A stretch of 64,000 bases of DNA, from NCBI RefSeq assembly GCF_026011715.1, contig NZ_BRVM01000008.1, positions 1 to 64,000 of the forward strand, read 5' to 3'. This document shows positions 1 through 64,000 of the stretch, piece by piece. How positions within the stretch are numbered: position 1 is the first letter of the stretch; each line of letters starts with the position of its first letter. This DNA comes from Cytobacillus sp. NCCP-133. Its GTDB lineage: Bacteria > Bacillota > Bacilli > Bacillales > Cytobacillaceae. The position numbers were made by a program, and so were the translations under genes. The notes beneath the pieces are model-generated. The model searched no databases. It had not been told where the DNA came from and saw nothing but the letters and a program-made list of their open reading frames with translations.

Positions 1-121
1 TATGTTTGATCTCTAGGAGATTATCGCATATAAAAAAGCGACAAACCATGTGGGCGTAGTTTGACGCTTACAGTAGATTTGTAAATGTTTTGGGAAGCAT
101 GTGGACTGCTTCCCTTTCATT

Positions 122-190
122 TTTGGACAGGAAATCCGTCAGTTTTAGGACAATTAGCGACGTCAAGTTCTGGACAATATAGAACGTCAT
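122..190. repeat. Three GGACA-based short direct repeats
   Basis: GGACA occurs at 125, 148 and 172, each followed about 10-13 bases later by CGTC, giving three degenerate copies of a 23-24-bp unit. Serial short repeats like this are typical of terminal binding sites for TnsB/Mu-type transposases, so this may be the end of an older element into which the Tn3 transposon jumped. No matching inverted set was found to the right, so the assignment is tentative. The rest of bases 1-201 shows no gene I can support. Confidence 0.3.
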
Positions 191-201
191 TAACACTAAT
201 A

Positions 202-243
202 GGGGTCCCGCCAACATTTCGGAAATTTTGTACGCTAAGCAAA
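202..243 (+). repeat. Left terminal inverted repeat of the Tn3-family element
   Basis: 42 bp beginning GGGGT. It matches the reverse complement of 9164-9205 except at positions 6 and 8 of the repeat. It is flanked outside by TAATA at 197-201. Confidence 0.93.
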
Positions 244-301
244 ATTCGACACAAAAAAAGCCAAATACCTGTACGTTAAGGAATTTGGCTTACGCTATTG
301 G

Positions 302-3250
302 TTAGTTTTTATTTAAGGGTCTTAGTGAATTAGCTGGTAATCTATTTGAATCAAATTTATATTCTCCAAGAAAATTAATATGTTCCCATCCTAACGGTGA
401 AATGTGTGGAATTAATTCTTCTTTTAGGACATTATTTTTCTTAAATTCCTTTGTCACTTCACTTAAATACACAGTATTCCATACGCTTATTGCATTAATT
501 AATATATTTAATGCACTAGCTCTTTGTAGTTGATCTTGTATCCCACGTTCTCTGAATTCACCACGTTTACCAAAAAATAAAGCTCTAGCCAATCCATTCA
601 TGGCTTCTCCTTTATTTAGTCCACGATGTATCCTTCTTCTTAATGTTTCATTCGTAATATAGTCAAGAATAAAGATTGTTTTTTCAATTCTCCCAATCTC
701 TCGAAGAGCTGTGGCTATTTTATTTTGTCTTGCATATGAACCTAATTTCCCCATGATTAATGACCCAGAAACTCTTCCTTCTCGAATTGAATGTGCCAGC
801 CTTAAGACATCATCAAAATTCTCTTTAATAACGTTTGTGTTAATCTTGCCCCGAAGTATGCCTTTTATGTTTGAAAAATCATTAGGAGAAGAAATGGTAT
901 ATAATTTTGTATCACTTATATCTCTTAGCCTTGGTGCAAAACGAAACCCCAACAAATAGCTTAATCCGAAAACTTGATCCGTGTAACCAGCCGTATCAGT
1001 GTAATGCTCTTCAATTGAAAGGTCAGATTCATGATGTAACAATCCATCTATCACATGTACAGCATCTCTTGCATTCGTATTGATAACTTTTGCATAAAAA
1101 GATGAAAACTGATCACTTGTAAAACGATAAATGGTTGTACCTTTCCCAGTTCCATAGTGCGGGTTTGAATCTGCATGTAACGATGATACTCCAACAGGGA
1201 CACGCATACCATCTGAAGAAGATGTTGTCCCATCTCCCCAATATGTAGCTAAAGATAGACGGTGCTGATAATTTACCAGTGTGGCTTGAGCGCGAGTCAT
1301 AGCATCTTCATGTAATCTCCATTGCATAACATTGGCCATCTGGCGATATGAAATATCAGGAGTTGCTTCTGCCATTTTAGTTAATCCAATATTCGTCCCC
1401 ATCGCCATTAAGGTAGCCATTACAATAGATTTCTCCTCACCTTTAGGTGGCTGATTAGAAGAAGCGTGAATAAATGACTCTTCAAATCCAGTCCATTCAG
1501 CAACTTCCATTAATAAATCCGTAAGTTTAACTCTTGGAAGCATATTATAAAGAGATAAACTGAAATTTCTAGCTTCTTCAGGAGTATCTGCTTGTAGTCT
1601 CTCAACATGTATCTTTTGTTTCTCAATATTAATACCTTCAACTTTATCAATATTGTTGGAAATCCATTGAAGTTTCGTATTTAAAGTTTCACATCTTTCC
1701 TGTATATACTGTTCAAAACTTACATTAACAGCTATATTAGTCCCTTGACTCTTTGCTTTTCCCCAATCATCCTTTGACACTAAATATTCTTCAAAATCCT
1801 TATGTAATCGACTACCCTCAACCCAAACATCACCAGAACGGATATAGTTTTTGAGTTCTGTTAAGGCAGCCATTTCGTAATATTGACGGTTAATGTTACC
1901 CTCATCATCAAAAACATGTTTTTGCCAACGTTTAGGAACAAAACTCAAAGGTGATCCTTCAGGAAGTTTTCTTTTTCCAGAATCATTTAACTCACGTATG
2001 GTATCTAATGCCTTCAATAAAGACTCTGCTGATTTAGTAGATTTAAACTCTAAAGAATCTAACAGGATTGGAGTATATTTCCTTAAATAGTTATATCGAG
2101 TTTTTATTAAATCGAGATAATCATAATCCATTGGTCTTGATAATAATTTAGCTTCTTCAATTGATTCTACAATTTTCTCCCAAGGCATTACTTTCTCTAG
2201 TGCCACATAAGGATCAATTTCTTCCTCTTTGGCTTTAATTAAAGCCGCTCCTATATCTGCGTAATGCACAACTTTTTCATTTACTGACTTTCCATTTTGT
2301 TTTTGCATCTCTTCTTGAGTTTTTCTGCCTTTTGCTTGTAACACCATCATTTGTCTATCATGAATTTCAATGGCATGGTCAGTTAAATCTTGGGAAAGAG
2401 TGATTAAGTGAGCCACTAATAATGCATATCTTTTATCTTCTCTAAATCTTCTAAAAGAATGGGGTTCATATCTTGCCCCAATTCGTGCTAGTTGTAAAAG
2501 TCTATTAGGATGTATTAATGCCGTATCGGCCGTAATATTCATTTCTTTAATGTACTTTAATCTTTTTGTGACCTTTAAAAAAGATTCTGGTGAAGACTGT
2601 CCGGGAATCTCCCGGAGCCAAGCTAATTGAGTTTTATTATTGTTTACCGTTAAATCAATCAACTTTTCTAGTTCATGCTTATGTCTTTCAGATAGATTAC
2701 TTGTTAGTATGGAGTATATTTTTTTCTCTGCACGTGTTCTTGCCAACCAGACCATTCTCTCAATGGTTGGTATTGCAGGAAGGATTACTTTTTCCTTTCT
2801 TAATAAATCTATTGCAGTACGTACAAGATACATAGCATTTCCATTTTCTAATGCGGATTTTAAAAGAGCATTAGAAACCGTGCGATAATCACTGTTGTTA
2901 AAGTTTCTATATCCATATAATTGGCGTATTTCTTCTAAATGCTCACGCCTTGTTGTATCACGTTGAGCATATGAAGAGTAAACATCAGGATCTACATTAA
3001 TTTGATTTGCTATATATTTAATAAGGTTATCGGGTATCTCTAAAATATTAATTAAAGTGCAACCGGGGTTTCTAAGAATGCATAATTGAAGTGCGAACCC
3101 CAATCGATTATGATCTCTTCTATGATGATTAATAACATCAATATCATAATCCGATAGACTGTAATAAGAAGTAAACTCAAATTCTGATAAATTATTAAGG
3201 TTTAAAATTTCCTTTCTTTGTTCCGGTGTCAGCAGTTCTTTTACACTCAA
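302..3250 (-). CDS. tnpA: Tn3-family transposase TnpA
   Basis: 982 residues, the usual size for a Tn3-family DDE transposase, which binds the terminal repeats and carries out replicative transposition through a cointegrate. An N-terminal DUF4158-type region (through about residue 165) is followed by the long Tn3 DDE domain; segments typical of the family are visible near the C-terminal third, such as GDGTTSSSDGMR, HYGTGKGTTIYRF and HYTDTAGYTDQVFG. No frameshift or truncation is seen. It lies 36 bp downstream of tnpR on the same strand, so the two are probably co-transcribed. The start at 3250 is the first in-frame ATG after a usable purine-rich site. Confidence 0.96.
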   Translation of the reverse strand: MSVKELLTPEQRKEILNLNNLSEFEFTSYYSLSDYDIDVINHHRRDHNRLGFALQLCILRNPGCTLINILEIPDNLIKYIANQINVDPDVYSSYAQRDTTRREHLEEIRQLYGYRNFNNSDYRTVSNALLKSALENGNAMYLVRTAIDLLRKEKVILPAIPTIERMVWLARTRAEKKIYSILTSNLSERHKHELEKLIDLTVNNNKTQLAWLREIPGQSSPESFLKVTKRLKYIKEMNITADTALIHPNRLLQLARIGARYEPHSFRRFREDKRYALLVAHLITLSQDLTDHAIEIHDRQMMVLQAKGRKTQEEMQKQNGKSVNEKVVHYADIGAALIKAKEEEIDPYVALEKVMPWEKIVESIEEAKLLSRPMDYDYLDLIKTRYNYLRKYTPILLDSLEFKSTKSAESLLKALDTIRELNDSGKRKLPEGSPLSFVPKRWQKHVFDDEGNINRQYYEMAALTELKNYIRSGDVWVEGSRLHKDFEEYLVSKDDWGKAKSQGTNIAVNVSFEQYIQERCETLNTKLQWISNNIDKVEGINIEKQKIHVERLQADTPEEARNFSLSLYNMLPRVKLTDLLMEVAEWTGFEESFIHASSNQPPKGEEKSIVMATLMAMGTNIGLTKMAEATPDISYRQMANVMQWRLHEDAMTRAQATLVNYQHRLSLATYWGDGTTSSSDGMRVPVGVSSLHADSNPHYGTGKGTTIYRFTSDQFSSFYAKVINTNARDAVHVIDGLLHHESDLSIEEHYTDTAGYTDQVFGLSYLLGFRFAPRLRDISDTKLYTISSPNDFSNIKGILRGKINTNVIKENFDDVLRLAHSIREGRVSGSLIMGKLGSYARQNKIATALREIGRIEKTIFILDYITNETLRRRIHRGLNKGEAMNGLARALFFGKRGEFRERGIQDQLQRASALNILINAISVWNTVYLSEVTKEFKKNNVLKEELIPHISPLGWEHINFLGEYKFDSNRLPANSLRPLNKN

Positions 3251-3286
3251 GTTAGATCATTCCTTATAGATAATTTTGGTATAAGT

Positions 3287-3841
3287 CTAATTTACTTTGT
3301 CTAAGTATCTATACAGTGAGGTTTTACTGATTCCCGTTGCTTCTGTAATTTGATTAATAGTATAATCCTTACTTTTATACATTTTTATCGCCATTTCTAC
3401 TTTATCTTTTTTCTTTGTAGGTCTACCACCTTTTCTTCCTCTGGATCTTGCTGCTTGAAGTCCGGACTTTGTTCTTTCGCTAATAATATCTCGTTCTAAT
3501 TCGGCAATGCTTGCCATAGTACGAAAGAAAAACTTTCCCATTGCTGTTGAAGTATCAATATTGTCGTTAATTGAGATGAAATCTACTTCTAATTCATTGA
3601 ATAATTCACTAAGCTCAATTAGATGTTTTGTAGAGCGCGAAATACGATCAAGTTTATATACAACAATTTTGTCCCCACTGCGTAATACTTTAAGAAGCTC
3701 TTCTAATTGAGTTCTATCTTTTCTAGTTCCAGATAATTTTTCTTTATAGATTTTTTCTACTCCAAACCGTGTTAGTGAATCAATTTGCATATTCAAATTT
3801 TGTTCTTCTGTACTCACACGCGCATAACCGAAAATCATCAT
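3287..3841 (-). CDS. tnpR: Serine resolvase TnpR of the Tn3-family element
   Basis: 184 residues. The N-terminal catalytic domain of small serine recombinases is complete: GYARVSTEEQN carries the nucleophilic serine, with the YKLDRISRS arginine motif and the ELERDIISERT E-helix region. The C-terminal helix-turn-helix (about residues 140-182, GRPTKKK to ISKTSLYRYL) binds DNA. Its job is to resolve the cointegrate made by TnpA at the res site just upstream. It is first in the tnpR-tnpA unit. The ATG at 3841 or the next one at 3838 could be used. Confidence 0.95.
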   Translation of the reverse strand: MMIFGYARVSTEEQNLNMQIDSLTRFGVEKIYKEKLSGTRKDRTQLEELLKVLRSGDKIVVYKLDRISRSTKHLIELSELFNELEVDFISINDNIDTSTAMGKFFFRTMASIAELERDIISERTKSGLQAARSRGRKGGRPTKKKDKVEMAIKMYKSKDYTINQITEATGISKTSLYRYLDKVN

Positions 3842-3874
3842 TCATCACCTGCAAAAGTTAGTTATGAACTTATT

Positions 3875-4030
3875 TTAGCACCAAAAACGGTATTGAAAAT
3901 AAAAAATGTTACTTTGATATTGGAAATGAGTTTTGGACCTCTAATCTAGAAAAAAAGGGTTCATTTAATATCTTCAATCTAAAGTTCCATAAACGTCCGT
4001 TTTTGATACCATAACCGGTAAATACTACTC
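3875..4030. other. Probable res site of the transposon
   Basis: The space upstream of tnpR contains an inverted pair of related sites: CCAAAAACGGTATTG near 3881-3895 and CCGTTTTTGATACC near 3999-4012, with a further ATAACCGG beside the second. Resolvase sub-sites lie directly upstream of tnpR in this family, and the pairing of diverged half-sites fits that. Exact sub-site limits cannot be set by eye. Confidence 0.5.
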
Positions 4031-4098
4031 AGGTAATAATGCATTAGTATTATATCTTTATAGTCTAATTGGATTATTTACAAATTTTTACTTAAAAT

Positions 4099-4165
4099 TT
4101 GTTGATTTCAGAATATTATTATAATAATATTGGTTTGTAAGTATTTCCTATTATGGGAGGTGAAT
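4099..4165 (+). promoter_or_regulatory. Probable promoter and ribosome site of the cargo operon
   Basis: A very AT-rich stretch ends in TATAAT at 4120-4125, a likely -10 box; a good -35 box at ideal spacing is not evident. GGGAGGTG at about 4155-4162 sits 8 bases before the ATG at 4171, a strong ribosome site that supports translation of the tiny peptide gene. Confidence 0.5.
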
Positions 4166-4170
4166 ACATA

Positions 4171-4260
4171 ATGAGATTCGAAGAGCGTAATGTATACGTT
4201 TGTGCCCCTGGTACAAAGCGAAATGTTTATGTTTGTGCACCTGGTACGAAACGTAAATAA
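4171..4260 (+). CDS. Putative RiPP precursor peptide with tandem NVYVCAPGTKR repeats
   Basis: 29 residues: a six-residue lead MRFEER, then NVYVCAPGTKR twice in a row, then a final Lys. At DNA level the two 33-bp copies differ at six positions, all synonymous, so the peptide sequence is being conserved. A strong ribosome site (GGGAGGTG) lies 8 bases upstream. It heads an operon with a Cys-decarboxylase-type flavoprotein, an exporter and a methyltransferase, which is why I call it a modified-peptide precursor. The basic TKR ends look like protease sites that would release two identical copies. It has no lanthipeptide-like Ser/Thr-rich core and the Cys is internal. I do not recognise the family. 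Confidence 0.8.
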   Translation: MRFEERNVYVCAPGTKRNVYVCAPGTKRK

Positions 4261-4271
4261 TTAGATTTAGA

Positions 4272-4307
4272 TAAAAGGTTTGGAAGAGATTCCAGGCCTT
4301 TTATTCA
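4272..4307 (+). terminator. Hairpin between precursor and flavoprotein genes (possible partial terminator)
   Basis: AAAAGG...GGAA-GAGA-TTCC...CCTTTT forms an imperfect stem followed by a short T/A run. In many peptide operons such a leaky hairpin keeps precursor transcript above the levels of the enzymes; that role here is inferred. Confidence 0.5.
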
Positions 4308-4324
4308 ATTACGGAGGGTTTAGT

Positions 4325-4879
4325 ATGGAATACAAGAAAATATTAATTGGAATATCAGGTTCAATCGGAGCTGTAGAAATACATAGTTACTTAACTGAGA
4401 TTCATCAAAGATTTAATTGTTCTATGAATATAATTATGACAGAAAGTGCTAAAAAAATTGTTAATCCTGATTCTCTAAAGTACTTTGTAGATGGATATGT
4501 ATTTGATAATATGTTTGATTCATATTCTGAATTTAAGATTCCTCATGTCCACTTACCAAATTGGGCTGATGTCTTAATTATTCTTCCTGCTACAGCAAAT
4601 ATTATCGGAAAAATTGCTAATGGGATAGCAGATGATTTATTAGCAACTACGGCAATGGCTGCTACTTGTCCGGTTATTATAGTTCCTAATACAAATGAAC
4701 ATATGTACAACCGTCGTGCAGTGCAGAGAAATATTCAGGAATTAAAGGAAGATGGGTATATATTTATAGAGCCAGAAGGCGAGGGAGTGCAATTATCAAC
4801 AAAAAAGAAAATCAAAGGGGCTATGCCTTCACCTAAAGAGTTTGTATCACAATTAGAAGGGATGATTTTGCATGCCTGA
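4325..4879 (+). CDS. HFCD-family flavoprotein, EpiD/LanD-type peptidyl-cysteine decarboxylase
   Basis: 184 residues from the ATG at 4325, which follows ACGGAGGG. The homo-oligomeric flavin-containing Cys decarboxylase fold is clear: GISGSIGAVE at the N-terminus, HVHLPNWAD with the probable catalytic His near residue 80, then PATANIIGKIANGIADDLL, the FMN-binding PxxANT-like motif, and PNTNEHMYN in place of the usual PAMNxxMW. EpiD and relatives oxidatively decarboxylate a C-terminal Cys of a peptide to an enethiol. The length suits a peptide decarboxylase rather than bifunctional Dfp. The neighbouring precursor has Cys at residues 11 and 22, so trimming after Cys would be needed first. A PPC decarboxylase or UbiX-like role is less likely in this setting. 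Confidence 0.85.
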   Translation: MEYKKILIGISGSIGAVEIHSYLTEIHQRFNCSMNIIMTESAKKIVNPDSLKYFVDGYVFDNMFDSYSEFKIPHVHLPNWADVLIILPATANIIGKIANGIADDLLATTAMAATCPVIIVPNTNEHMYNRRAVQRNIQELKEDGYIFIEPEGEGVQLSTKKKIKGAMPSPKEFVSQLEGMILHA

Positions 4880-6092
4880 AGCTGTTGTCAAAAAAAATGT
4901 AAATGTTCAACTTGATACGAGATTCAATCTAATTTTAGTGGGTATTCTATTTTCTCGTATTGGGACAAATATCTATATTTTGGCATTACCATGGGTTGCT
5001 TACAATTTGACAGGATCAGCCGTTATCATGGGAACAGCATTTGCAGTCGAAATGCTTCCTTTTGTCCTCTTGCTTCCTTTTGGTGGTGTACTTATAGACC
5101 GATTTGATAGAAGAAAACTGATGATTTTTGCCGACATTACAAGGACCATATTGGTGTTAAGCATTCCGATTATGTTTTGGATGGACGCTTTACTCATTCC
5201 TTCAGTTTTCATTATTGCTTTCCTTGTTTCTACATTGTCTTTTTTTGTAGACGTTCCTTTACAAGCTATTATCCCTCAGATAGTTTTAAAGGAGAATTTA
5301 ACAAAAGCAAATGCTCGGATTCAATTTATAGAGAATCTTTCCAGAACTGCCGGACCACTTCTTGGTGGAGCCTTGATAGGCTTGTTGGGAGTGTATAATT
5401 CTTTACTAATTAATAGCTTTTTTTACCTTGTGATGGCCCTATGTATCTTCATGATAGGTCAAATTCCCCGTATTAAAGAAAACGAAGATGTAGGGAAAAT
5501 TTGGGATGACATTAAAAAAGGGTTTTTGTATTTATGGAAACGCTGGGATCTACGTGTTATTGCATGCATTAGTGTTTTATCTAACTTTGGAATAGCACTA
5601 GTGATGTCGACTCTAGTTTATTACCTAAGAGATATTCTTAAAGTAAGTGCAACTTACTCAGGTATAGTCTTTGCTGCTATAGGAATTTTTGGTATGCTTG
5701 GTAGCTTAGTGGTAGAACCTTTGGTCAAAAAGTTCAAAAGAGGATATGTAATAAGTTTTCTGCCTATATTAGGCGGTGGCATCGGGGCCTTTATTGTGGC
5801 ATTATTCCCTAATTGGATAACTACAGCTATCGGTTTTGGGCTTTGGGGAGGATGCATTACCACTTTGAGCATACTGCTAAATACTTACAAACAGGAAAGT
5901 ATAGAAAATGACCTTTATGGCAGAGTTGAAGGTTCACTTACATCCATTTCATATTTATCTATACCACTTGCAGGTTTAATAGGAGGACTTGCAATTCAAG
6001 GTGTGGGAAGCGTGTTTACTTATCTAATCGCTGGTTGTTCAGTTATTCTTGCAGGCGTTTTATCTTTCTTTTCGCCGTTACGCAAGATATAG
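4872..6092 (+). CDS. MFS efflux transporter, probable peptide exporter
   Basis: 406 residues with about 12 membrane helices. It is of the drug-efflux (DHA3/MefE-like) type: an RIGTNIY start, the loop DRFDRRKLM between helices 2 and 3 matching MFS motif A, and a second-half NTYKQESIENDLYGRVEG signature. It overlaps the end of the flavoprotein gene by 8 bases, so the two are translationally coupled. In this operon the likely cargo is the finished peptide product, giving export or self-protection; the substrate is inferred. Confidence 0.85.
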   Translation: MPEAVVKKNVNVQLDTRFNLILVGILFSRIGTNIYILALPWVAYNLTGSAVIMGTAFAVEMLPFVLLLPFGGVLIDRFDRRKLMIFADITRTILVLSIPIMFWMDALLIPSVFIIAFLVSTLSFFVDVPLQAIIPQIVLKENLTKANARIQFIENLSRTAGPLLGGALIGLLGVYNSLLINSFFYLVMALCIFMIGQIPRIKENEDVGKIWDDIKKGFLYLWKRWDLRVIACISVLSNFGIALVMSTLVYYLRDILKVSATYSGIVFAAIGIFGMLGSLVVEPLVKKFKRGYVISFLPILGGGIGAFIVALFPNWITTAIGFGLWGGCITTLSILLNTYKQESIENDLYGRVEGSLTSISYLSIPLAGLIGGLAIQGVGSVFTYLIAGCSVILAGVLSFFSPLRKI

Positions 6093-6106
6093 AAGGAGAT
6101 TAAATT

Positions 6107-7981
6107 ATGATTCAAGACCTATATACGAACGGCAATAGTAAATTTATTTTAAATAGTTATCAACCTATCTCTCAGGACTCTCCTAGGCATATATCTTATT
6201 GGATTGAGGGAAATGTAAGCATAGAAGAGTTGAAATCGGATATAATTCGTTCTTTTCCTGAGAAAAAGATTATTTTTTACACAAAATTAAACCGAATGGA
6301 ACGCTCTCTATTAAAACCCTTCAGGGATTTCCTTTTGGAACACAAATCGTCATGGATGGATTGGGATTGGGTAAAGGAATATAAATATGAACTTCAAACC
6401 TTATTTCCCAGTAGTAATGATGAAGATCGCCCTGATATTTTTAGCGTTTCTTGGGGCTGGTCTGAAGTAAGACTCAATAGAGAAATCCATTGGGGATTTC
6501 GTTTGGTTCATTTTGTCTCAAGGATTATTAGTAAGCTAGCAGAAATCCAGCCTGTTTCTATATTAATAGAGGACTTGCAAAATTCAGACCGCATTTCTAT
6601 ATATTGTATTCATCATCTAGCTTATAACTTAAAAGTTCAAAATTTAACGTTTATCCTAAACGTAAAGGGTTATTACTCACTGAACTATAAACTGGATAAT
6701 GGAAAAGGATTTACTAAGCTACTAAACAATTTAAAGGCAAAGATTGACCCAGTAATTATTAACGGAAGTGACTTGGTTATACAAGAAACTAAAACTTATT
6801 GTGCTTCAGATGATAGTTTAGAAGATAATGTTAACACATTTATACACACATTAAAGTCAAGTGAGGTTGAATATAATGAGGTATTGGAAAAGCTTCACAG
6901 CTCACTACATTTATTTAATCTTGAAAACGTATTGCTTTTAGGAGATATAATTCTGAATAACCTAAACAGGTTTACTTTAGAGCAACAAAAAAGACTTAGT
7001 TATGAGGTATGGAGACATATCGGAATCGCTCAGGTATTTATGGATGACTACAATAATGCGATACAATCTTTCATAAAAATGAAAGAGTACACAGAATCAG
7101 TTGGTGAGAAAGTTAAAGCTTGTCACTTAATTGCTACGATATATGGAAAGAGACTTAACAACATTGATGGGGCCAAGGAATATATACAAAAAGGAATGAA
7201 TATAGCCCAAAATAGCGATGATTTTCGTACCTTATACGAAAAAGGCTGGCTCTATAACTATGTTGCATACGTTTCATATTCTTTAGAAAAAGACTTCGAT
7301 AAAGCTTTGAACTATGTTAATCAGGCAGTAGAATTTCTTAAACCGTTTAAGAATTACACTCCGGATAGTAAAATTATGGACGAAATCGGGAATCCAATAT
7401 CTGCCGAACGCTTACTAGGTAACCTAACAGCAAATATTTCTTACCTTTATTTTTATAAAGGAGACTATCAGCAAGCACTAGAAGCATGGAAATCCCTTGA
7501 AAAAGATATTGTAGATGCCCCTGAAGTATTCAAGAAAGAGTATTTTTACTTTGAAGGCAATTTGTTTTTGCATTTAGGAATGTTTAGTCAAGCAGAAGAA
7601 TCTCTAAAGAAATCATATATTATTTGCGAAAAGTATAATGATATTTTCCATCAGGAGATAGTATCTCGTAAACTAGGATATACTCACTTTTTAATGGGAA
7701 AATATGAGGTATCCATGACTTATTACAAAAATTCATTTCAACTAAAGGAACTGTCAGGTAAAGCAATTACGAATAAAGATTATCAATCTCTTGTACTATG
7801 TCTTTTGTTATCTGGAGATATTACATCAGCTAACAAAAAAGTTGAAGAACTTAAAGGGTTTATCAGTCAAGAATTTGTTGATTTTTATGAAAACTCAAAG
7901 AGCTTGTTTAATAATGCTAATAAATTTTTAGAAGAAGGACCTGTTATACTACTAGAGCCTTTCCCGATGATGAATCTTTAA
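6107..7981 (+). CDS. TPR-repeat protein with a degenerate NTPase-like N-terminal half
   Basis: 624 residues, soluble. Residues about 1-230 resemble the front of STAND/LuxR-type ATPases: VSILIEDLQNSDRISIYCIHHLA looks like a Walker B/sensor segment (usual form EDLHWAD), yet I see no Walker A P-loop. Residues about 290-620 are helical TPR-like repeats, for example WRHIGIAQVFMDDYNNAIQSF, LYFYKGDYQQALEAWKSL, LFLHLGMFSQAEESLKKSY and YTHFLMGKYEVSMTYYKNS. TPR domains in Firmicutes often bind short peptides (RRNPP family), so it may bind the precursor or product as a scaffold, sensor or immunity factor. No helix-turn-helix is evident. It starts 14 bp after the MFS gene with an AAGGAG site. Confidence 0.75.
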   Translation: MIQDLYTNGNSKFILNSYQPISQDSPRHISYWIEGNVSIEELKSDIIRSFPEKKIIFYTKLNRMERSLLKPFRDFLLEHKSSWMDWDWVKEYKYELQTLFPSSNDEDRPDIFSVSWGWSEVRLNREIHWGFRLVHFVSRIISKLAEIQPVSILIEDLQNSDRISIYCIHHLAYNLKVQNLTFILNVKGYYSLNYKLDNGKGFTKLLNNLKAKIDPVIINGSDLVIQETKTYCASDDSLEDNVNTFIHTLKSSEVEYNEVLEKLHSSLHLFNLENVLLLGDIILNNLNRFTLEQQKRLSYEVWRHIGIAQVFMDDYNNAIQSFIKMKEYTESVGEKVKACHLIATIYGKRLNNIDGAKEYIQKGMNIAQNSDDFRTLYEKGWLYNYVAYVSYSLEKDFDKALNYVNQAVEFLKPFKNYTPDSKIMDEIGNPISAERLLGNLTANISYLYFYKGDYQQALEAWKSLEKDIVDAPEVFKKEYFYFEGNLFLHLGMFSQAEESLKKSYIICEKYNDIFHQEIVSRKLGYTHFLMGKYEVSMTYYKNSFQLKELSGKAITNKDYQSLVLCLLLSGDITSANKKVEELKGFISQEFVDFYENSKSLFNNANKFLEEGPVILLEPFPMMNL

Positions 7982-7994
7982 TGGAGTTGATTAC

Positions 7995-8924
7995 ATGCTA
8001 TTACCATGCATAAAATGCTATTGTTACGCGGATCAAACCTTCACAGTCAGTATAGGAAATAGGGAAATAAAAGAGAGTATCTGTTCTTCATGTAAAGAGT
8101 CAATAGAGGATGAATTTGAAAACTTGATAATGAAATGGACTATGGATTTCTTTGGAGAAGAAATACTTTTTAAAAAGAAATCCGCATATTCAACAATTTA
8201 TGTATCTGAAAGCGATGAGCAAAGAAATCTAAGGTTTCTTACTTCCTTTCAATCTGGAATACTAAAAAATGAAGAAGGAACTTCTACACCTTATTTAAAC
8301 AGTTTTTTACTTGGACCTATTTTTTTAAATAGAGAGATTAAAAAAATTCTATGTATAGGGTTAGGTACAGGGTACCTGGTTAAAACGCTAAGAAGAATTT
8401 TCCCTGAAATTGAGATTGACGTAGTTGAAATAGACGAAGAGGTCTACAATGTAGCTAAAAATTATTTCAATTTTAGCCAAGATGGTAAGACAGAGGTACA
8501 TATTGTGGATGCTTTTAACTTTGTTGAAAATGCGAATAGTTCAGACTATGATTTAATAGCGTTAGATGCTTATGACGGAAATGAAATACCATCGCATCTT
8601 GATACAATCGAATTCTACGAAGAACTTAGTCGTATCTTAATGGCGGACGGAATTCTAATTACGAACTTGCATGGACGCTTAACAGGGGAACATTCTATAG
8701 GTTTTAGAAACTCGTTTGATAAAATGGAAGTTGTTTTTAAACACAGTATCTTAATTCCTTCTCCTAATGAATGGGAAATGAACATACTGACTCTGTCTTC
8801 TAATAGTCAGATTGACAAGATTAGTGCGGATTCTAAAGTGTTACCAGCAGAGTTAATATCATTAATTGATCCTTGGTTAAACACTAGACAATATAATGAA
8901 AAAGACATTGAAGAAAAGGCATAA
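7995..8924 (+). CDS. Spermidine-synthase-like methyltransferase with Cys-rich N-terminus
   Basis: 309 residues. The core is a Rossmann methyltransferase/aminopropyltransferase of the spermidine synthase class: CIGLGTGYLVKTLR (motif I), DVVEIDEEVYNVA (acidic end of beta-2), and LDAYDGNEIPSHLDTIEFYEEL, which matches the DAY...PxHLxTxEF stretch of spermidine-synthase-like proteins. The N-terminal about 35 residues hold CIKCYCY and ICSSC, a probable zinc knuckle not usual in SpeE. As last gene of the peptide operon it may alkylate the peptide (for example a thiol, amine or carboxylate) with a SAM-derived group; the reaction is inferred. Confidence 0.75.
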   Translation: MLLPCIKCYCYADQTFTVSIGNREIKESICSSCKESIEDEFENLIMKWTMDFFGEEILFKKKSAYSTIYVSESDEQRNLRFLTSFQSGILKNEEGTSTPYLNSFLLGPIFLNREIKKILCIGLGTGYLVKTLRRIFPEIEIDVVEIDEEVYNVAKNYFNFSQDGKTEVHIVDAFNFVENANSSDYDLIALDAYDGNEIPSHLDTIEFYEELSRILMADGILITNLHGRLTGEHSIGFRNSFDKMEVVFKHSILIPSPNEWEMNILTLSSNSQIDKISADSKVLPAELISLIDPWLNTRQYNEKDIEEKA

Positions 8925-8929
8925 TCCAA

Positions 8930-8975
8930 AAAAGCCCTGATTATTCTGCTTACCGTAGAGAAATCAGGGTTTTCA
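8930..8975 (+). terminator. Terminator of the cargo operon
   Basis: GCCCTGATT (8934-8942) pairs with AATCAGGGT (8962-8970), followed by TTTT. It directly follows the methyltransferase stop. The remaining span up to the transposon end at 9205 shows no gene. Confidence 0.75.
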
Positions 8976-9163
8976 CTTTCCAGTATTTCTTAAACATATA
9001 CTATTTACGTATTATCAAACAGAACTAGGAAATGTTCTGGGACATCAATACCGTTCAACCCATAATAAATACTGTTTGAGGTGTTTACATAACATGGACC
9101 TTTGTTGAGTAAGAATAGGAAAATTGATCATTTAAGAGAAAAAATCACTTTTTTTATCCTGAA

Positions 9164-9205
9164 TTTGCTTAGCGTACAAAATTTCCGAAATGTTGGCTGT
9201 ACCCC
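9164..9205 (-). repeat. Right terminal inverted repeat of the Tn3-family element
   Basis: 42 bp ending CCCC, followed outside by TAATA at 9206-9210. It matches the left end at 40 of 42 positions. Between 9211 and 9472 I see only a hairpin (AAGTGGA...TCCACTT with a T run, about 9294-9338) and the terminator below. Confidence 0.93.
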
Positions 9206-9395
9206 TAATAGTAAAAGTCCTTTCTTAATTAATTGAAGTGGCTTAATGATAAGAATTCGCGTCTACTTTGAGAGAAAAGTCAAAAAAAATTAAACAAGTG
9301 GAAAAACCGAGTCGCAATTCTCCACTTGCTTTTTTTATAGGGGCTTATCGGACAGCTTCTGCTAAAGGGCTTGTTTGTATTTCTACTACATAGAA

Positions 9396-9442
9396 AATGA
9401 GAGGACAATTGCCCTCATATTGGACAATCTATCCTCTCTTCA
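9396..9442 (-). terminator. Terminator downstream of the DUF3885 gene
   Basis: On the minus strand GAGAGGA...TCCTCTC forms a long stem with internal ATTG/CAAT pairing, followed by ATTTTCT. It ends the toxin-immunity transcript. Confidence 0.6.
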
Positions 9443-9472
9443 TGACTCTTCTTAAGTGGTGGGTCCTTTAAT

Positions 9473-10108
9473 TTAAATAAACATTGAATCTATTCTTTCT
9501 TTATCATATTGTAAGATCCAGCTGTTGTATTTTTGGTATAAAGGGTGAATTAATTCTTTAGAACTTGCAACAATATCTACTCCACAATCATCATATTGAT
9601 TAAAAATTATTCCTTTTTGAAGGTTCACAAAATAACATTCTTCATCAGATTTTATTTTAGGTTGGATGTTAAAATCCTTATTTCCGATAGACATTAGAAG
9701 TTTTTTATAGTAAATGTCTTTTTTATTACATTCCAAATAAAAACGATTAGTTTCATTTTCTGGAAAGTTTAAATCACAATTAATAATTTTTTTATATTTT
9801 AGTTTGTATCTTAATTCTTTGTTATTAAGATACTTTTGTAAAAATTTTGTTGAGTTTTTATTTCCCCTTTTATCAACTATTAAATGAAAAATATCTGTAT
9901 CACAGAATATTTCCTCGAACAAAGTAATAGAGCGAAAATATACTTGTTTCATATATTTATTTTCATCGACTTCGTAAGGATTACCTAATTCATACCGAAT
10001 ACCGAAGTTAACATTATAAAAAAGTTGATTGTCTAATGGAACATCCTTAAATTTTTCTTTAAATTTAAGTTCGAATATATCTATTCTCATAACGAATTTT
10101 ATTATCAT
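9473..10108 (-). CDS. DUF3885 protein, probable immunity protein of the adjacent RHS toxin
   Basis: 211 residues, soluble and charged, with the features of DUF3885: FGIRYELGNPYE, YFRSITLFEEIF near the N-terminus, KYLNNKELRYKLKYKK in the middle, and CYFVNLQKGIIFNQYDDCGVDIVA followed by KYNSWILQYD at the C-terminus. It follows the RHS gene by 74 bp on the same strand, the usual place for the cognate immunity gene of a polymorphic toxin. That it neutralises this toxin is inferred from position and family habit. The sequence is much more AT-rich than the RHS core, typical of swapped toxin-immunity tips. Start is uncertain: 10108, or an in-frame ATG at 10090. Confidence 0.75.
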   Translation of the reverse strand: MIIKFVMRIDIFELKFKEKFKDVPLDNQLFYNVNFGIRYELGNPYEVDENKYMKQVYFRSITLFEEIFCDTDIFHLIVDKRGNKNSTKFLQKYLNNKELRYKLKYKKIINCDLNFPENETNRFYLECNKKDIYYKKLLMSIGNKDFNIQPKIKSDEECYFVNLQKGIIFNQYDDCGVDIVASSKELIHPLYQKYNSWILQYDKERIDSMFI

Positions 10109-10182
10109 CCTTTATTTAAATATTTAAAAATTAACATAAAACAATTATCAGAAGAGTTCGTATGGACTTATTTATATTGAGC

Positions 10183-13100
10183 TTATTTTGACAGTATTCT
10201 TCCCTTTCCATCAAGTGATGCTTTTCTCTTTCCATTTTTATCTTTCAACTTCCATTTTCTTCCTCCATGACCAGCGGTATCTTTTTCAATTGTCCAGCCT
10301 GTCTTAGGATCTTTATATGCTGTTTTTCCTTTTACTTTATTTTTAAACTTTCCAATATCAATACTTCCATCTGACCTTTTTAATGATTTTGGAATTGATT
10401 GGCCTGTACTAAATAACGGTTTTACCTTTTTATAAAGCCAAGTACCTCCCTTAATTGCTAATCCACCTATTACAAGAGCACCTGTTGAGAGTAATGCTAT
10501 TTGACCAATCCCAGGTATAAAATACAATGCAACAGCATAATTTCCATCTGGATCTACGTATATTACTGGATTATTCTTCGTGTAGGCATATAAATTTAAA
10601 GATTGTGGATCATTTGCAAATCCATGGAAGGAATCTCTTGTAATAAAACGACCTACTTCTGCATCATAGTAGCGAGCCATCAAATAATACAAATTTGTTG
10701 ACTCATCGTATCGGTAACCCGCATAACGATATGGGTTAGCTGATGCCATTGTACCAGTATGAGAAATGACGTTCCCCCATGCGTCATAGTGATATTCGGC
10801 AACAATAGATCCGTTAGAATCTGTTAGTGCAGTGACATCTCCATGCCCATTTACATGATAATAATAAGTTTTTCCGCCTTTTGTCATGGTTACTGGGTTA
10901 CCAATAGCATCCCATGTATATTCAGCAGTAATACTATTGTTAGCATCCGTCTCCGCGATAACTTTATCACCATTGTACTGGAAATATGTTGTTCCAGCTG
11001 GTGTTGTCATGCTCGTACGTTTACCATCATGATCATATGTAAACTTCGCAAGGGAATTACCAGTCTTGTCTTTTACTTCGATCAGTTGGTTTTCCACATC
11101 GTAAATATACGTTTTTTCACCGTCATTTGTCAGGTTACCGTTCGGATCATACGAATATGCCTCTTCATTGACGCTTGTCAATTCGTTACCAGCATTATAC
11201 GTATAGGTCGTCGTGGTTGTTGTTCCTTTTGCTTCGATTTTTTTGGTGCGGTTACCTACCTTATCGTATTCATAGGATACCACAGTCCCATCTATTAACG
11301 TTTCTTTGGTTAACTGGTCGAGAGCGTCATACTCATACGATACTGTCCCTTTGTTTGTAACAACACTGGTATGATTGTTGTTGGGATCGTAATTGTATTT
11401 ATACGAATCTAATACAGTTCCGTCCTTCTTGTAGTTTTTTACTTCGCTTAGTAGGTTACTTTCATTATACTGAAAAGCAGTATAGGCGTTATTCGCCCGT
11501 CTAACAGATGTCACGTTTCCACGCTCATCGTAGACGTACTTTGCCATGTTTTGATTATTTCGTGATAGAACAACAAGCTGATTCAGCTTGTTATAAGCAA
11601 ATTCCGTTGATACGTTTGTCGATCCAGCCGTGAACTTGATAGATGTTAGGTTATCGTTTGGATCGTAATTATATTCGGTTTTAATCGATCCTTTGGATTC
11701 TTGAGTTAAACGATTATTTTTATCATACGTGAAATTAGTGGTTTTACCCGTATTATCTGCATACCAAGCGATATTTCCATTTGCATCGTAGCTCAATCCC
11801 CACTTTTTAATACCATTATGGTAGATACCGTCCATCCGATTCAATGCATTATAGGTATAGGATACGGTGTCACCTTTCGGGTAAATCCGTTTTTTTGTAT
11901 TCCCATTTTTGTCATAATCCAATTGAATCACTTGATTTAATGGATTGGTAATCTTGGACACGAGGTTTAACTCGTTATAATCATACTTCGTTAGGTTATT
12001 TTTGGCATCCGTCACCGTTGTTCGGTTTCCGTTTCCATCGTAACCATAAGACGTTTCCCCAAGCTTAGCATCGGTCACTTTTGTTAACAAATTACGTTTG
12101 TCGTAAGCAAAAGAAGTCGTTTGGTTTTTACCATCTTTTATGCTAGTTTGATTACCAACAGCATCATAACCGTAGGTAACAGTCTTTCCAAGTGGATCCT
12201 TGACACTGGTTTCATAGTTACTTCCTGCATCGTATGAATGAGAGGTAATGGATGACCCAAGTTCAAGACGCATCGAATCAAACCAAGTAGTGCCTGTTTG
12301 ATTCCAATAATAGTAATGTACGTCTATAGAGTTAAAGGCTTTTTTCGGTTTCACTTCTGCTGCGACATGCTGCCAATCGGATTCTGTCTTACTGAAATCA
12401 TTAGCATAATCCCAATCAACGGTCCCATCGGTATAGTTAATCGCTACTTGTAAATTGTAGTACCCGCCGTTCGGGTTTGCTCCGACCTGTTTCGACCAAC
12501 CGGAAAGGGTTAATTTTGTATTTTGATCTCCAGATATATTGAGGTGCTGTTTGAGCGATTTATTCTTCCCGGCTTCTCCCGTCATCTGGAAGGATGATTG
12601 GCCGATATAGACATTGTCATCTTCAGGATTCACATTTTGAACGACTTTATCATTTACCGATAGATTACTACTAGTTTCCCAGAAAGCAGGTTTTCCAGCT
12701 TGAACTCTTTCAAAGCTTGAATTTTCAACAAGGTTATAAGCAGCAAGGGTTGAACCTTTTTCCACTTGAATACCATCGAAATATGCAGTTCCAGTTCCTG
12801 CATTTAGTCCGACTGCTACTGAAATTTTTGTTGTACCAGCTGGTACAGTATCGATAACAGCTTGTAGCCTCGTCCAATCATGAGTCCCTTTTAGTTCAGA
12901 CGAATATTGTACTTCTCCCATAGGATTATTTTGATCATCGAAAAATTCAAATTTTAATAGAGCCGTACCTGTCGTGTTGCTTGTTTTGACATAGGCACTT
13001 GCGATATATTTTTCTCCAGCTGTATACTCAAATTTTTCTGAACGGATAATAGCCCAACTAGTTGGATTGGAAATACTAACTGCTTTCCCTCCAAATTTGC

Positions 13101-15837
13101 CACTGCCTGTCCATGCAAACGTTGCTGTGCTGCCTGCACCTTTTAACTGATCCCAATTATCAGCCCAGTTATCACTATTCTTATCCCATTCAAAGCTTGG
13201 ATTCGCCAATAAATTGTCTGCCGCAGACATTGGATGAGTATCGTAAAGGAGATTTCCCTTGGAATCATATCGACTCACCGATGTCTGTACGTTTGGATCT
13301 GTCGATTCGGTTTGATTGCTATTACCATCGTAATCATTTGTACTTACGTTTTGATTGAAATCTTCTTCTTTTACTAAGTTGTTTTGACTATCATATTCAA
13401 AAGTCGAATTTTGATTTTCTGGCAGCTGTACCCCTGTAATATTCCCTTTTGCATCATAGGTGTATACATAGGCTGCAGTTCCACCTGCTTTATTTGTATT
13501 CGGATCTACGACTTTTGTTAGATTATTTTTATTGTCATAAATATAGGTTGTAACTGCCTTATTGGCTGAATCTAACGGATTTTCAGTAATTTGTACAACA
13601 TTTCCATTTGCATTTGTGGTGTAGTCTACCCGCTTGCCTTCACCATCTGTCACCGAAGTGACAAGATTAGTCGTGTCATAAGAATATGTTGTTTTACTGG
13701 TTTCCACTGCATCATTGATCGTTATCGGACGGCTAATGCTTTTAACACGATCTGTCGTATCATATTCAACGGTTGTTTTAATGCTGCGGGCATCCGTGAT
13801 TCCTGTAATATTATGATCCGTATCATACGAAAAAGTTGTCGCCTTTCCTTCTGGATCCGTTACTTTTGTGAGGTTTCCAGAAGTATCGTATTCATATTTT
13901 GTTGCTCGGCCTGCAGGATCTGTTACATTTGAAACATATCCGTTTGTGCCATATCCAATAGTCGTTTCCCGTCCGGAAGCATCTCGAACTTTTGTTAATT
14001 TTCCAGAAGCGTCATACACGAAAGTGGTTGTATTATCATTTGTATCAACAATCGAGCTGATTTTTCCATCCTTGTTAAAGTTCGTTTTTGTGCCGTCGGT
14101 TTCAGTGATCGTATACGTTCCGTCCCCATTTTTAACTAAATCAAGGTAAATACCACCGGCAGCTTCATATCCGCCTCCGATTTTTTCTCCAAAAATATGC
14201 CGCGTGTTATCTTCATCAATTAAAGTGATCGGTCCATTCCCTGAATCAACAATTAACGGTTCTAGATTCGTAATCCATCCATACCCGAATAAACCTTTAA
14301 AAGAAGATTTTCGGCTATTGTATGTTCGATTTAAGCTTACTTCTGGACCACGTCCCGGAATTACCACATCTGTCTTTTGTAATACAAGGTTCCCGTTTGC
14401 CGGGTTTACTCCGTCATCCGTAGTTGACCAAAATGATTCCATACCAATAGCTTCAACCGTATAGTTAATGGTAATTCGCGGTGTATTATTTCCACTATTG
14501 ACTGAATTGAAAGAACGATAGGGGGAAGATGTTTCATTTTGCTGTTTTAACATCATTCCATAGTTGGCTTGGACACCGTTATACCAGTCTTTAGCCAATT
14601 TTGTAATATCCCATTGCCAATATGCATTAACTTTATTATCTGTCGTACTAGATTCTGGTGATCCAGCAATAGAAGGCTGTGCACTCCATGTTGCATTAGA
14701 TTCTGACCAGTTACTAGTAATGCGGAATAAATCAACAGATGCCGTTGAAGTATCACTTTTTGCTTGATAGGCATTGAAAGTAGCATTTGAAATGACACTA
14801 TCGCTAGGAAGGCTAGGTAGAACAAATTGAATTAATGCACGAGTTGAACCAAAATACCCATGATATCCGGTATTCATAAAAGATTCGCTTGAAAAAGCTG
14901 AACTTGGATAACTGCTTCCTATAAACGAATCTCGAATAACATTCCAATCGTTAATGGTTGGATCAATCGTTACTGGATATTGTGTCTTTGGATCTTGTAA
15001 GAATTCTTGATCGGCGATGACATCAACAAATGTTTTTCCATTTTCTTTACGTAACTCAAGGGTAACCTTTTCAGAATACTTACCTTCGGCATCAGTCATG
15101 AAAGGGTTTTCGAAAAACCAGACTGGATTTTCCTTGGAATCTTTGAAAACAATAATCCCGTTTTTCTCTTTATGAGGTGTTACCCCCTTCATCTTCAGCT
15201 CAAAACTGAATGTATTTTCGTTTTGATATTGATTTAATATAATATCTTCTTTTACAGCACTACCCTGTACACGGTAATGAACATCGACGTTATCGAAAAT
15301 ACCTTTATAGGTCACATCATTATTTTTTAAAGTACCCTGTACTTTTTTTGCTTTCACTGGAACGAGGCTAATGTTCTTTTCACTCTTTTCAACTGTAACA
15401 AGATCTCCATTTCCAGTTTCTTGCGTAAACCACACCTTTTGATTATTTGCGGTATTTTCAAATTTCCCCGCTTTTTTTGTGCTTTTTTTGAGTTTATTAT
15501 CGATCTTTTTCCATTTTTTATCTGAAGGATCTTGATAAAACTGTTGTTCCATAAAGATCTCTTCGGTAAAACTTCCATCTGGGTTTAAATATCTTGTTGA
15601 ATATGGAGAACGTTTACTTGTTAACTCTAGTTTTTCTTTTGGAAGCTTATTTGGCAGTTCTCCAATATCTGCCGTTAAGTTTTCCTTTTTAGAAGACCTT
15701 TTGGCTTCACCTGGCGCTGCTTCTGCAAAGTAAGGAGCTATTAAACTAAAAATCAGGCAAAATGAGATAATAAAAGCAAAATAGCGATAGAATGATCGAA
15801 ATGCTGGCGACATGTAATATGTTTCTTCCTCTCTCAA
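10183..15837 (-). CDS. Secreted RHS/WapA-like polymorphic toxin
   Basis: 1,884 residues. Order of parts: signal peptide (hydrophobic core near residues 18-38, cut near AEAAPG); DNRLRE-type wall-associated domain (about 290-460); DUF6531-like DGVNPANGNLVL entry to the RHS barrel; YD/RHS repeats interrupted by two carbohydrate-binding-like jelly-roll modules (about 900-1150); more YD repeats; and the RHS core GYRYDESTNLYYLMARYYD...DPDG near residue 1750. A hydrophobic stretch and a basic tip of about 75 residues follow, with DTAGHGGRKWKLKDKNGKR as the likely toxic nuclease-type domain. WapA proteins deliver such tips into neighbouring cells. The signal context favours either the TTG at 15837 or the ATG at 15813. 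Confidence 0.93.
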   Translation of the reverse strand: MREEETYYMSPAFRSFYRYFAFIISFCLIFSLIAPYFAEAAPGEAKRSSKKENLTADIGELPNKLPKEKLELTSKRSPYSTRYLNPDGSFTEEIFMEQQFYQDPSDKKWKKIDNKLKKSTKKAGKFENTANNQKVWFTQETGNGDLVTVEKSEKNISLVPVKAKKVQGTLKNNDVTYKGIFDNVDVHYRVQGSAVKEDIILNQYQNENTFSFELKMKGVTPHKEKNGIIVFKDSKENPVWFFENPFMTDAEGKYSEKVTLELRKENGKTFVDVIADQEFLQDPKTQYPVTIDPTINDWNVIRDSFIGSSYPSSAFSSESFMNTGYHGYFGSTRALIQFVLPSLPSDSVISNATFNAYQAKSDTSTASVDLFRITSNWSESNATWSAQPSIAGSPESSTTDNKVNAYWQWDITKLAKDWYNGVQANYGMMLKQQNETSSPYRSFNSVNSGNNTPRITINYTVEAIGMESFWSTTDDGVNPANGNLVLQKTDVVIPGRGPEVSLNRTYNSRKSSFKGLFGYGWITNLEPLIVDSGNGPITLIDEDNTRHIFGEKIGGGYEAAGGIYLDLVKNGDGTYTITETDGTKTNFNKDGKISSIVDTNDNTTTFVYDASGKLTKVRDASGRETTIGYGTNGYVSNVTDPAGRATKYEYDTSGNLTKVTDPEGKATTFSYDTDHNITGITDARSIKTTVEYDTTDRVKSISRPITINDAVETSKTTYSYDTTNLVTSVTDGEGKRVDYTTNANGNVVQITENPLDSANKAVTTYIYDNKNNLTKVVDPNTNKAGGTAAYVYTYDAKGNITGVQLPENQNSTFEYDSQNNLVKEEDFNQNVSTNDYDGNSNQTESTDPNVQTSVSRYDSKGNLLYDTHPMSAADNLLANPSFEWDKNSDNWADNWDQLKGAGSTATFAWTGSGKFGGKAVSISNPTSWAIIRSEKFEYTAGEKYIASAYVKTSNTTGTALLKFEFFDDQNNPMGEVQYSSELKGTHDWTRLQAVIDTVPAGTTKISVAVGLNAGTGTAYFDGIQVEKGSTLAAYNLVENSSFERVQAGKPAFWETSSNLSVNDKVVQNVNPEDDNVYIGQSSFQMTGEAGKNKSLKQHLNISGDQNTKLTLSGWSKQVGANPNGGYYNLQVAINYTDGTVDWDYANDFSKTESDWQHVAAEVKPKKAFNSIDVHYYYWNQTGTTWFDSMRLELGSSITSHSYDAGSNYETSVKDPLGKTVTYGYDAVGNQTSIKDGKNQTTSFAYDKRNLLTKVTDAKLGETSYGYDGNGNRTTVTDAKNNLTKYDYNELNLVSKITNPLNQVIQLDYDKNGNTKKRIYPKGDTVSYTYNALNRMDGIYHNGIKKWGLSYDANGNIAWYADNTGKTTNFTYDKNNRLTQESKGSIKTEYNYDPNDNLTSIKFTAGSTNVSTEFAYNKLNQLVVLSRNNQNMAKYVYDERGNVTSVRRANNAYTAFQYNESNLLSEVKNYKKDGTVLDSYKYNYDPNNNHTSVVTNKGTVSYEYDALDQLTKETLIDGTVVSYEYDKVGNRTKKIEAKGTTTTTTYTYNAGNELTSVNEEAYSYDPNGNLTNDGEKTYIYDVENQLIEVKDKTGNSLAKFTYDHDGKRTSMTTPAGTTYFQYNGDKVIAETDANNSITAEYTWDAIGNPVTMTKGGKTYYYHVNGHGDVTALTDSNGSIVAEYHYDAWGNVISHTGTMASANPYRYAGYRYDESTNLYYLMARYYDAEVGRFITRDSFHGFANDPQSLNLYAYTKNNPVIYVDPDGNYAVALYFIPGIGQIALLSTGALVIGGLAIKGGTWLYKKVKPLFSTGQSIPKSLKRSDGSIDIGKFKNKVKGKTAYKDPKTGWTIEKDTAGHGGRKWKLKDKNGKRKASLDGKGRILSK

Positions 15838-16093
15838 TTTATGTACTAGTCCGGATAGTCTAGATGATTATACCTAGATTATTTAATATTGAATATAGTT
15901 CAAAATTTGGAAAATAAAATGATTACCTGCCATTTATTACAAATGATAGAGAAATAGCAAATATAGCATTCATCAGTCATGAAAATCCAAAATCTACCTT
16001 CTATCTCTTATTATATCAACATAGTATACTATTTCTTGGTGATTCAATTGCTAGGTGATTCAATTGCTAGGTGAATCATCTTGATCAAGTTTA

Positions 16094-16112
16094 AAAGGAG
16101 ATGTGAAACGAT
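16094..16112 (+). promoter_or_regulatory. Ribosome site deciding the chitinase start
   Basis: AAAGGAG ends at 16100. A GTG at 16103 is too close to be used, whereas TTG at 16112 has 11-base spacing; an ATG at 16130 has only a weak site. TTG is preferred. Confidence 0.5.
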
Positions 16113-19030
16113 TGATAGGGGTCAAGGGAATGGTCAAGAAATTATCGAAAAAGGTTTACCCGTTTTTGATTGGATTTTTATGTGTAGGCTTATTGTCTAC
16201 TATGCTTATACCAGTTGCTCAAGCAGCAGACAATCCTCCTTGGGTAAGTCCCATACAGGTATCTTCCTTAGCTAATGATGGAAAAACTATATCGGGAGAT
16301 GTACAAATTTCTGTTACGGCAGGAGATGACCTGGGGGTATCCAAAGTAGAATTTTACAGTGCCGATGGGCAGTATCTAATTGGGACGAAGACTTCTCCAC
16401 CTTATAATGTAAAATGGGCGACTGACCCATGGGTTCCTGATGGAGAACAAATCATAAAAGTGATTGCCTACGACAAGACAGGGCACAAAGCTGGCACAAC
16501 CCGAAAGGTTTACATTCAGAATGATAAAGTTGTACCATCTACACCAACTAATTTACGCACCACTGCCAAAACTAATAACAGCATCTCTCTAGCATGGAGT
16601 GCGGCTACCGATAATGTAGGTGTGGCGGGATACGACATCTACAATGGTCAAGCTCGTATTGGAACCTCTACTAGCACGAGTGTTACCTTGAACGAGTTAA
16701 AGCCAGGTACAACGTATCATTTGTTAGTAAAAGCAAGGGACCGTGCAGGGAATATCTCTGCGGCAAGCAATACAATTAATGTGACGACAAACGACCTACC
16801 TCCTACTGTGAGTTCCATTGCGATATCACCTTTAGATATGGATGGAGAAACCGTATCAGGTAATGTGAAACTTTCCGTCACGGCAAATGACGATAGTGGT
16901 ATATCAAAGGTTGAATTCTATAGTAAAAATGGTGGGTATTTGATCGGAACCAAAACGTCAGAACCCTATTCCATTACTTGGGCAACCGATCCGTGGGTTC
17001 CTGATGGGGGACAGGTTGTAAAAGCAGTTGCTTATGATCTATCGGGTCAAAAAGCGGAGGCCACTCAAAATATTTACGTTCAGAATGATAAAAGTGCACC
17101 TTCCACACCAACGAATTTGCATACCACAGAAAAAAACAATACAAGCCTGTCGTTAGCATGGAGTGCATCTACTGATAATGTTGGCGTGGTGTCCTATGAC
17201 ATTTACAATGGTCAATCTCTAATCGGGACTTCAACGAGTACGAGTATTACACTGAACGACCTAACTCCAGGGACAATGTACCATTTGTCTGCAAAAGCAA
17301 AAGATCGGGCAGGGAATGTTTCGGAGGCAAGCAATACAATTAATGAGGCTACTAAGGACCTTCCACCTACAGTGAGTCCCCTAGAGGTATCTCCAGTAGA
17401 AAGTGATGGAGAAACGGTATCAGGAAACGTCAAATTATCGATCACAGCGAAAGATGATACGGGTATTTCAAAGGTCGAATTCTACAGTGCAAATGGACAG
17501 TATCTGATTGGAGCAAGGACGTCTGAACCCTATTCCATCATTTGGGCAACCGACCCATGGGTTCCTGATGGGGAACAGGTCGTAAAGGCGATTGCGTATG
17601 ATCAATCGGGTCAAAAAACAGAAACATCCAAAAAGGTAAACGTTCATAATAAAATTGGACCTCCTGCACCAAAGAATTTCCGTCTGATAGGGAAAACCGA
17701 TCATTCCATTTCATTGAAATGGGATGGATTATCCGACAATTATGATGTAACAAGCTACTCTATTTATCAAAACACCGTAAAAATCATGGATACGACAAGT
17801 ACTAACTTTGTTGTTGGTGGACTAACGCCGTCTACCCAATACACTTTTTACGTTACGGCAAAGGATGTAAATGGCCAAGAATCACCAGCGAGTCAAAAGT
17901 TAACGGTTTCAACTGATTCACAGTCGCTTACGCCTCCAAGTTATGTGGTTGCTGGTTACTATGCAGGCTGGTCAACCTATAGCGGATATGACGTATCGGA
18001 CATTGACGCTACTAAGTTTACGCAGATCAACTATGCCTTTGCAAATATTGGGGACGATCTTAGAATGCAGGTAGGAGATCCCTATGCCGATATAGAAAAA
18101 TCGTTCCCAGGAGATTCTTCAACGGATGCGTTTAAAGGGAATTTTAATCAACTTAAAAAACTAAAGCAAAAATACCCTCATCTAAAAACGGTCATCTCAG
18201 TCGGTGGATGGAGCTGGTCCGGTAAGTTTTCCGATGCGGCTTTGACAGAATCCTCCCGAACTGTCTTTGCGGATAGCGTTGTTAAGTTCTTAGTAACGTA
18301 TGGTTTTGACGGTGTTGATTTTGACTGGGAGTATCCGGTTGGAGGAGGAATGGAGACGAATGTTAACCGTCCAATCGATAAAACGAATTATACACTTCTC
18401 TTGCAAAAAGTGCGTGAAAAACTGGATGCACAGCAAGCTTTAGATGGGAAGAAATATACTATCTCGATTGCTGCCGGTGCTTCATCTTCTTTTGCTGAAA
18501 ACACCGAATTAGATAAAATTAGTAAAATTGTAGATTATGTTCAACTTATGACCTATGATTTCCATGGTCCATGGGATAGCCTTACAGGCTTTAACTCCCC
18601 GCTAAATGCCAGCTCTGGGGAACCTTCCAATTCACCGAGTGTCTTACAAGCTGTGCAATTATTTTTAAACAAAGGGGTTCCAGCAAATAAACTCGTCATG
18701 GGTGTTCCGTTTTATGGGTATGAATATAAAGGAGTTAATAATGCCAATAATGGATTGGCTCAATCTTATACGAATGTTAAATCAATTAATTATAGTACAA
18801 TAGAAAAAAACATGATTGGAAAAAATGGATTCATCCGTTATTGGAACGACGATTCCCAAGTTCCTTATTTATGGAACGGATCCACATTTATCAGTTATGA
18901 CGATGCCGAATCAATTGGTAAAAAAGCAGCCTTTATAAAATCAAAAGGATTAGCAGGTGCCATGATTTGGGAGATCAGCCAAGACCCCAATAAAGTCTTG
19001 CTGAACCAATTAGTAACAGATCTAAAGTAA
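16112..19030 (+). CDS. Secreted modular GH18 chitinase
   Basis: About 972 residues. A signal peptide (core about residues 17-37, cut after AQAA) is followed by three repeats of an Ig-like module plus a fibronectin III module, then a last FnIII, then a C-terminal GH18 catalytic domain from about residue 610. The GH18 signature DGVDFDWEYP is complete; the catalytic Glu is encoded at 18329. SVGGWSWSG and QLMTYDFHGPWD also fit family 18. It should degrade chitin outside the cell, with the repeats as spacers or substrate binders. The repeat modules are near-identical in places (WATDPWVPDG three times), so the gene may change length by recombination. Confidence 0.95.
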   Translation: MIGVKGMVKKLSKKVYPFLIGFLCVGLLSTMLIPVAQAADNPPWVSPIQVSSLANDGKTISGDVQISVTAGDDLGVSKVEFYSADGQYLIGTKTSPPYNVKWATDPWVPDGEQIIKVIAYDKTGHKAGTTRKVYIQNDKVVPSTPTNLRTTAKTNNSISLAWSAATDNVGVAGYDIYNGQARIGTSTSTSVTLNELKPGTTYHLLVKARDRAGNISAASNTINVTTNDLPPTVSSIAISPLDMDGETVSGNVKLSVTANDDSGISKVEFYSKNGGYLIGTKTSEPYSITWATDPWVPDGGQVVKAVAYDLSGQKAEATQNIYVQNDKSAPSTPTNLHTTEKNNTSLSLAWSASTDNVGVVSYDIYNGQSLIGTSTSTSITLNDLTPGTMYHLSAKAKDRAGNVSEASNTINEATKDLPPTVSPLEVSPVESDGETVSGNVKLSITAKDDTGISKVEFYSANGQYLIGARTSEPYSIIWATDPWVPDGEQVVKAIAYDQSGQKTETSKKVNVHNKIGPPAPKNFRLIGKTDHSISLKWDGLSDNYDVTSYSIYQNTVKIMDTTSTNFVVGGLTPSTQYTFYVTAKDVNGQESPASQKLTVSTDSQSLTPPSYVVAGYYAGWSTYSGYDVSDIDATKFTQINYAFANIGDDLRMQVGDPYADIEKSFPGDSSTDAFKGNFNQLKKLKQKYPHLKTVISVGGWSWSGKFSDAALTESSRTVFADSVVKFLVTYGFDGVDFDWEYPVGGGMETNVNRPIDKTNYTLLLQKVREKLDAQQALDGKKYTISIAAGASSSFAENTELDKISKIVDYVQLMTYDFHGPWDSLTGFNSPLNASSGEPSNSPSVLQAVQLFLNKGVPANKLVMGVPFYGYEYKGVNNANNGLAQSYTNVKSINYSTIEKNMIGKNGFIRYWNDDSQVPYLWNGSTFISYDDAESIGKKAAFIKSKGLAGAMIWEISQDPNKVLLNQLVTDLK
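16240..17640 (+). repeat. Three roughly 560-bp repeats inside the chitinase gene
   Basis: The Ig-FnIII module recurs with the stretch encoding WATDPWVPDG near 16417, 16979 and 17546. The copies stay similar at DNA level, which fits duplication within the gene. Confidence 0.8.
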
Positions 19031-19033
19031 ACT

Positions 19034-19062
19034 AAGAAGGGCCTTCAGGTCCTTCTTTTATT
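19034..19062 (+). terminator. Terminator of the chitinase gene
   Basis: AGAAGGGCC-TTCA-GGTCCTTCT hairpin followed by TTTATT, directly after the stop codon. Confidence 0.8.
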
Positions 19063-19469
19063 CTACTTTGAATTACATATCGATTGGGAAAACAAAGTTT
19101 TTGGTGGTTTAGACCTCCAAGTAAAAGCCATTAAAACTTTAATCGAATCATTGGATTTTAATCATAAGAAGATGATTATGAAATCTCCCCTAATTTGTAC
19201 ATAAAGTTTTTTTCGTGGTAGTAATATAAAGCGCTACTCTTGTTATTGTAATCCCCATTTAACAGAATAACTTTTAATAATTATTTCAAATCTATATCAA
19301 TTTCACAATATGTCATTTTTCCAGAATATGGACATATTGATCAGAAAGAAAGTTTAACAAAACCTGTATAAATATTGATGCCTATACAACTTTATTTTCC
19401 ATTCTTTCCTTCAACTACATTTCATCGTTCAGTTGCTGGTTCTAGGCCTTATAAAAATTTTAAAGTGTT

Positions 19470-19562
19470 AGAGTCATAACTTCTAAGTTTTGACTCTATA
19501 TTTAAGATACAGTAAAATCAGGTTATTAGCAGGTGTCATAACTTAGGGTCTTAAATATAGTA
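19470..19562. other. res-like site upstream of the lone resolvase
   Basis: A perfect 12-bp inverted repeat, CTATATTTAAGA (19496-19507) and TCTTAAATATAG (19549-19560), plus a 10-bp direct repeat GTCATAACTT (19473-19482 and 19535-19544), lies just before the resolvase gene. This is the usual position of res sub-sites and the autoregulated promoter. The rest of 19063-19470 shows no gene I can support. Confidence 0.5.
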
Positions 19563-19579
19563 TAAACGAGGTGATACTG

Positions 19580-20137
19580 GTGAAATATGGTTATGCAAGA
19601 GTGTCCACTTTGAGTCAGGATTTGGAAAATCAAATAAGAACATTAAAAAAGGAAAATTGTGACTTTATTTATTCAGAAAAATTTACTGGAACAAAATCAG
19701 ATAGGCCAGAATTTAAAAAGCTATTGTCACAATTAAAAAAAGGAGATACTTTAGTCGTTACAAAATTGGACCGTTTTGCAAGGTCAACAGTAGATGGAAT
19801 CCATACAATTAAAGACTTATTTGAAAGAGGAGTAAAAGTACATATATTGAACATGGGTCTAGTGGAGAATACAGCAACAGGAAGACTTATTTTTAACATT
19901 ATGAGTGCATTTGCGGAATTTGAACGTGATATGATCGTGGAAAGAACGCAAGAAGGCAAAGCGATAGCTAAATTACGGGAAGATTTTAGGGAAGGGCGAC
20001 CTAAAAAATACCAAAAGAAACAAATCGAACATGCTCTGTCGCTTCTAAAAAATCACTCTTATAAAGAAGTGGAAGAAAGAACTGGTATTTCGAAAAGTAC
20101 ACTTATAAGAGCAAAGCGCAAGCTAAAGAAAGAGTAA
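19580..20137 (+). CDS. Small serine recombinase (resolvase/invertase family)
   Basis: 185 residues from GTG at 19580, which has GAGGTG nine bases before it. The catalytic domain is intact: [11 protein letters not shown] with the nucleophile Ser, KLDRFARST, and [17 protein letters not shown]-terminal helix-turn-helix ([14 protein letters not shown] to [13 protein letters not shown]) follows. No transposase gene is nearby, so it is either the leftover of an element or a stand-alone recombinase. It is distinct from tnpR at 3287. Confidence 0.88.
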
Positions 20138-20244
20138 GTCACTTAAACCAATTTAACAAACCACGATATTAAACTCTATTTTACTTTTAATGGAAAAAAT
20201 CCTGCGGACTAGAGCAGCTACCCTGTCACTAAGCCTTAAAGGGG

Positions 20245-20395
20245 ATTTTATGCTTTGAACATTTTTATTCGCTAGTTTACACAGTTTGCTCGCTAAATTT
20301 TAATTTTGTTCGCTGGTTTGCATGGTTTGTTCGCTAAATTTTGACTTTGTTCGTTAGTTTACTCATTTTATTCGCAAAGTTCACATCTGTGGAAA
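20245..20395. repeat. Block of 21-bp periodic TTCGCTA repeats (copy 1)
   Basis: Six or so degenerate units of the form TTCGCTAGTTTNNNNNNTTTG, alternating TAGTTT and TAAATT, between 20262 and 20385, ending GCAAAGTTCACA. Similar blocks occur at 27915-28025, 54310-54430 and 54545-54672. Not coding. Confidence 0.8.
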
Positions 20396-20424
20396 ATGTC
20401 TTCCAATTAAAAACACCCAGGTTC

Positions 20425-20525
20425 CCTGGATGCAGCCAACTTCATCTCTTTTTCAAACTCACGGGCCACGTCCAGAATTCTTTCAACGTATTCCTCTGGA
20501 CCAACTACACCGACATATGATCACC
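20425..20525 (-). pseudogene. Short unidentified coding remnant
   Basis: The minus strand from about 20521 reads as an open stretch with GVVGPEEYVERILDVAREFE and then stops. No start codon or ribosome site is visible. It looks like a fragment of a larger protein I cannot name. Confidence 0.3.
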
Positions 20526-20566
20526 TTTTAAATCTTTCTTTGTAAATAGGATAGCATAAAATGAAG

Positions 20567-20597
20567 AAAGTGCCGAACATCATGAGTTCGGCACTTC
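20567..20597 (-). terminator. Terminator after the flavin reductase gene
   Basis: GTGCCGAA-catcatgag-TTCGGCAC is a perfect 8-bp stem lying at the end of the minus-strand operon, followed on that strand by TTTCTTCATTTT. Confidence 0.75.
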
Positions 20598-20603
20598 CTT
20601 TTC

Positions 20604-21200
20604 TTATCTTGGCAATTTGAAGAATTCCCTGCTTTCACTGTAGTTGCCTGCCAATCTGCCCAGCGGCTGCAGCTTTTCCAGATTGACTTTATAGTTTCCA
20701 AGATAATATTCGTCTTCAATGTGATAATGGACCATACGGCCAATAATAAGATGGTCACTGCCCAGCTGTAAAATTTGTTCCAGCTTGCATTCCATATGAA
20801 TCGGGGCTTCCTTTACCCTTTTAGGCGAAACCAAATGGCTTTCTGCAGGTGTAAGACCTGCTGCTTCAAATTCGTTCGTATCACTTGGGAGGTTTTCAGC
20901 ACTTTTTTGCATTTGATTCCCAAGCGGCGTCGGAACTACATTGATGACAAACTCTTTTTGTGAACGGATATTAACTAATGTATCTTTTTCGGTTCCTTCC
21001 CGTTCACCTGCGCCTGGCCCAATGGATATGCAAAGCATGGGCGGGTTTCTTGAAGCAACGGTAAAAAAACTGAATGGCGCAAGATTCGGCTCGGCATCCT
21101 CCGATACGGTGGATACCCAGGCAATGGGCCTTGGCACAACCGATCCGGTCAATAATTTATACACTTCTTTTTCGCCGAGTTCTGAGGGGTTAAATTCCAC
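20604..21200 (-). CDS. Flavin reductase family protein (FMN-binding split barrel)
   Basis: 198 residues. The N-terminal TGSVVPRPIAWVST motif, NLAPFSFFTVASRNPPMLCISIG and later IHMECKLEQILQLG are typical of flavin-reductase-like FMN-binding proteins that supply reduced flavin to oxygenases or reduce small substrates. It is the last gene of a minus-strand run with a transporter 21 bp upstream. Its exact substrate cannot be read from the sequence. Confidence 0.85.
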   Translation of the reverse strand: MEFNPSELGEKEVYKLLTGSVVPRPIAWVSTVSEDAEPNLAPFSFFTVASRNPPMLCISIGPGAGEREGTEKDTLVNIRSQKEFVINVVPTPLGNQMQKSAENLPSDTNEFEAAGLTPAESHLVSPKRVKEAPIHMECKLEQILQLGSDHLIIGRMVHYHIEDEYYLGNYKVNLEKLQPLGRLAGNYSESREFFKLPR

Positions 21201-21221
21201 TTTAAAAACTCCTTCCTAACA

Positions 21222-22469
21222 CTAAATGACATCGTTTCTTTTCTTATTTAGAATCGTTAAGATTGTTAGCAGGGTAAACACGATTATCATCATACCTGTG
21301 ATCAAAAGCCATCCAGACGAAAAATTCCCGGTCTGATCGACGATAAGCCCGAACAGTGGAGGGATAATGATCGCACCTGCCGAACCAAGCGTAATACTTA
21401 TCCCGCTAGAAATGCCTGCTTTTTCTTTTGGCACCAATTCGCTTGCAAGATTCATCCAGATTCCATTAAATCCTGAAGCGGCAAATCCAAACAGTGCGAC
21501 GATCGGTACCATTGCCCAAAAGGAGGCTGAGTGAATCAAGGCAACCGTTCCACTTGCTAGGGCTGTTATAATCGTAATAATCATTAGGATAATCACACGC
21601 TTGCCATTAAACAGCCGGTCGCTGATGACTCCCCAGGCAACCCTTCCGGTTGAGCCGCATAATTCTGATACGACAAGAAGTATGCCGGATAAAAAGATTG
21701 AGATATTCAGCTGTTCATATGCAAATAATACGATATACGTATTTAAGCACATTTGGGTGCCATTTAATCCAAAAGCGCTAAAGCTGACCAACATCAATGC
21801 TTTATTTTTTAGCATTTTAAACATTGATTTATAAAATTGGATAATGCTTGTGCTGCTTCCTTTCTGCTGTTCCAATTCCGGAGGGTCCCTGTAAAAATGA
21901 TAAGAAATAAATCCTCCTGCTATCAATAGCAAACAAGCGATCAGCAGCACGGACCTCCACCCAAAGGTGACACTAAGAGGCAGCAGGATCAAGCTTGCAA
22001 GAGCAGATCCTGCTGTGATTCCCGTTTGCTTTATCCCCATCGCTGTTCCTCTCTGCTTGAGCGGAAACCAATAAATAATTCCTCTGTTTGTGATCGGGTG
22101 CATGGATCCATACCCGAGCCCTCCAATAATGATCAATAAAAGAACCAGCCAAAATTGATGAAGCAAAGTCATGAGCAGGAAGCCCAACCCCATAAAAGCA
22201 GAAGCCAGAACCAATAGTTTACGGGATCCTGCTATGTCAGTCAGAAAACCGGCCGGCACTGAAACAATCGCCTGCCCTAAAAAGAGTGCCGCCGGGAGCA
22301 TGCCAATCTGCGACTTAGTCAGGGAAAGATCTTCCCCAATTAAAACGCCCAGCGGTCCTATACTTCGTCCAATGAACGCTACCATCAGCTGTGCGAGCAA
22401 TAGAAATAACAGCATTCTCCATGGATCAGCCAGAGACACAGGATATTTTTTTACCATTAAATTGCTCAT
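21222..22469 (-). CDS. MFS transporter
   Basis: 415 residues with about 12 membrane helices. The MFS motif A loop appears as GFLTDIAGSRK. RGTAMGIKQTGITAGSA in helix 4-5 resembles carboxylate/nitrate-type MFS importers. It lies between an SSS symporter and a flavin reductase in the same operon, so it may move a carboxylate used by the locus. Substrate is not determinable. Confidence 0.8.
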   Translation of the reverse strand: MSNLMVKKYPVSLADPWRMLLFLLLAQLMVAFIGRSIGPLGVLIGEDLSLTKSQIGMLPAALFLGQAIVSVPAGFLTDIAGSRKLLVLASAFMGLGFLLMTLLHQFWLVLLLIIIGGLGYGSMHPITNRGIIYWFPLKQRGTAMGIKQTGITAGSALASLILLPLSVTFGWRSVLLIACLLLIAGGFISYHFYRDPPELEQQKGSSTSIIQFYKSMFKMLKNKALMLVSFSAFGLNGTQMCLNTYIVLFAYEQLNISIFLSGILLVVSELCGSTGRVAWGVISDRLFNGKRVIILMIITIITALASGTVALIHSASFWAMVPIVALFGFAASGFNGIWMNLASELVPKEKAGISSGISITLGSAGAIIIPPLFGLIVDQTGNFSSGWLLITGMMIIVFTLLTILTILNKKRNDVI

Positions 22470-22493
22470 ATTTATTCAACTCTTTTTCGGCTT

Positions 22494-24002
22494 TTATGCC
22501 TTCAAATTTAATGCATTTAAATCTTCCTCTAGAACTTCATTCTTTGAAACTGTGCTTGTTAATAATGTGCCGCCAATACAAATTAGGAAGTTTAGGCCTA
22601 ATCCAATGACTCCTCCATGAATGCCAAAGACTGTTTTGTATCCTGTAATGGTTAAAATTCCTGCCAATAAGGCACCCGCCAGCATTCCCCAGAAAACAGC
22701 TTTCCCGTTTAAACGCTTCCAATATAATCCAAGTACAAATGCAGGGAATACCTGGACAAGTAATTCAAATTTTAACACAAAGATTTCATAAAGGGTTCCA
22801 GGAGGGTTCCATGCAATCCAAAGCAAAAGGATGATGGCAATAATGCCGCCCACTTTTCCGACCATTACCTTTTTATGTTCAGTTGCACCTGGATTGATGA
22901 ATTTTCCGTATACATCATTTGATAACAAGGATGAGAAGCTAAGCAAAACAGAGTCTGCCGTTGAAATGATCGCTGCCACAATGCCGCCAAAGAAGATAAT
23001 CATCACCCAGTAATAAATAGGGTGAATAGCTGCAATCTCATTAGCCATCATACCGACCAGCTGTTCAGACCCGGTTTTATCTAATCCAGGGAAAAGCATA
23101 ATTCCAATGATCCCGACAAGGAATACAAGGCCTGTCGTAATTGGGGGCATCCATGCCATGCGCGAAAATGATTTTTTCAGCGTTTTCTCACTTTTAGCTG
23201 AATAAATTCTTTGTACAGCATGCGGATAAATACTTGCCCCCATCCCTACAAGAAGCAGCATGCTAAACCAGTTAATATTCACTTCCATTGCAGGAACTGC
23301 TGTTTTGGCCGGTTCCATTTCAGCAATATAGCGTGTGACATCTCCTATGCTTCCACCTACTAGATAAAGGCCGCCGATCAGGAATACAATAATTCCAATC
23401 ATAAGGACGATGCCCTGCATGACATCAGTAAAGGCTACAGCCTTCATGCCGCCCATCCATTCATAAGCTAGCATGACAATGACAAAAACAATAACAGCAA
23501 TTTGGTAAGGAATGGTTCCGCCCGTCATACCGGAAACAGCCTGGCCAATGGCGACGAGCTGTTCAAGCAAATAGTTGCCAAGACCCCATAGCATGAGAAA
23601 AATACTTAATAGAGTAATCGATTTAGAGTTAAAACGATGCTGAATCCAGTCTGTTGGCGTTACAAAGTTTCTCTTTTTGGCAATGACATAAAGCCTTGGT
23701 GCAAATAATAAGTAAACACCAATAATAATCGTCATAAAGGATATGGACTGCAGCCAGGAAAACCCTGTCCGATAGGCAGTTGGTGCATACCCTACAACCG
23801 TATTTCCGCTATATTGTGTTGCATAAAGGGTGAAAAATAGTGCAATAAAGCCAAGGTTTCTTCCAGCAAGATAGTAGCCTGAGAGACTTTCATGGATATT
23901 TTTCTCTCCTCTGCCTGAAAGGTAACCAATCAATAGCATGATGATTGCAAAGGCAGATAAAATGATGATCCCATCAGTGCCTGCAAAAGCTAACTCATTC
24001 AT
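22494..24002 (-). CDS. Sodium:solute symporter (SSS family)
   Basis: 502 residues with about 13 membrane helices. SSS features include GYLSGRGEKNIHESLSGYYLAGRNLG at the N-terminus, QYSGNTVVGYAPTAYRTG, and the middle segment YEWMGGMKAVAFTDVMQG, which fits the family signature. It should import an organic anion or similar solute with Na+. Its start overlaps the end of the small membrane protein gene (ATGA overlap), showing tight coupling, as seen for SSS transporters that have a small partner subunit. Confidence 0.88.
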   Translation of the reverse strand: MNELAFAGTDGIIILSAFAIIMLLIGYLSGRGEKNIHESLSGYYLAGRNLGFIALFFTLYATQYSGNTVVGYAPTAYRTGFSWLQSISFMTIIIGVYLLFAPRLYVIAKKRNFVTPTDWIQHRFNSKSITLLSIFLMLWGLGNYLLEQLVAIGQAVSGMTGGTIPYQIAVIVFVIVMLAYEWMGGMKAVAFTDVMQGIVLMIGIIVFLIGGLYLVGGSIGDVTRYIAEMEPAKTAVPAMEVNINWFSMLLLVGMGASIYPHAVQRIYSAKSEKTLKKSFSRMAWMPPITTGLVFLVGIIGIMLFPGLDKTGSEQLVGMMANEIAAIHPIYYWVMIIFFGGIVAAIISTADSVLLSFSSLLSNDVYGKFINPGATEHKKVMVGKVGGIIAIILLLWIAWNPPGTLYEIFVLKFELLVQVFPAFVLGLYWKRLNGKAVFWGMLAGALLAGILTITGYKTVFGIHGGVIGLGLNFLICIGGTLLTSTVSKNEVLEEDLNALNLKA

Positions 24003-24259
24003 CGCTTATCCCCCTTTGCGTTTTCAGATTCTTCCTGATCCTCAACGATGTTCCATTCGTTCACACAAAGCCAGCTTAAATATCCACACAAGATAATTGT
24101 AAAAACGGTTGAGATAAATGCCCATAACGGAAATCCGAGAATGTATGGCTCTGTAGCCGATGCCGGAAAATACCATGGAACAATTCCCAAAGTGATCAGT
24201 GCGAGGAGAATCCAAATCCACTTTTTTTGGATCGGTTCCCTGACTTGCCCATTTTTCAT
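23999..24259 (-). CDS. Small membrane partner of the SSS symporter (DUF3311/YhdT-like)
   Basis: 86 residues with two hydrophobic helices (about 14-32 and 42-66) and an acidic tail. Small proteins of this form precede SSS symporters in many Firmicutes and probably form the small subunit. Start ATG at 24259 follows a GGAGGCAG site. It overlaps the symporter gene by four bases. Confidence 0.7.
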   Translation of the reverse strand: MKNGQVREPIQKKWIWILLALITLGIVPWYFPASATEPYILGFPLWAFISTVFTIILCGYLSWLCVNEWNIVEDQEESENAKGDKR

Positions 24260-24419
24260 TTTGCTGCCTCCCTATTTTTAAATTAAGCTTTAAGCTTATA
24301 AAAAATTTTGTGTGCGGATTCAAAGGAGTCTATTTTTTCGGATGCAAGAAGGGTTGAACCAATTTCACCAAGACCCTTCAGCAGCTAATCTTTCCGGTAA
24401 CCCTCTATCTCGAAATCAG

Positions 24420-24826
24420 CTGAGCTGGGAACCAGAAACGACTAGTGCTTCAACCTGGTCAGCGACCTTGTAACCGTTTTGCGATGTTCGCCGCTATGCG
24501 GAGATCTTCAATCCGGCTGTTCGTACAAGAGCCGATAAAGACTTTATTTACTTCGATTTCTGTTATCGGCGTACCGGGCTCCAAACCCATGTACTGAAGT
24601 GCTTTTTTGGCTGCCTTAACTTGATCAGCAGGAAGTTTTTTGAATGATGGGATTGTGTCTTCAATTCCTGCAACCTGGCCCGGATTTGTTCCCCATGTCA
24701 CCTGAGGGATGATTTCAGAAGCATCAAAATCAATAGACCGATCAAACTCAGCATCTTTTGTCCGTATAGTACTTCTTCCATTCAGTCAAAGTTATCCCCT
24801 ATTTTTTCGTATAATGTTTGACCCAT
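24420..24826 (-). pseudogene. leuC: Decayed 3-isopropylmalate dehydratase large subunit (leuC remnant)
   Basis: The minus strand reads MGQTLYEKIGDNF at 24826, the LeuC/aconitase start, hits a stop, then jumps to a much later part of the protein: [33 protein letters not shown] (cluster-ligand region) and, after a frameshift near 24478, [17 protein letters not shown]. Most of the first two-thirds is deleted, so it cannot be an active dehydratase. It sits just 12 bp after the CoA-transferase stop, so an aconitase-like hydratase may once have belonged to this pathway. The span 24260-24420 holds no gene I can support. Confidence 0.8.
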
Positions 24827-24837
24827 TGAAAGCTCAC

Positions 24838-26040
24838 CTAAATGATATGATTCTTCTGCAATTCTTCTAACCTATCTTCACTAAAGCCAAGGAGTCCGGA
24901 ATAAATCTCATGATTATGCTTGCCCATTAACTCAGGGCCAGCATGCTTCACTTCACCCGGTGTCCTGCTTAGTTTAGGTACGATTCCAGGCATCGGGAAC
25001 TCGCCCAGCTGCGGGTGGTCCACTTTAACGATCATGTCACGTTCCTGATAATGAGGATCTTCAAGTATATCTTTAGCAGAATAAATGAGTCCGGACGGTA
25101 CCCCCTTTTCTTCTAGAATGCTAAGCGCTTCTTTTGCCGGAAGTGTCTTCGTCCACTCTTCAATCATGGAATCAAGCAGTTTCATGTTCTCCCCTCTGGC
25201 ATAGTGAGTTGAAAACCTCGGGTCATCGGCCAATTCCGGCTGCTCCATTGCCTCGCATAGTCTGCGGAATACTCCATCTGCATTCGCCCCGATTACGATG
25301 TACGTTTTATCCTGTGTGAAATAAATATTGGATGGAGCCACCCCCGGCAGGATATTCCCCATCCGTTCCCTTATGTAGCCTGCTAGGAGGTAATCCGGAA
25401 TAATGCTTTCCATCACAGAGAAAACAGATTCATAAAGTGCTGTATCGACCACCTGTCCCTTTCCTGAGCGTTCTCTTTCATGTAGGGCAACGAGGCAGCC
25501 AATCGTGGCAAAAAGGGCAGCCAGTGTATCTCCGATGGATACGCCAATTCTAGATGGCGGCCGATCAGGGAAACCGGTTACATTTCTGAGCCCTCCCATT
25601 GCTTCACCCACACTTCCAAAGCCCGCACGATGCTTATAAGGGCCCGTCTGTCCATAGCCTGAAGTACGGACCATAATAATTTTGGGATTAATTTCGGATA
25701 GTGTTTCATAGGAAAGATTCCATTTTTCCATCGTTCCCGGGCGGAAGTTCTCAATGACAACATCTGCTTCTTTAACAAGCTCTCTTAGAACTTGCTGTCC
25801 TTCTTCCTCCCTAAGATTTAATGTGATCGATTTCTTATTGCGTGATTGAATCGGCCACCAAAGTCCGACTCCATCCTTTGATTTTCCCCAGTTCCTCATT
25901 GGGTCTGATTTACCCGGAGGCTCAACCTTTATAATTTCCGCTCCGAAGTCTCCGAGGAGACGTCCTGAAAATGGTCCTGCTAAAAGAGTGCCAAGTTCAA
26001 TGACTCTGATATCTTCCAAGGGAAGCTGTTTTTCAGTCAT
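24838..26040 (-). CDS. CaiB/BaiF-type (class III) CoA transferase
   Basis: 400 residues, the usual length. N-terminal IRVIELGTLLAGPFSGRLLGDFGAEIIKVEPP is the family hallmark, and the catalytic Asp is at about residue 171 in GVSIGDTLAALFA. It moves CoA between carboxylic acids. With the divergent HMG-CoA lyase gene beside it, a substrate such as hydroxymethylglutarate or citramalate is plausible, but that is inference. Upstream are two TTGTATACAA operators, so the GntR protein probably controls it. Confidence 0.9.
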   Translation of the reverse strand: MTEKQLPLEDIRVIELGTLLAGPFSGRLLGDFGAEIIKVEPPGKSDPMRNWGKSKDGVGLWWPIQSRNKKSITLNLREEEGQQVLRELVKEADVVIENFRPGTMEKWNLSYETLSEINPKIIMVRTSGYGQTGPYKHRAGFGSVGEAMGGLRNVTGFPDRPPSRIGVSIGDTLAALFATIGCLVALHERERSGKGQVVDTALYESVFSVMESIIPDYLLAGYIRERMGNILPGVAPSNIYFTQDKTYIVIGANADGVFRRLCEAMEQPELADDPRFSTHYARGENMKLLDSMIEEWTKTLPAKEALSILEEKGVPSGLIYSAKDILEDPHYQERDMIVKVDHPQLGEFPMPGIVPKLSRTPGEVKHAGPELMGKHNHEIYSGLLGFSEDRLEELQKNHII

Positions 26041-26094
26041 GTTTCTACCTCCTGTGTTTTCTGGATTGTTAAATGAAATTTAAATTTTCCCAAT

Positions 26095-26126
26095 CTTGTA
26101 TACAAATTTAAGGGTTTGTATACAAG
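26095..26126. promoter_or_regulatory. Paired TTGTATACAA operators upstream of the CoA transferase
   Basis: Perfect 10-bp palindromes TTGTATACAA at 26096-26105 and 26116-26125, 20 bp centre to centre (two helical turns). A third copy is at 26231-26240. FCD-type GntR proteins bind short palindromes of this sort. Confidence 0.75.
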
Positions 26127-26230
26127 AAGTCAATCATAATTTTATAATTTTTCTGAAATTTGTGAGCGATGCGCTTAAAATTAGGGTTTCTTTAAAATTT
26201 TCAGAATGTTTATTGTAATGAAAATCTCTT

Positions 26231-26240
26231 TTGTATACAA
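26231..26240. promoter_or_regulatory. TTGTATACAA operator in front of the GntR gene
   Basis: Third perfect copy, 18 bases before the GntR start codon, where a bound repressor would block its own transcription or translation start region. Confidence 0.7.
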
Positions 26241-26258
26241 TGATATCGAGGTGTTGGT

Positions 26259-26930
26259 ATGGATGCATACGAATTTATCAAAGATGCCATTATTGAGGGG
26301 AAATTTGTCCCAGGGATGCGGCTTGCAGAAGAGTCTTTGGCTAAAGAAATGAATCTTAGCCGCACTCCGATTCGAGAAGCAATTAAACAGCTTGAAGCAG
26401 AAGGTCTTGTGATCCCCTTGAAACGCGGTGTAAGTGTCAGGCACTTTACAAAAGAAGATATCAGGCAAATTTATGATTTGCGCACACTTTTAGAGGGATA
26501 TGCAGCCAGCCAGGCAGCAATTCATCGTACCGTAGACGACTTGCTGAAAATGGAAGAAGCAAATGTTTTTTACGAAGAAGCGATTAGCCGCTATGTAGAA
26601 TCGGATATGGATCGCCTTAAAGATATGGTTGAAGTCAACCAGAAGTTCCATGAAGCCATCGTTGCTGCTTCGAATAATGAGCATATTCATTTTCATATTT
26701 CCAAGGTCGTTGTCGTTCCAATCGTGTTTCGATCCTTTTATTGGTATAACAGTTTTCAGCTAAATCAATCCCTTCAGGTACATAAAACGATTTTGGAAGC
26801 AATCAAAAACCGTGAACCCGAACGGGCCCGAATAGCGATGCATGAACATATTTACCAGGGCCGTGATCATGTGCTGAAACATTTGGAGCAAATTAAAAAT
26901 ATCCATTTGCTAAAGGAGGAAGTAAAATGA
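26259..26930 (+). CDS. GntR-family regulator with FCD ligand domain
   Basis: 223 residues. The winged helix (about 1-68: IKDAIIEGKFVPGMRLAEESLA, LSRTPIREAIKQLEAEGLV) and the C-terminal FCD helical domain (YDLRTLLEGYAA, NQKFHEAIVAASNNEHI, H-rich metal/ligand site, MHEHI near the end) are both complete. It probably represses the divergent CoA-transferase operon and its own operon through the TTGTATACAA sites until a pathway acid or CoA ester is present. It overlaps the HMG-CoA lyase gene by four bases. Confidence 0.92.
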   Translation: MDAYEFIKDAIIEGKFVPGMRLAEESLAKEMNLSRTPIREAIKQLEAEGLVIPLKRGVSVRHFTKEDIRQIYDLRTLLEGYAASQAAIHRTVDDLLKMEEANVFYEEAISRYVESDMDRLKDMVEVNQKFHEAIVAASNNEHIHFHISKVVVVPIVFRSFYWYNSFQLNQSLQVHKTILEAIKNREPERARIAMHEHIYQGRDHVLKHLEQIKNIHLLKEEVK

Positions 26931-27811
26931 TCGAAATCTGCGAAGTGGGTCCAAGAGATGGCCTGCAAAATGAGGGCAAAATTGTCCCGTCAGAAACAAA
27001 AGTTGAACTGATTACCAGGTTAATGGATGCCGGCATACGGAATATAGAAGCTGTCTCATTTGTAAATCCAAAAGTTGTTCCACCGATGGCTGATGCAGAA
27101 GAAGTTTTGAAATCGCTTCCGAAAAGAGAGAATGTCCGGTACGGCGGATTGGTTTTAAGCCGGTCTGGACTTGAACGCGCCCTTAAGACAGATGTGGGTT
27201 TTCTTCATATCGTAACGGCAACTAGTGATTCCTTCAATTTACGGAATGCCAAACGCACGGTTGAACAGGCTGTTGGCGAGCTTTCTCTGGTGATTAAGGA
27301 AGGAGCTGCATCTGGCAAGGGTGTAGCTGGAGTGTTGGGAACGGCATTTGGCTGCCCTTTTGAAGGCGAAGTTCCACTAGAAAATGTCTTGAAAGCTGCA
27401 GAGAAGTTTTTGGAAGCTGGCTGTACGGAAATTACACTTGCTGATACAACGGGAATGGCGAATCCAATCCAGGTTCAAAAGGTGGTAAATTCATTTTTTG
27501 ATATTTTTGGAAAGGATCTTACATTAGGACTTCACTTTCATAATACGCGCGGATTGGGATTAGCTAATGTATTAGCCGGTTATCAGGCTGGTGTGAGACG
27601 GTTTGACTCTTCGATCGCGGGACTTGGCGGCTGTCCGTTTGCCCCGAAAGCCGTCGGCAACGTTTGTACCGAAGATATGATTAATATGTTCCATGGAATG
27701 GGTGAAGAAACCGGTGCAGATCTTCCATCTGTATTGGAAACCGCCAAATGGATGGAAACGGTGATGGAACGTCCCCTGGATGGGATGCTGATGAAGGCGG
27801 GAATTGCATAA
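26927..27811 (+). CDS. mvaB: Hydroxymethylglutaryl-CoA lyase
   Basis: 294 residues, DRE-TIM metallolyase fold. EVGPRDGLQNE at the N-terminus, HFHNTRGLGLANVLAGYQAG with the metal-binding His pair, and the signature loop GLGGCPFAPKAVGNVCTED with the active Cys are all present. The enzyme splits HMG-CoA into acetyl-CoA and acetoacetate; close relatives split similar 3-hydroxyacyl-CoAs. It is co-transcribed with its regulator (ATGA overlap) and divergent from the CoA transferase. Confidence 0.93.
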   Translation: MIEICEVGPRDGLQNEGKIVPSETKVELITRLMDAGIRNIEAVSFVNPKVVPPMADAEEVLKSLPKRENVRYGGLVLSRSGLERALKTDVGFLHIVTATSDSFNLRNAKRTVEQAVGELSLVIKEGAASGKGVAGVLGTAFGCPFEGEVPLENVLKAAEKFLEAGCTEITLADTTGMANPIQVQKVVNSFFDIFGKDLTLGLHFHNTRGLGLANVLAGYQAGVRRFDSSIAGLGGCPFAPKAVGNVCTEDMINMFHGMGEETGADLPSVLETAKWMETVMERPLDGMLMKAGIA

Positions 27812-27822
27812 ATAATGAGGGG

Positions 27823-27851
27823 AAAAGCCATCTTTTGGAATGGCTTTTTTT
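27823..27851 (+). terminator. Terminator of the HMG-CoA lyase operon
   Basis: AAAAGCCAT-cttttgga-ATGGCTTTTTTT hairpin about 12 bases after the stop codon. Confidence 0.85.
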
Positions 27852-27914
27852 GATTTTGTTCGATTTATGATAGATTTGCTCTTATTTAATAGTGTGGAAA
27901 GGCGAATTTTGAGA

Positions 27915-28025
27915 GCTGTTAGATTTTATTCGCTAGTTTACATGATTTGTTCGCTAAATTTAAATTTTATTCGCTAGTTTTACTGGTTTCTTCGCTAATT
28001 TTTATATTTATTCGCTAAGTTCACA
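27915..28025. repeat. Block of 21-bp periodic TTCGCTA repeats (copy 2)
   Basis: Five units (TTCGCTAGTTT, TTCGCTAAATTT, TTCGCTAGTTTT, TTCGCTAATTTT, TTCGCTAAGTTC) at 21-22-bp spacing, ending GTTCACAATTCTGGAAAA, close to the end of copy 1. Confidence 0.85.
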
Positions 28026-28045
28026 ATTCTGGAAAATTATCCAAA

Positions 28046-29002
28046 TTACTTTTTCTTTTTATACGTTCTGTTTTTCTTTTCACCTCCCACCTCAAGGTTC
28101 ATTGCGGAAAGTAACTTGTATGCGGTATGAACGGATGTAATGTGTGTGAAGTTCCGAAATTCTTCGTTCGAAATTGCAGGTTTAATAAGCAGAAAGTAAT
28201 CTTCAACTGCTTGATAATGGGCTGTTGCAGATTTTCCTTTGCATGCGGGACAGTGCCATTTTCCCCAGTGGAAAATCACAGGGAGTGTGGCACAATGGGG
28301 ACAGTGCACACCAGTTAGAAGGGTATCCAGGTTAATTTTAAAAAAGTTTAAAATATCCACTTCATGCGGTACATGGTTTTTTAATAATGTTCTGTTTAAT
28401 CTTTTTATCTCTTTGTCTTGTATGCAAACCAGTTTGTGGGTTTCATCAATTAAGGAAATTTTATTGAGTAATCGGTGGGCGTGGATGACTTTAGTTGAGA
28501 TTTGTTTATTTGGAGATTTAATGATGGTGGATGGACTGCTGAGCACAACTGCATATTCAATGGGGATTTGGGGGAATCCATTTGATTGTATCCATTTTTT
28601 CAATTGCCGGCTCTGATGTTCAGCTTGAGAAATGGGGTCTTGAAAAGCTTCCTCTTTATCATTATGGATTCGAATTAGCTGGTGAAATTCCGGCTCAAAC
28701 ATAATAGTCCCATTCCAATTTTTTACTTCAAGAAGGATGGCAAATCTTTTCGTGAGTAAAAGCGTATCTATTTGAAAAAATTGATTGCCGCTCGAAAGCC
28801 GGAGCCCATGATAGATTCTATACTCTTTTTCATTTAAAAAACTTAAATCGTAATCCAGTTTCTGCTCTCCTCTAAATCCCGCATTCCGTTTTCGCAGCTC
28901 AGACCATACTTTCTCTCTCCCCTCCAGCATTTTTGGCATTCGCCTTAATAAAGCTGTTAGCTGTAAATTGATTTCAGGCATCATTCTTTCTTTTTCAATC
29001 AA
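28046..29002 (-). CDS. NERD-domain protein
   Basis: 318 residues from TTG at 29002, which has AAAGGAG nine bases before. The NERD (nuclease-related) domain covers about residues 40-150: GEQKLDYDL, YRIYHGLRL, FQIDTLLLTKRFAILLEVKNWNGTI. The D...EVK residues are the restriction-endonuclease-like core. A C-terminal zinc finger CPHC...CPAC (about 245-270) follows. It probably acts on DNA, but no partner genes indicate a pathway. Confidence 0.88.
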   Translation of the reverse strand: MIEKERMMPEINLQLTALLRRMPKMLEGREKVWSELRKRNAGFRGEQKLDYDLSFLNEKEYRIYHGLRLSSGNQFFQIDTLLLTKRFAILLEVKNWNGTIMFEPEFHQLIRIHNDKEEAFQDPISQAEHQSRQLKKWIQSNGFPQIPIEYAVVLSSPSTIIKSPNKQISTKVIHAHRLLNKISLIDETHKLVCIQDKEIKRLNRTLLKNHVPHEVDILNFFKINLDTLLTGVHCPHCATLPVIFHWGKWHCPACKGKSATAHYQAVEDYFLLIKPAISNEEFRNFTHITSVHTAYKLLSAMNLEVGGEKKNRTYKKKK

Positions 29003-29229
29003 ATCAATCCACTCCTTTCAATTTACTAATTTTAAAAAAATACGAAAATACCTTCTGTCGAAGTATTATATAGGATGGATAGTTTTCTTGCAGGGTCGCA
29101 GGGGTTTATTAGCAGTGAAAGCGGACGGTCCCCTATCTCTCAGGAATAAAAAGGATAGAACTCAATAAGAGATAAAATGATCATCAATCATCATTTGGAC
29201 GAAAATATTCTATCTGCAAAATAAACAAA

Positions 29230-29263
29230 TAAAAGAGTTTAGGCAATCCTAAACCCTTTTCTA
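29230..29263 (-). terminator. Terminator of the chemoreceptor gene
   Basis: Minus strand: GGGTTTAGG-attg-CCTAAACTC followed by TTTTATT. The span 29003-29229 shows nothing further. Confidence 0.8.
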
Positions 29264-30517
29264 TTATAATTTAAACTTTTTCATTAATCCCTTTAAATCC
29301 TCTGCCATTGTGGTCAGATGGTCTGCAGAAGTGGAGATCTCTTCCATCGAAGCAGCCTGTTCTTCTGTTGAGGCAAGCACACTTTGTGTGGCCATGGCAG
29401 ATTCCTTCGCAACATGCGAGATTTCGTCCATTGATTGGACCATTTGCTGGGAACCTGCTGACATTTGCTGAATGGCAGTTGCCACTTCTGCCATTTGATC
29501 GGTTACGCTGCTGATGGATTGCTGAATCTGGTTGAAGGAATCACCTGCATTCTTCATGATATCCATGCCTTCCGTTACTTCATAGTTTACGGTTTCCATG
29601 GTTTGAACGACTTGATTGGTTTCCTCTTGAATTTTAGAAATCAATTGGCTGATTTGCAAAGTCGATACAGCGGATTTTTCAGCCAGGCTGCGTACTTCAT
29701 TGGCAACCACGGCAAAGCCCTTTCCCTGTTCGCCAGCACGCGCTGCTTCAATGGCAGCATTTAAAGCCAGCAAATTCGTTTGGGCTGCAATTCCTGTAAT
29801 GACTTCAATAATTTTTCCGATTTCCTGTGAACGCTGACCCAATCCTTTTACAACTTTAGACAAATCTTGTACATTTACATGAATGGAGTTCATTTGGCAT
29901 CCTGCTGTAGAGATGGATTCAAAACCGTGGTTCGCTTTTTCGAGCGAATCATGTATTTGTTCTGTCACTTGCCCGGAGTTTGCTGCAACTTGTCCCAGGC
30001 TGTCAGACATCTGCATGATCACATCGGACACTGTGCTGACGCCTTTCACCTGATGATCTGCACCTGCAGCCACTTCCTCAATGACTTCAGCGATATGACT
30101 CGTTGCCATATTCGTCTGCTGGGCGCCTGTTGAAAGCTGCTGGGCAAAAAGGGTAACCTCATTTGAAGCATTCACCACTTTATTAATGACTTCCTGCCAA
30201 GTCGCTGATGTATAATTAAGAGCTGCCGCAATCGATCCCAACTGCCCAACGGATTTTTCATCAAGCCTGCAGGATATATTTCCATCTGCCAGTTCATCCA
30301 AATGTATATTGATTTTTGCAATTGGTGCGATAAATCTCCGGTAATTGATAATCGAAGAAAGAATGCCGACCAGCGTACCCAGGGCCATAACACTGATGAT
30401 TGTCACCCAAAAGGCCATCCCCTGCAGATTGTTTCCGAAAACAACTCCAAGCCCAATCAATAGGACACTTGGAATAACCACAATCAATGTGCGAAACATG
30501 TAACTAAATTGACTCAT
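29264..30517 (-). CDS. Methyl-accepting chemotaxis protein with short sensor
   Basis: 417 residues. Two membrane helices (about 8-28 and 32-52) lie back to back with almost no outside domain, followed by HAMP (about 55-107) and the long coiled-coil signalling domain. The kinase-contact tip reads [38 protein letters not shown]. With no external sensor it probably detects membrane state or an internal signal. Single-gene unit with its own terminator. Confidence 0.93.
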
Positions 30518-30714
30518 TATGTAAACCCCTTTAATTTTGTATCTTATTTTAAAATACTATTTTACCAAATTGCTCCTCTCTTACTTGGTTTTTCCGTATG
30601 TAATATTGATTATAGTAGATTAGAGGAAAATATTTCAATATATATATCGGTCATTTTTATAATTGTTTAAATTGTTTGTAAATAAAAACAACCTTCCTAT
30701 GTAAAGATCGGAGT

Positions 30715-30972
30715 TTATTTAAAAAGGGGTAAATCGCCAAAGAGGATGAGTTCCGGTAAGAGAGGGAATAAAAATAATCCTGCAACGATAAAAAAATCAG
30801 TTGTTAGGCCGATTTTTTTATCTTGGAGCTTAAAACGCTTTTCCGCTTTCTGAACAATATAGATGTTCATACCAGCAAAACAGGCCATTCCTGTGCTTCT
30901 ATTAAAAAGGAAAAAGAGATAGTTTCCAGAAAATACAGCCAGGAATACCATGAAAATTATCGAAAACCTCAT
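30715..30972 (-). CDS. Small membrane protein of unknown function
   Basis: 85 residues with hydrophobic stretches at about 4-22, 28-42 and 58-80. An excellent ribosome site, AAAAAGGAGGG, lies 7 bases before the ATG at 30972, so it is very likely translated. No family recognised. Confidence 0.6.
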   Translation of the reverse strand: MRFSIIFMVFLAVFSGNYLFFLFNRSTGMACFAGMNIYIVQKAEKRFKLQDKKIGLTTDFFIVAGLFLFPLLPELILFGDLPLFK

Positions 30973-31045
30973 CTTCTCCCTCCTTTTTAATCAAATTTAT
31001 TTTAGCATCAATACATTTTTTGGTAAATAAAGCTTGGCACTGATT

Positions 31046-32251
31046 TTATTTCTCATATCTTTCAGAAGCCTTAAAGCTTCTTACCTTTTTCGCCATCGAA
31101 AGGGCAGCAGTTCCAAGTGCGATGACGATAAAAACACTCCCGGCTGCCGCATTCAGCTCCACAGATGTCGATTCAATCATAATTCCGCCGATCATGGAGC
31201 CAAATGCCATCCCCATGTGAACCGCAGAATTGTTCAAGGTTTGCTGGATGTCCGATGTCTCGGGAGTTACTTCAATTAAATAGCTGTGAATAGCCGGCGT
31301 AATGGCCCAGCTCAGCATACTCCAAATGACGACGGCCGCCAGGAAGACCGGCAATGAAAAAGCAGCAAAAGGCAAGGAGAAAAGGGTGATGCCGAACATG
31401 GAGGTCAATGTTAAGATAACCGGTTTTGCACCAAAGCGATCTGCAAGCAAGCCGCCGATCCCGCCTCCAATGACGGCTGCAATTCCGAAAATAAGATAAA
31501 CCATGCTGACCCAGTTGCCATCCAGCCCCAAATTCATTTTTAAAAAAGGCGTTAAATACCCATAAAACGTTAAGTGGCCTGCCATCAAGAGGAAAGACGT
31601 CATTTGTGTAAGTGCTATTTTTCTGCTTTTCAGCGTTCTGAGCTGTACGCCAATGGGTACAGCAGGTTTTGGCGCCACTTTTCCCATAAAGAAGTATACG
31701 CCTGCCATCGATAGAACAGTTAGTGCTGATATAAGCACAAATGGCGCTCGCCAGCCAAACGAATTTCCAAGCATCAGCCCGATTGGCACCCCTAATACAA
31801 GGGATGCACTGATGCCCATGAACACAATCCCGATAGCACGTGCCCGGTATTGTTCGGCTACGATATAAGAAGCCATCGTCATACATAAGGCAATTAGCAA
31901 TGACCCGCTTGTTGCTGCCAGAATGCGTCCGACTAATAGCACACTGTAAAAAGGACTAAAGACAGCAACAACATTCCCGGCTAAGAAGACAACCAATGAA
32001 ATCATCATTAAACGGCTGCGCTCCATTTTTACAGTTAAAGTAAGAAGGATCGGTGCTGCCAGCGCAAATGCCAGCGAAAACACAGTGATCAAGAGGCCCG
32101 TCTGCCCCAGGGTGACTCCAAGATCATCTGCAACAAGATCCAGCAGTCCTCCTATAATAAGTTCCACCATTCCGACAACAAACGATATGATCGCGAGTAA
32201 ATAGATGCGTTTATCCAAGTTGAACTTCCTCTCTCGTTTTCTATTTATCAA
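31046..32251 (-). CDS. MFS transporter, DHA1 type
   Basis: 401 residues, about 12 helices. LLDLVADDLGVTLGQTGLLITVFSLAFALAAPIL in helices 1-2 and RIGWR-like GNSFGWRAPFVLISALT in helix 5 resemble the AraJ/YdhP group of efflux proteins. Substrate unknown. Single gene; a TTTTT-rich end lies at about 31015. Confidence 0.82.
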   Translation of the reverse strand: MINRKRERKFNLDKRIYLLAIISFVVGMVELIIGGLLDLVADDLGVTLGQTGLLITVFSLAFALAAPILLTLTVKMERSRLMMISLVVFLAGNVVAVFSPFYSVLLVGRILAATSGSLLIALCMTMASYIVAEQYRARAIGIVFMGISASLVLGVPIGLMLGNSFGWRAPFVLISALTVLSMAGVYFFMGKVAPKPAVPIGVQLRTLKSRKIALTQMTSFLLMAGHLTFYGYLTPFLKMNLGLDGNWVSMVYLIFGIAAVIGGGIGGLLADRFGAKPVILTLTSMFGITLFSLPFAAFSLPVFLAAVVIWSMLSWAITPAIHSYLIEVTPETSDIQQTLNNSAVHMGMAFGSMIGGIMIESTSVELNAAAGSVFIVIALGTAALSMAKKVRSFKASERYEK

Positions 32252-32323
32252 GTTTCTAAGTTGAATTTTTAATAAAATTACATCTTAACATACGGAGAGG
32301 GATAAGCTCAAAGGATTGAATAG

Positions 32324-32509
32324 TCAATAAATAGCAGGAAAGTCTGCATGAATAGTTTCTCCAGTTTCTTTCATTTTGATCGCCCGGCCAATCAAATAGT
32401 TTTCCTTTCCTCTTTCAAGAATTACCTTCTTTATTTGGTCTTCAAATGCAGCAGATGCATCACTAAAGTCTCCCGTCCTTTTATTTTCTCTAATATGTAT
32501 CATTATCAT
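32324..32509 (-). CDS. Possible small protein
   Basis: 61 residues, mixed charge, no membrane segment. It begins inside the perfect palindrome TTATCATGATAA (32503-32514) and has no good ribosome site at the ATG, so the start or the gene itself is uncertain. No family recognised. Confidence 0.35.
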   Translation of the reverse strand: MIMIHIRENKRTGDFSDASAAFEDQIKKVILERGKENYLIGRAIKMKETGETIHADFPAIY

Positions 32510-32635
32510 GATAAAATCGCTTGTTTTGGGAAAGCTATCATTATCTCCCTTCTGCCACTTCCAAAAATTACATGTTTGAATATAAGTAATATACAGGAAT
32601 TAATATAACAAATATTAAAAAAGGAGTTGATAACA

Positions 32636-32800
32636 TTGTTGGATAATCAAGCAAAAAAAGATCGCAGGCAATCAACCCCTTTATCTCCTGTGATGGACGA
32701 AACACATAATGCCGGGACAACTCCTAACGATACGAATGCCCTTGAAGGCCTTGAACCGGAATTTGACCTAACTGGAACAGTGTTAAATGATTATAGCTGA
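32636..32800 (+). CDS. Small acidic hypothetical protein
   Basis: 54 residues from TTG at 32636 (a second TTG follows at 32639), with AAAAAAGGAG 8-10 bases before. It is soluble, Asp/Glu/Thr/Asn-rich, and has no Cys. A strong terminator follows 15 bases after the stop, which together with the ribosome site supports a real single-gene unit. Function unknown. Confidence 0.6.
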   Translation: MLDNQAKKDRRQSTPLSPVMDETHNAGTTPNDTNALEGLEPEFDLTGTVLNDYS

Positions 32801-32811
32801 ATTTTATCCAT

Positions 32812-32848
32812 AGGATTCCCTGCTCTATTAAGTGCAGGGATTTTTTTA
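32812..32848 (+). terminator. Terminator after the 54-residue gene
   Basis: ATTCCCTGC-tctattaagt-GCAGGGATTTTTTT hairpin. Confidence 0.85.
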
Positions 32849-32930
32849 TGTAAAGTTTGTCCCAACACCTGCATACCATTGTAGTATTCCTGGTGTCTAA
32901 CTTGGAAAATAACCAAATGGAGAAGGATGT

Positions 32931-33947
32931 ATGATTACTGGTTTGCTGGTTATTTTCATGATTGTCCTTTTGTTACCGTTTTTTTCTGGGTATGCGGAAA
33001 AGAATCTGGAGATGTTTCTGTTTATCATGGGACTTTCCGCAGCTTTAACGAGCGGTGTGCTGGATAGCAGGCTTTTTTTGAAAGCTGCGAATGATCCTGT
33101 TAAGATTACGCTTGCAGTATTTGTAGCGGGTCTGCTTTTTAAATGGTTTCAAACTAGTCTGGAAAGAAGCATTTTAACAATGAGCCGAAGTATGCCATTT
33201 CGCTTCTTTGCAGCCCTAGTGGTTATTTTTCTTGGCCTGATCTCAAGTATCATTACAGCCATTATTGCAGCGTTGGTATTGGTGCTGATTGTCAGTTCCC
33301 TGCGGCTTGAACGGAACTCGGAGATTTTTCTGACTGTGCTTGCCTGCTTTTCCATTGGCCTTGGAGCAGCTTTAACACCGATTGGCGAGCCTCTTTCAAC
33401 CATAGCGATCAGTAAACTGGATGAAGAATTCTTCTTCTTGGTTGAATTAGTCGGACCACAGATAGGGATTGCCCTGCTGTGTTTCGGTATATTAGCTGCC
33501 CTTTTTGTAAAACCGCCTGTTTCCGGTAAAGCTTCTTTCAGTAAAAAGCCAGCTAGTGAAAGCTATGAAGAAATCCTTGTAAGAGCGCTGAAGATTTATT
33601 TTTTTGTCATGGGACTGACCTTGCTTGGGGCCGGATTTGAACCATTAATCAATCGTTTCTTAATTGGTTTGAATCCGCTGCTGCTCTATTGGATTAATAT
33701 GATTTCCGCTGTTTTGGATAATGCCACACTGGCTGCTGCCGAAATTAGCCCTTCAATGAATCATTTTACCTTGCAGTCGATTCTGCTTGGCCTGCTGATC
33801 AGCGGCGGAATGCTGATTCCGGGCAACATTCCAAATATCATTGCTGCCGGAAAGCTGCAGATTACGAGCAAAGAATGGGCAAAGGTCGGTGTGCCTGCTG
33901 CTTTGTACACAATGATCGTCTATTTCTTGGTGTTATTGGCAGGATAG
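32931..33947 (+). CDS. DUF1646 membrane transporter of the ion-transporter superfamily
   Basis: 338 residues with about 10 hydrophobic helices. SSIITAIIAALVLVLIVSSLRLERNSE and GLGAALTPIGEPLSTI resemble the NhaD/CitM-like re-entrant signature of ion transporters, and the overall form matches DUF1646. It probably moves a cation or organic anion; direction unknown. Starts at 32931 with AGAAGGATGT just before. Confidence 0.8.
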   Translation: MITGLLVIFMIVLLLPFFSGYAEKNLEMFLFIMGLSAALTSGVLDSRLFLKAANDPVKITLAVFVAGLLFKWFQTSLERSILTMSRSMPFRFFAALVVIFLGLISSIITAIIAALVLVLIVSSLRLERNSEIFLTVLACFSIGLGAALTPIGEPLSTIAISKLDEEFFFLVELVGPQIGIALLCFGILAALFVKPPVSGKASFSKKPASESYEEILVRALKIYFFVMGLTLLGAGFEPLINRFLIGLNPLLLYWINMISAVLDNATLAAAEISPSMNHFTLQSILLGLLISGGMLIPGNIPNIIAAGKLQITSKEWAKVGVPAALYTMIVYFLVLLAG

Positions 33948-33949
33948 AC

Positions 33950-33981
33950 AAAAAAGGACTGCAATCAGTCCTTTTTTATTT
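33950..33981. terminator. Bidirectional terminator between DUF1646 and OsmC genes
   Basis: AAAAAAGGACTG-caat-CAGTCCTTTTTT is a perfect stem with T runs on both strands and serves the two converging genes. Confidence 0.9.
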
Positions 33982-33982
33982 T

Positions 33983-34456
33983 TTATTCCTCCGTAATGTT
34001 CCATGTATTTTCAAGCTGTATGGCTCCTTTAAGAGTTTGAGCAACAGGACATGCTTTTTCAAATACATTCAATGCTCGTTCTGCAGCATCTCTAGTGCCT
34101 TTTGGAATCAGCAAGGTGAAATGTGTCCGGATGACTGTAATTTTCAAAACGCCCTCCGGTGCTTCAATGACACCTTGGACGTTAGCGCGCAGTTTCTCGC
34201 GGGTAATGGGTATTTGACGCGCCTCCAGCGCGCCTGCAAGGGTTCCAACCAGTCAGCCGCCTGCTGCCGCAACAATATGGTCCAGTGTAGACGGATATTC
34301 CACTTCAGGTTCGACGCCATAGAATTGCTTGACTCCGCCGTGAACGCCGAAAAAAACCGGCTGCTGAAATCCGCTTATGTAGGCGCTTTTTACCTTATTT
34401 GCCGTGTCTTCAGGATAAATGGTCATCTTCGTTAATTCAATCGGGTCCTTTGGCAT
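33983..34456 (-). CDS. OsmC-family peroxidase-like protein with in-frame UGA at the active cysteine (candidate selenoprotein)
   Basis: 157 codons with one internal stop: codon 68 is TGA (34253-34255). Everything before and after is in the same frame and reads as OsmC: upstream VKQFYGVEPEVEYPSTLDHIVAAAGG, then the UGA, then LVGTLAGALEARQIPITREKL, and the second redox Cys in EKACPVAQTLKGA at residue 136. The UGA sits exactly where OsmC proteins carry the peroxidatic Cys. A 7-bp hairpin with loop TGGAG begins 19 bases after it (34216-34234), fitting a bacterial SECIS. Reading UGA as selenocysteine gives a full-length protein; the alternative is a nonsense mutation of a Cys codon. Start ATG at 34456 follows AAGGAGGCAG. 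Confidence 0.75.
34216..34234 (-). promoter_or_regulatory. Candidate bacterial SECIS hairpin
   Basis: On the minus strand GGCGCGC-TGGAG-GCGCGTC forms seven pairs (one G-U). The loop lies 26-30 bases after the UGA with G at its second place, within the spacing known for bacterial SECIS elements, which bind SelB. Confidence 0.6.
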
Positions 34457-34593
34457 CAGCTCTGCCTCCTTATATAAATCTCACTTGATTTAAAGATAGT
34501 CGGTATTACTTTTACCTTCTTAACCGCTTATCAAACTCATTATGCAGAACTTTTTGAACAGGGTCATTGACTGCCTTTGTATACATAACAAAA

Positions 34594-34713
34594 TTATTGT
34601 ATCTCTAAAACAACTTTGATTAGAACTTGATTTGGCTTTATTTTTGGCACGTCCGTTTCGATCATTTTTAATACATCTGGTTTTCCATATTCGGTTATGA
34701 CAATAGCTTTTAT
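34594..34713 (-). pseudogene. N-terminal remnant of a quinone oxidoreductase/zinc-type alcohol dehydrogenase
   Basis: The minus strand reads KAIVITEYGKPDVLKMIETDVP and then PNQVLIKV before a stop, the start of a medium-chain dehydrogenase of the quinone-reductase group. The start codon is ATA in place of ATG behind a good AGGAGGG-like site, and the protein ends after about 39 residues. No more of the gene follows. The rest of 34457-34807 holds nothing I can support. Confidence 0.65.
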
Positions 34714-34807
34714 TTTCTTGCCCTCCCGTGAAGATTACATATTCGGTTTTAAAAGAGGATAAGCCTTTTTTTGTAAAAAAAAGAAGCCGCATTACACAGC
34801 TTACAAA

Positions 34808-35950
34808 CTAAATTTTTTGAGCTATTTTCATTGAGGCAGCAATGTTTCTTGCTGTCCTTTCCATATAAATTGCAGCTTGCTCAATGGCTTGGGGCAGGGT
34901 GATAGTGCCAGGGACAATGCTGAAGAGGGCATCAATTCCATGTTCATGCACAACATGACAATCATCCGATAACGACCCAGCAAGGCCGATAACGGATACG
35001 CCGTATTTTTTAGCAGCTTTGGCGACACCGATAGGCGTTTTGCCGTAAATCGTTTGGCTGTCGATCTGTCCTTCGCCAGTGATGACGAGATCTGCATCTT
35101 TTACTTCTGTTTCAAAATCTACTGCACTCAGGACGATATCGATTCCTCTTTTCAAGTCAGCGTTCAAAAATGCGAGCAGGCTGCCGCCGATTCCCCCAGC
35201 TGCACCCGCACCTTCAATATTGCGATACGGCTTCCCGATAGCAGCTTCAGCCACATCCGCAAAGTGCGCCAGGTTTTGGTCCAGGATTTTCACCATTTCA
35301 GGACTCGCCCCTTTTTGCGGTCCAAAAATGGCCGATGCACCTCTTGGGCCCGTTAAAGGGTTATCTACATCACACGCAACTTCAATATGAACATTTTTTA
35401 AGCGGGGATCCAAGCCGGATAAATCCACGGATGCCAGCTGTGAAAGAGATCCTCCTCCAGGTCCGATATCCTTTCCTTTTTCATCAAGCAGCTTTCCGCC
35501 CAATGCCTGAACCATGCCGGCTCCTCCATCATTTGTGGCGCTTCCGCCTAAACCGATTATGAGGTGTTCCACACCTAAGTCCAAAGCGGCAGCGATTAAG
35601 TCCCCTGTCCCTCTAGTGGAAGTGATCATCGGATTTCTTTTCTCAGCGGGGACCAGATGCAGCCCGGAAGCAGCTGCCATCTCAATTACAGCCGTTTGCC
35701 CATCCCCCATCAAACCAAAGAATGCTTGAACGGGTTCTCCCAGCGGCCCTGTGACCGTCCGTTCTTCAATAGTACCGTTTGTTGCTTCGACGAGCGATTG
35801 AACCGTCCCTTCTCCGCCGTCAGCCATCGGCATTTTCCTGTATTCTGCAGATGGAAAAATGGATTTAAAGCCTTTTTCGATCGCATTCGCTGCCTCCAGA
35901 GCCGACAAACTTTCTTTAAACGAGTCAGGCGCAATAACAATTTTCATCAT
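34808..35950 (-). CDS. glxK: Glycerate kinase
   Basis: 380 residues. MKIVIAPDSFKESLSALEAANAIEKGF at the start, MADGGEGTVQSLV, GLGGSATNDGGAGM and DLVITGEGQIDSQT are all hallmarks of class II glycerate kinases, which phosphorylate D-glycerate to a phosphoglycerate. It lies 15 bp after the GntP permease gene, and together they form a glycerate uptake and use operon. Confidence 0.95.
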   Translation of the reverse strand: MMKIVIAPDSFKESLSALEAANAIEKGFKSIFPSAEYRKMPMADGGEGTVQSLVEATNGTIEERTVTGPLGEPVQAFFGLMGDGQTAVIEMAAASGLHLVPAEKRNPMITSTRGTGDLIAAALDLGVEHLIIGLGGSATNDGGAGMVQALGGKLLDEKGKDIGPGGGSLSQLASVDLSGLDPRLKNVHIEVACDVDNPLTGPRGASAIFGPQKGASPEMVKILDQNLAHFADVAEAAIGKPYRNIEGAGAAGGIGGSLLAFLNADLKRGIDIVLSAVDFETEVKDADLVITGEGQIDSQTIYGKTPIGVAKAAKKYGVSVIGLAGSLSDDCHVVHEHGIDALFSIVPGTITLPQAIEQAAIYMERTARNIAASMKIAQKI

Positions 35951-35965
35951 GATACCTCTCCCTTC

Positions 35966-37237
35966 CTAAGATCCAAAAAGCTTAAAGACTCCGAATACAA
36001 GAGTAGATATGACGGCGAGCGTTAAACCGACAAGAGATTCATATGGCATAACCTTCAAGCGTTCCTTGATATCCATATGGACGCTTCCTGCAGTAGCATG
36101 AAAGAAGCTTCCGTGCGGCAAATGGTCAAGTACGGTAGCACCCGCATGAATCATGGCAGCTCCAGCCAAGGCTGAAACACCCAGCCCTAAAATAGTGCTT
36201 CCGAAAACCCCGCTCGCTACTGCAGTACCTGCCGTTGTGGATGCCGTTGCTGCAGACATGAAAATACCGGACACTGGCGCCAGCAGATAAGCAGGAAGTC
36301 CAGAAGAACTTAAAGAATTTATGATGACATCTTTTAAAGCCGAATTGGCAATGATGCCGGCCAATGTACCCGTTCCTAAAAGCATGATGGCTACCCCGGA
36401 CATTTTGGTTAATCCAGAAATAGCGTAATCGTTGATTTTTTTCGTCTTTTTCATGGCGATGGCGCCGATGATCCCACCGGCTGGCAAAGCAATCATTGGA
36501 TCAATGCTGATATCAAATAAGGGCCGAAGCGCTAATAAAATAATCGTAACAAGTGGTGCAATCATGGCTGTGAAAAACAGCGGAAGTTTTGTATCCTCGT
36601 TCACTTCCACATCACCCGCTGATACAGCTGAACCTTTATGTACCAGCTTCTTGGCAATGAAATATGTAACAGCCATTCCACCTATAGCCGGAATGATCCC
36701 TGCTGCCATAACAGATGTAAGCGGAACCCCAAATGCATCAGATGCAGCAATGGCATTTGGGTTAGGCGACATGATGTTCCCTGCTTTTCCTCCCCCAATC
36801 ATCGCGAGCAAAATGGCCGTTTTGGACAATTTCGCTCTTTTCGCAATCGCTAAAGCAATGGGTGAGACGGTAATAACGGCCACATCCACAAAGACGCCTA
36901 CTGTCGTAAGAATCATTGTGGCAACCGCCAATGCGAGGAGTGCACGGGTTTCCCCGAATTTTTTTACGATCGTTTCAGCAATCGAAGAAGCAGCACCCGA
37001 TTCAATCAGAACGCCGGCCAAAATACCCGCAGCCAAAATTCTCAGGACAGCCGGAATAATTCCTTTCGCACCTTCCATCATTAAGTTCACTGTGCTGGTA
37101 ATGTCTACTCCCCCAATTAGACCTCCAGCTAATGCACCTGCAACCATCCCATAGGCTGGCGGCACTTTTTTTAAGATTAAGAGAATAGCAATAACAAGGG
37201 CGCTGATTGCCCCTAAAGCGCTTACAGTTACCTCCAT
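35966..37237 (-). CDS. GntP-family permease, probable glycerate importer
   Basis: 423 residues, about 12 helices. GGGKAGNIMSPNPNAIAAS, SGVAIMLLGTGTLAGIIANS and HAGATVLDHLPHGSFFHATAGSV match the gluconate permease family. The next gene is glycerate kinase, so D-glycerate is the likely substrate in place of gluconate. Confidence 0.9.
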   Translation of the reverse strand: MEVTVSALGAISALVIAILLILKKVPPAYGMVAGALAGGLIGGVDITSTVNLMMEGAKGIIPAVLRILAAGILAGVLIESGAASSIAETIVKKFGETRALLALAVATMILTTVGVFVDVAVITVSPIALAIAKRAKLSKTAILLAMIGGGKAGNIMSPNPNAIAASDAFGVPLTSVMAAGIIPAIGGMAVTYFIAKKLVHKGSAVSAGDVEVNEDTKLPLFFTAMIAPLVTIILLALRPLFDISIDPMIALPAGGIIGAIAMKKTKKINDYAISGLTKMSGVAIMLLGTGTLAGIIANSALKDVIINSLSSSGLPAYLLAPVSGIFMSAATASTTAGTAVASGVFGSTILGLGVSALAGAAMIHAGATVLDHLPHGSFFHATAGSVHMDIKERLKVMPYESLVGLTLAVISTLVFGVFKLFGS

Positions 37238-37359
37238 ATAAAAACCTCCCTAGATGCTTGTATCACTAGTTCCATTGTAAGCGTTTGCTTGATTGATTAC
37301 ATTATGAATGATGATGAATTATTTGATTAGAAAATAATAATAACTGTGCATTTGCACAA

Positions 37360-38466
37360 TTATTTCAGGTCGTTCACTAATTTTGCCATATAAAGTTCCA
37401 TCAGATTTTTAATGTTTCTCGGATCTTTTCCGGTCAGTTCGGTAATTTTATCAAGCCGGTATCTTAGCGTATTGCGGTGTATAAATAGATGGTCTGCTAT
37501 TTTGTTTAGCTCTCCGCCTTCTTTTATGTATATATCAAGGGTATGGACCAATTCTCCTTTTTTATCCTGCTCAAGAAGTTTATTATAAAAATGGAAAGCA
37601 TATGCTCCCTGTTCTTTCTGAGCTAGCTGTGATAAGACAATTTCAAGCCGGAAGTCTTGATAACGATAAAGCTCCGCATGCGGATCAAGTTTTGGTCCAA
37701 TATGGGTGAGAAGCTGAGCATGATGGAAGGAAGTCTTAAGCTCACTGTTATCTTCTGCTATAGAACCGATAGCCATTACTGCTTTTCCTTTTGACAAAGC
37801 GGCGATCCTCTTCAAAAAGGCTGTTTGTACTGATTCTGATCCGGCTTTAAGTACGACAATTTCATTGCTGAAGGTTACACCGATTAAATCCTGTTGGCTC
37901 AGTTCAAAATGAATAGCATTAATAAGCTTTTGATTGTCTGTTTCTGCGTCTTCACAAAGCTGAAGGATAATGGCTGATCTCGGCTGCTCAAGATGAAAAC
38001 CGAGAAATAAGGATCGCTCCTTGATCCAGGCTTCTTCAAGATGCTCGCCGGAAATAAGCCTGTTAACAATTTCACTCTGCAAACGCTGCTTCCACTGAAC
38101 TCGTTCAAGCAAAAAGGATTGCTCTAATACTAGTTCTGCCGCCATTTTAACCAGTTCTGCATAACTCCTGATATGCTCCGGAGCCCCCGTTATGCCCACA
38201 ACACCAACAATTTGGCTATTAAATCGGATCGGCAAATTGATCCCTGGCTTAGACCCTTTCAGATTAAAAGCTTGTACTTCACCAATTTCCAGACTCTCTT
38301 CTTTTTTTAGAACAAGCAGTGCACCATCATGAAGCTGCCCGATCCTTTTGCTATCACCTGATCCGATGATAATCCCTTTTTCATTCATGACATTAATGTT
38401 CTTATGAAGTATTTTCATTGTGCGCACCACTATTTCCTGTGCGAGTTCATGTGTTAGCAATTGCAT
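37360..38466 (-). CDS. CdaR-type sugar-diacid/glycerate regulator
   Basis: 368 residues. N-terminal putative sugar diacid recognition domain (about 1-135: LAQEIVVRTMKILHKNINVMNEKGIIIGSGDSKRIGQLH), central GGDEF-like region, and C-terminal PucR-type helix-turn-helix (about 310-365: GGELNKIADHLFIHRNTLRYRLDKI). CdaR activates glycerate/glucarate genes, which matches the permease and kinase just downstream on the same strand, separated by a 122-bp gap that can hold their promoter. Confidence 0.92.
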   Translation of the reverse strand: MQLLTHELAQEIVVRTMKILHKNINVMNEKGIIIGSGDSKRIGQLHDGALLVLKKEESLEIGEVQAFNLKGSKPGINLPIRFNSQIVGVVGITGAPEHIRSYAELVKMAAELVLEQSFLLERVQWKQRLQSEIVNRLISGEHLEEAWIKERSLFLGFHLEQPRSAIILQLCEDAETDNQKLINAIHFELSQQDLIGVTFSNEIVVLKAGSESVQTAFLKRIAALSKGKAVMAIGSIAEDNSELKTSFHHAQLLTHIGPKLDPHAELYRYQDFRLEIVLSQLAQKEQGAYAFHFYNKLLEQDKKGELVHTLDIYIKEGGELNKIADHLFIHRNTLRYRLDKITELTGKDPRNIKNLMELYMAKLVNDLK

Positions 38467-38529
38467 TGTTCTGCCGCCTTCCTTGTTTCTTCATTTTAAT
38501 GTACCATAGTGAATTTGCACAATAAAGGA

Positions 38530-38563
38530 AAAATAAAAACCGTGTGGCAGACACGGTTTGGGT
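38530..38563 (-). terminator. Terminator of the siroheme genes
   Basis: Minus strand: AAACCGTGT-ctgcc-ACACGGTTTTTATTTTT, immediately after sirC. Confidence 0.85.
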
Positions 38564-38571
38564 GATAATAA

Positions 38572-39186
38572 TTAAGTTAATGATTGCAGATATTGCCACT
38601 TTTTTTCACGCTCGTATTCATGGAGGCGGTAGTTGTCATCCAGCAGCTCAGCAAGAAGCTGATTTTTTTCATCATAAGAAATAGGAAGCTTTTTGATCTG
38701 CTCACGGCATGCTGACAGAAATGCAGTATACTCAATCCAGCTATCATTGAATTGCTCTTCCAGTTCTTTCTTCAGCATTCGGGTAAGTTTGGGGCTTGAG
38801 CCATTTGAAGTCACAGCGATTTGAAGGTGCCCCCGGCGGATGGTCGCAGGAAAAGCAACATTGCCTTCACCGGATTCATCAACCACACAAACAAGCTGGG
38901 AAGGAGCAAGTGATTGGACGAGCATAGAATTGATTTCACGGTTATTCGTTGCCATAATGCTTAAAAAGGCATCCTTAAAATCTGACGGCTGTGCTTCTTT
39001 GTGCAGCAGGCTATAATTTTTCTGGTTCGCAAGGCCAATCACATCTTTAGAAAAATCGGGTGCAATGAAAGTGATGTCAGCCCCTTCTGAACTTAGGACA
39101 TTGGCTTTTCGGAATGCTATTTTGCCTCCTCCAGCAATAACGATTTTTTTCCCGGTTAAATCAATGACTAAAGGCTGCACTTTCAT
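38572..39186 (-). CDS. sirC: Precorrin-2 dehydrogenase SirC
   Basis: 204 residues. The N-terminal Rossmann segment LVIDLTGKKIVIAGGGKIAFRKANVL binds NAD, and NVAFPATIRRGHLQIAVTSNGSSPKL is the conserved siroheme-synthase segment. It oxidises precorrin-2 to sirohydrochlorin, the second step to siroheme, cofactor of sulfite reductase. It overlaps the end of sirB by 26 bases. Confidence 0.95.
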   Translation of the reverse strand: MKVQPLVIDLTGKKIVIAGGGKIAFRKANVLSSEGADITFIAPDFSKDVIGLANQKNYSLLHKEAQPSDFKDAFLSIMATNNREINSMLVQSLAPSQLVCVVDESGEGNVAFPATIRRGHLQIAVTSNGSSPKLTRMLKKELEEQFNDSWIEYTAFLSACREQIKKLPISYDEKNQLLAELLDDNYRLHEYEREKKWQYLQSLT

Positions 39187-39913
39187 TCTCCTTCCCGTTC
39201 GCTTTTTCGATCACAATCCCTTGAATAACCTCCTGGCTTCCCAGTGATCCTGTCAGAACGAGCGAATGTCTTTGTTTTATCTTTTTGCTGACCTCTTTCT
39301 TTACCTCGCTTAAAAGAAGGCCGGCAAACAGCAAATAAGGGATTGCGATGATTCGTCCTTTTGCTTCACCGCATATGGAGTCAAGTCCTTCATTGAATGA
39401 AGGTGATGCTGCTGCTAAATAGCATACGTGCACATTCTTAAACCCAAGACGCAGACTGAGTCCGTTTTTAATAGACTCAAAGGATTCCAGAACGGCCGGA
39501 TCGCTGCTTCCTCTCCCAATAAGTAAGATTGAATCATTATTATTTATTGTCTGAGCTTCTTGTCTGACATGTTCTGCAAGCGCATCCAGTATACGCTCCT
39601 GTACTCCAAACGGATCTGCCGTTGTGATCTTTATGTGGGGATATTTTTTCTTCAAGGGAGATAATGCTTCAGGAATATCCTGTTTGATATGCCCTGCAGC
39701 CAATAAAAATAAGGGAACCACTTTAATTTCAGTAGCTCCTTCTTTTACACAGCGTTCGAAGCCTTCCTCAATGCAGGGCTCAGTTAATTCTAGGAAGCTG
39801 AGCTGCTGGATAGGAGCATTCACCTTTTTCATCACACTCTCGATAAAAAGTCTGGCTTCGTCTGCCCCTTTTTTCGATCGGGTGCCGTGGCCGATGTATA
39901 GGATCGCTTTCAT
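39161..39913 (-). CDS. sirB: Sirohydrochlorin ferrochelatase SirB
   Basis: 250 residues from ATG at 39913, chosen because AAAGGAG lies 7 bases before and the protein then begins MKAILYIGHGTRSKKG, the usual CbiX/SirB start; an open frame continues about 53 codons upstream without homology. IGHGTR carries the metal-binding His, and VVPLFLLAAGHIKQDIP the second. It inserts Fe2+ into sirohydrochlorin to give siroheme. Confidence 0.93.
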   Translation of the reverse strand: MKAILYIGHGTRSKKGADEARLFIESVMKKVNAPIQQLSFLELTEPCIEEGFERCVKEGATEIKVVPLFLLAAGHIKQDIPEALSPLKKKYPHIKITTADPFGVQERILDALAEHVRQEAQTINNNDSILLIGRGSSDPAVLESFESIKNGLSLRLGFKNVHVCYLAAASPSFNEGLDSICGEAKGRIIAIPYLLFAGLLLSEVKKEVSKKIKQRHSLVLTGSLGSQEVIQGIVIEKANGKENESAAFSH

Positions 39914-40152
39914 AGGGTGCTCCTTTCTTGATTGGTTACTTGTTTTTCCGGTTAAAAAGTCTATCTTTTGGGAAGGGGAGCATCTTGGGCTAAAACTGGT
40001 ATTTCTTTGGATTACTCTATTACTGGATTGACACTTATACTCCTGTGGAACGATGTGTACCTTTCTCGACACATAAACCCTGCTGGATAACGCATATCGA
40101 TTTGGTTCAGCTCAAAAGAATGACTCATAGAAAGTATTACCCGACTAAAAAA

Positions 40153-40935
40153 CTACAAAACTTGTTTTCCAGCAGGGAGATGCGGTGCAATTTCCTCTTC
40201 AAACCAATTTATCTTCTGATGCATTTTGACTACTTCACCTATCACAATCATGCTTGGGTTCTCAATTTTTGCTTCTTTTACTTTGTTTTCAATATTGGCA
40301 AGTGTGCCGGTGACCGTTCTCTGTTCAGCCATGGTTCCCCAATGGACAAGGGCGATCGGTGTCTGCGGGGATTTGCCGTTGCCAATGAGATTCTTTACGA
40401 TATTTGGCAATTGGGATACACCCATGTATACACATATCGTATCAACGGCATGCGCCAGATGGGCCCATTGGTGTTCGGCTTCTTCATTGCCGGCTTGGTG
40501 GCCGGTGACAAACGCGAAACTTTTGCTTAATGTGCGGTGGGTGACAGGAATTCCTGCATACGCAGACGCGGCAATACCTGCTGTGATGCCTGGGACAATT
40601 TCAAATGGAACCTCATTTTTCGCACACTCTTCTGCTTCTTCCCCGCCTCTTCCAAATACAAACGGATCTCCGCCCTTTAAACGGCATACCTGTAAGCCTT
40701 TTTTGGCATACTTGACCAGCAGGCGGCTGATGGTTTCCTGCTTCATGATATGGTGGTTAGGAAGCTTTCCGCAATAGACAAGCTGGGCATCTTCCTTGGC
40801 ATTTTTCAATAGTTCCCAATTCACGAGACGATCATAAAGAACGACATCTGCCTCTTGCAGACAGCGCATTCCTTTAACAGTCATCAGCTCCGGATCTCCA
40901 GGGCCAGCACCCACTAAATACACTTTTCCCGTCAT
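40153..40935 (-). CDS. sumT: Uroporphyrinogen-III C-methyltransferase SumT
   Basis: 260 residues. VYLVGAGPGDPELMTVKG, VCRLKGGDPFVFGRGGEEAE and GIPVTHR are the family motifs. It methylates uroporphyrinogen III twice with SAM, starting siroheme synthesis. It is first of the sumT-sirB-sirC trio; a terminator separates it from cysC, so it may have its own promoter. Confidence 0.95.
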   Translation of the reverse strand: MTGKVYLVGAGPGDPELMTVKGMRCLQEADVVLYDRLVNWELLKNAKEDAQLVYCGKLPNHHIMKQETISRLLVKYAKKGLQVCRLKGGDPFVFGRGGEEAEECAKNEVPFEIVPGITAGIAASAYAGIPVTHRTLSKSFAFVTGHQAGNEEAEHQWAHLAHAVDTICVYMGVSQLPNIVKNLIGNGKSPQTPIALVHWGTMAEQRTVTGTLANIENKVKEAKIENPSMIVIGEVVKMHQKINWFEEEIAPHLPAGKQVL

Positions 40936-41064
40936 GTTCTGATCGCCCTTTCTTAATGATTTGTTATTTTATATATGCATAGGCTTATATTTTCTAAGCT
41001 AATATTCTAATTGCTTTTTATAATACCATTTTTCATAGTGAAATAGTAGGAATTATTTTTTAGA

Positions 41065-41098
41065 AAAGGAGCCTCTTTATCTAAAAGAGACTCCTGGA
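41065..41098 (-). terminator. Terminator between cysC and sumT
   Basis: Minus strand: AGGAGTCTCTTTT-agat-AAAGAGGCTCCTTTTCT, immediately after cysC. Confidence 0.85.
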
Positions 41099-41102
41099 TA
41101 TT

Positions 41103-41702
41103 TTAGATGATATTCTGTTCCCGCAAATAGGTTAAAATTTGCTGGACCGCTTCTTCAACTGAATATTGATCAGAGCGGACTGTGATTTCAGGATTTCCAG
41201 GTGCTTCATATGGTGAATCAATTCCTGTGAAATCTTTAATTTCTCCCCTGCGTGCTTTTACATATAATTGCTTTGGATCACGGCGCTCACACTCTTCAAG
41301 CGGGCAATCGATGAATACTTCAATAAATTCGCCTTCTTCGAACATATTCCGCACGCTGTCCCGATCTGAACGGAATGGGGAAATAAATGCTGTTGTGACA
41401 ATTTTACCACTGTCCACAAATAGCTTGGCGACTTCGCCAATACGCCGGATATTTTCATTCCGGTCTGCTTCTGAAAAGCCAAGATCTTTATTTAAGCCAT
41501 GCCGGATATTATCTCCATCAAGGACATATTCATTGATCCCCTGGCGGAAAAGTTCATGTGAGACAGCGTTCGCGATCGTTGATTTTCCTGAACCGGAAAG
41601 GCCGGTAAACCATAGTGCCACACTGCCATGTCCATTCTGTGCACGTCTTTCTTCTTTTGTTGTCGCAGCATCATGCCAAGTAATGTTCGTAGCTTTTGCC
41701 AT
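41103..41702 (-). CDS. cysC: Adenylylsulfate kinase CysC
   Basis: 199 residues. Walker [32 protein letters not shown] and [10 protein letters not shown] are diagnostic. It phosphorylates APS to PAPS. Located 12 bp after sat in the sulfate operon. Confidence 0.96.
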
Positions 41703-41714
41703 CTTTGTTCCCCC

Positions 41715-42860
41715 TCAAACGGTTTCTTTCTCTTTCATGCCTTCTATTAAAACTTCAACAACTTCTTTTCTGCTAAAAGTCGATGGAGGAAGCTCCCCAT
41801 TTCGCAGCATTTCTCTAACTTTAGTGCCTGAGAGGATGACGCGGTCTTCCTTGCTGTGAGGGCAAGTTTTATCTGAAGCCATGCCTTCGCATTTATGGCA
41901 ATAAAAGCTATGTTCAAAAAACAGCGGCTTAATGCCAAGCTCTTCTTCGGTAAAATGACTGAAAATATGCTGTGCATCATAGGTGCCATAATAATTTCCT
42001 ACACCTGCATGGTCTCTTCCAACGATAAAATGGGTGCAGCCGAAGTTTTTCCTTGCGATCGCATGGAATATCGCTTCCCGCGGTCCGGCGTATCTCATTG
42101 CCGCAGGATAAACTGCCAGCTGTGTACGGTCTTTAGGATAGTAATTTTCAAGTAGCACACGATAGCTCCTAAGGCGGACATCAGCCGGGATGTCATCTGA
42201 TTTCGTTTCACCCACTAGCGGATTCAGGAAAAGTCCATCTACGGTTTCAAGTGCAGCCTTCTGAATGTATTCATGGGCACGGTGGACAGGGTTTCTTGTT
42301 TGGAAGCCAACTACCGTTTTCCAGCCCTTTTCTTCAAATAAAGCTCTTGTATCCTTTGGTTCGAACCAGACATCTTCCGCAACCCCTTTGCCTGGCTTTT
42401 TAACTAATATTATATCTCCTGCCACATAAACCGGGCCGCGTTCAAAAAGTCGCTTAACCCCCGGATGTGCCAGCTCTTCCGTCTTGTAAACTTCACGTGC
42501 TTCTTTGCTTAAGTCCGGTTCATACCATTCAGAAACGGTAATAACTCCATACACATCACCATCGTATACAAGCTTGAATTTCTCTCCTGCTGCCAATTCT
42601 TTTGCATTTTTCTCCGATACAGGAAGGGTAACCGGGATGGACCAAACTGCTCCATCTGCCAATCTCATTTTTTCAACAACAGATTCATAGTCTGCTTTTC
42701 CAAGGAAACCTGTTAGAGGGCTGAATAGTCCAATACCTATCAGTTCAAGATCACTTAAGGCAATGGCATCCATGCTGATTTCTTTTTCAATTCCAGTTAG
42801 ATCGTAATTTGGGTCAAATGCTTGAATTAGTTTTCCACCATGAGGTTTCGGTAAAGACAT
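41715..42860 (-). CDS. sat: Sulfate adenylyltransferase Sat
   Basis: 381 residues, the stand-alone form. [12 protein letters not shown] carries the nucleotide-binding Hxx[13 protein letters not shown] the second active-site loop, and a zinc site [15 protein letters not shown] sits near residue 315. It makes APS from ATP and sulfate. Confidence 0.96.
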
Positions 42861-42886
42861 TTCTCATCAACCTTTCCTTTTTACTT

Positions 42887-43951
42887 TTACTTTTTTTCAG
42901 TTAAGGGCCTTGCGCTTGCTGGTGTCTGATTCATTAAAAATTTCACCCCGAAAACGGAGATCAGTACACCAGCCATGGCAATGACCGGATACACATTTTT
43001 TTCAATGACCAGCTGGATGAACGTGTAGGATAGGACCATTGACAGCACTGGAGATACGACCCACACGACTAAAAGCTGGACGACAATATCTTTCTTGAGG
43101 ACCGAGCGCCCTTGTTTGGCAAATCCTATTCCAATAATGGAAGATGTCGTGATTTGTGTCAGCGGTACCGGGATCCCAAAAACGGAAGCCGCCATGACAA
43201 TACCTGCTCCTGTTCCTGAGATGACACAGCCTTCTTCAAGCCGGATGCTCGTAATTTTTTTGCCATTCGTTTCAAGGACCTTTTTTCCAAGAAAAATAGC
43301 GCCCAATGCGACGAATAAACCTCCCCAGAAGATTCCGCTAAAGGTACTCATAATGCCTGCTCCGACAAGCGGGCCGACAGCATTTGCCACATTGTTCATG
43401 CCGGCGGAGAATGCTTCAAACACGCCCATTAATATGACAAGGGCAGTTAAAATGGGGATTGCCTTTGGTTTCCTTATCAGCTGCTGGATGAAGCTTTTCT
43501 TTAATAGTGATGCGGCCAATATGGCAATGATAAAAGCGACCACAGGAGTTAAAAGCCAAAACATGATAATCCAGGCCAGCTTTCCTGCAAAGACCGATTG
43601 ATAAACGATCCCCGCACCGACTACTGATCCAACTGTGACCTCACTTGTTGACAGCGGAATGCCGAACACATTTGCCAAAAAAAGTGAAAGGGCTGCCGAT
43701 GCTATTACAATGAGGGCTACTGCCACTGTAAAGGTTTCCTTCGGGACAATTCCGCTGCCCATCGTCCTGACGACTTCCCCTCCGCCCAGCCATGCCCCGA
43801 AGAAAACGGCCACTCCACAAAGGAAGAGAGCAATGGTGCGGTTTTTAATGACACCCGATCCATAAGCAATTCCCATGGACGCTGCCCCACCGCTTGCTCC
43901 GATATTCATGGCAAAAAACAAAGCGACTGTGACCGCTAAAATCGTGAGCAT
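42887..43951 (-). CDS. cysP: Sulfate permease CysP (PiT family)
   Basis: 354 residues with about 10 helices. FFAMNIGASGG near the N-terminus and AFSAGMNNVANAVGPLVGAG in the second half are the paired PiT signatures. Between cysH and sat it corresponds to Bacillus CysP, which imports sulfate. Confidence 0.94.
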   Translation of the reverse strand: MLTILAVTVALFFAMNIGASGGAASMGIAYGSGVIKNRTIALFLCGVAVFFGAWLGGGEVVRTMGSGIVPKETFTVAVALIVIASAALSLFLANVFGIPLSTSEVTVGSVVGAGIVYQSVFAGKLAWIIMFWLLTPVVAFIIAILAASLLKKSFIQQLIRKPKAIPILTALVILMGVFEAFSAGMNNVANAVGPLVGAGIMSTFSGIFWGGLFVALGAIFLGKKVLETNGKKITSIRLEEGCVISGTGAGIVMAASVFGIPVPLTQITTSSIIGIGFAKQGRSVLKKDIVVQLLVVWVVSPVLSMVLSYTFIQLVIEKNVYPVIAMAGVLISVFGVKFLMNQTPASARPLTEKK

Positions 43952-43966
43952 GGTTTCAGCCTCCTT

Positions 43967-44683
43967 TTAGTTCGTATGAAGCCCGCATTCTGTCTTGCCG
44001 CTGCCTGACCATCTTCCAGCACGGGAATCTCCATTTTCGCTGACTGCCTGTGTACAGGGAAAGCAGCCAATGCTTGGATAGCCATGGTCATGGAGTGTGT
44101 TATAAGGAAGATTCTTTTCCCTGATATAGGACCAGACTTCATCCCAAGTCCAGTGGATGAGCGGGCAGATCTTAACATTTTGAAACTTTTCATCCTTATT
44201 GATGAATTCAGTATTTGCTCTCGTCGGCGATTGCTCCCGGCGCAATCCTGTGATCCATGCTTGCTTTGGCGATATTGCCTCTCTTAACGGGATTACCTTG
44301 CGGATGTGGCAGCATTGGTTGGGATCTCTTTTCCAAAGAGCCGATCCGTATTCTGCCGCTTGCTGATCAAGGGTAAGTGCTGGCTCTTTCCGTTCAATCC
44401 GCAGCTTTGGAAATTTTGCTTCCATTTTTTCAATCACTTCATAGGTTTCAGGGAAATGCAGCCCAGTGTCCAAAAAGACAATATGGGCATCCGGTTTGAT
44501 TTGCTGTATTAAGTCGATCAAGACAATTGCTTCAGCCCCAAAGCTTGATGCATAGACAATCTTGTCATCTTTATAGTTTTTATAAGCCCACTCCAATACG
44601 CGGCTGGCGCCTTTTAATTTGTCTTCAAATGAAAATGTATCGGAAATTTGTTTCCAGTTTTCATATGTTACTGCAGTGTCCAT
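43967..44683 (-). CDS. cysH: Phosphoadenylyl-sulfate/adenylyl-sulfate reductase CysH
   Basis: 238 residues. VYASSFGAEAIVLIDLI (PP-loop), the cluster cysteines NQCCHIRK and IGCFPCTQ, which mark the 4Fe-4S type able to use APS as well as PAPS, and the catalytic ECGLH at the C-terminus are all present. It reduces activated sulfate to sulfite. First large gene of the operon, after yezD and a hairpin. Confidence 0.95.
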   Translation of the reverse strand: MDTAVTYENWKQISDTFSFEDKLKGASRVLEWAYKNYKDDKIVYASSFGAEAIVLIDLIQQIKPDAHIVFLDTGLHFPETYEVIEKMEAKFPKLRIERKEPALTLDQQAAEYGSALWKRDPNQCCHIRKVIPLREAISPKQAWITGLRREQSPTRANTEFINKDEKFQNVKICPLIHWTWDEVWSYIREKNLPYNTLHDHGYPSIGCFPCTQAVSENGDSRAGRWSGSGKTECGLHTN

Positions 44684-44717
44684 CTTGCAGTACTCCTTTC
44701 AAATTCGATTTTTCAAC

Positions 44718-44770
44718 CAAAAAAGGCCGCCTTTTTGCCTGAATGCCCTTCAGGTAAAAAGACCGCCTCT
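44718..44770 (-). terminator. Hairpin between yezD and cysH
   Basis: Minus strand: CCTGAA-gggca-TTCAGG nested within AGGCGGTCTTTTT...AAAAAGGCGGCC, then TTTTTT. It may end a short yezD transcript or limit read-through to cysH. Confidence 0.7.
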
Positions 44771-44777
44771 AGTTTGT

Positions 44778-44936
44778 CTAGTCAGCGCGCTTATTCGGTT
44801 GAAGACGAACCTTTTCGTTCTTCTCAAGTTGTATTACTTTGCCATCCTGGATGACCAATGTGATCGATCCAAAATTGATGCTCTGAAGCATCTGCTTTAA
44901 AGTAGCAGATAGCTCTTCCCAATCAGCCTGTTTCAG
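44778..44936 (-). CDS. yezD: YezD-type small protein (DUF2292) heading the sulfate operon
   Basis: 52 residues. SINFGSITLVIQDGKVIQLEKNEKVRL is the DUF2292 core, typical of small proteins next to sulfur and molybdenum metabolism genes. AAAGGAGG lies 9 bases before a CTG at 44936, apparently the start, since no ATG/GTG/TTG fits. Function in the family is unknown; position suggests a link with sulfate assimilation. Confidence 0.8.
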   Translation of the reverse strand: MKQADWEELSATLKQMLQSINFGSITLVIQDGKVIQLEKNEKVRLQPNKRAD

Positions 44937-44969
44937 AGTGGCTCGCCTCCTTTTCATTGCTAATTTCTA

Positions 44970-45012
44970 GTTTGTTGAGATTAATCCTACCATACCTATA
45001 GGAATTGTCAAC
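44970..45012 (-). promoter_or_regulatory. Promoter and palindromic operator of the sulfate operon
   Basis: Minus strand: TTGACA (-35, about 45007-45012) followed by ATTCCTATAGGTAT, a near-palindrome inside the spacer, and TAGGAT as a -10. The ATTCC...TAGG form resembles CymR-type sulfur operators of Bacillus, but this is a resemblance only. The rest of 45013-45190 holds nothing more. Confidence 0.55.
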
Positions 45013-45192
45013 AAGTTATTGGAAGAAAATTTTAAAAATCTGAAAAATGGGCTTTTCTACACAAATGCTGGGTTAAATTTAAGGAAAAATGGCTAATCGC
45101 TGTTCCAGTATTAAGAAGATTTTTAAAAGGAGGCTAACAGATTTATTGAGGAAAGTTGCTCTTTTACTATTGGCAGCTTGTTTCAAACAATT

Positions 45193-45222
45193 AAAAATCC
45201 CCGATCAAAATCGGGGATCGAA
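45193..45222 (-). terminator. Terminator of the M14 carboxypeptidase gene
   Basis: Minus strand: GATCCCCGATT-ttga-TCGGGGATTTTTAA. Confidence 0.85.
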
Positions 45223-45228
45223 CTTTTC

Positions 45229-46293
45229 TTATTCGTCAGCTTCTTCACCTGTTCTGCTTTTTTGTGTAGGCAGTGTATCCCAGAAGCTTGTATCTGCTGT
45301 TTCGATCGAGCCATCTGCAATGGCTTTTACTGCTGCATCAAGAGTAATGACGGTTTGCTTAATCAGATACCCGTTACTCTTTTGCCCTAGTGCATATGGT
45401 TCATAATAGTGGTCAGACATTCCGCGCATTTCGAAAAGAAGTGTGGAAATATCGTAACGGACAGCTGCGCCGTTGCGGCCAATGTTTTCACCAGACCCGC
45501 CATTATACTTTCCAATATGCCCCCAGCCTGTATCATGCAGAGCATTAAAGACAACAGAACCTAGCTTTTTGGAACCTTCAAGAACTTCTGGCTTTACCTT
45601 TTCATTTGTTGGATGAAGGATGGATCCAGAAACCAGCTGACCTTCCGTTTCACTTAAAGTTCCTTGATGGTGAAGGTCGATCATGTAATCAATGTCATAT
45701 TTCTCAAACACGTTTTCATGTAGTGAACGAGCTTCCGGCTCCATTTCGCTAGTTTCTTTATCATGTTCACGGTTTAAATCAACATAGTTTGCATTATAAC
45801 GAGTTAAATGGCGGTCGCCGTCTGCAAGATAGTCGTCAAGCGAGAAGTTTACATCTCCCATCGCTCCATCCGCATTCAGCATCGGAATAACCAAAATGTT
45901 CACGTTTTCCAGAACGCCGCTTGTTTTCCCTGTGCCAAGATGCTTGATAAACTCCATGGCTCCCTCAGTTGTCAGCTGTTCGTTTCCGTGCTGCTGTGTT
46001 AAGAATAAGATTGTTGGGTTTTCAGGGTTTGATATGTATTTTGCCATATATATCTTTTTCCCTTTTACTGTATTGCCAATTACTTCCAGATCCATTGCTT
46101 CCTGCTTGGCATCCTGAGTCTTTAAATAATCTACCATGCTTTCATATGTGTGCAGAATCGAAGTTTGGATGGAGCCGCTGCCAGTGCTCGGACCATTCCC
46201 AACCGCACCTGCAGGCATTCCAACAGCCGTAACGGCACCTAATGCCATTAAACCAGATAAAGATACTGATAAAACCTTTTTCTTTAACGCCAT
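45229..46293 (-). CDS. Secreted M14-family zinc carboxypeptidase
   Basis: 354 residues. Signal peptide (about 1-30, AVGMPAGA). Zinc ligands are seen in QQHGNEQLTTEG (HxxE type) and MIDLHHQG; the catalytic Glu is likely in LLFEMRGMSDHYY. It should trim C-terminal residues from peptides outside the cell. Single-gene unit between two terminators. Confidence 0.9.
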   Translation of the reverse strand: MALKKKVLSVSLSGLMALGAVTAVGMPAGAVGNGPSTGSGSIQTSILHTYESMVDYLKTQDAKQEAMDLEVIGNTVKGKKIYMAKYISNPENPTILFLTQQHGNEQLTTEGAMEFIKHLGTGKTSGVLENVNILVIPMLNADGAMGDVNFSLDDYLADGDRHLTRYNANYVDLNREHDKETSEMEPEARSLHENVFEKYDIDYMIDLHHQGTLSETEGQLVSGSILHPTNEKVKPEVLEGSKKLGSVVFNALHDTGWGHIGKYNGGSGENIGRNGAAVRYDISTLLFEMRGMSDHYYEPYALGQKSNGYLIKQTVITLDAAVKAIADGSIETADTSFWDTLPTQKSRTGEEADE

Positions 46294-46528
46294 AAAATCA
46301 TCCCTCCATATTTACTAGTTTTTACACTATTAAGTTTAGAGAATATTTTTAATAGTGTTAATAGAGTAAGGTGCCTATTATTTTGACAAATTTCGTTTGG
46401 CGAAATAAGTATAAAAGGAGGGGTTTAAAGATAAAAAGTTATTGTATTTCCATGTAAAATTAATCCGATTTTCCCAGGTGAATGAAAAGGTTACAAATTA
46501 TCCCAATCTAAGAAGGGTAAAAGGCACT

Positions 46529-46558
46529 AAAAAAACCGAACCTGGAAAGTTCGGTTTC
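46529..46558 (-). terminator. Terminator of the Gfo/Idh/MocA gene
   Basis: Minus strand: AAACCGAAC-tttcca-GGTTCGGTTTTTTT. Confidence 0.85.
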
Positions 46559-46563
46559 TTGCT

Positions 46564-47550
46564 TTATTTTTGATCGGCAGGATAGACAACACCGATTTGC
46601 CTGCGGGCTTCCTCCAAAATTTCCATCACAATCATGGAAGTGGAAAATGAGTTTATAGCTGATTCAGTTTTTCCTGCCTGTACAAGTTCGATAAATTCTT
46701 TCGCTTCGTAATACATGCTGTCGTTTACTTGCTGCTGCGTAAGGTCTTCCCGCTCCCCATTGCGGTATTGCAATTCAACCTTCTCAGGTGTATGGATTTT
46801 ATCAATCACAATATTCCCATCTTCTCCTTGAATTTCTGCTGGCAGGCTTGAATTGGCTATTTTGCTGTACATAATAACCGCATCTTTATCCGGATACTTC
46901 AAGACAATGATGCCTTCCCCATCTACACCGGATTCAAGCATATACCCTGTTGCTTTAACCTCTTCCGGTCTTCCAAAAAGGGAAACGAGGGGGTAAACAC
47001 AGTAGATGCCAATATCCATAAGGGATCCATTTGAAAGCTCAGGTTTAAATGCATTCAGCACTGTGCCTTGCCGGTATGCATCATAACGGGATGAGTACTG
47101 GCAGTAGCTTGCGAAATACCTGCGCACCTGGCCAATTTTATGCAGATTCTCTTTCACTGCTATAAAGTTTGGCAGAAAAGTCGACTTAAGCGCCTCCATC
47201 AGCAGGACATTGTGTTCCCTTGCCGCATCAATCATTTTCTGAAGTTCTGTTGTGTTTGACGCAATGGGTTTTTCACATAATACATGAACATGATTCCTCA
47301 TAAAAATGATTGCCTGTTCTGTATGAAGCGAGTTCGGGCTTGCAATATAAACAGCATCCACTTCCCCGCTGCTTGCCATGGATTCTAAATCTGTAAAAAT
47401 TCTCTCGACTCCATATTTACCGGCAAATTGTTTTGCTCTCTCCTCTGTACGAGAATAAACAGCGGCGAGCTGGAAATCCTCTGCCTGTGTAGCCGCTTTT
47501 AAAAAAGCTTCTGTTATCCAATTGGTGCCTACTACGCCGAAACGAACCAA
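46564..47550 (-). CDS. Gfo/Idh/MocA-family oxidoreductase
   Basis: 328 residues. N-terminal Rossmann domain (VRFGVVGTNWITEAFLKAA, DAVYIASPNSLHTEQAI) and HVLCEKPIASN with the catalytic Lys; the C-terminal alpha/beta domain carries SLMDIGIYCVYPL. It is an NAD(P)-dependent sugar or polyol dehydrogenase of unknown substrate. Monocistronic. Confidence 0.92.
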   Translation of the reverse strand: MVRFGVVGTNWITEAFLKAATQAEDFQLAAVYSRTEERAKQFAGKYGVERIFTDLESMASSGEVDAVYIASPNSLHTEQAIIFMRNHVHVLCEKPIASNTTELQKMIDAAREHNVLLMEALKSTFLPNFIAVKENLHKIGQVRRYFASYCQYSSRYDAYRQGTVLNAFKPELSNGSLMDIGIYCVYPLVSLFGRPEEVKATGYMLESGVDGEGIIVLKYPDKDAVIMYSKIANSSLPAEIQGEDGNIVIDKIHTPEKVELQYRNGEREDLTQQQVNDSMYYEAKEFIELVQAGKTESAINSFSTSMIVMEILEEARRQIGVVYPADQK

Positions 47551-47630
47551 TTATTATTCCTCCAATCTATTATTTAAGATATTTTAATATAATGAACGAC
47601 AAGAGTGAAAAATGCAACTCTTATCCAAAA

Positions 47631-48453
47631 TCATATTCGGCCTGCTATAGTGTTCGTTACTCTAAGCCAAGCCCGGCCGTTATCCCATTCCAATGCAATA
47701 GGGAATTTGAATGCCTGTTCCAGCAATGATTCATTAAGCGTTTGCGTCTTACTGCCTTGGGCAATGATTTGGCCTTCCCGAAGAAGCAGCGCATGAGAAA
47801 TGGAAGGGACAATCTTTTCTATGTGATGGGTTACGTATAAAATGGTTGGTCCCACACGATCAGATGCCATATCTTCAATAGAGTGTAGCAATTCTTCCCT
47901 TGAAAAAACGTCCAGACCATTGCAAGGTTCATCCAATATGAACAGGTCAAGAGACGCCATTAAAGCTCTGGCAATCATGGCTTTTCTTCTTTCCCCTTGT
48001 GAAAGTGAGGTCAGAATCTGATTTTTTGCGTGACGAATATGAAACCTGTCCATTAAATCAAGAGCCTTCTCTAAATCATGTTGAGTAATCTCCTCGTATA
48101 AACCGATGGAAACAAATTTTCCGCTGAGGACGATTTCGAGTACCGAATCCATTGAGCGGAATTGGAATTGATCATCCAGCGAAGTACTGACCCAGCCAAT
48201 GCGCCTTCTCAATTCTGGTATATTTGTTTTCCCGTAGAGGTTCCCTAACACGGAGACTTAGCCGCTATTTGACCATTCGTAACCAGTAATCATTTTTAAA
48301 AGAGTGGTTTTGCCTGACCCATTCAGCCCAAGGACCGCCCAATGCTGTCCTTTCTTCACTTGCCAGGTAACATTATGTAGTATGTTCTTGCCGTTTCGTT
48401 TCCAGCTGATATTGTTTAAAGGTGATGATATTTCGGAGAGCTGTCTGGCTCAT
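47631..48453 (-). pseudogene. Broken ABC transporter ATP-binding protein
   Basis: The ATG at 48453 has a GGAGGAGAA site, but the frame of the protein (NNISWKRNGKNILHNVTWQV) is reached only by removing one base right after ATG. Walker A GLNGSGKTTLL follows, then an in-frame TAA at 48258-48260 after EWSNSG. Past it the frame stays open to 47631 with LTSLSQGERRK (signature) and LFILDEPCNGLD (Walker B). Two separate lesions make an active protein unlikely. The domain type is a stand-alone YlmA/ModF-like ATPase with no permease nearby. Confidence 0.8.
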
Positions 48454-48639
48454 GGTTCTCCTCCTTCTCCCTGGGGTTTAAATTTTATTGATTGGTGTTG
48501 AATTTTATTGATTGATTTCTATATATTGGGTGAGAAATCCTTGTCTTGAGGGATGTTATTTTATGCTTTATTGTATTGGCGTTCTTCTTTGGTGCGTCGG
48601 ATTACGGTTGCTCAGGGTTGGTCACGAAGACGTTTTTGT

Positions 48640-48700
48640 TAGCTTAGGCTGGATTTTGGGCGTCATGAAGCGTTTATGAAGACGTTTTTCTCGATCCTCC
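48640..48700. other. Intergenic stretch resembling the 52-bp repeat
   Basis: GCGTCATGAAGCGTTTATGAAGACG at about 48659-48683 is close to the reverse complement of the core of the tandem repeat at 58041-58332 (CTTCATGAACGCTTCATGGCG). Otherwise 48454-48778 shows no gene. Confidence 0.4.
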
Positions 48701-48778
48701 AAAAATATGGTCGCTACGACCTTTTAGACTAGCGATAATTTTATTGAATAATCCTTACCCCCTGATACCCCTAACAAT

Positions 48779-48819
48779 AAAAGGCAGCTCCAATTCGTTC
48801 GAACAGGCTGCCTTTCTTA
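48779..48819. terminator. Terminator of the IDEAL-domain gene
   Basis: AAAGGCAGC...GCTGCCTTT hairpin just downstream of the 48840-49031 gene, with T-rich flanks on both strands. Confidence 0.8.
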
Positions 48820-48839
48820 CTTTTTAGATTGTCAGATAA

Positions 48840-49031
48840 CTACGAGATCATTTTTAGTTCATCTGTTAGGCGGAAAAATTCATCCTTGTTTCGATTCGTA
48901 AGAGCTTCATCAATTTTTTCGCGAAGCTTCTCTTTGCGGTATTCTTTAAGAGCTTGATTTAGGACCTGTTCTGCTAACTGAGACACATTTTCTTCAGACT
49001 GTTGCGGCGAGTTAAGTAGACGTTTTTCCAT
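48840..49031 (-). CDS. IDEAL-domain small protein
   Basis: 63 residues. The C-terminal segment EKIDEALTNRNKDEFFRLTDELK contains the IDEAL motif, found in short Bacillus proteins of unclear role (some are linked to ComK or phage-like settings). Its upstream AGGGGTT site fits the ATG at 49031. Confidence 0.8.
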   Translation of the reverse strand: MEKRLLNSPQQSEENVSQLAEQVLNQALKEYRKEKLREKIDEALTNRNKDEFFRLTDELKMIS

Positions 49032-49181
49032 TTGAAATCAACCCCTTGACCTTTTTTCTATATTAACACAAATTTTCAGATAATTCAAATGATTATATAC
49101 TTGAAATTTAGTTAGCAGCTTTCTAAGCTTGTTAATTACAATGTACCCGGTCAAGATCTAATTTAAACAATGGTATAAAAA

Positions 49182-50228
49182 TTATTTTGAAAACATCCCC
49201 GCAGCCACTCGTCCCTTCCTCCCTTTCGTCGTAACTGCCTGGGACAGCGAATTGAGAATCGCCTCTTCGGCTGCCTCCGCTGCGCCTTGAAAAAGCTGAT
49301 TCATGATCGGGTGGTCATCCCGTATGAAATGGGTGTTTTCGACCATGTGGCTGCTTTGGTGAGAAACTTTGTTGGCGGTTGAGAAAGCAATCACGATATC
49401 GCCGCTGCCGTTGCTGTAATGGCTCCCAGTCCGGCCAAGGCCAATTCCGCATCTTTTCGCCAGTCTTTTAAGCTGCCTGTCACTAACTGGTGCATCAGTG
49501 GCCAGGATAATCATAATGGAGCCATCTGGCGTGTCTTTAGTGTCCTGTGGGGTGTGTGGATAAAATCCATATTTGCTGAAAGGAAACTCATCTTTATTGC
49601 CAAAATTGGCTACGACCAGGCACCCGATTATGTATTCAGCAGAATCTCTCTCAGCAACGATGCTCCTTGAAGCAGAACCGACTCCTCCTTTATAGCCAAA
49701 GCATACCATCCCTTTTCCGGCGCCAACGGCACCTTCTTCAGACTGGACTGACTTGGCACTTTCAATCGCTTCAATTGCATGTTCAGGTTTTACCGGCAAT
49801 TCGCGGATGGAATTTAGATACCCATCATTGCACTCGCCTATGACAATATTGATGGTTCCGGTGGTATCCCCTATTTCTGGCGTCTTTTTTAGCATATATT
49901 GCAAAGTTCCCTGGGTGACAGCCGGTACGCCAAATGTGTTGGTCAGCAGGATAGGGGATTCAATCAGTCCTAATTCTTCTACTTGGACCAAGCCGGTTGT
50001 TTTTCCAAATCCATTGATGACATAGCCAGCTGCTGGCACTTTCTCCCGAAAAAGATTTCCTTCATGCGGCAAAATAGCGGTCACGCCTGTGCAGGCATGC
50101 TGATCTTCACCGTCCAGGGGATAATCCAATGTGACATGTCCGACCAGGACTCCTTCAATATCTGTGATACAATTTTTCTTTCCTGGCTGCAGTTTGCCAA
50201 TATGTACTCCTCTTTCTCTGATTTTCAT
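49182..50228 (-). CDS. P1 (DmpA/BapA) family aminopeptidase
   Basis: 348 residues from ATG at 50228, with GGAGG six bases before. This start gives MKIRERGVHIG, as in the family. The self-cleavage nucleophile region is in ATDAPVSDRQLKRLAKRCGIGLGRTGSHYSNGSGDIVIAFSTAN (given in part: GRTGSHYSNGSGD). These enzymes remove N-terminal D- or beta-amino acids or L-residues after self-cleavage into two chains. Confidence 0.88.
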   Translation of the reverse strand: MKIRERGVHIGKLQPGKKNCITDIEGVLVGHVTLDYPLDGEDQHACTGVTAILPHEGNLFREKVPAAGYVINGFGKTTGLVQVEELGLIESPILLTNTFGVPAVTQGTLQYMLKKTPEIGDTTGTINIVIGECNDGYLNSIRELPVKPEHAIEAIESAKSVQSEEGAVGAGKGMVCFGYKGGVGSASRSIVAERDSAEYIIGCLVVANFGNKDEFPFSKYGFYPHTPQDTKDTPDGSIMIILATDAPVSDRQLKRLAKRCGIGLGRTGSHYSNGSGDIVIAFSTANKVSHQSSHMVENTHFIRDDHPIMNQLFQGAAEAAEEAILNSLSQAVTTKGRKGRVAAGMFSK

Positions 50229-50390
50229 AACAATCCTCCACATAATGAATGATTTAGGCGCGAATACGTGAGTATTTAAAAAATAAAACCGCTCAATACA
50301 ATTTGCATCTATTTTCCTTTATAATAGATGAATATTTAGGTTTCCTAATTATTTTACTATCATTTACATCGGTTTTGGGAGGATTTTTTT

Positions 50391-51560
50391 ATGGGTCATT
50401 CTATAGCAAAGGGAGCAAGCTCCGAAAGAATATGGTCTCGTGATTTTGTTCTGATTTTAATGTCGAACTTTTTTATTTTTCTTGGATTTCAAATGACACT
50501 CCCTACCATTCCCCTTTTTGTAAAAAAATTGGGCGGCAATGATCAGCTGATTGGGATTGTAGTCGGGATTTTTACATTTTCTGCACTTCTTTTACGTCCT
50601 TATGCAGGCCATATGCTTGAGACAAAAGGAAGGCGTTTTGTTTATTTGACCGGTTTGGCTATTTTCGTGCTGTCGGTTGGATCATTCGGTCTTGTAAATA
50701 GTTTGGTTTTCTTATTTCTTTTAAGAGTTGTTCAAGGATTTGGCTGGGGATTTTCCACAACAGCATCTGGCACGATCGCAACTGATTTAATTCCTGCTAA
50801 ACGGCGCGGCGAAGGCATGGGTTACTTTGGCCTTTCCGGCAATATTGCACTTGCTTTCGGTCCAACACTAGGCCTGGCTTTAACAGGAATTACTTCTTTC
50901 AGAACCTTATTCTTAATTTGTGCGCTTTTAGGTTTACTGGCTCTTCTTCTGTCCTCTAGAATCCATTATAAACAAGTGGAAAAGCAGAGTGTTCCTATGA
51001 AGCGATGGGATATTTATGAAAAAAGTGCTTTAAGACCCTCCCTGCTTTTATTCTTTATCACGGTCACCTTTGGCGGAATTGCTTCTTTCCTGCCGATCTA
51101 CTCGGCTGAAAAAGGGATAGAAGGCATACATTGGTACTTCCTCCTCTTTGCGATCGCATTGATGATTTCCCGGACGTTTGCCGGAAGACTGTATGACCAA
51201 AGAGGGCACCAGGCGGTTTTCATCCCGGGTGCAATTTTAATATTGGCAGCCATGTTCCTTTTAGCCTGGCTTCCTAGCAGCATAATCATGTATACTGCAG
51301 CCATTCTTTATGGACTTGGATTCGGTTCTGTCCAGCCTGCCCTTCAGGCTTGGTCTGTAAAAGAATCACCAGTTAACCGGCGGGGAATGGCGAATGCAAC
51401 CTTCTTCTCCTTTTTTGACCTTGGTGTCGGGATTGGTGCCATTGCGTTCGGCCAGATTGCCCACTTATTTGGCTATAGCAGCATTTACATGACAGCAGCC
51501 GGATCAATTGTGATTTCGATTCTTCTATATTTTTGGTTTCTTTCGACCAAGCGGGGCTAA
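50391..51560 (+). CDS. MFS transporter
   Basis: 389 residues, about 12 helices. RDFVLILMSNFFIFLGFQMTLPTIPL at helix 1 and LIPAKRRGEGMGYFGLSGNIALAFGP at helices 4-5 resemble the YfkF/staphylopine-type drug-efflux group. GGGAGG lies 8 bases before the ATG. Substrate unknown. Confidence 0.85.
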   Translation: MGHSIAKGASSERIWSRDFVLILMSNFFIFLGFQMTLPTIPLFVKKLGGNDQLIGIVVGIFTFSALLLRPYAGHMLETKGRRFVYLTGLAIFVLSVGSFGLVNSLVFLFLLRVVQGFGWGFSTTASGTIATDLIPAKRRGEGMGYFGLSGNIALAFGPTLGLALTGITSFRTLFLICALLGLLALLLSSRIHYKQVEKQSVPMKRWDIYEKSALRPSLLLFFITVTFGGIASFLPIYSAEKGIEGIHWYFLLFAIALMISRTFAGRLYDQRGHQAVFIPGAILILAAMFLLAWLPSSIIMYTAAILYGLGFGSVQPALQAWSVKESPVNRRGMANATFFSFFDLGVGIGAIAFGQIAHLFGYSSIYMTAAGSIVISILLYFWFLSTKRG

Positions 51561-51564
51561 ATAG

Positions 51565-51607
51565 AAAGACGATTTTCCACTCTCAATCGGAAAATCGTCT
51601 TTTTTAT
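51565..51607. terminator. Bidirectional terminator between MFS and SDR genes
   Basis: AAAGACGATTTTCC-actctcaatc-GGAAAATCGTCTTTTTT, shared by converging genes. Confidence 0.9.
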
Positions 51608-51611
51608 TTTT

Positions 51612-52397
51612 CTATAAAGCTTTCACCATCCCGCCATCCACCAAGATGGAACTGCCGGTTACATAGCTGCTTGCATCTGAAGCCAGGAATGTCACGACAT
51701 TGGCAAACTCTTCTGGGGTTCCATATCTGCGCAGCGGAATCAGGCTTTTTGCTTTTTCAACAACTTCTTCTTTCGTTATATTCTGCCGGTCCGCATGATG
51801 CTGGTCCAGATAATCAACCCGGTCAGTCGCGATACGCCCAGGAGCAACTGTATTGATCAAAATATGATAGGGTGCCAGCTCCTCTGATAGGGTCTTTGTC
51901 ATGCCGACAATTCCTAATCGGAATGTATTGGATAATATCAGTCCTGGGATTGGCTGCTTAATGCTGGAGGAAGCAATATTAATAATTCTGCCGCCGTTTT
52001 TCTTTAATTCAGGAAGTGCCTCCCGAATCAATCTTACATAACTCAACAAGTTTAATTGGAAAGCTTTTTCCCAGTCTTCATCAGTAAAGGATTCGAACGT
52101 CCCGCCTGGTGGCCCTCCGGCATTATTAACTAGAATATCAATCCCGCCAAGTGTTTCGTTTGTATGCTTGATTAATTGTTTAATATCTTCCGAATTTGTA
52201 ATATCTGCCCGAAAATAATCAACTTCAACATCAAATTTTTCCCGGAATTCTTTTTGAACAGCCTGAAGCTTTGTTTCATCCCGGCTCGTAATCATAACAC
52301 GGGCTCCCTCTTTTGCGAGCTGAGCTGCTACTGCCTTTCCAAGCCCCTGACTCGATGCCGCTACAAGTGCATTTTTATTCTGTAAATTTAAATCCAT
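51612..52397 (-). CDS. Short-chain dehydrogenase/reductase
   Basis: 261 residues. TGxxxGxG-like AASSQGLGKAVA, NNAG at about residue 90 (LVNNAGGPPGG), the catalytic Ser in NIASSSIKQ and a conserved end VTGSSILVDGG. The usual YxxxK Tyr is not evident: the segment after Ser reads PGLILSNTFRLGIVGMTKTL, so Tyr is replaced, as in a known 7-alpha-HSDH-like/YvaG-like subgroup. Lies in a three-gene unit with a methyltransferase and an enoyl-CoA hydratase. Confidence 0.85.
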   Translation of the reverse strand: MDLNLQNKNALVAASSQGLGKAVAAQLAKEGARVMITSRDETKLQAVQKEFREKFDVEVDYFRADITNSEDIKQLIKHTNETLGGIDILVNNAGGPPGGTFESFTDEDWEKAFQLNLLSYVRLIREALPELKKNGGRIINIASSSIKQPIPGLILSNTFRLGIVGMTKTLSEELAPYHILINTVAPGRIATDRVDYLDQHHADRQNITKEEVVEKAKSLIPLRRYGTPEEFANVVTFLASDASSYVTGSSILVDGGMVKAL

Positions 52398-52409
52398 GTC
52401 ACTTTCCTC

Positions 52410-53183
52410 CTACTGTTTTTGACAAAGTGCCATCCATTCGTCCACTTTCAGCGATTGAACCCTGCCATTATTCGTCTTGACTTGAAAGTAATCCTGTACA
52501 GGCTGGTCTGCCTGTAAAATATAATCTTCTACCGATTTTATTTGCTGATCATTTTCCGTTGTCCGCCTTACCCAGGTGGGAAATTCATACATTTTCTTTC
52601 TGCTTTTCGCGTTCGTATCCTGTAATCCAGAACGGCCGAATAATACTCTCCATTCTTTTACAGATAGGCATCTGTAATGACTGTCATCACGGAGTTTTTC
52701 AACCGTATTCATAAAAATGGCCAATTCCTTCTCCTCGGGTGAAACATTATCAATGAGCAGAAAATAGCCGCCTGATTTTAACACCCGTCCTGCTTCCTGG
52801 ATGAATTTTTCGGGGGTTGGAAAGTGATGAGGGGCAATCCGGCAGGTAACAGCATCAAAGGTCCCATCAAGAAACGGCAATGCTTCTGCATCAGCAACCA
52901 CATATATGATGTTTTTATAGCTTTCCAAGTGGCGTGCCGTATTGGCAAGCATCATTTTAGTCAAATCAGTTGCGAAAACCTGTGAAACATATGGTGCCAG
53001 GCTCTTTGCTACATGCCCGCCGCCAGTTGCTATATCCAACACTACCCAATCACTTTGAGGATTAAGCCATTGAATAAGCTGATTCAGTTCTGCAGCATCT
53101 GCATGAATCTCGCTCTGCACATACTTTTCAGCATTTTTTCCGAATGTATCTTTTACCTTTTTTTTAATATATTCCTTATCCAT
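52410..53183 (-). CDS. Class I SAM-dependent methyltransferase
   Basis: 257 residues from ATG at 53183 with AGGTG before it. WVVLDIATGGGHVAKSL is the SAM-binding glycine motif, followed by FATDLTKMML, VVADAEALPF and FDAVTCRIAPHHF of the UbiE/methyltransf_11 group. Substrate unknown. Confidence 0.88.
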   Translation of the reverse strand: MDKEYIKKKVKDTFGKNAEKYVQSEIHADAAELNQLIQWLNPQSDWVVLDIATGGGHVAKSLAPYVSQVFATDLTKMMLANTARHLESYKNIIYVVADAEALPFLDGTFDAVTCRIAPHHFPTPEKFIQEAGRVLKSGGYFLLIDNVSPEEKELAIFMNTVEKLRDDSHYRCLSVKEWRVLFGRSGLQDTNAKSRKKMYEFPTWVRRTTENDQQIKSVEDYILQADQPVQDYFQVKTNNGRVQSLKVDEWMALCQKQ

Positions 53184-53199
53184 TGGAATCACCTACAAT

Positions 53200-53988
53200 C
53201 TATTTAAAATCAGCTTCCCTTTTCTCTAAAAAAGCAGATATTCCTTCTCTTCCTTCTGGACTATTCGCACGATCCGCAAGAAATTCCGTTTCCTTTGCCA
53301 TCTGGGATTCAAGCGTTTCCTGCAAGGAATGATAGAATAATTTTTTGGTAGCCCCGAATGCTTTCATCGGACCTTCTGCAAGGTTTTCAGCCAGTTTAAT
53401 AACAGCAGGCATTAATTCTTCGTCTGGAAGGACATGATTGACAATTCCCCACTCTTCAGCTTCCTTTGCACTTAACAGACGGTTCGTATACATCAGTTCC
53501 AGCGCTCGCTTCATACCGACCAATCTGGGTAAAAAGTAACTGCCAGAGCCATCAGGTGTCAATCCAATTTTGTTATAGGCCATCACAAATTTGGAACTTT
53601 CAGCTGCATAAACAAGATCACAGGAGAGAGCGAGGCTCATACCTGCACCGGCTGCCACACCATTCACCGCTCCAATAAAAGGCTTATTCATTCTGGAAAA
53701 ATGAGAAACAGCCTGGTGCAGATAGGCGGTTACCCTCTTTAAATGAGCAGGAAGCTCTTCCCCTTCACTTGAAAAACTCTTTAAATCTCCGCCGACCGAA
53801 AATTTATTGCCGGCACCTGTGACCACAACTGCACGTATCTCCTTATTTTCCGAACAAATAATGGCAGTTTCAAGCAATTCCTTTGAAAGCTTTAGATCGA
53901 TTCCATTGCCTGCATGCGGACGATTTAATGTGATAAAACCAACGTTATTTTCTATGGACAAAAGGACATTTTTAGTTTTAGTTATCAA
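53200..53988 (-). CDS. Enoyl-CoA hydratase/isomerase family protein
   Basis: 262 residues from TTG at 53988 with GGAGG seven bases before. The crotonase oxyanion-hole segments AGNKFSVGGDLK and GAVNGVAAGAGMSLALSCDLVYA are conserved, with Asp/Gly residues PDGSGSYFLPRLVG. It probably hydrates or isomerises an acyl-CoA, perhaps in fatty or aromatic acid use. First gene of the unit with the methyltransferase and SDR. Confidence 0.9.
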   Translation of the reverse strand: MITKTKNVLLSIENNVGFITLNRPHAGNGIDLKLSKELLETAIICSENKEIRAVVVTGAGNKFSVGGDLKSFSSEGEELPAHLKRVTAYLHQAVSHFSRMNKPFIGAVNGVAAGAGMSLALSCDLVYAAESSKFVMAYNKIGLTPDGSGSYFLPRLVGMKRALELMYTNRLLSAKEAEEWGIVNHVLPDEELMPAVIKLAENLAEGPMKAFGATKKLFYHSLQETLESQMAKETEFLADRANSPEGREGISAFLEKREADFK

Positions 53989-54060
53989 CTGTACTCCTCC
54001 TTAATGATTGCTGCTAATAAAATTCGATGTTAATCGTATGTATTCCTGTAAGTTTTCAGG

Positions 54061-54102
54061 AAAAATAAAAAGAGCCTGCCACTAACGATATGGCAGGCTA
54101 CC
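54061..54102 (-). terminator. Terminator next to the quinone oxidoreductase remnant
   Basis: Minus strand: AGCCTGCCA-tatcgttag-TGGCAGGCTCTTTTTATTTTT. Confidence 0.85.
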
Positions 54103-54104
54103 AT

Positions 54105-54303
54105 TTATCTGTTAGGTTCGACGATCAAATTCCCCTTTGTCTTTCGTGACTGCAGGAGTGTATGAACCATTGCGGCATCCTCCAACGGATGAACCCCGCC
54201 AATGGTAAGCTTCAATTTCCCTTCTGCTGTATAGGTCATTAATTCGTTCATGCTCGGCTGCAGCAGTTCCGGCTTCCTCATAATAGCTAAGATGTTCGCG
54301 TAA
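54105..54303 (-). pseudogene. C-terminal remnant of a quinone oxidoreductase
   Basis: The minus strand ends LAIMRKPELLQPSMNELM, TIGGVHPLEDAAMVHTLL and SRKTKGNLIVEPN, which is the C-terminus of a medium-chain quinone reductase. The first four-fifths are missing and a repeat block follows immediately upstream, so the gene was cut off there. Its own terminator is retained. Confidence 0.75.
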
Positions 54304-54309
54304 ATATTT

Positions 54310-54430
54310 CACTTTTCGCCGAGATGTTAGAAAATTCGCTGATAAAACTGTAAACTTCGCCGATAACTTCTTGTTTTCGCCGATAAATCAAATATTTCGC
54401 TGATATATTTATATTTTAGCTGATAAATTC
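54310..54430. repeat. Block of 20-21-bp periodic repeats, TTCGCCGATAA variant (copy 3)
   Basis: About five units of TTCGC(C/T)GATAA with variable tails. It is a diverged variant of the TTCGCTA family and lies right at the breakpoint of the quinone oxidoreductase remnant. Confidence 0.75.
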
Positions 54431-54544
54431 AACTTGACTTCCATAAATTAAAAAATCTATCAATCGGGTTTGCATGAACTCCACCTGCCAGTACAACTGT
54501 TTACTCCGAAAATTCTTATTTTACTATTTGTTTCTAAAAATGAC

Positions 54545-54672
54545 TTGTTCGCTAAATTTAAGAGTTTATTCGCTGGTTTTCCAAGTTTGTTCGCTAGTTT
54601 GAGAGATTTGTTCGCTGAATTTCTATATTTATTCGTTAGTTTAAGCAGTTTATTCGCTAAGTTCACAAATTC
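54545..54672. repeat. Block of 21-bp periodic TTCGCTA repeats (copy 4)
   Basis: Six units (TTCGCTAAATTT, TTCGCTGGTTTT, TTCGCTAGTTTG, TTCGCTGAATTT, TTCGTTAGTTTA, TTCGCTAAGTTC) at 20-22-bp spacing, ending GTTCACAAATTCCCC. On the minus strand it would read as LANKLLK-like seven-residue repeats, but it is not a gene. Confidence 0.88.
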
Positions 54673-54739
54673 CCCTTTTAATTGCAAGAAAAAAAGCCCT
54701 ATTCCAGGGCTTCACAACTTTCTATGAATCTGCATTTAT

Positions 54740-56029
54740 TTAACCTTTAAGAGCCATCTCACTCCTTTTCTTCAACTCGTGTTCTTCTTTTATTAACGAA
54801 GCTCCCAGCAGACCGACTATTGAAAAAACAACCGGGATGATAAATCCATACTGGTATCCGGATTGGAAGGTGTCCAGTACTTTTCCAAAAGTGAATGGAA
54901 GCAAGACTGCACTGAGAAATCCGCCAGTGTTGGCGAATCCCGAAACGACGCCAACGTCTTTTATATCAAAAGATTGACGGACTACGGCAAAAGTCAGCGC
55001 ACTGGCCCCATTTCCATAGCCTATGATTAGGAAGAGTACAATCAGAAGCACGTAAGGCGGTTTGCCTTGAAAGACAAGAAAAGTGGCCCATCCCAAAAAC
55101 ACAATAATGTGTGCGAAAAGATACGGACGCTTAATGACGCCAAGCCGGCCGGAAATGAAACTCATTAGCGGTGCACCGACAATTGCTCCTAGCAGACCGA
55201 TCATGATGAGCTGGCTTGATTCCGACCTGGTCAATCCATAAATATCCATCCCATAGGGAACAGCCCAAGAGCCAATGAACCCAACATAAGTACCAACAAC
55301 GCCAAAATGGCAGAAGAACGTAGCCCATGCCTGGCGGTCAGAAAAGACACGCTTGATGATCTTTCCCGTTTTTTCTTTCGGCTGCTTTTTTTCTTTTGAA
55401 TTCCTTGGAGCTATTCCCATTCTTCCAGGCTGCCAAATTAATATGAAGTATAACAAGATGGCAAGAACCGTTAGAATAACACCGACTGCAAAAAATGGAA
55501 CACGCCATCCCCACAGCGAAATCCAAATGGAAAAAGGTACGGTCGCCAGCAAAAAGCCAAAGCTGCCGGACATACCTGCAAATCCAAGCAATTTTACAAA
55601 TTCATTTACCTTAAACCATCGCCCTAAAATAATTACCACATTTATCCAGATGGTTGCGTCCCCAAAACCAACCAGCATTCTGGCTGCAAACATGATATAT
55701 TCATTTCCTGCAAAACTGTAAAGAAGCGTTCCGGCTCCATTTAATAGAGTGCCGGCGATAAGGAATACATTCGGTCCGAACCGATCGGACAAGATTCCAA
55801 TTGGAACTTGAAGGCTGGCATAGGCAAAAAACTGAATGCTTGTCAGAAGACCGATTGCCGAAGCAGTCACGCCAAATTCCTTCATTAATTCGTCTGTGAT
55901 TAAACCAGGAGCCGTCCTTTGGCTTACAATTAAAAAATATGTAAATAAAACTGTTCCAAAAACAAGCCATCTGTATTTGCTATTATATTTCTTCACTGTC
56001 ACCTGCTCCTGTTGTGTAATTGTTACCAA
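54740..56029 (-). CDS. MFS transporter
   Basis: 429 residues, about 12 helices. TYFLIVSQRTAPGLITDELMKEFGVTASAIG in helix 1 and the GILSDRFGPNV loop are MFS motif A-like. Looks like the anion-cation or sugar-acid symporter branch (NarK/GudP-like); substrate unknown. Confidence 0.82.
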   Translation of the reverse strand: MVTITQQEQVTVKKYNSKYRWLVFGTVLFTYFLIVSQRTAPGLITDELMKEFGVTASAIGLLTSIQFFAYASLQVPIGILSDRFGPNVFLIAGTLLNGAGTLLYSFAGNEYIMFAARMLVGFGDATIWINVVIILGRWFKVNEFVKLLGFAGMSGSFGFLLATVPFSIWISLWGWRVPFFAVGVILTVLAILLYFILIWQPGRMGIAPRNSKEKKQPKEKTGKIIKRVFSDRQAWATFFCHFGVVGTYVGFIGSWAVPYGMDIYGLTRSESSQLIMIGLLGAIVGAPLMSFISGRLGVIKRPYLFAHIIVFLGWATFLVFQGKPPYVLLIVLFLIIGYGNGASALTFAVVRQSFDIKDVGVVSGFANTGGFLSAVLLPFTFGKVLDTFQSGYQYGFIIPVVFSIVGLLGASLIKEEHELKKRSEMALKG

Positions 56030-56190
56030 TCATTATACGCTAAAAAAAAGCAATTGTCCTCCACTGCGTTAAATCATTAAAACGAAGTGGAGTGCAACTG
56101 CCTTTAAATTCCTTGGCTCTTTTCTCATAGATTATGGTATTAGGGTTTGAATGCTGTCCATTAAATATTAACAACCTTCGCCAAAAAGCC

Positions 56191-57168
56191 TTATTTTTTT
56201 TCAAACTCTTTCGTACTTCTGACTGTATCAATCGGACGGACATGGCTTTCAATTTGTTCCCGCTTTGATTCGAGGAATGGCGGCAGTGATAATTTTTCAC
56301 CGAGCGTTTCATATGGCTCATCCCCCATAAAACCTGGACCGTCAGTGGCAAATTCAAATAAAATTTGCGGTGCTACTCTTGAGTATAATGAGCCGAAGAA
56401 GAATCGATCCACAAATCCAGATGTTTGGAAACCGAAGCTTCTCAAGTGCTGATCCCAATCTTCAAGAACTGATTGATCCTCTACACGGAAAGCAGCATGA
56501 TGTACGGTGCCATATCCCTGGCGTACCTGCGGCAAAACGGCATTATGCTCAACGACGACGTTTGCACCATTTCCGCCTTCACCTACTTCGAACAAATGGA
56601 AGTCTCCTTCCTGTGCGATTTCTTTAAAGTATAGCACTTTTTCCATCATTTCTTTAAAATAATCAAATTGGGCAATCCTCACGAAAAGAGGCCCCAGGCC
56701 AGTTATCGCATATTCAAGGGGGATGGGTCCTTTTTGCCAAGGGGTACCGGATGCTACCCCTTTGTTATTTTCATCTGAAATCAGTTGGTATTGCTGATCA
56801 TCAAAGTCTGCGAATGACAGTGTCTTTTTGCCAAACTGCTCCTTGATGCCTGTATGTTTGACTTCCAGGCGGTCAAAGCGTTTCACCCAATAATCAAGCG
56901 CGTCGTCCGTCGGTACCCGAAATGAAGTTTTTGAGATTTCGTTTGTTCCATGGGACCCCTTTGAGATTCCAGGAAAATCAAAAAAGGTCATATCTGTGCC
57001 AGGACTTCCTGTATCATCTGCAAAAAACAAGTGGTAGGTTTGAATATCATCCTGGTTAACTGTTTTTTTAACTAATCGCATCCCCAGTACATAAGTGAAA
57101 AACTCATAGTTCTTCTCCGCGCTGCTGGTAATAGCAGTAACATGGTGTATACCTTTTAAATGGTTCAA
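56191..57168 (-). CDS. Ring-cleaving dioxygenase of the VOC superfamily (MhqO/MhqA type)
   Basis: 325 residues with two VOC halves. LKGIHHVTAITSSAEKNYEFFTYVLGMRLVKKTVNQDD is the strong N-terminal signature; the metal ligands are likely His in IHHVT, a second in YGTVHHAAF and a Glu in ILFEFATDGPGF. In Bacillus such enzymes are induced by quinones via MhqR. Single gene here. Confidence 0.93.
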   Translation of the reverse strand: MNHLKGIHHVTAITSSAEKNYEFFTYVLGMRLVKKTVNQDDIQTYHLFFADDTGSPGTDMTFFDFPGISKGSHGTNEISKTSFRVPTDDALDYWVKRFDRLEVKHTGIKEQFGKKTLSFADFDDQQYQLISDENNKGVASGTPWQKGPIPLEYAITGLGPLFVRIAQFDYFKEMMEKVLYFKEIAQEGDFHLFEVGEGGNGANVVVEHNAVLPQVRQGYGTVHHAAFRVEDQSVLEDWDQHLRSFGFQTSGFVDRFFFGSLYSRVAPQILFEFATDGPGFMGDEPYETLGEKLSLPPFLESKREQIESHVRPIDTVRSTKEFEKK

Positions 57169-57261
57169 GTAAATCCTCCCTTTGCTGTATTCTATTTATC
57201 TTAAAATAAAATATCTTTAATTCGAGATAATTTCACTTTAACATGGCTTTGGTTTAGTGTC

Positions 57262-57505
57262 AATAAAGTGAAACTCAATTAGTGGGGGCTTTTACCCACT
57301 GATAGGTAATTGAAGCCCACAGGACGAGGAAAGCTGCGGCAGTGATACATCGCACGACCGAAAGCGGCAGCTGGCGTTCTTAGTCTTTGTTCTGCTTTTC
57401 GGGCCTTTACAGGCAGTTTGACTCCCTTCTGACCTCTTCCAAATATTATTAAAACTTGAAAAGGAGGTCTTACTGCCCGGTAGACTGCGAAAGTCACAGC
57501 CGACG
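57262..57505 (-). mobile_element. Degenerate IS200/IS605-like end (possible remnant)
   Basis: On the minus strand the region ends in GTGGGCTTC...GTGGGTAAAAGCCCCCAC (57276-57315), which forms nested hairpins like the right end of IS605-type elements. No TnpB reading frame is left. This region lies in the gap 57169-57512, where no gene can be supported. Weak call. Confidence 0.3.
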
Positions 57506-57512
57506 GAACCCT

Positions 57513-57653
57513 TTAAAAGAATGACTTTATGACATCCTCTTCATGATTGCATTCCTTGCAGACATACTCAATTTCAAGTGCATCTTCCCGTGCGATATGC
57601 TCTGTTTCATTCATGCACACTTCACAATACCTTAGTTCCGTGATCTCTTTCAT
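57513..57653 (-). CDS. Tiny zinc-ribbon protein
   Basis: 46 residues from ATG at 57653, with TAGGAGAG eight bases before; an upstream ATG at 57659 is too close. Two pairs, CEVC and CKEC, about 23 residues apart, make a zinc ribbon. It is preceded by a structured leader and terminator (57710-57955), so it is likely controlled by RNA. Role unknown. Confidence 0.7.
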   Translation of the reverse strand: MKEITELRYCEVCMNETEHIAREDALEIEYVCKECNHEEDVIKSFF

Positions 57654-57709
57654 GTTCATCTCTCCTAAAAATACTGTTTATCTTGGTTTAACCAGAATCG
57701 AGAATTCTA

Positions 57710-57746
57710 AACACAAAAAACCAGCCCCCGCTTGGGAACTGGTTCA
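57710..57746 (-). terminator. Terminator between leader RNA and the zinc-ribbon gene
   Basis: Minus strand: AACCAG-TTCCCAAGCGGGGG-CTGGTTTTTTGTG, six-base stem at 57719-57744 followed by T run. Confidence 0.75.
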
Positions 57747-57955
57747 GTTACACTATGTATAGCCGCCTTTGCCGTAATGTAATATAAGAAAGTTTTAAAC
57801 CACCACTCCTCAAAGTGGGTGTTCGCAGAAACATTCCTGCCTGTCCTCCTTGTCTAATAGACAGAGGCTTGTCATTCCCGTTTCAATGTAAAACTCCCTT
57901 TTACAGATTAAAGGTTAAAACTTTATTATGATTACGAACAATGCAGCTTGTATTA
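57747..57955 (-). ncRNA. Structured RNA with a closed multi-branch junction (candidate riboswitch or 6S-like RNA)
   Basis: On the minus strand AAAGTTTTAACC (57913-57924) pairs with GGTTTAAAACTTT (57789-57801) over 12 pairs with one bulge. Enclosed are three hairpins: TGTAAAA-gggag-TTTTACA, a longer one with GCCT...TGTC-tatta-GACA...AGGC, and CCACT-ttgagg-AGTGG. A promoter TTGAAA-17-TATTAT (57958-57986) lies just upstream and a terminator follows. A single closing helix with three branches looks more like a riboswitch than 6S RNA. I do not recognise the class. Confidence 0.5.
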
Positions 57956-57957
57956 TT

Positions 57958-57986
57958 ATAATAAATGATTTAGGTTATTTTTTCAA
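57958..57986 (-). promoter_or_regulatory. Promoter of the leader RNA
   Basis: Minus strand TTGAAA (57981-57986) and TATTAT (57958-57963) with 17-base spacing. An alternative -10 is TATAAT at 57955-57960. Confidence 0.55.
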
Positions 57987-58040
57987 TAGGAATGCTCGCA
58001 TGGTTTTGTTTATAGAACATATTGATCCATATGGCTATGC

Positions 58041-58332
58041 GTCCTTTTCCTTTGCTCTCTTTCCATTTGCGGCTTCATGAACGCTTCATGGCGTCCTTTT
58101 CTTCTGCTTTCTTTCCATTTGCGGCTTCATGAACGCTTCATGGCGTCCTTTTCCTCTGCTCTCTTTCCATTTGCGGCTTCATGATCGCTTCATGGCGTCC
58201 TTTTCCTCTGCTTTCTTTCCATTTGCGGCTTCATGAACGCTTCATGGCGTCCTTTTCCTTTGCTTTCTTTCCATTTGCGGCTTCATGAACGCTTCATGGC
58301 GTCCTTTTCCTCTGCTCTCTTTCCATTTGCCG
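58041..58332. repeat. 52-bp tandem repeat upstream of the formate dehydrogenase gene
   Basis: The stretch TTCCATTTGCGGCTTCATGA recurs at 58061, 58113, 58165, 58217, 58269 and (partly) 58321, exactly 52 bp apart. The unit includes CTTCATGAACGCTTCATGG, which contains an inverted pair. Copies differ at one to three bases. It lies between the divergent leader RNA promoter and the fdhF start. Confidence 0.93.
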
Positions 58333-58456
58333 TGTCATGGCGATTTTTCCATTTGAAACTTATCGCTCTCCCCGCCCAATACCGGGAAATTGTTATACTT
58401 TTTTCACTTTTAGCAAATACTTTTTTATAAAGTGCTTTTTGAATAGGTGGTGCAAT

Positions 58457-61447
58457 ATGGGCGAGGAAAGAATTCGTTTTTACATTGATGATAACGAGAT
58501 TGAAGCTCGGCCGGGGCAGTCGATTTTTGAGGCGGCACGGGATTTTAATTATTTTTTGCCGGGGATTTGTTCGAGTCAGCCGGATTTGGGAGTCGGAGTG
58601 ATCCAGACTTGTGATACTTGCTATGTAGAAATTAATGGGGAGCTGAAACGGTCCTGTGCCACCCAGGCGGAACCTGGCATGAAGGTAGCTTCCACTTCTG
58701 AGTTAGCAAAGGAAGCGCAGCTCGAAGGCATGTCGCGCATTTTGAAAAATCATGAGCTTTATTGCACGGTTTGCGATAATAATAACGGGAACTGTGTTGT
58801 ACATAATACGGCGGAGCACTTTAAAATTGAGCATCAGAAATATGAGTTTAAGCCGAAGCCGTATCCGCAGGATCATTCGAATCCTTTTTACCGGTATGAA
58901 CCGGATCAGTGCATTTTGTGCGGGCTTTGTGTGGAGGCCTGCCAGGATGTTCAGGTCAGCGAGGTGCTGAGCATCGCCTGGGATCGGGAGCAGCCGCGCG
59001 TGATTTGGGATGATGATGTGCCGATAAATGAATCCTCCTGTGTTTCATGCGGCCACTGTGTGACGGTTTGCCCGTGTAATGCCTTGATGGAAAAATCAAT
59101 GCTCGGCAAAGCGGGTTACCTCACTAATATTCCAAAACCGCTGCTTGAACCGATGATCGATTTAACAAAAGAAGTAGAGCCTGGCTATAAAGAGATTTTT
59201 GCGATATCCAATGTTGAAGCTGCGATGCGGGAAGCACGCATTGAGCGGACAAAAACAGTCTGCACCTACTGCGGTGTCGGCTGCAGCTTCGAAGTCTGGA
59301 CCAAGGACCGTGAAATTTTAAAAATCCAGCCGCAGACTGATGCGCCTGTAAATGGCATCTCCACTTGCGTAAAAGGCAAATTCGGATGGAGCTTTGTGAA
59401 TAGCAAAGAGCGTTTGACAAAGCCTCTCATCCGCGAAGGCGATAAATTTTACGAAGCGACATGGGATGAAGCCCTCTTCCTGATTGCGGAAAAATTTACG
59501 AAGATTAAGGAATACGAAGGCTCGGATGCTCTTGGTTTTATTGCGTCCTCCAAATGTTCCAATGAAGAGAATTATCTATTCCAAAAGCTGGCGCGGGCTG
59601 TATTTAAAACGAACAACATAGATAATTGCTCAAGATACTGCCAGACGCCTGCCTCCATGGGGCTAATCCGAACAGTGGGAGTCGGCGGCGACTCCGGAAC
59701 GATGAAGGATATTGCAAGTTCGGATTTAATTATCGTAGTCGGCGCCAATCCGGCAGAGTCCCATCCCGTACTTGCAACTAGAATCAAACGGGCCAGCAAA
59801 TTGTCTAAACAGAAGCTGATTGTCGCAGATCTTCGCAAAAATGATCTGGCAGATCGGGCTGATTTGCACATCCACCCAAAACCTGGCACGGACCTTGTTT
59901 GGCTTTCTGCTGTAACAAAGTATATTGTGGATCAGGGCTGGGAAGACCGCGAGTTCCTGAACAGCCGCGTCAACCATGTGGATGAATATATCAAGTCACT
60001 TGAAAAATTCACACTTGAGTATGCAGAAGAAGTTACCGGTATTTCAAAGATTACTTTAATGACAATTGCAACCATGATTCATGAAGCCAAAGGCACTTGT
60101 ATTTTATGGGCAATGGGGGTCACCCAGCATTTGGGCGGGACAGACACCAGCACAGCGATTGCCAACCTTCTCTTAATAACAGGCAATTTTGGAAAACCTG
60201 CCTCAGGAGCCTACCCATTGCGCGGCCACAATAATGTTCAAGGTGCCAGTGATTTTGGGACAATGCCGACATGGCTTCCAGGATACCAGCCGATTGAAAA
60301 TGATGAAATCCGCACCCGGTTTGAAGAAGCCTGGGGAACGGAACTGCCTAAAAAGCCGGGTCTTAACAACCACCAGATTGTTGAGGCCATTCAGGCAGGT
60401 AAGGTTAAAGGCATGTATTTGTTTGGTGAAGAAATGGGCTTGGTTGATTCAAACATTAACTATGTTCATGAGGCATTCGAAAAACTGGATTTCTTTGTAG
60501 TGCAGGATATCTTCTTCTCGAAAACGGCACAATTCGCAGATGTCGTTTTACCCGCTGCTCCTAGCCTTGAAAAAGATGGCACCTTTACGAATACAGAGCG
60601 TCGCATCCAAAGATTTTACAAAGTGTTCGAACCGCTTGGAGACAGCAAACCGGATTGGCACATCTTCCAGGATCTCGCCAATAAGCTTGGTGCAAACTGG
60701 AATTATCAGGACCCTGGTGAAATCATGGATGAATGCGCCAGCCTAACACCTATCTTTGCCGGAGTAAGCTACAAGCGTCTTGAAAATTGGGAAAGCCTTG
60801 TATGGCCTGTTGCCGCAGATGGAACAGATACACCGCTGCTTTATCAGGATAAATTCAACTTCCCGGATGGAAAAGCGCGACTAATCACAGTGGATTGGAC
60901 CCCTCCTTTTGAAGCCGGCGGGGAATACGATCTGCATCTTAATAATGGCCGCATCCTGGAGCATTTCCATGAAGGCAATATGACGTATCAATCTGAAGGA
61001 ATTTCATATAAAGTCCCAGAATTATGGCTCGAGGTTTCACCGGAGCTGGCCGAAGAGCGAAATATCCAGACAGGCAGCCTTGTCCGCCTGACCTCCCCTT
61101 ATGGCCATGTGAAGGTCAAAGTATGGGTAACCGATCAGGTAAAAGGCAAGGAACTGTATTTGCCGATGCATACAACCGAAGGGAGGGGAGCGGTCAATAA
61201 GCTGACAAGCAGCTACCATGACAAGATTACCCATACTCCGAACTACAAAGAAATGCAGGTTAAGATGGAAGTACTGGAACGAGACGGCGACTCCCCTCTT
61301 CCGCATCACAATTTCCGATTCGGGAATCCGCAGCCGCATATAGGCGTCGAAACGGAGAAAAAATGGAATCGCGATGATTTTATCTCCATTCCAGAAATGC
61401 TAAAAAAGGAGGGTCTATACGATGGCGAAAGCGATCAAGCAAATTGA
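58457..61447 (+). CDS. fdhF: Formate dehydrogenase alpha subunit (molybdopterin enzyme, Cys form)
   Basis: 996 residues from ATG at 58457 with AGGTGG before it. Order of parts: 2Fe-2S domain (GICSSQPDLG...CDTCYVEINGELKRSC, about 35-75), His/Cys cluster (ELYCTVCDNNNGNC), two 4Fe-4S motifs (CILCGLCVEAC; CVSCGHCVTVCPC), then the catalytic domain starting CTYCGVGCSFE. The Mo ligand is Cys in SRYCQTPASMGL, where some enzymes have selenocysteine. It oxidises formate to CO2, passing electrons to NAD or another carrier. Overlaps the DUF1641 gene by 26 bases, as in yrhE-yrhD. Confidence 0.96.
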   Translation: MGEERIRFYIDDNEIEARPGQSIFEAARDFNYFLPGICSSQPDLGVGVIQTCDTCYVEINGELKRSCATQAEPGMKVASTSELAKEAQLEGMSRILKNHELYCTVCDNNNGNCVVHNTAEHFKIEHQKYEFKPKPYPQDHSNPFYRYEPDQCILCGLCVEACQDVQVSEVLSIAWDREQPRVIWDDDVPINESSCVSCGHCVTVCPCNALMEKSMLGKAGYLTNIPKPLLEPMIDLTKEVEPGYKEIFAISNVEAAMREARIERTKTVCTYCGVGCSFEVWTKDREILKIQPQTDAPVNGISTCVKGKFGWSFVNSKERLTKPLIREGDKFYEATWDEALFLIAEKFTKIKEYEGSDALGFIASSKCSNEENYLFQKLARAVFKTNNIDNCSRYCQTPASMGLIRTVGVGGDSGTMKDIASSDLIIVVGANPAESHPVLATRIKRASKLSKQKLIVADLRKNDLADRADLHIHPKPGTDLVWLSAVTKYIVDQGWEDREFLNSRVNHVDEYIKSLEKFTLEYAEEVTGISKITLMTIATMIHEAKGTCILWAMGVTQHLGGTDTSTAIANLLLITGNFGKPASGAYPLRGHNNVQGASDFGTMPTWLPGYQPIENDEIRTRFEEAWGTELPKKPGLNNHQIVEAIQAGKVKGMYLFGEEMGLVDSNINYVHEAFEKLDFFVVQDIFFSKTAQFADVVLPAAPSLEKDGTFTNTERRIQRFYKVFEPLGDSKPDWHIFQDLANKLGANWNYQDPGEIMDECASLTPIFAGVSYKRLENWESLVWPVAADGTDTPLLYQDKFNFPDGKARLITVDWTPPFEAGGEYDLHLNNGRILEHFHEGNMTYQSEGISYKVPELWLEVSPELAEERNIQTGSLVRLTSPYGHVKVKVWVTDQVKGKELYLPMHTTEGRGAVNKLTSSYHDKITHTPNYKEMQVKMEVLERDGDSPLPHHNFRFGNPQPHIGVETEKKWNRDDFISIPEMLKKEGLYDGESDQAN

Positions 61448-61928
61448 ACTGGTCACCCCTTCCGCCGAGGAGGAAAAGGCTAAAGATATTGCAGCCTTAT
61501 TGGAGCAGCTGGCGGAAAACCGTAAAGCGATATCAAGTGCTATTGATATCCTTACACAACTGCAAAAATCAGGCATTCTCGACATCATCTCAGGCTTTTT
61601 GCATTCGAAAGAAAAAGTGGCCGCCATTGCCATCGATCAGGTTAACCAGCCGAATATGCATAACATCATCCGAAACGGATTCAATACAATTGATTTCCTG
61701 GGCTCACTCGATCCCCAGCAGATGAGTATCATGATGGACGCAGTCACCAGTGGCCTTGATGAGTCTGCAGAAGTAATGCGAAAAAACGAAAAGCGAAGCA
61801 TGTGGGGGCTTATGAAGGCTATGAAAGATCCGGATACCAATTTGGCAATGAATTCAATGCTCGGCTTTCTTAAAGGAATGGGCAAGGAGATGGGCAAAGA
61901 GCATACTCATTATAAAACAGGAGAGTGA
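61422..61928 (+). CDS. DUF1641 protein partner of formate dehydrogenase
   Basis: 168 residues, largely helical and charged, with the DUF1641 core SGILDIISGFLHSKEKVAAIA and GLMKAMKDPDTNLAMNSMLGFLKGMG. AAAAGGAGGG precedes the ATG, inside the end of fdhF. Proteins of this family always accompany this type of FdhF; the role is unknown but probably structural or electron transfer. Confidence 0.9.
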   Translation: MAKAIKQIELVTPSAEEEKAKDIAALLEQLAENRKAISSAIDILTQLQKSGILDIISGFLHSKEKVAAIAIDQVNQPNMHNIIRNGFNTIDFLGSLDPQQMSIMMDAVTSGLDESAEVMRKNEKRSMWGLMKAMKDPDTNLAMNSMLGFLKGMGKEMGKEHTHYKTGE

Positions 61929-62149
61929 ATGCTGGCTTGATTACTCGGACTATTACGATTGAAAACATAGATAGACAGGATGAAGACAAACTAAATCAGG
62001 CTTTAAACGATGTTTGGGGAGTTCGAAAAGTGAAGCTGAATTCCATGAATGGCGAAGCGGTCATTTCATTTGATGAGGATGCAGCTTCCTTCATGGATTT
62101 CGAGCAGGCTGTTAAAGATTGCGGATACCATATTCTTTCATCTGATTAA
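61925..62149 (+). CDS. Small heavy-metal-associated-like protein
   Basis: 74 residues starting with GTG that overlaps the previous stop (GTGA). ITIENIDRQDEDKLNQALNDVWGVRKVKLNSMNGEAVISFDEDAASFMDFEQAVKDCGY in outline has the beta-alpha-beta pattern of HMA domains (shown partly: VRKVKLNSMNGEAVISF) but lacks the CxxC. Position suggests it serves formate dehydrogenase assembly. Confidence 0.7.
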   Translation: MNAGLITRTITIENIDRQDEDKLNQALNDVWGVRKVKLNSMNGEAVISFDEDAASFMDFEQAVKDCGYHILSSD

Positions 62150-62164
62150 TAAGGAGGATTTCAT

Positions 62165-62302
62165 TTGCCAAGAGTTTGTGAAATTTGCGGACGAAGAGAT
62201 GAGTCGGAAGAAGAAGAATACAGTTTTGACATGCTTAATATTTGCCCAGATTGCACAAATGACCGTGTTCATCCTTCAACGCTGGAAAATTTGGAAGGTT
62301 AG
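62165..62302 (+). CDS. Tiny zinc-ribbon protein at end of the formate operon
   Basis: 45 residues from TTG at 62165 with AAGGAGG before it. CEICG and CPDC pairs separated by an acidic EEEEYSFDMLNI segment form a probable zinc ribbon. Last gene of the fdhF operon. Confidence 0.7.
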   Translation: MPRVCEICGRRDESEEEEYSFDMLNICPDCTNDRVHPSTLENLEG

Positions 62303-62330
62303 CTTGGACAGTTGAATAAAGCATAACACC

Positions 62331-62372
62331 TGCCCCTTTCCCCTGCTTTTCGGGAAAGGGGCTTACCTTTTT
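62331..62372 (+). terminator. Terminator of the formate dehydrogenase operon
   Basis: GCCCCTTTCCC-ctgctttt-CGGGAAAGGGGC followed by TTACCTTTTTT. Confidence 0.85.
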
Positions 62373-62439
62373 TACAGAAAGGCTCTATTAACCTTTGGTG
62401 CAGATTTCTACTTTAGTTACTCAAGCTGTCGGAGGCGGC

Positions 62440-62525
62440 TGACGCTCTTTCTCCCTTTGCGCCTGTGGAGTCCCCTTTTGGTTCGCACGCCCGCGGGGTT
62501 TCGCACCTTGCGCTCCAATCGATAG
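62440..62525. repeat. GC-rich intergenic palindromic stretch
   Basis: A GC-rich block reading GGCGGCTGACGCTC...GTTCGCACGCCCGCGGGGTTTCGCACCTTGCGCTCC (in outline). Such GC-rich stretches resemble repeats scattered in Bacillaceae chromosomes, but no second copy is present here, so this is weak. Confidence 0.25.
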
Positions 62526-62579
62526 GTGAAACGATTATCTTTGGACAGGGCGCCCAGTCATAGGCAAGAGCTGCTCAGG

Positions 62580-63845
62580 TTATTCTGTGACAAGCTGGCT
62601 GCTTGTCCTTCTTTGTTTTTTCGTTTCTCTGATTTTCTTGATATCACGCTTCATGAGCAAGGAAACGATGAAGCCGATTCCGAGCATGACGGCAAATACG
62701 TAGAAAGTTACAGTGTAGCTTTGTGTTGCTTCGTATATATTGGATACGAGCATTGGTCCTACAACACCTGCGATTGACCAGGATGTGAGCAGGTATCCAT
62801 GGATAGCGCCAAGCTGCTTTGTTCCAAACAGGTCACCGATAAAGGCAGGCAGGGATGCGAATCCCCCTCCGTAGCAAGAAACGATAATATAAAGGAAGAT
62901 CGAAAAAATAAATGAGTTGGTAATAAACGGCAAAATTAGGAATGCGGCTACTTGTATAAGGAAGAAGGTCAAATATGTATTGCCTCTTCCCAAATAGTCA
63001 GATGCAGATGCCCATCCAATTCTTCCACCGCCATTAAAAAGGCCCATGATGCCGACAATGCTTGCAGCCATGATCGCACTTGCGCCCGTGATTTCCTGTG
63101 CCATTGGCGCCGCCACAGACAAGATCATAATTCCGGCTGAGATGTTGATGAACATCATGATCCACAAAAGCCAGAATCTTTTCGTTTTAATCGCTTCATT
63201 GGCAGTCAGCTGAGAGAGGTCCGCTTTGACTGGACGTTCTTCATTTTTTTCTGCCATTCCTTCAGGCGCCCATCCTTCAGGCGGCTTTGCGATGTAAAGC
63301 GAACCGGCAATCATAAGAATAAAATAGCTAATTCCCAGAATGTAAAATGTGGTTGGTATGCTTGTAGCAATAATCAGTCTGCTGGCGATCGGGCTTGTAA
63401 TCAGCGCACCGGCTCCAAAGCCCATAACGGCCATCCCTGTCGCAAGTCCCCTTCTATCTGGAAACCACTTTACTAATGTGGAAACAGGTGCAATATAGCC
63501 AAAGCCAAGACCTAATCCTCCAACAATACCGAAAAAGATTAAGAATAGTGCATAGCTTTCCATTTGGATGGCAAACCCTGTCCCAATCGTCCCGATGCCA
63601 AAAAATACAGCGGCAATCATCGCTGATTTCCTTGGCCCATTTTTTTCAACAAACCTGCCAAAGAAGGCAGCGGCAACACCGAGAATAAAGATAGCAATCG
63701 TAAATGCCAGTGATACATCCGTTTTTTCCCAGCCCAATGCTTCTTTTAATGGATTTTGATACACACTGTAGGCATATACAGATCCAATGGATAGATGGAT
63801 GGCAACAGCTGAGAGTGCAATCAGCCACCTGTTCTTGTTAGCCAT
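62580..63845 (-). CDS. OFA-family MFS transporter (oxalate/formate antiporter type)
   Basis: 421 residues, about 12 helices. NRWLIALSAVAIHLSIGSVYAYSVYQNPL at helix 1, GLGLGFGYIAPVSTLVKWFPDRRGLATGMAVMGFG in helices 4-5 and GKLGTKQLG-like DLFGTKQLGAIHGYLLTSWSIAGVVGP are the OFA signature. It converges with the formate dehydrogenase operon, so formate or another small acid is a reasonable substrate. Confidence 0.9.
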   Translation of the reverse strand: MANKNRWLIALSAVAIHLSIGSVYAYSVYQNPLKEALGWEKTDVSLAFTIAIFILGVAAAFFGRFVEKNGPRKSAMIAAVFFGIGTIGTGFAIQMESYALFLIFFGIVGGLGLGFGYIAPVSTLVKWFPDRRGLATGMAVMGFGAGALITSPIASRLIIATSIPTTFYILGISYFILMIAGSLYIAKPPEGWAPEGMAEKNEERPVKADLSQLTANEAIKTKRFWLLWIMMFINISAGIMILSVAAPMAQEITGASAIMAASIVGIMGLFNGGGRIGWASASDYLGRGNTYLTFFLIQVAAFLILPFITNSFIFSIFLYIIVSCYGGGFASLPAFIGDLFGTKQLGAIHGYLLTSWSIAGVVGPMLVSNIYEATQSYTVTFYVFAVMLGIGFIVSLLMKRDIKKIRETKKQRRTSSQLVTE

Positions 63846-63930
63846 AAAAAACTCCTTTCCCGCTTTATTATTTTATTTATTCCCCAAATAGGGGATGGCT
63901 TTGATGCTACTTTTTACCTTCCCAAAAAAA

Positions 63931-63966
63931 CCTGCCTCTAATCCTTTTAGAGACAGGCTTTTTGTA
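63931..63966. terminator. Hairpin terminator upstream of the OFA transporter
   Basis: GCCTCT-aatcctttt-AGAGACAGGCTTTTTG: stem CCTGCCTCT...AGAGACAGG with T runs on both sides. It probably ends a gene beyond the window. Confidence 0.7.
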
Positions 63967-64000
63967 AAATTAATACGCGATAAAACCTTTTTTTAATAAA

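Follow-up and report, generated by a model that had tools for sequence, protein, structure and literature searches.

The window, by which we mean the whole analysed stretch of 64,000 nucleotides from Cytobacillus sp. NCCP-133, carries a Tn3-family element at positions 202–9205. Its left terminal inverted repeat (202–258) starts with GGGG at position 202, the right one (9149–9205) ends with CCCC at position 9205, and the target-site duplication TAATA is present on both sides (197–201 and 9206–9210). The terminal repeats are imperfect; when the duplication is counted in, the arms comprise 64 nt and are 84% complementary. Two backbone genes are located on the minus strand, a transposase (302–3250; PF01526, 7.6e-156; NF033527 above cut-off) and a serine resolvase (3287–3841; PF00239, 5.3e-45). 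The combination of DDE transposase, inverted repeats and 5-bp duplication places the element in the Tn3 family, as a preliminary description of this DNA had proposed. Transposase, resolvase, terminal repeats and 5-bp duplication are shared with Tn3-family resistance transposons, but the cargo of the window element is a probable biosynthetic operon instead. The backbone DNA of an element with mer cargo on a Listeria innocua plasmid is 91% identical.

The cargo starts with a gene for a 29-residue putative precursor peptide (4171–4260, plus strand; MRFEERNVYVCAPGTKRNVYVCAPGTKRK), which consists of MRFEER, two units of NVYVCAPGTKR (4189–4221 and 4222–4254) and a final K. The two units differ by six synonymous exchanges and no replacement. 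N-VYVC forms the core of the peptide; the Cys is internal and is followed by APGTKR. Pfam and NCBIfam returned no match for the peptide, and viral contigs contained neither its pattern nor a relative of the SpeE-like protein encoded further downstream. Between the peptide gene and the enzyme genes we found a hairpin on the plus strand (4270–4305; −19.9 kcal/mol, z −6.2), which is possibly a partial terminator or a processing site. Similar hairpins are present in three close relatives (z −6.6, −6.6 and −4.9). A simple promoter and terminator scan did not list the hairpin and found fewer sites than in shuffled sequences.

These close relatives are Ectobacillus antri, Bacillus badius and Fictibacillus phosphorivorans, which carry all five cargo genes. 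Confinement of the set to a single element, which the preliminary description had regarded as adverse, is thus not the case. The peptide is identical at the amino acid level in these genomes, with one or two units of 11 residues, and the other four cargo proteins differ by up to 37% from those of the window. Where the peptide is identical, protein identities are 88–89% (flavoprotein), 82–85% (MFS), 74% (SpeE-like) and 63–64% (TPR). Between the window and E. antri one unit (33 bp) was gained or lost in frame, and here the SpeE-like proteins are 99% identical. Among the six repeat units of the four genomes there are seven variable columns, all of them third-position and synonymous. Since only 25–26% of random point changes in the units are expected to be synonymous, the peptide is more than a chance reading frame, and judged by this substitution pattern it is under amino acid selection, with both unit copies being kept. 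Coordinates and conservation also agree with the initial view of a plus-strand operon formed by a repeat peptide gene and four further genes.

The second gene (4325–4879, plus strand) encodes a PF02441 flavoprotein of the putative peptidyl-Cys decarboxylase (HFCD) type. It retains the HFCD His and the PATAN motif but lacks the ACG Cys of CoaC and a CoaB domain; in enzymes of this fold the His is catalytic, and the ACG Cys serves the reductive step of CoaC. Searches of the PDB gave MrsD as best match (1e-32), followed by 7cfu (6e-29) and an EpiD protein (4e-24); for CoaBC the value was 7e-16. In a 15-row tree the protein was placed outside the CoaC rows (100/100), and its position between LanD and CoaC is not fixed by this tree. 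Clustering with Dfp or UbiX enzymes had been named as evidence against a peptide-modifying role; the tree, the missing ACG Cys (and fused CoaB) and the PDB ranking speak for that role, but raw identity is higher to CoaC (41–43%) than to a LanD (31%), and in NCBIfam the CoaBC model ranks first (166.6 bits, below the cut-off of 219.7). All 101 flavoprotein records from plasmids showed less than 60% identity; among the 30 matches listed were CoaBC proteins, Phaeobacter flavoproteins and a Priestia protein in a lanthipeptide cluster.

An MFS transporter, probably an exporter, follows with an 8-bp overlap (4872–6092, plus strand; PF07690, 3.2e-33; TIGR00900 below cut-off). The fourth gene (6107–7981, plus strand) encodes a protein in which Pfam recognized TPR repeats and neither a DNA-binding nor a Rap-like domain. 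Its structure model is poor (pLDDT 62); with this model Foldseek ranked LGN TPR complexes best and a STAND-TPR protein seventh, and the N-terminal half is perhaps a degenerate STAND/ATPase-like domain. When this single protein was used as query, the phylum search gave one other weak match (G439), and tblastn of plasmids gave none. The family recurs in other small-peptide operons, beside unrelated peptides and other tailoring enzymes. A second operon type was found in four genomes, with a Trp-ended peptide read in three and an MFS gene in three, and in G760 a relative adjoins LanB-like genes, of which the one tested was Lant_dehydr_N.

The last gene (7995–8924, plus strand) encodes a SpeE-like protein, a class I methyltransferase or aminopropyltransferase whose N-terminal part contains CxxC...CxxC (PF01564, 1.5e-14; NF037959 above cut-off). 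Spermidine synthases lead its PDB matches (1e-14), and its structure model was too poor for use (pLDDT 56). In PADLOC this protein matched Mad2 in part (8.6e-14) and a type II methyltransferase marginally, and the other three cargo proteins gave no match. Several SpeE-like matches elsewhere were discarded after their neighbours had been named by eye. One (G266) sits in a row of polyamine genes. The four whose neighbourhoods were read, out of 42 other matching genomes (G795, G769, G836, G782), adjoin scpA/scpB-like genes and have no flavoprotein or TPR gene alongside; in G836 and G782 an MFS gene is also adjacent.

The search for recurring neighbourhoods suggested in the preliminary description yielded seven flavoprotein-MFS-TPR operons, the window included. 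Three of them come from more distant genomes, with identities to the window proteins of 54–57% (flavoprotein), 49–51% (MFS) and 30–32% (TPR), and they do not contain the SpeE-like gene. This gene is therefore outside the conserved core (four of seven operons), and the five-gene set as originally described applies to the window and its three close relatives only. In the distant operons the 29-residue peptide gene is replaced by 4, 5 and 4 minigenes of 8–15 codons, each with its own ribosome-binding site (SD). All 13 minigenes end with [VI][YFW][VIL]C directly before the stop codon, whereas shuffled sequences gave 0 to 0.001 such minigenes per stretch. A C-terminal Cys is thus encoded by every minigene, and in the mobile form the Cys is internal. 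Homologues lacking a peptide gene had been considered an argument against the system, but peptide genes with [VI][YFW][VIL]C are present in seven of seven operons; a gene-encoded precursor beside tailoring enzymes, as expected for RiPPs, is conserved across all of them. In G053 the flavoprotein stands alone: neither an MFS nor a TPR gene adjoins it, and minigenes of this kind were not seen there.

With regard to mobility the preliminary description went too far. The window copy lies in a Tn3-family element, as had been stated, but other vehicles occur besides Tn3. The copy of B. badius adjoins genes of another transposon type, and its element ends were looked for and not found. No target duplication was found at the copies of E. 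antri and F. phosphorivorans, and among the longer reading frames beside the three distant operons, inspected by eye without family search, no transposase was recognized.

On the basis of gene content and sequence conservation we consider it probable that the element carries a RiPP-like operon, whose flavoprotein acts on ultrashort peptides with hardly any leader and oxidatively decarboxylates their C-terminal Cys. The earlier reading as a modified-peptide system is supported, with the chemistry deduced from sequence. According to our proposal, a very short and almost leaderless precursor would be translated, and the hairpin downstream of its gene may lower read-through into the enzyme genes. 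The TPR protein, because of its fold and its recurrence beside small-peptide genes, could bind the peptide and present the C-terminus. The flavoprotein would then convert the Cys of [VI][YFW][VIL]C to a C-terminal enethiol, as suggested by its family and motifs and by the position of the Cys at the very end of all 13 minigenes. Because the Cys is internal in the mobile version (VYVC followed by APGTKR), an additional cut after this residue would have to come first, presumably by a host protease; neither the operon nor the element contains a protease gene. The SpeE-like enzyme, whose gene is absent beside the distant operons, might cap the unstable enethiol; S-methylation would be the simplest way, but this is a guess. 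Finally, the MFS protein would export the product. The presence of an exporter in transposon cargo favours a peptide that is secreted and serves in competition or signalling. EpiD-type enzymes are mainly known from AviCys pathways, in which a dehydro residue traps the enethiol. An enethiol with neither trap nor cap would be unstable, and three of the seven operons lack the SpeE-like gene.

AviCys and AviMeCys RiPPs (epidermin, mersacidin, thioamitides) resemble these operons in the PF02441 enzyme of the LanD/EpiD type, in a C-terminal Cys preceded by one aromatic and one aliphatic residue, and in peptide genes that share an operon with a transporter. They differ from the window operon, which has no dehydratase, kinase-lyase or cyclase gene and includes a TPR partner; the precursors here have 8–29 residues and almost no leader, with ring-spaced Ser/Thr in 6 of 13 minigenes only. 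Microcin C-like operons combine a tiny precursor gene, a terminator behind it, an MFS exporter and a SpeE/MccD-like enzyme. Precursor gene, exporter and SpeE-like enzyme recur here, with the hairpin as possible counterpart of the terminator, but none of the five cargo genes encodes an MccB-like adenylating enzyme. Biarylitides are cross-linked by a P450 and, to our knowledge, involve neither flavoprotein nor TPR protein. As in our operons, their precursor genes are ultrashort with minimal leader, and they evade gene detection (PMC13417212). Carrier-peptide clusters of the PEARL/ammosamide type include a TPR protein, AmmC2 (PMC12424672), which is likened to ours by description only; C-terminal peptide modification would be common to both, and a distant relative of the window TPR protein adjoins a Lant_dehydr_N gene. 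Unlike PEARL systems, the element has no PEARL/LanB-like ligase and its putative target is a ribosomally encoded Cys. BipC of biphenomycin, although labelled a TPR protein, was dismissed as a further example, since it proved to be an arginase (PMC12707348). No flavoprotein-MFS-TPR peptide system was found described in the open-access listings searched, in line with the initial impression that the gene set belongs to no described family.

Several other explanations have to be weighed against this. The leaders of erm and mef genes switch on resistance genes by ribosome stalling, and the small reading frames could likewise be regulatory leader peptides, with stalling relieving the hairpin and activating a resistance operon of exporter and modifying enzyme. 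A strictly conserved short reading frame just 5' of a stable hairpin and an MFS gene downstream would suit such a mechanism, as would the mer cargo of a close Tn3 relative. However, the distant operons have four or five minigenes in tandem, each with an SD of its own and all ending in one C-terminal Cys motif. In the mobile form selection has kept two copies, and an enzyme of the Cys-decarboxylase type adjoins. This makes the leader reading quite unlikely. An incidental peptide beside a CoaC/Dfp paralogue of coenzyme A or cofactor metabolism appears very improbable: the identity to CoaC and the CoaBC top match mentioned above are offset by the lack of CoaB domain and ACG Cys, the placement outside the CoaC rows, the better PDB match to MrsD, the minigenes with C-terminal Cys and a second CoaC-like protein of the host (417-aa frame, G000:C4:197190-197687).

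The function of the TPR protein allows another view. In RRNPP-like systems an intracellular TPR receptor recognizes a peptide signal, and here the modified peptide might act between cells with the TPR protein as its receptor rather than as biosynthetic partner. Translation of a short precursor, Cys decarboxylation and MFS export are compatible with this view. TPR superhelices bind peptides, the peptide sequence is invariant, and the Foldseek ranking points in the same direction, but the absence of DNA-binding and Rap-like domains in Pfam and the recurrence of the family beside unrelated peptides and other tailoring enzymes render a receptor unlikely, if less so than a leader-peptide mechanism. 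A fourth and very improbable reading is a pathway of AviCys type whose genes are scattered in the genome, so that a dehydratase encoded elsewhere would form Dha/Dhb and the enethiol would close the ring. The HFCD-type enzyme would fit, and six of the 13 minigenes (MASYEPIFIC, MSYEPIFLC, MIVVTDPIFIC, MVVSDPIFLC, MVVTDPIFIC and MAQTFEPIFIC) have Ser/Thr 5–6 residues before the Cys, in agreement with a T/S-X2-6-C rule given in PMC11162475. The two-unit precursor has such a residue before its second Cys. However, seven minigenes and the one-unit precursors do not, and no Ser/Thr dehydration machinery is present in the element. None was recognized when the longer frames around the three distant operons were inspected by eye; of these frames, the flavoprotein, MFS and TPR proteins of one operon were put to Pfam. 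Since no dehydratase was seen, an AviCys pathway is unlikely.

As a broader and still tentative idea, which we find plausible without favouring it, flavoprotein-TPR-MFS operons could constitute a new RiPP class. Its nearly leaderless peptides would be encoded in minigene arrays and their C-terminal Cys converted to a free or S-capped enethiol; a TPR/STAND-like adaptor, shared with C-terminal-Trp and PEARL-type systems, would replace leader recognition, and the transposon version would be a minigene turned repeat precursor. If the proposed chemistry is correct, Cys decarboxylation extends to peptides with no dehydratase in the operon. Such substrates would fall outside the rule of a published flavoprotein survey, which required 20–100 residues ending in Cys with T/S-X2-6-C (PMC11162475); the minigenes are too short for this rule, and in the mobile peptide Cys is not the last residue. 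A simple search rule would look for PF02441, TPR and MFS genes next to minigenes that have an SD and end in [YFW][VIL]C. How leaderless precursors are recognized becomes testable, because a single TPR family is found in several operons with peptides that are seemingly worked on at the C-terminus. For the transposon family, a probable peptide-biosynthesis operon occupies the cargo position in which a close relative carries mercury resistance.

The Tn3-family element occupies positions 202-9205 of the window. Its transposase and resolvase genes are located on the minus strand, its inverted repeats (arms of 64 nt) are 84% complementary and TAATA flanks both sides, which confirms the 5-bp duplication of the preliminary description. 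The five plus-strand cargo genes (4171-8924) were also found as described there, and Pfam assigned the four large ones to the Flavoprotein, MFS_1, TPR and Spermine_synth families. For the 29-residue peptide, no match was detected in Pfam or NCBIfam. The transposase-resolvase part shares 91% identity with a plasmid element of Listeria innocua, in which the adjoining genes form a mercury-resistance operon. Just outside the transposon, we observed an 1884-residue frame with RHS/YD-like repeats (10183-15837, judged by eye) and an adjoining DUF3885 protein (9473-10108), which look like a polymorphic-toxin and immunity pair.

The preliminary description had considered that the five genes might occur in this element alone, but three further genomes carry them all. 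Using the SpeE-like protein as query against one genome per species, we obtained loci in Ectobacillus antri (99%), Bacillus badius (74%) and Fictibacillus phosphorivorans (74%), each with all five genes arranged as in the window. A TPR profile matched seven of 397 genomes of the order: the window's genome and these three at full length, plus three carrying another operon type. Identity to the window's proteins was 88-89% for the flavoprotein, 82-85% for MFS, 74% for the SpeE-like protein and 63-64% for TPR, with E. antri outside these alignments. The ends of the window element recur around the E. antri copy, within other flanking DNA. In F. phosphorivorans, the cargo is enclosed by repeats of 55 bp (98% complementary) that belong to a different Tn3-type element, and no target duplication was found at either copy. 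The F. phosphorivorans transposase appears as two separate frames (locus L061, 6925-9854) and thus, this copy may no longer be self-mobile. The B. badius copy adjoins a Mu-type transposase (rve, Mu-transpos_C), an AAA gene and a resolvase-like frame (by eye), an arrangement known from Tn552-like elements; a search for its element ends found none. These surroundings link the cargo to more than one vehicle.

The amino acids of the peptide are identical across the four genomes and only the number of 11-residue units differs (two in the window and F. phosphorivorans, one in E. antri and B. badius). Over the six units, all seven variable columns are third-position and synonymous, although random changes would be synonymous in only 25-26% of cases. 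The chance of this pattern is about 3e-7, with at least 11 changes needed and independence of changes assumed. Selection has held both window units, since all six codon differences between them are synonymous. The 5' leader of the gene (4140-4175) is near-identical in the four copies (by eye) and contains a possible fold pairing the ribosome-binding site, which was no better than in shuffled sequences (z -1.1).

In the flavoprotein (PF02441), the catalytic His is retained, as are the PATAN and PNxNxxM motifs, and the Cys found in the LACG motif of CoaC is missing. A three-row profile matched MrsD (1e-32), 7cfu (6e-29) and an EpiD protein (4e-24), and CoaBC at just 7e-16. The three cargo flavoproteins group together in a tree of 15 rows, as a clade separate from six CoaC rows (100/100), which speaks against the grouping with Dfp that the preliminary description had named as damaging to its proposal; relative to the LanD-type rows, this tree, the bootstrap of which had not settled, places the clade without resolution. 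Two observations count against a separation from CoaC: the flavoprotein shares more residues with CoaC (41-43% raw identity) than with a Priestia LanD (31%), and the top NCBIfam model is CoaBC, below its own cut-off. A solitary PF02441 flavoprotein of another genome (G053, L051 8369-8947) likewise lacks the CoaC ACG Cys, and no MFS or TPR gene was recognised next to it.

A six-row TPR profile (398 genomes of the class, 1e-12) matched seven genomes: the window's own, G866, G885, G856, G439, G760 and G400. G866, G885 and G856 are every genome of one genus in the set searched and share the gene order flavoprotein-MFS-TPR (54-57%, 49-51% and 30-32% identity to the window's proteins, respectively); a search for SpeE-like relatives, run without positive control, found none there. 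Upstream of the flavoprotein gene, these distant operons carry 4, 5 and 4 minigenes: MRDPVYLC, MASYEPIFIC, MIVVTDPIFIC and MDDQVWVC in the first; MRDPVYLC, MSYEPIFLC, MVVSDPIFLC, MVVTDPIFIC and MQDQVWVC in the second; MERNVKVGDINIYLC, MKDPVFVC, MAQTFEPIFIC and (GTG)KDQVWVC in the third. In the three stretches, 15 ORFs of 5-30 residues are led by a ribosome-binding site (SD); thirteen have [YFW][VIL]C as their C-terminus, and the remaining two are GTG frames that overlap the first minigene. Dinucleotide shuffles gave 0 to 0.001 ORFs with this C-terminus per stretch (2000 trials each), figures to be read with the motif and SD rule set after the sequences had been seen and with minigenes non-independent within and between three related genomes. 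As control, the two strands of the whole window contain 61 SD-led ORFs of the same size range, none with this ending. The N-VYVC core of the window peptide matches the pattern, and EpiD accepts C-terminal aromatic/aliphatic-X-Cys. In the four close copies, a hairpin separates the peptide gene from the flavoprotein gene and may lower read-through into the enzyme genes; in the three distant operons, too, an inverted repeat is seen by eye at the corresponding place, after the minigenes.

The best structural matches of the TPR model (pLDDT 62) are LGN TPR domains, with a STAND-TPR protein in seventh place. TPR relatives in G090, G044, G249 and G439 belong to a second peptide operon type (L058 4102-11669 with L062; L064; L059; L074) with genes for TPR, FMN reductase, methyltransferase, GntC-like aminotransferase, epimerase and M16-like proteins, named by Pfam for G090 and by eye for the others. 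An MFS gene was recorded for three of these genomes (G090, G044, G439). The upstream peptide (33-39 residues) ends in Trp in all three cases read (G090, G249, G439) and no PEARL was seen among the frames read; the product is possibly Trp-derived and released by the M16 protein. In G760 (L077), TPR genes adjoin several LanB-like frames, the one tested being Lant_dehydr_N, and this locus is a probable PEARL-type cluster; an FAD-oxidase-like frame is also present there. G400 combines TPR and MFS genes with two overlapping frames resembling Lant_dehydr_N by eye. A TPR protein, AmmC2, is also present in ammosamide clusters (PMC12424672). We infer that this TPR family serves enzymes acting on the C-terminus of small peptides.

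Our data agree with a RiPP-like pathway, in which a minimal precursor peptide would be made first and recognised by the TPR protein, its C-terminal Cys would be converted to an enethiol by oxidative decarboxylation and the product would be exported by the MFS protein. The mobile precursor would be cut between Cys and Ala, and the SpeE-like enzyme would add a cap. What the comparison itself establishes is the gene order, its conservation, the selection acting on the peptide, the terminal Cys of the 13 minigenes and the family of the enzyme. An AviCys pathway could draw on the Ser/Thr five or six residues upstream of Cys in six of the 13 minigenes and, where the precursor has two units, in the second one. 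However, it is unlikely: no dehydratase gene was found in the element, none was recognised by eye around the distant operons, and ring-spaced Ser/Thr are missing in the other seven minigenes and in the one-unit precursors. As to the enethiol product, C-terminal enethiols are described as unstable and needing protection (PMC12291118); a cap in the mobile operon is therefore plausible and the three operons that lack the SpeE-like gene are puzzling. Chromosomal SpeE-like genes of two other genomes (G836, L049 7743-10162; G782, L050 6950-9138) directly adjoin an MFS gene, with neither the flavoprotein nor the TPR gene present, possibly as a separate exporter-modifier pair.

Taken together, independent comparative evidence supports the modified-peptide idea, and we consider the finding real. 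In our searches of open-access literature (most subscription journals lie outside this scope), no account of this system was found. A published PF02441 survey (PMC11162475) required peptides of 20-100 residues ending in T/S-X2-6-C; the minigenes fall below this length and Cys is not the last residue of the mobile peptide. We propose that the system is a RiPP, in which known enzyme chemistry would act on unusual substrates.
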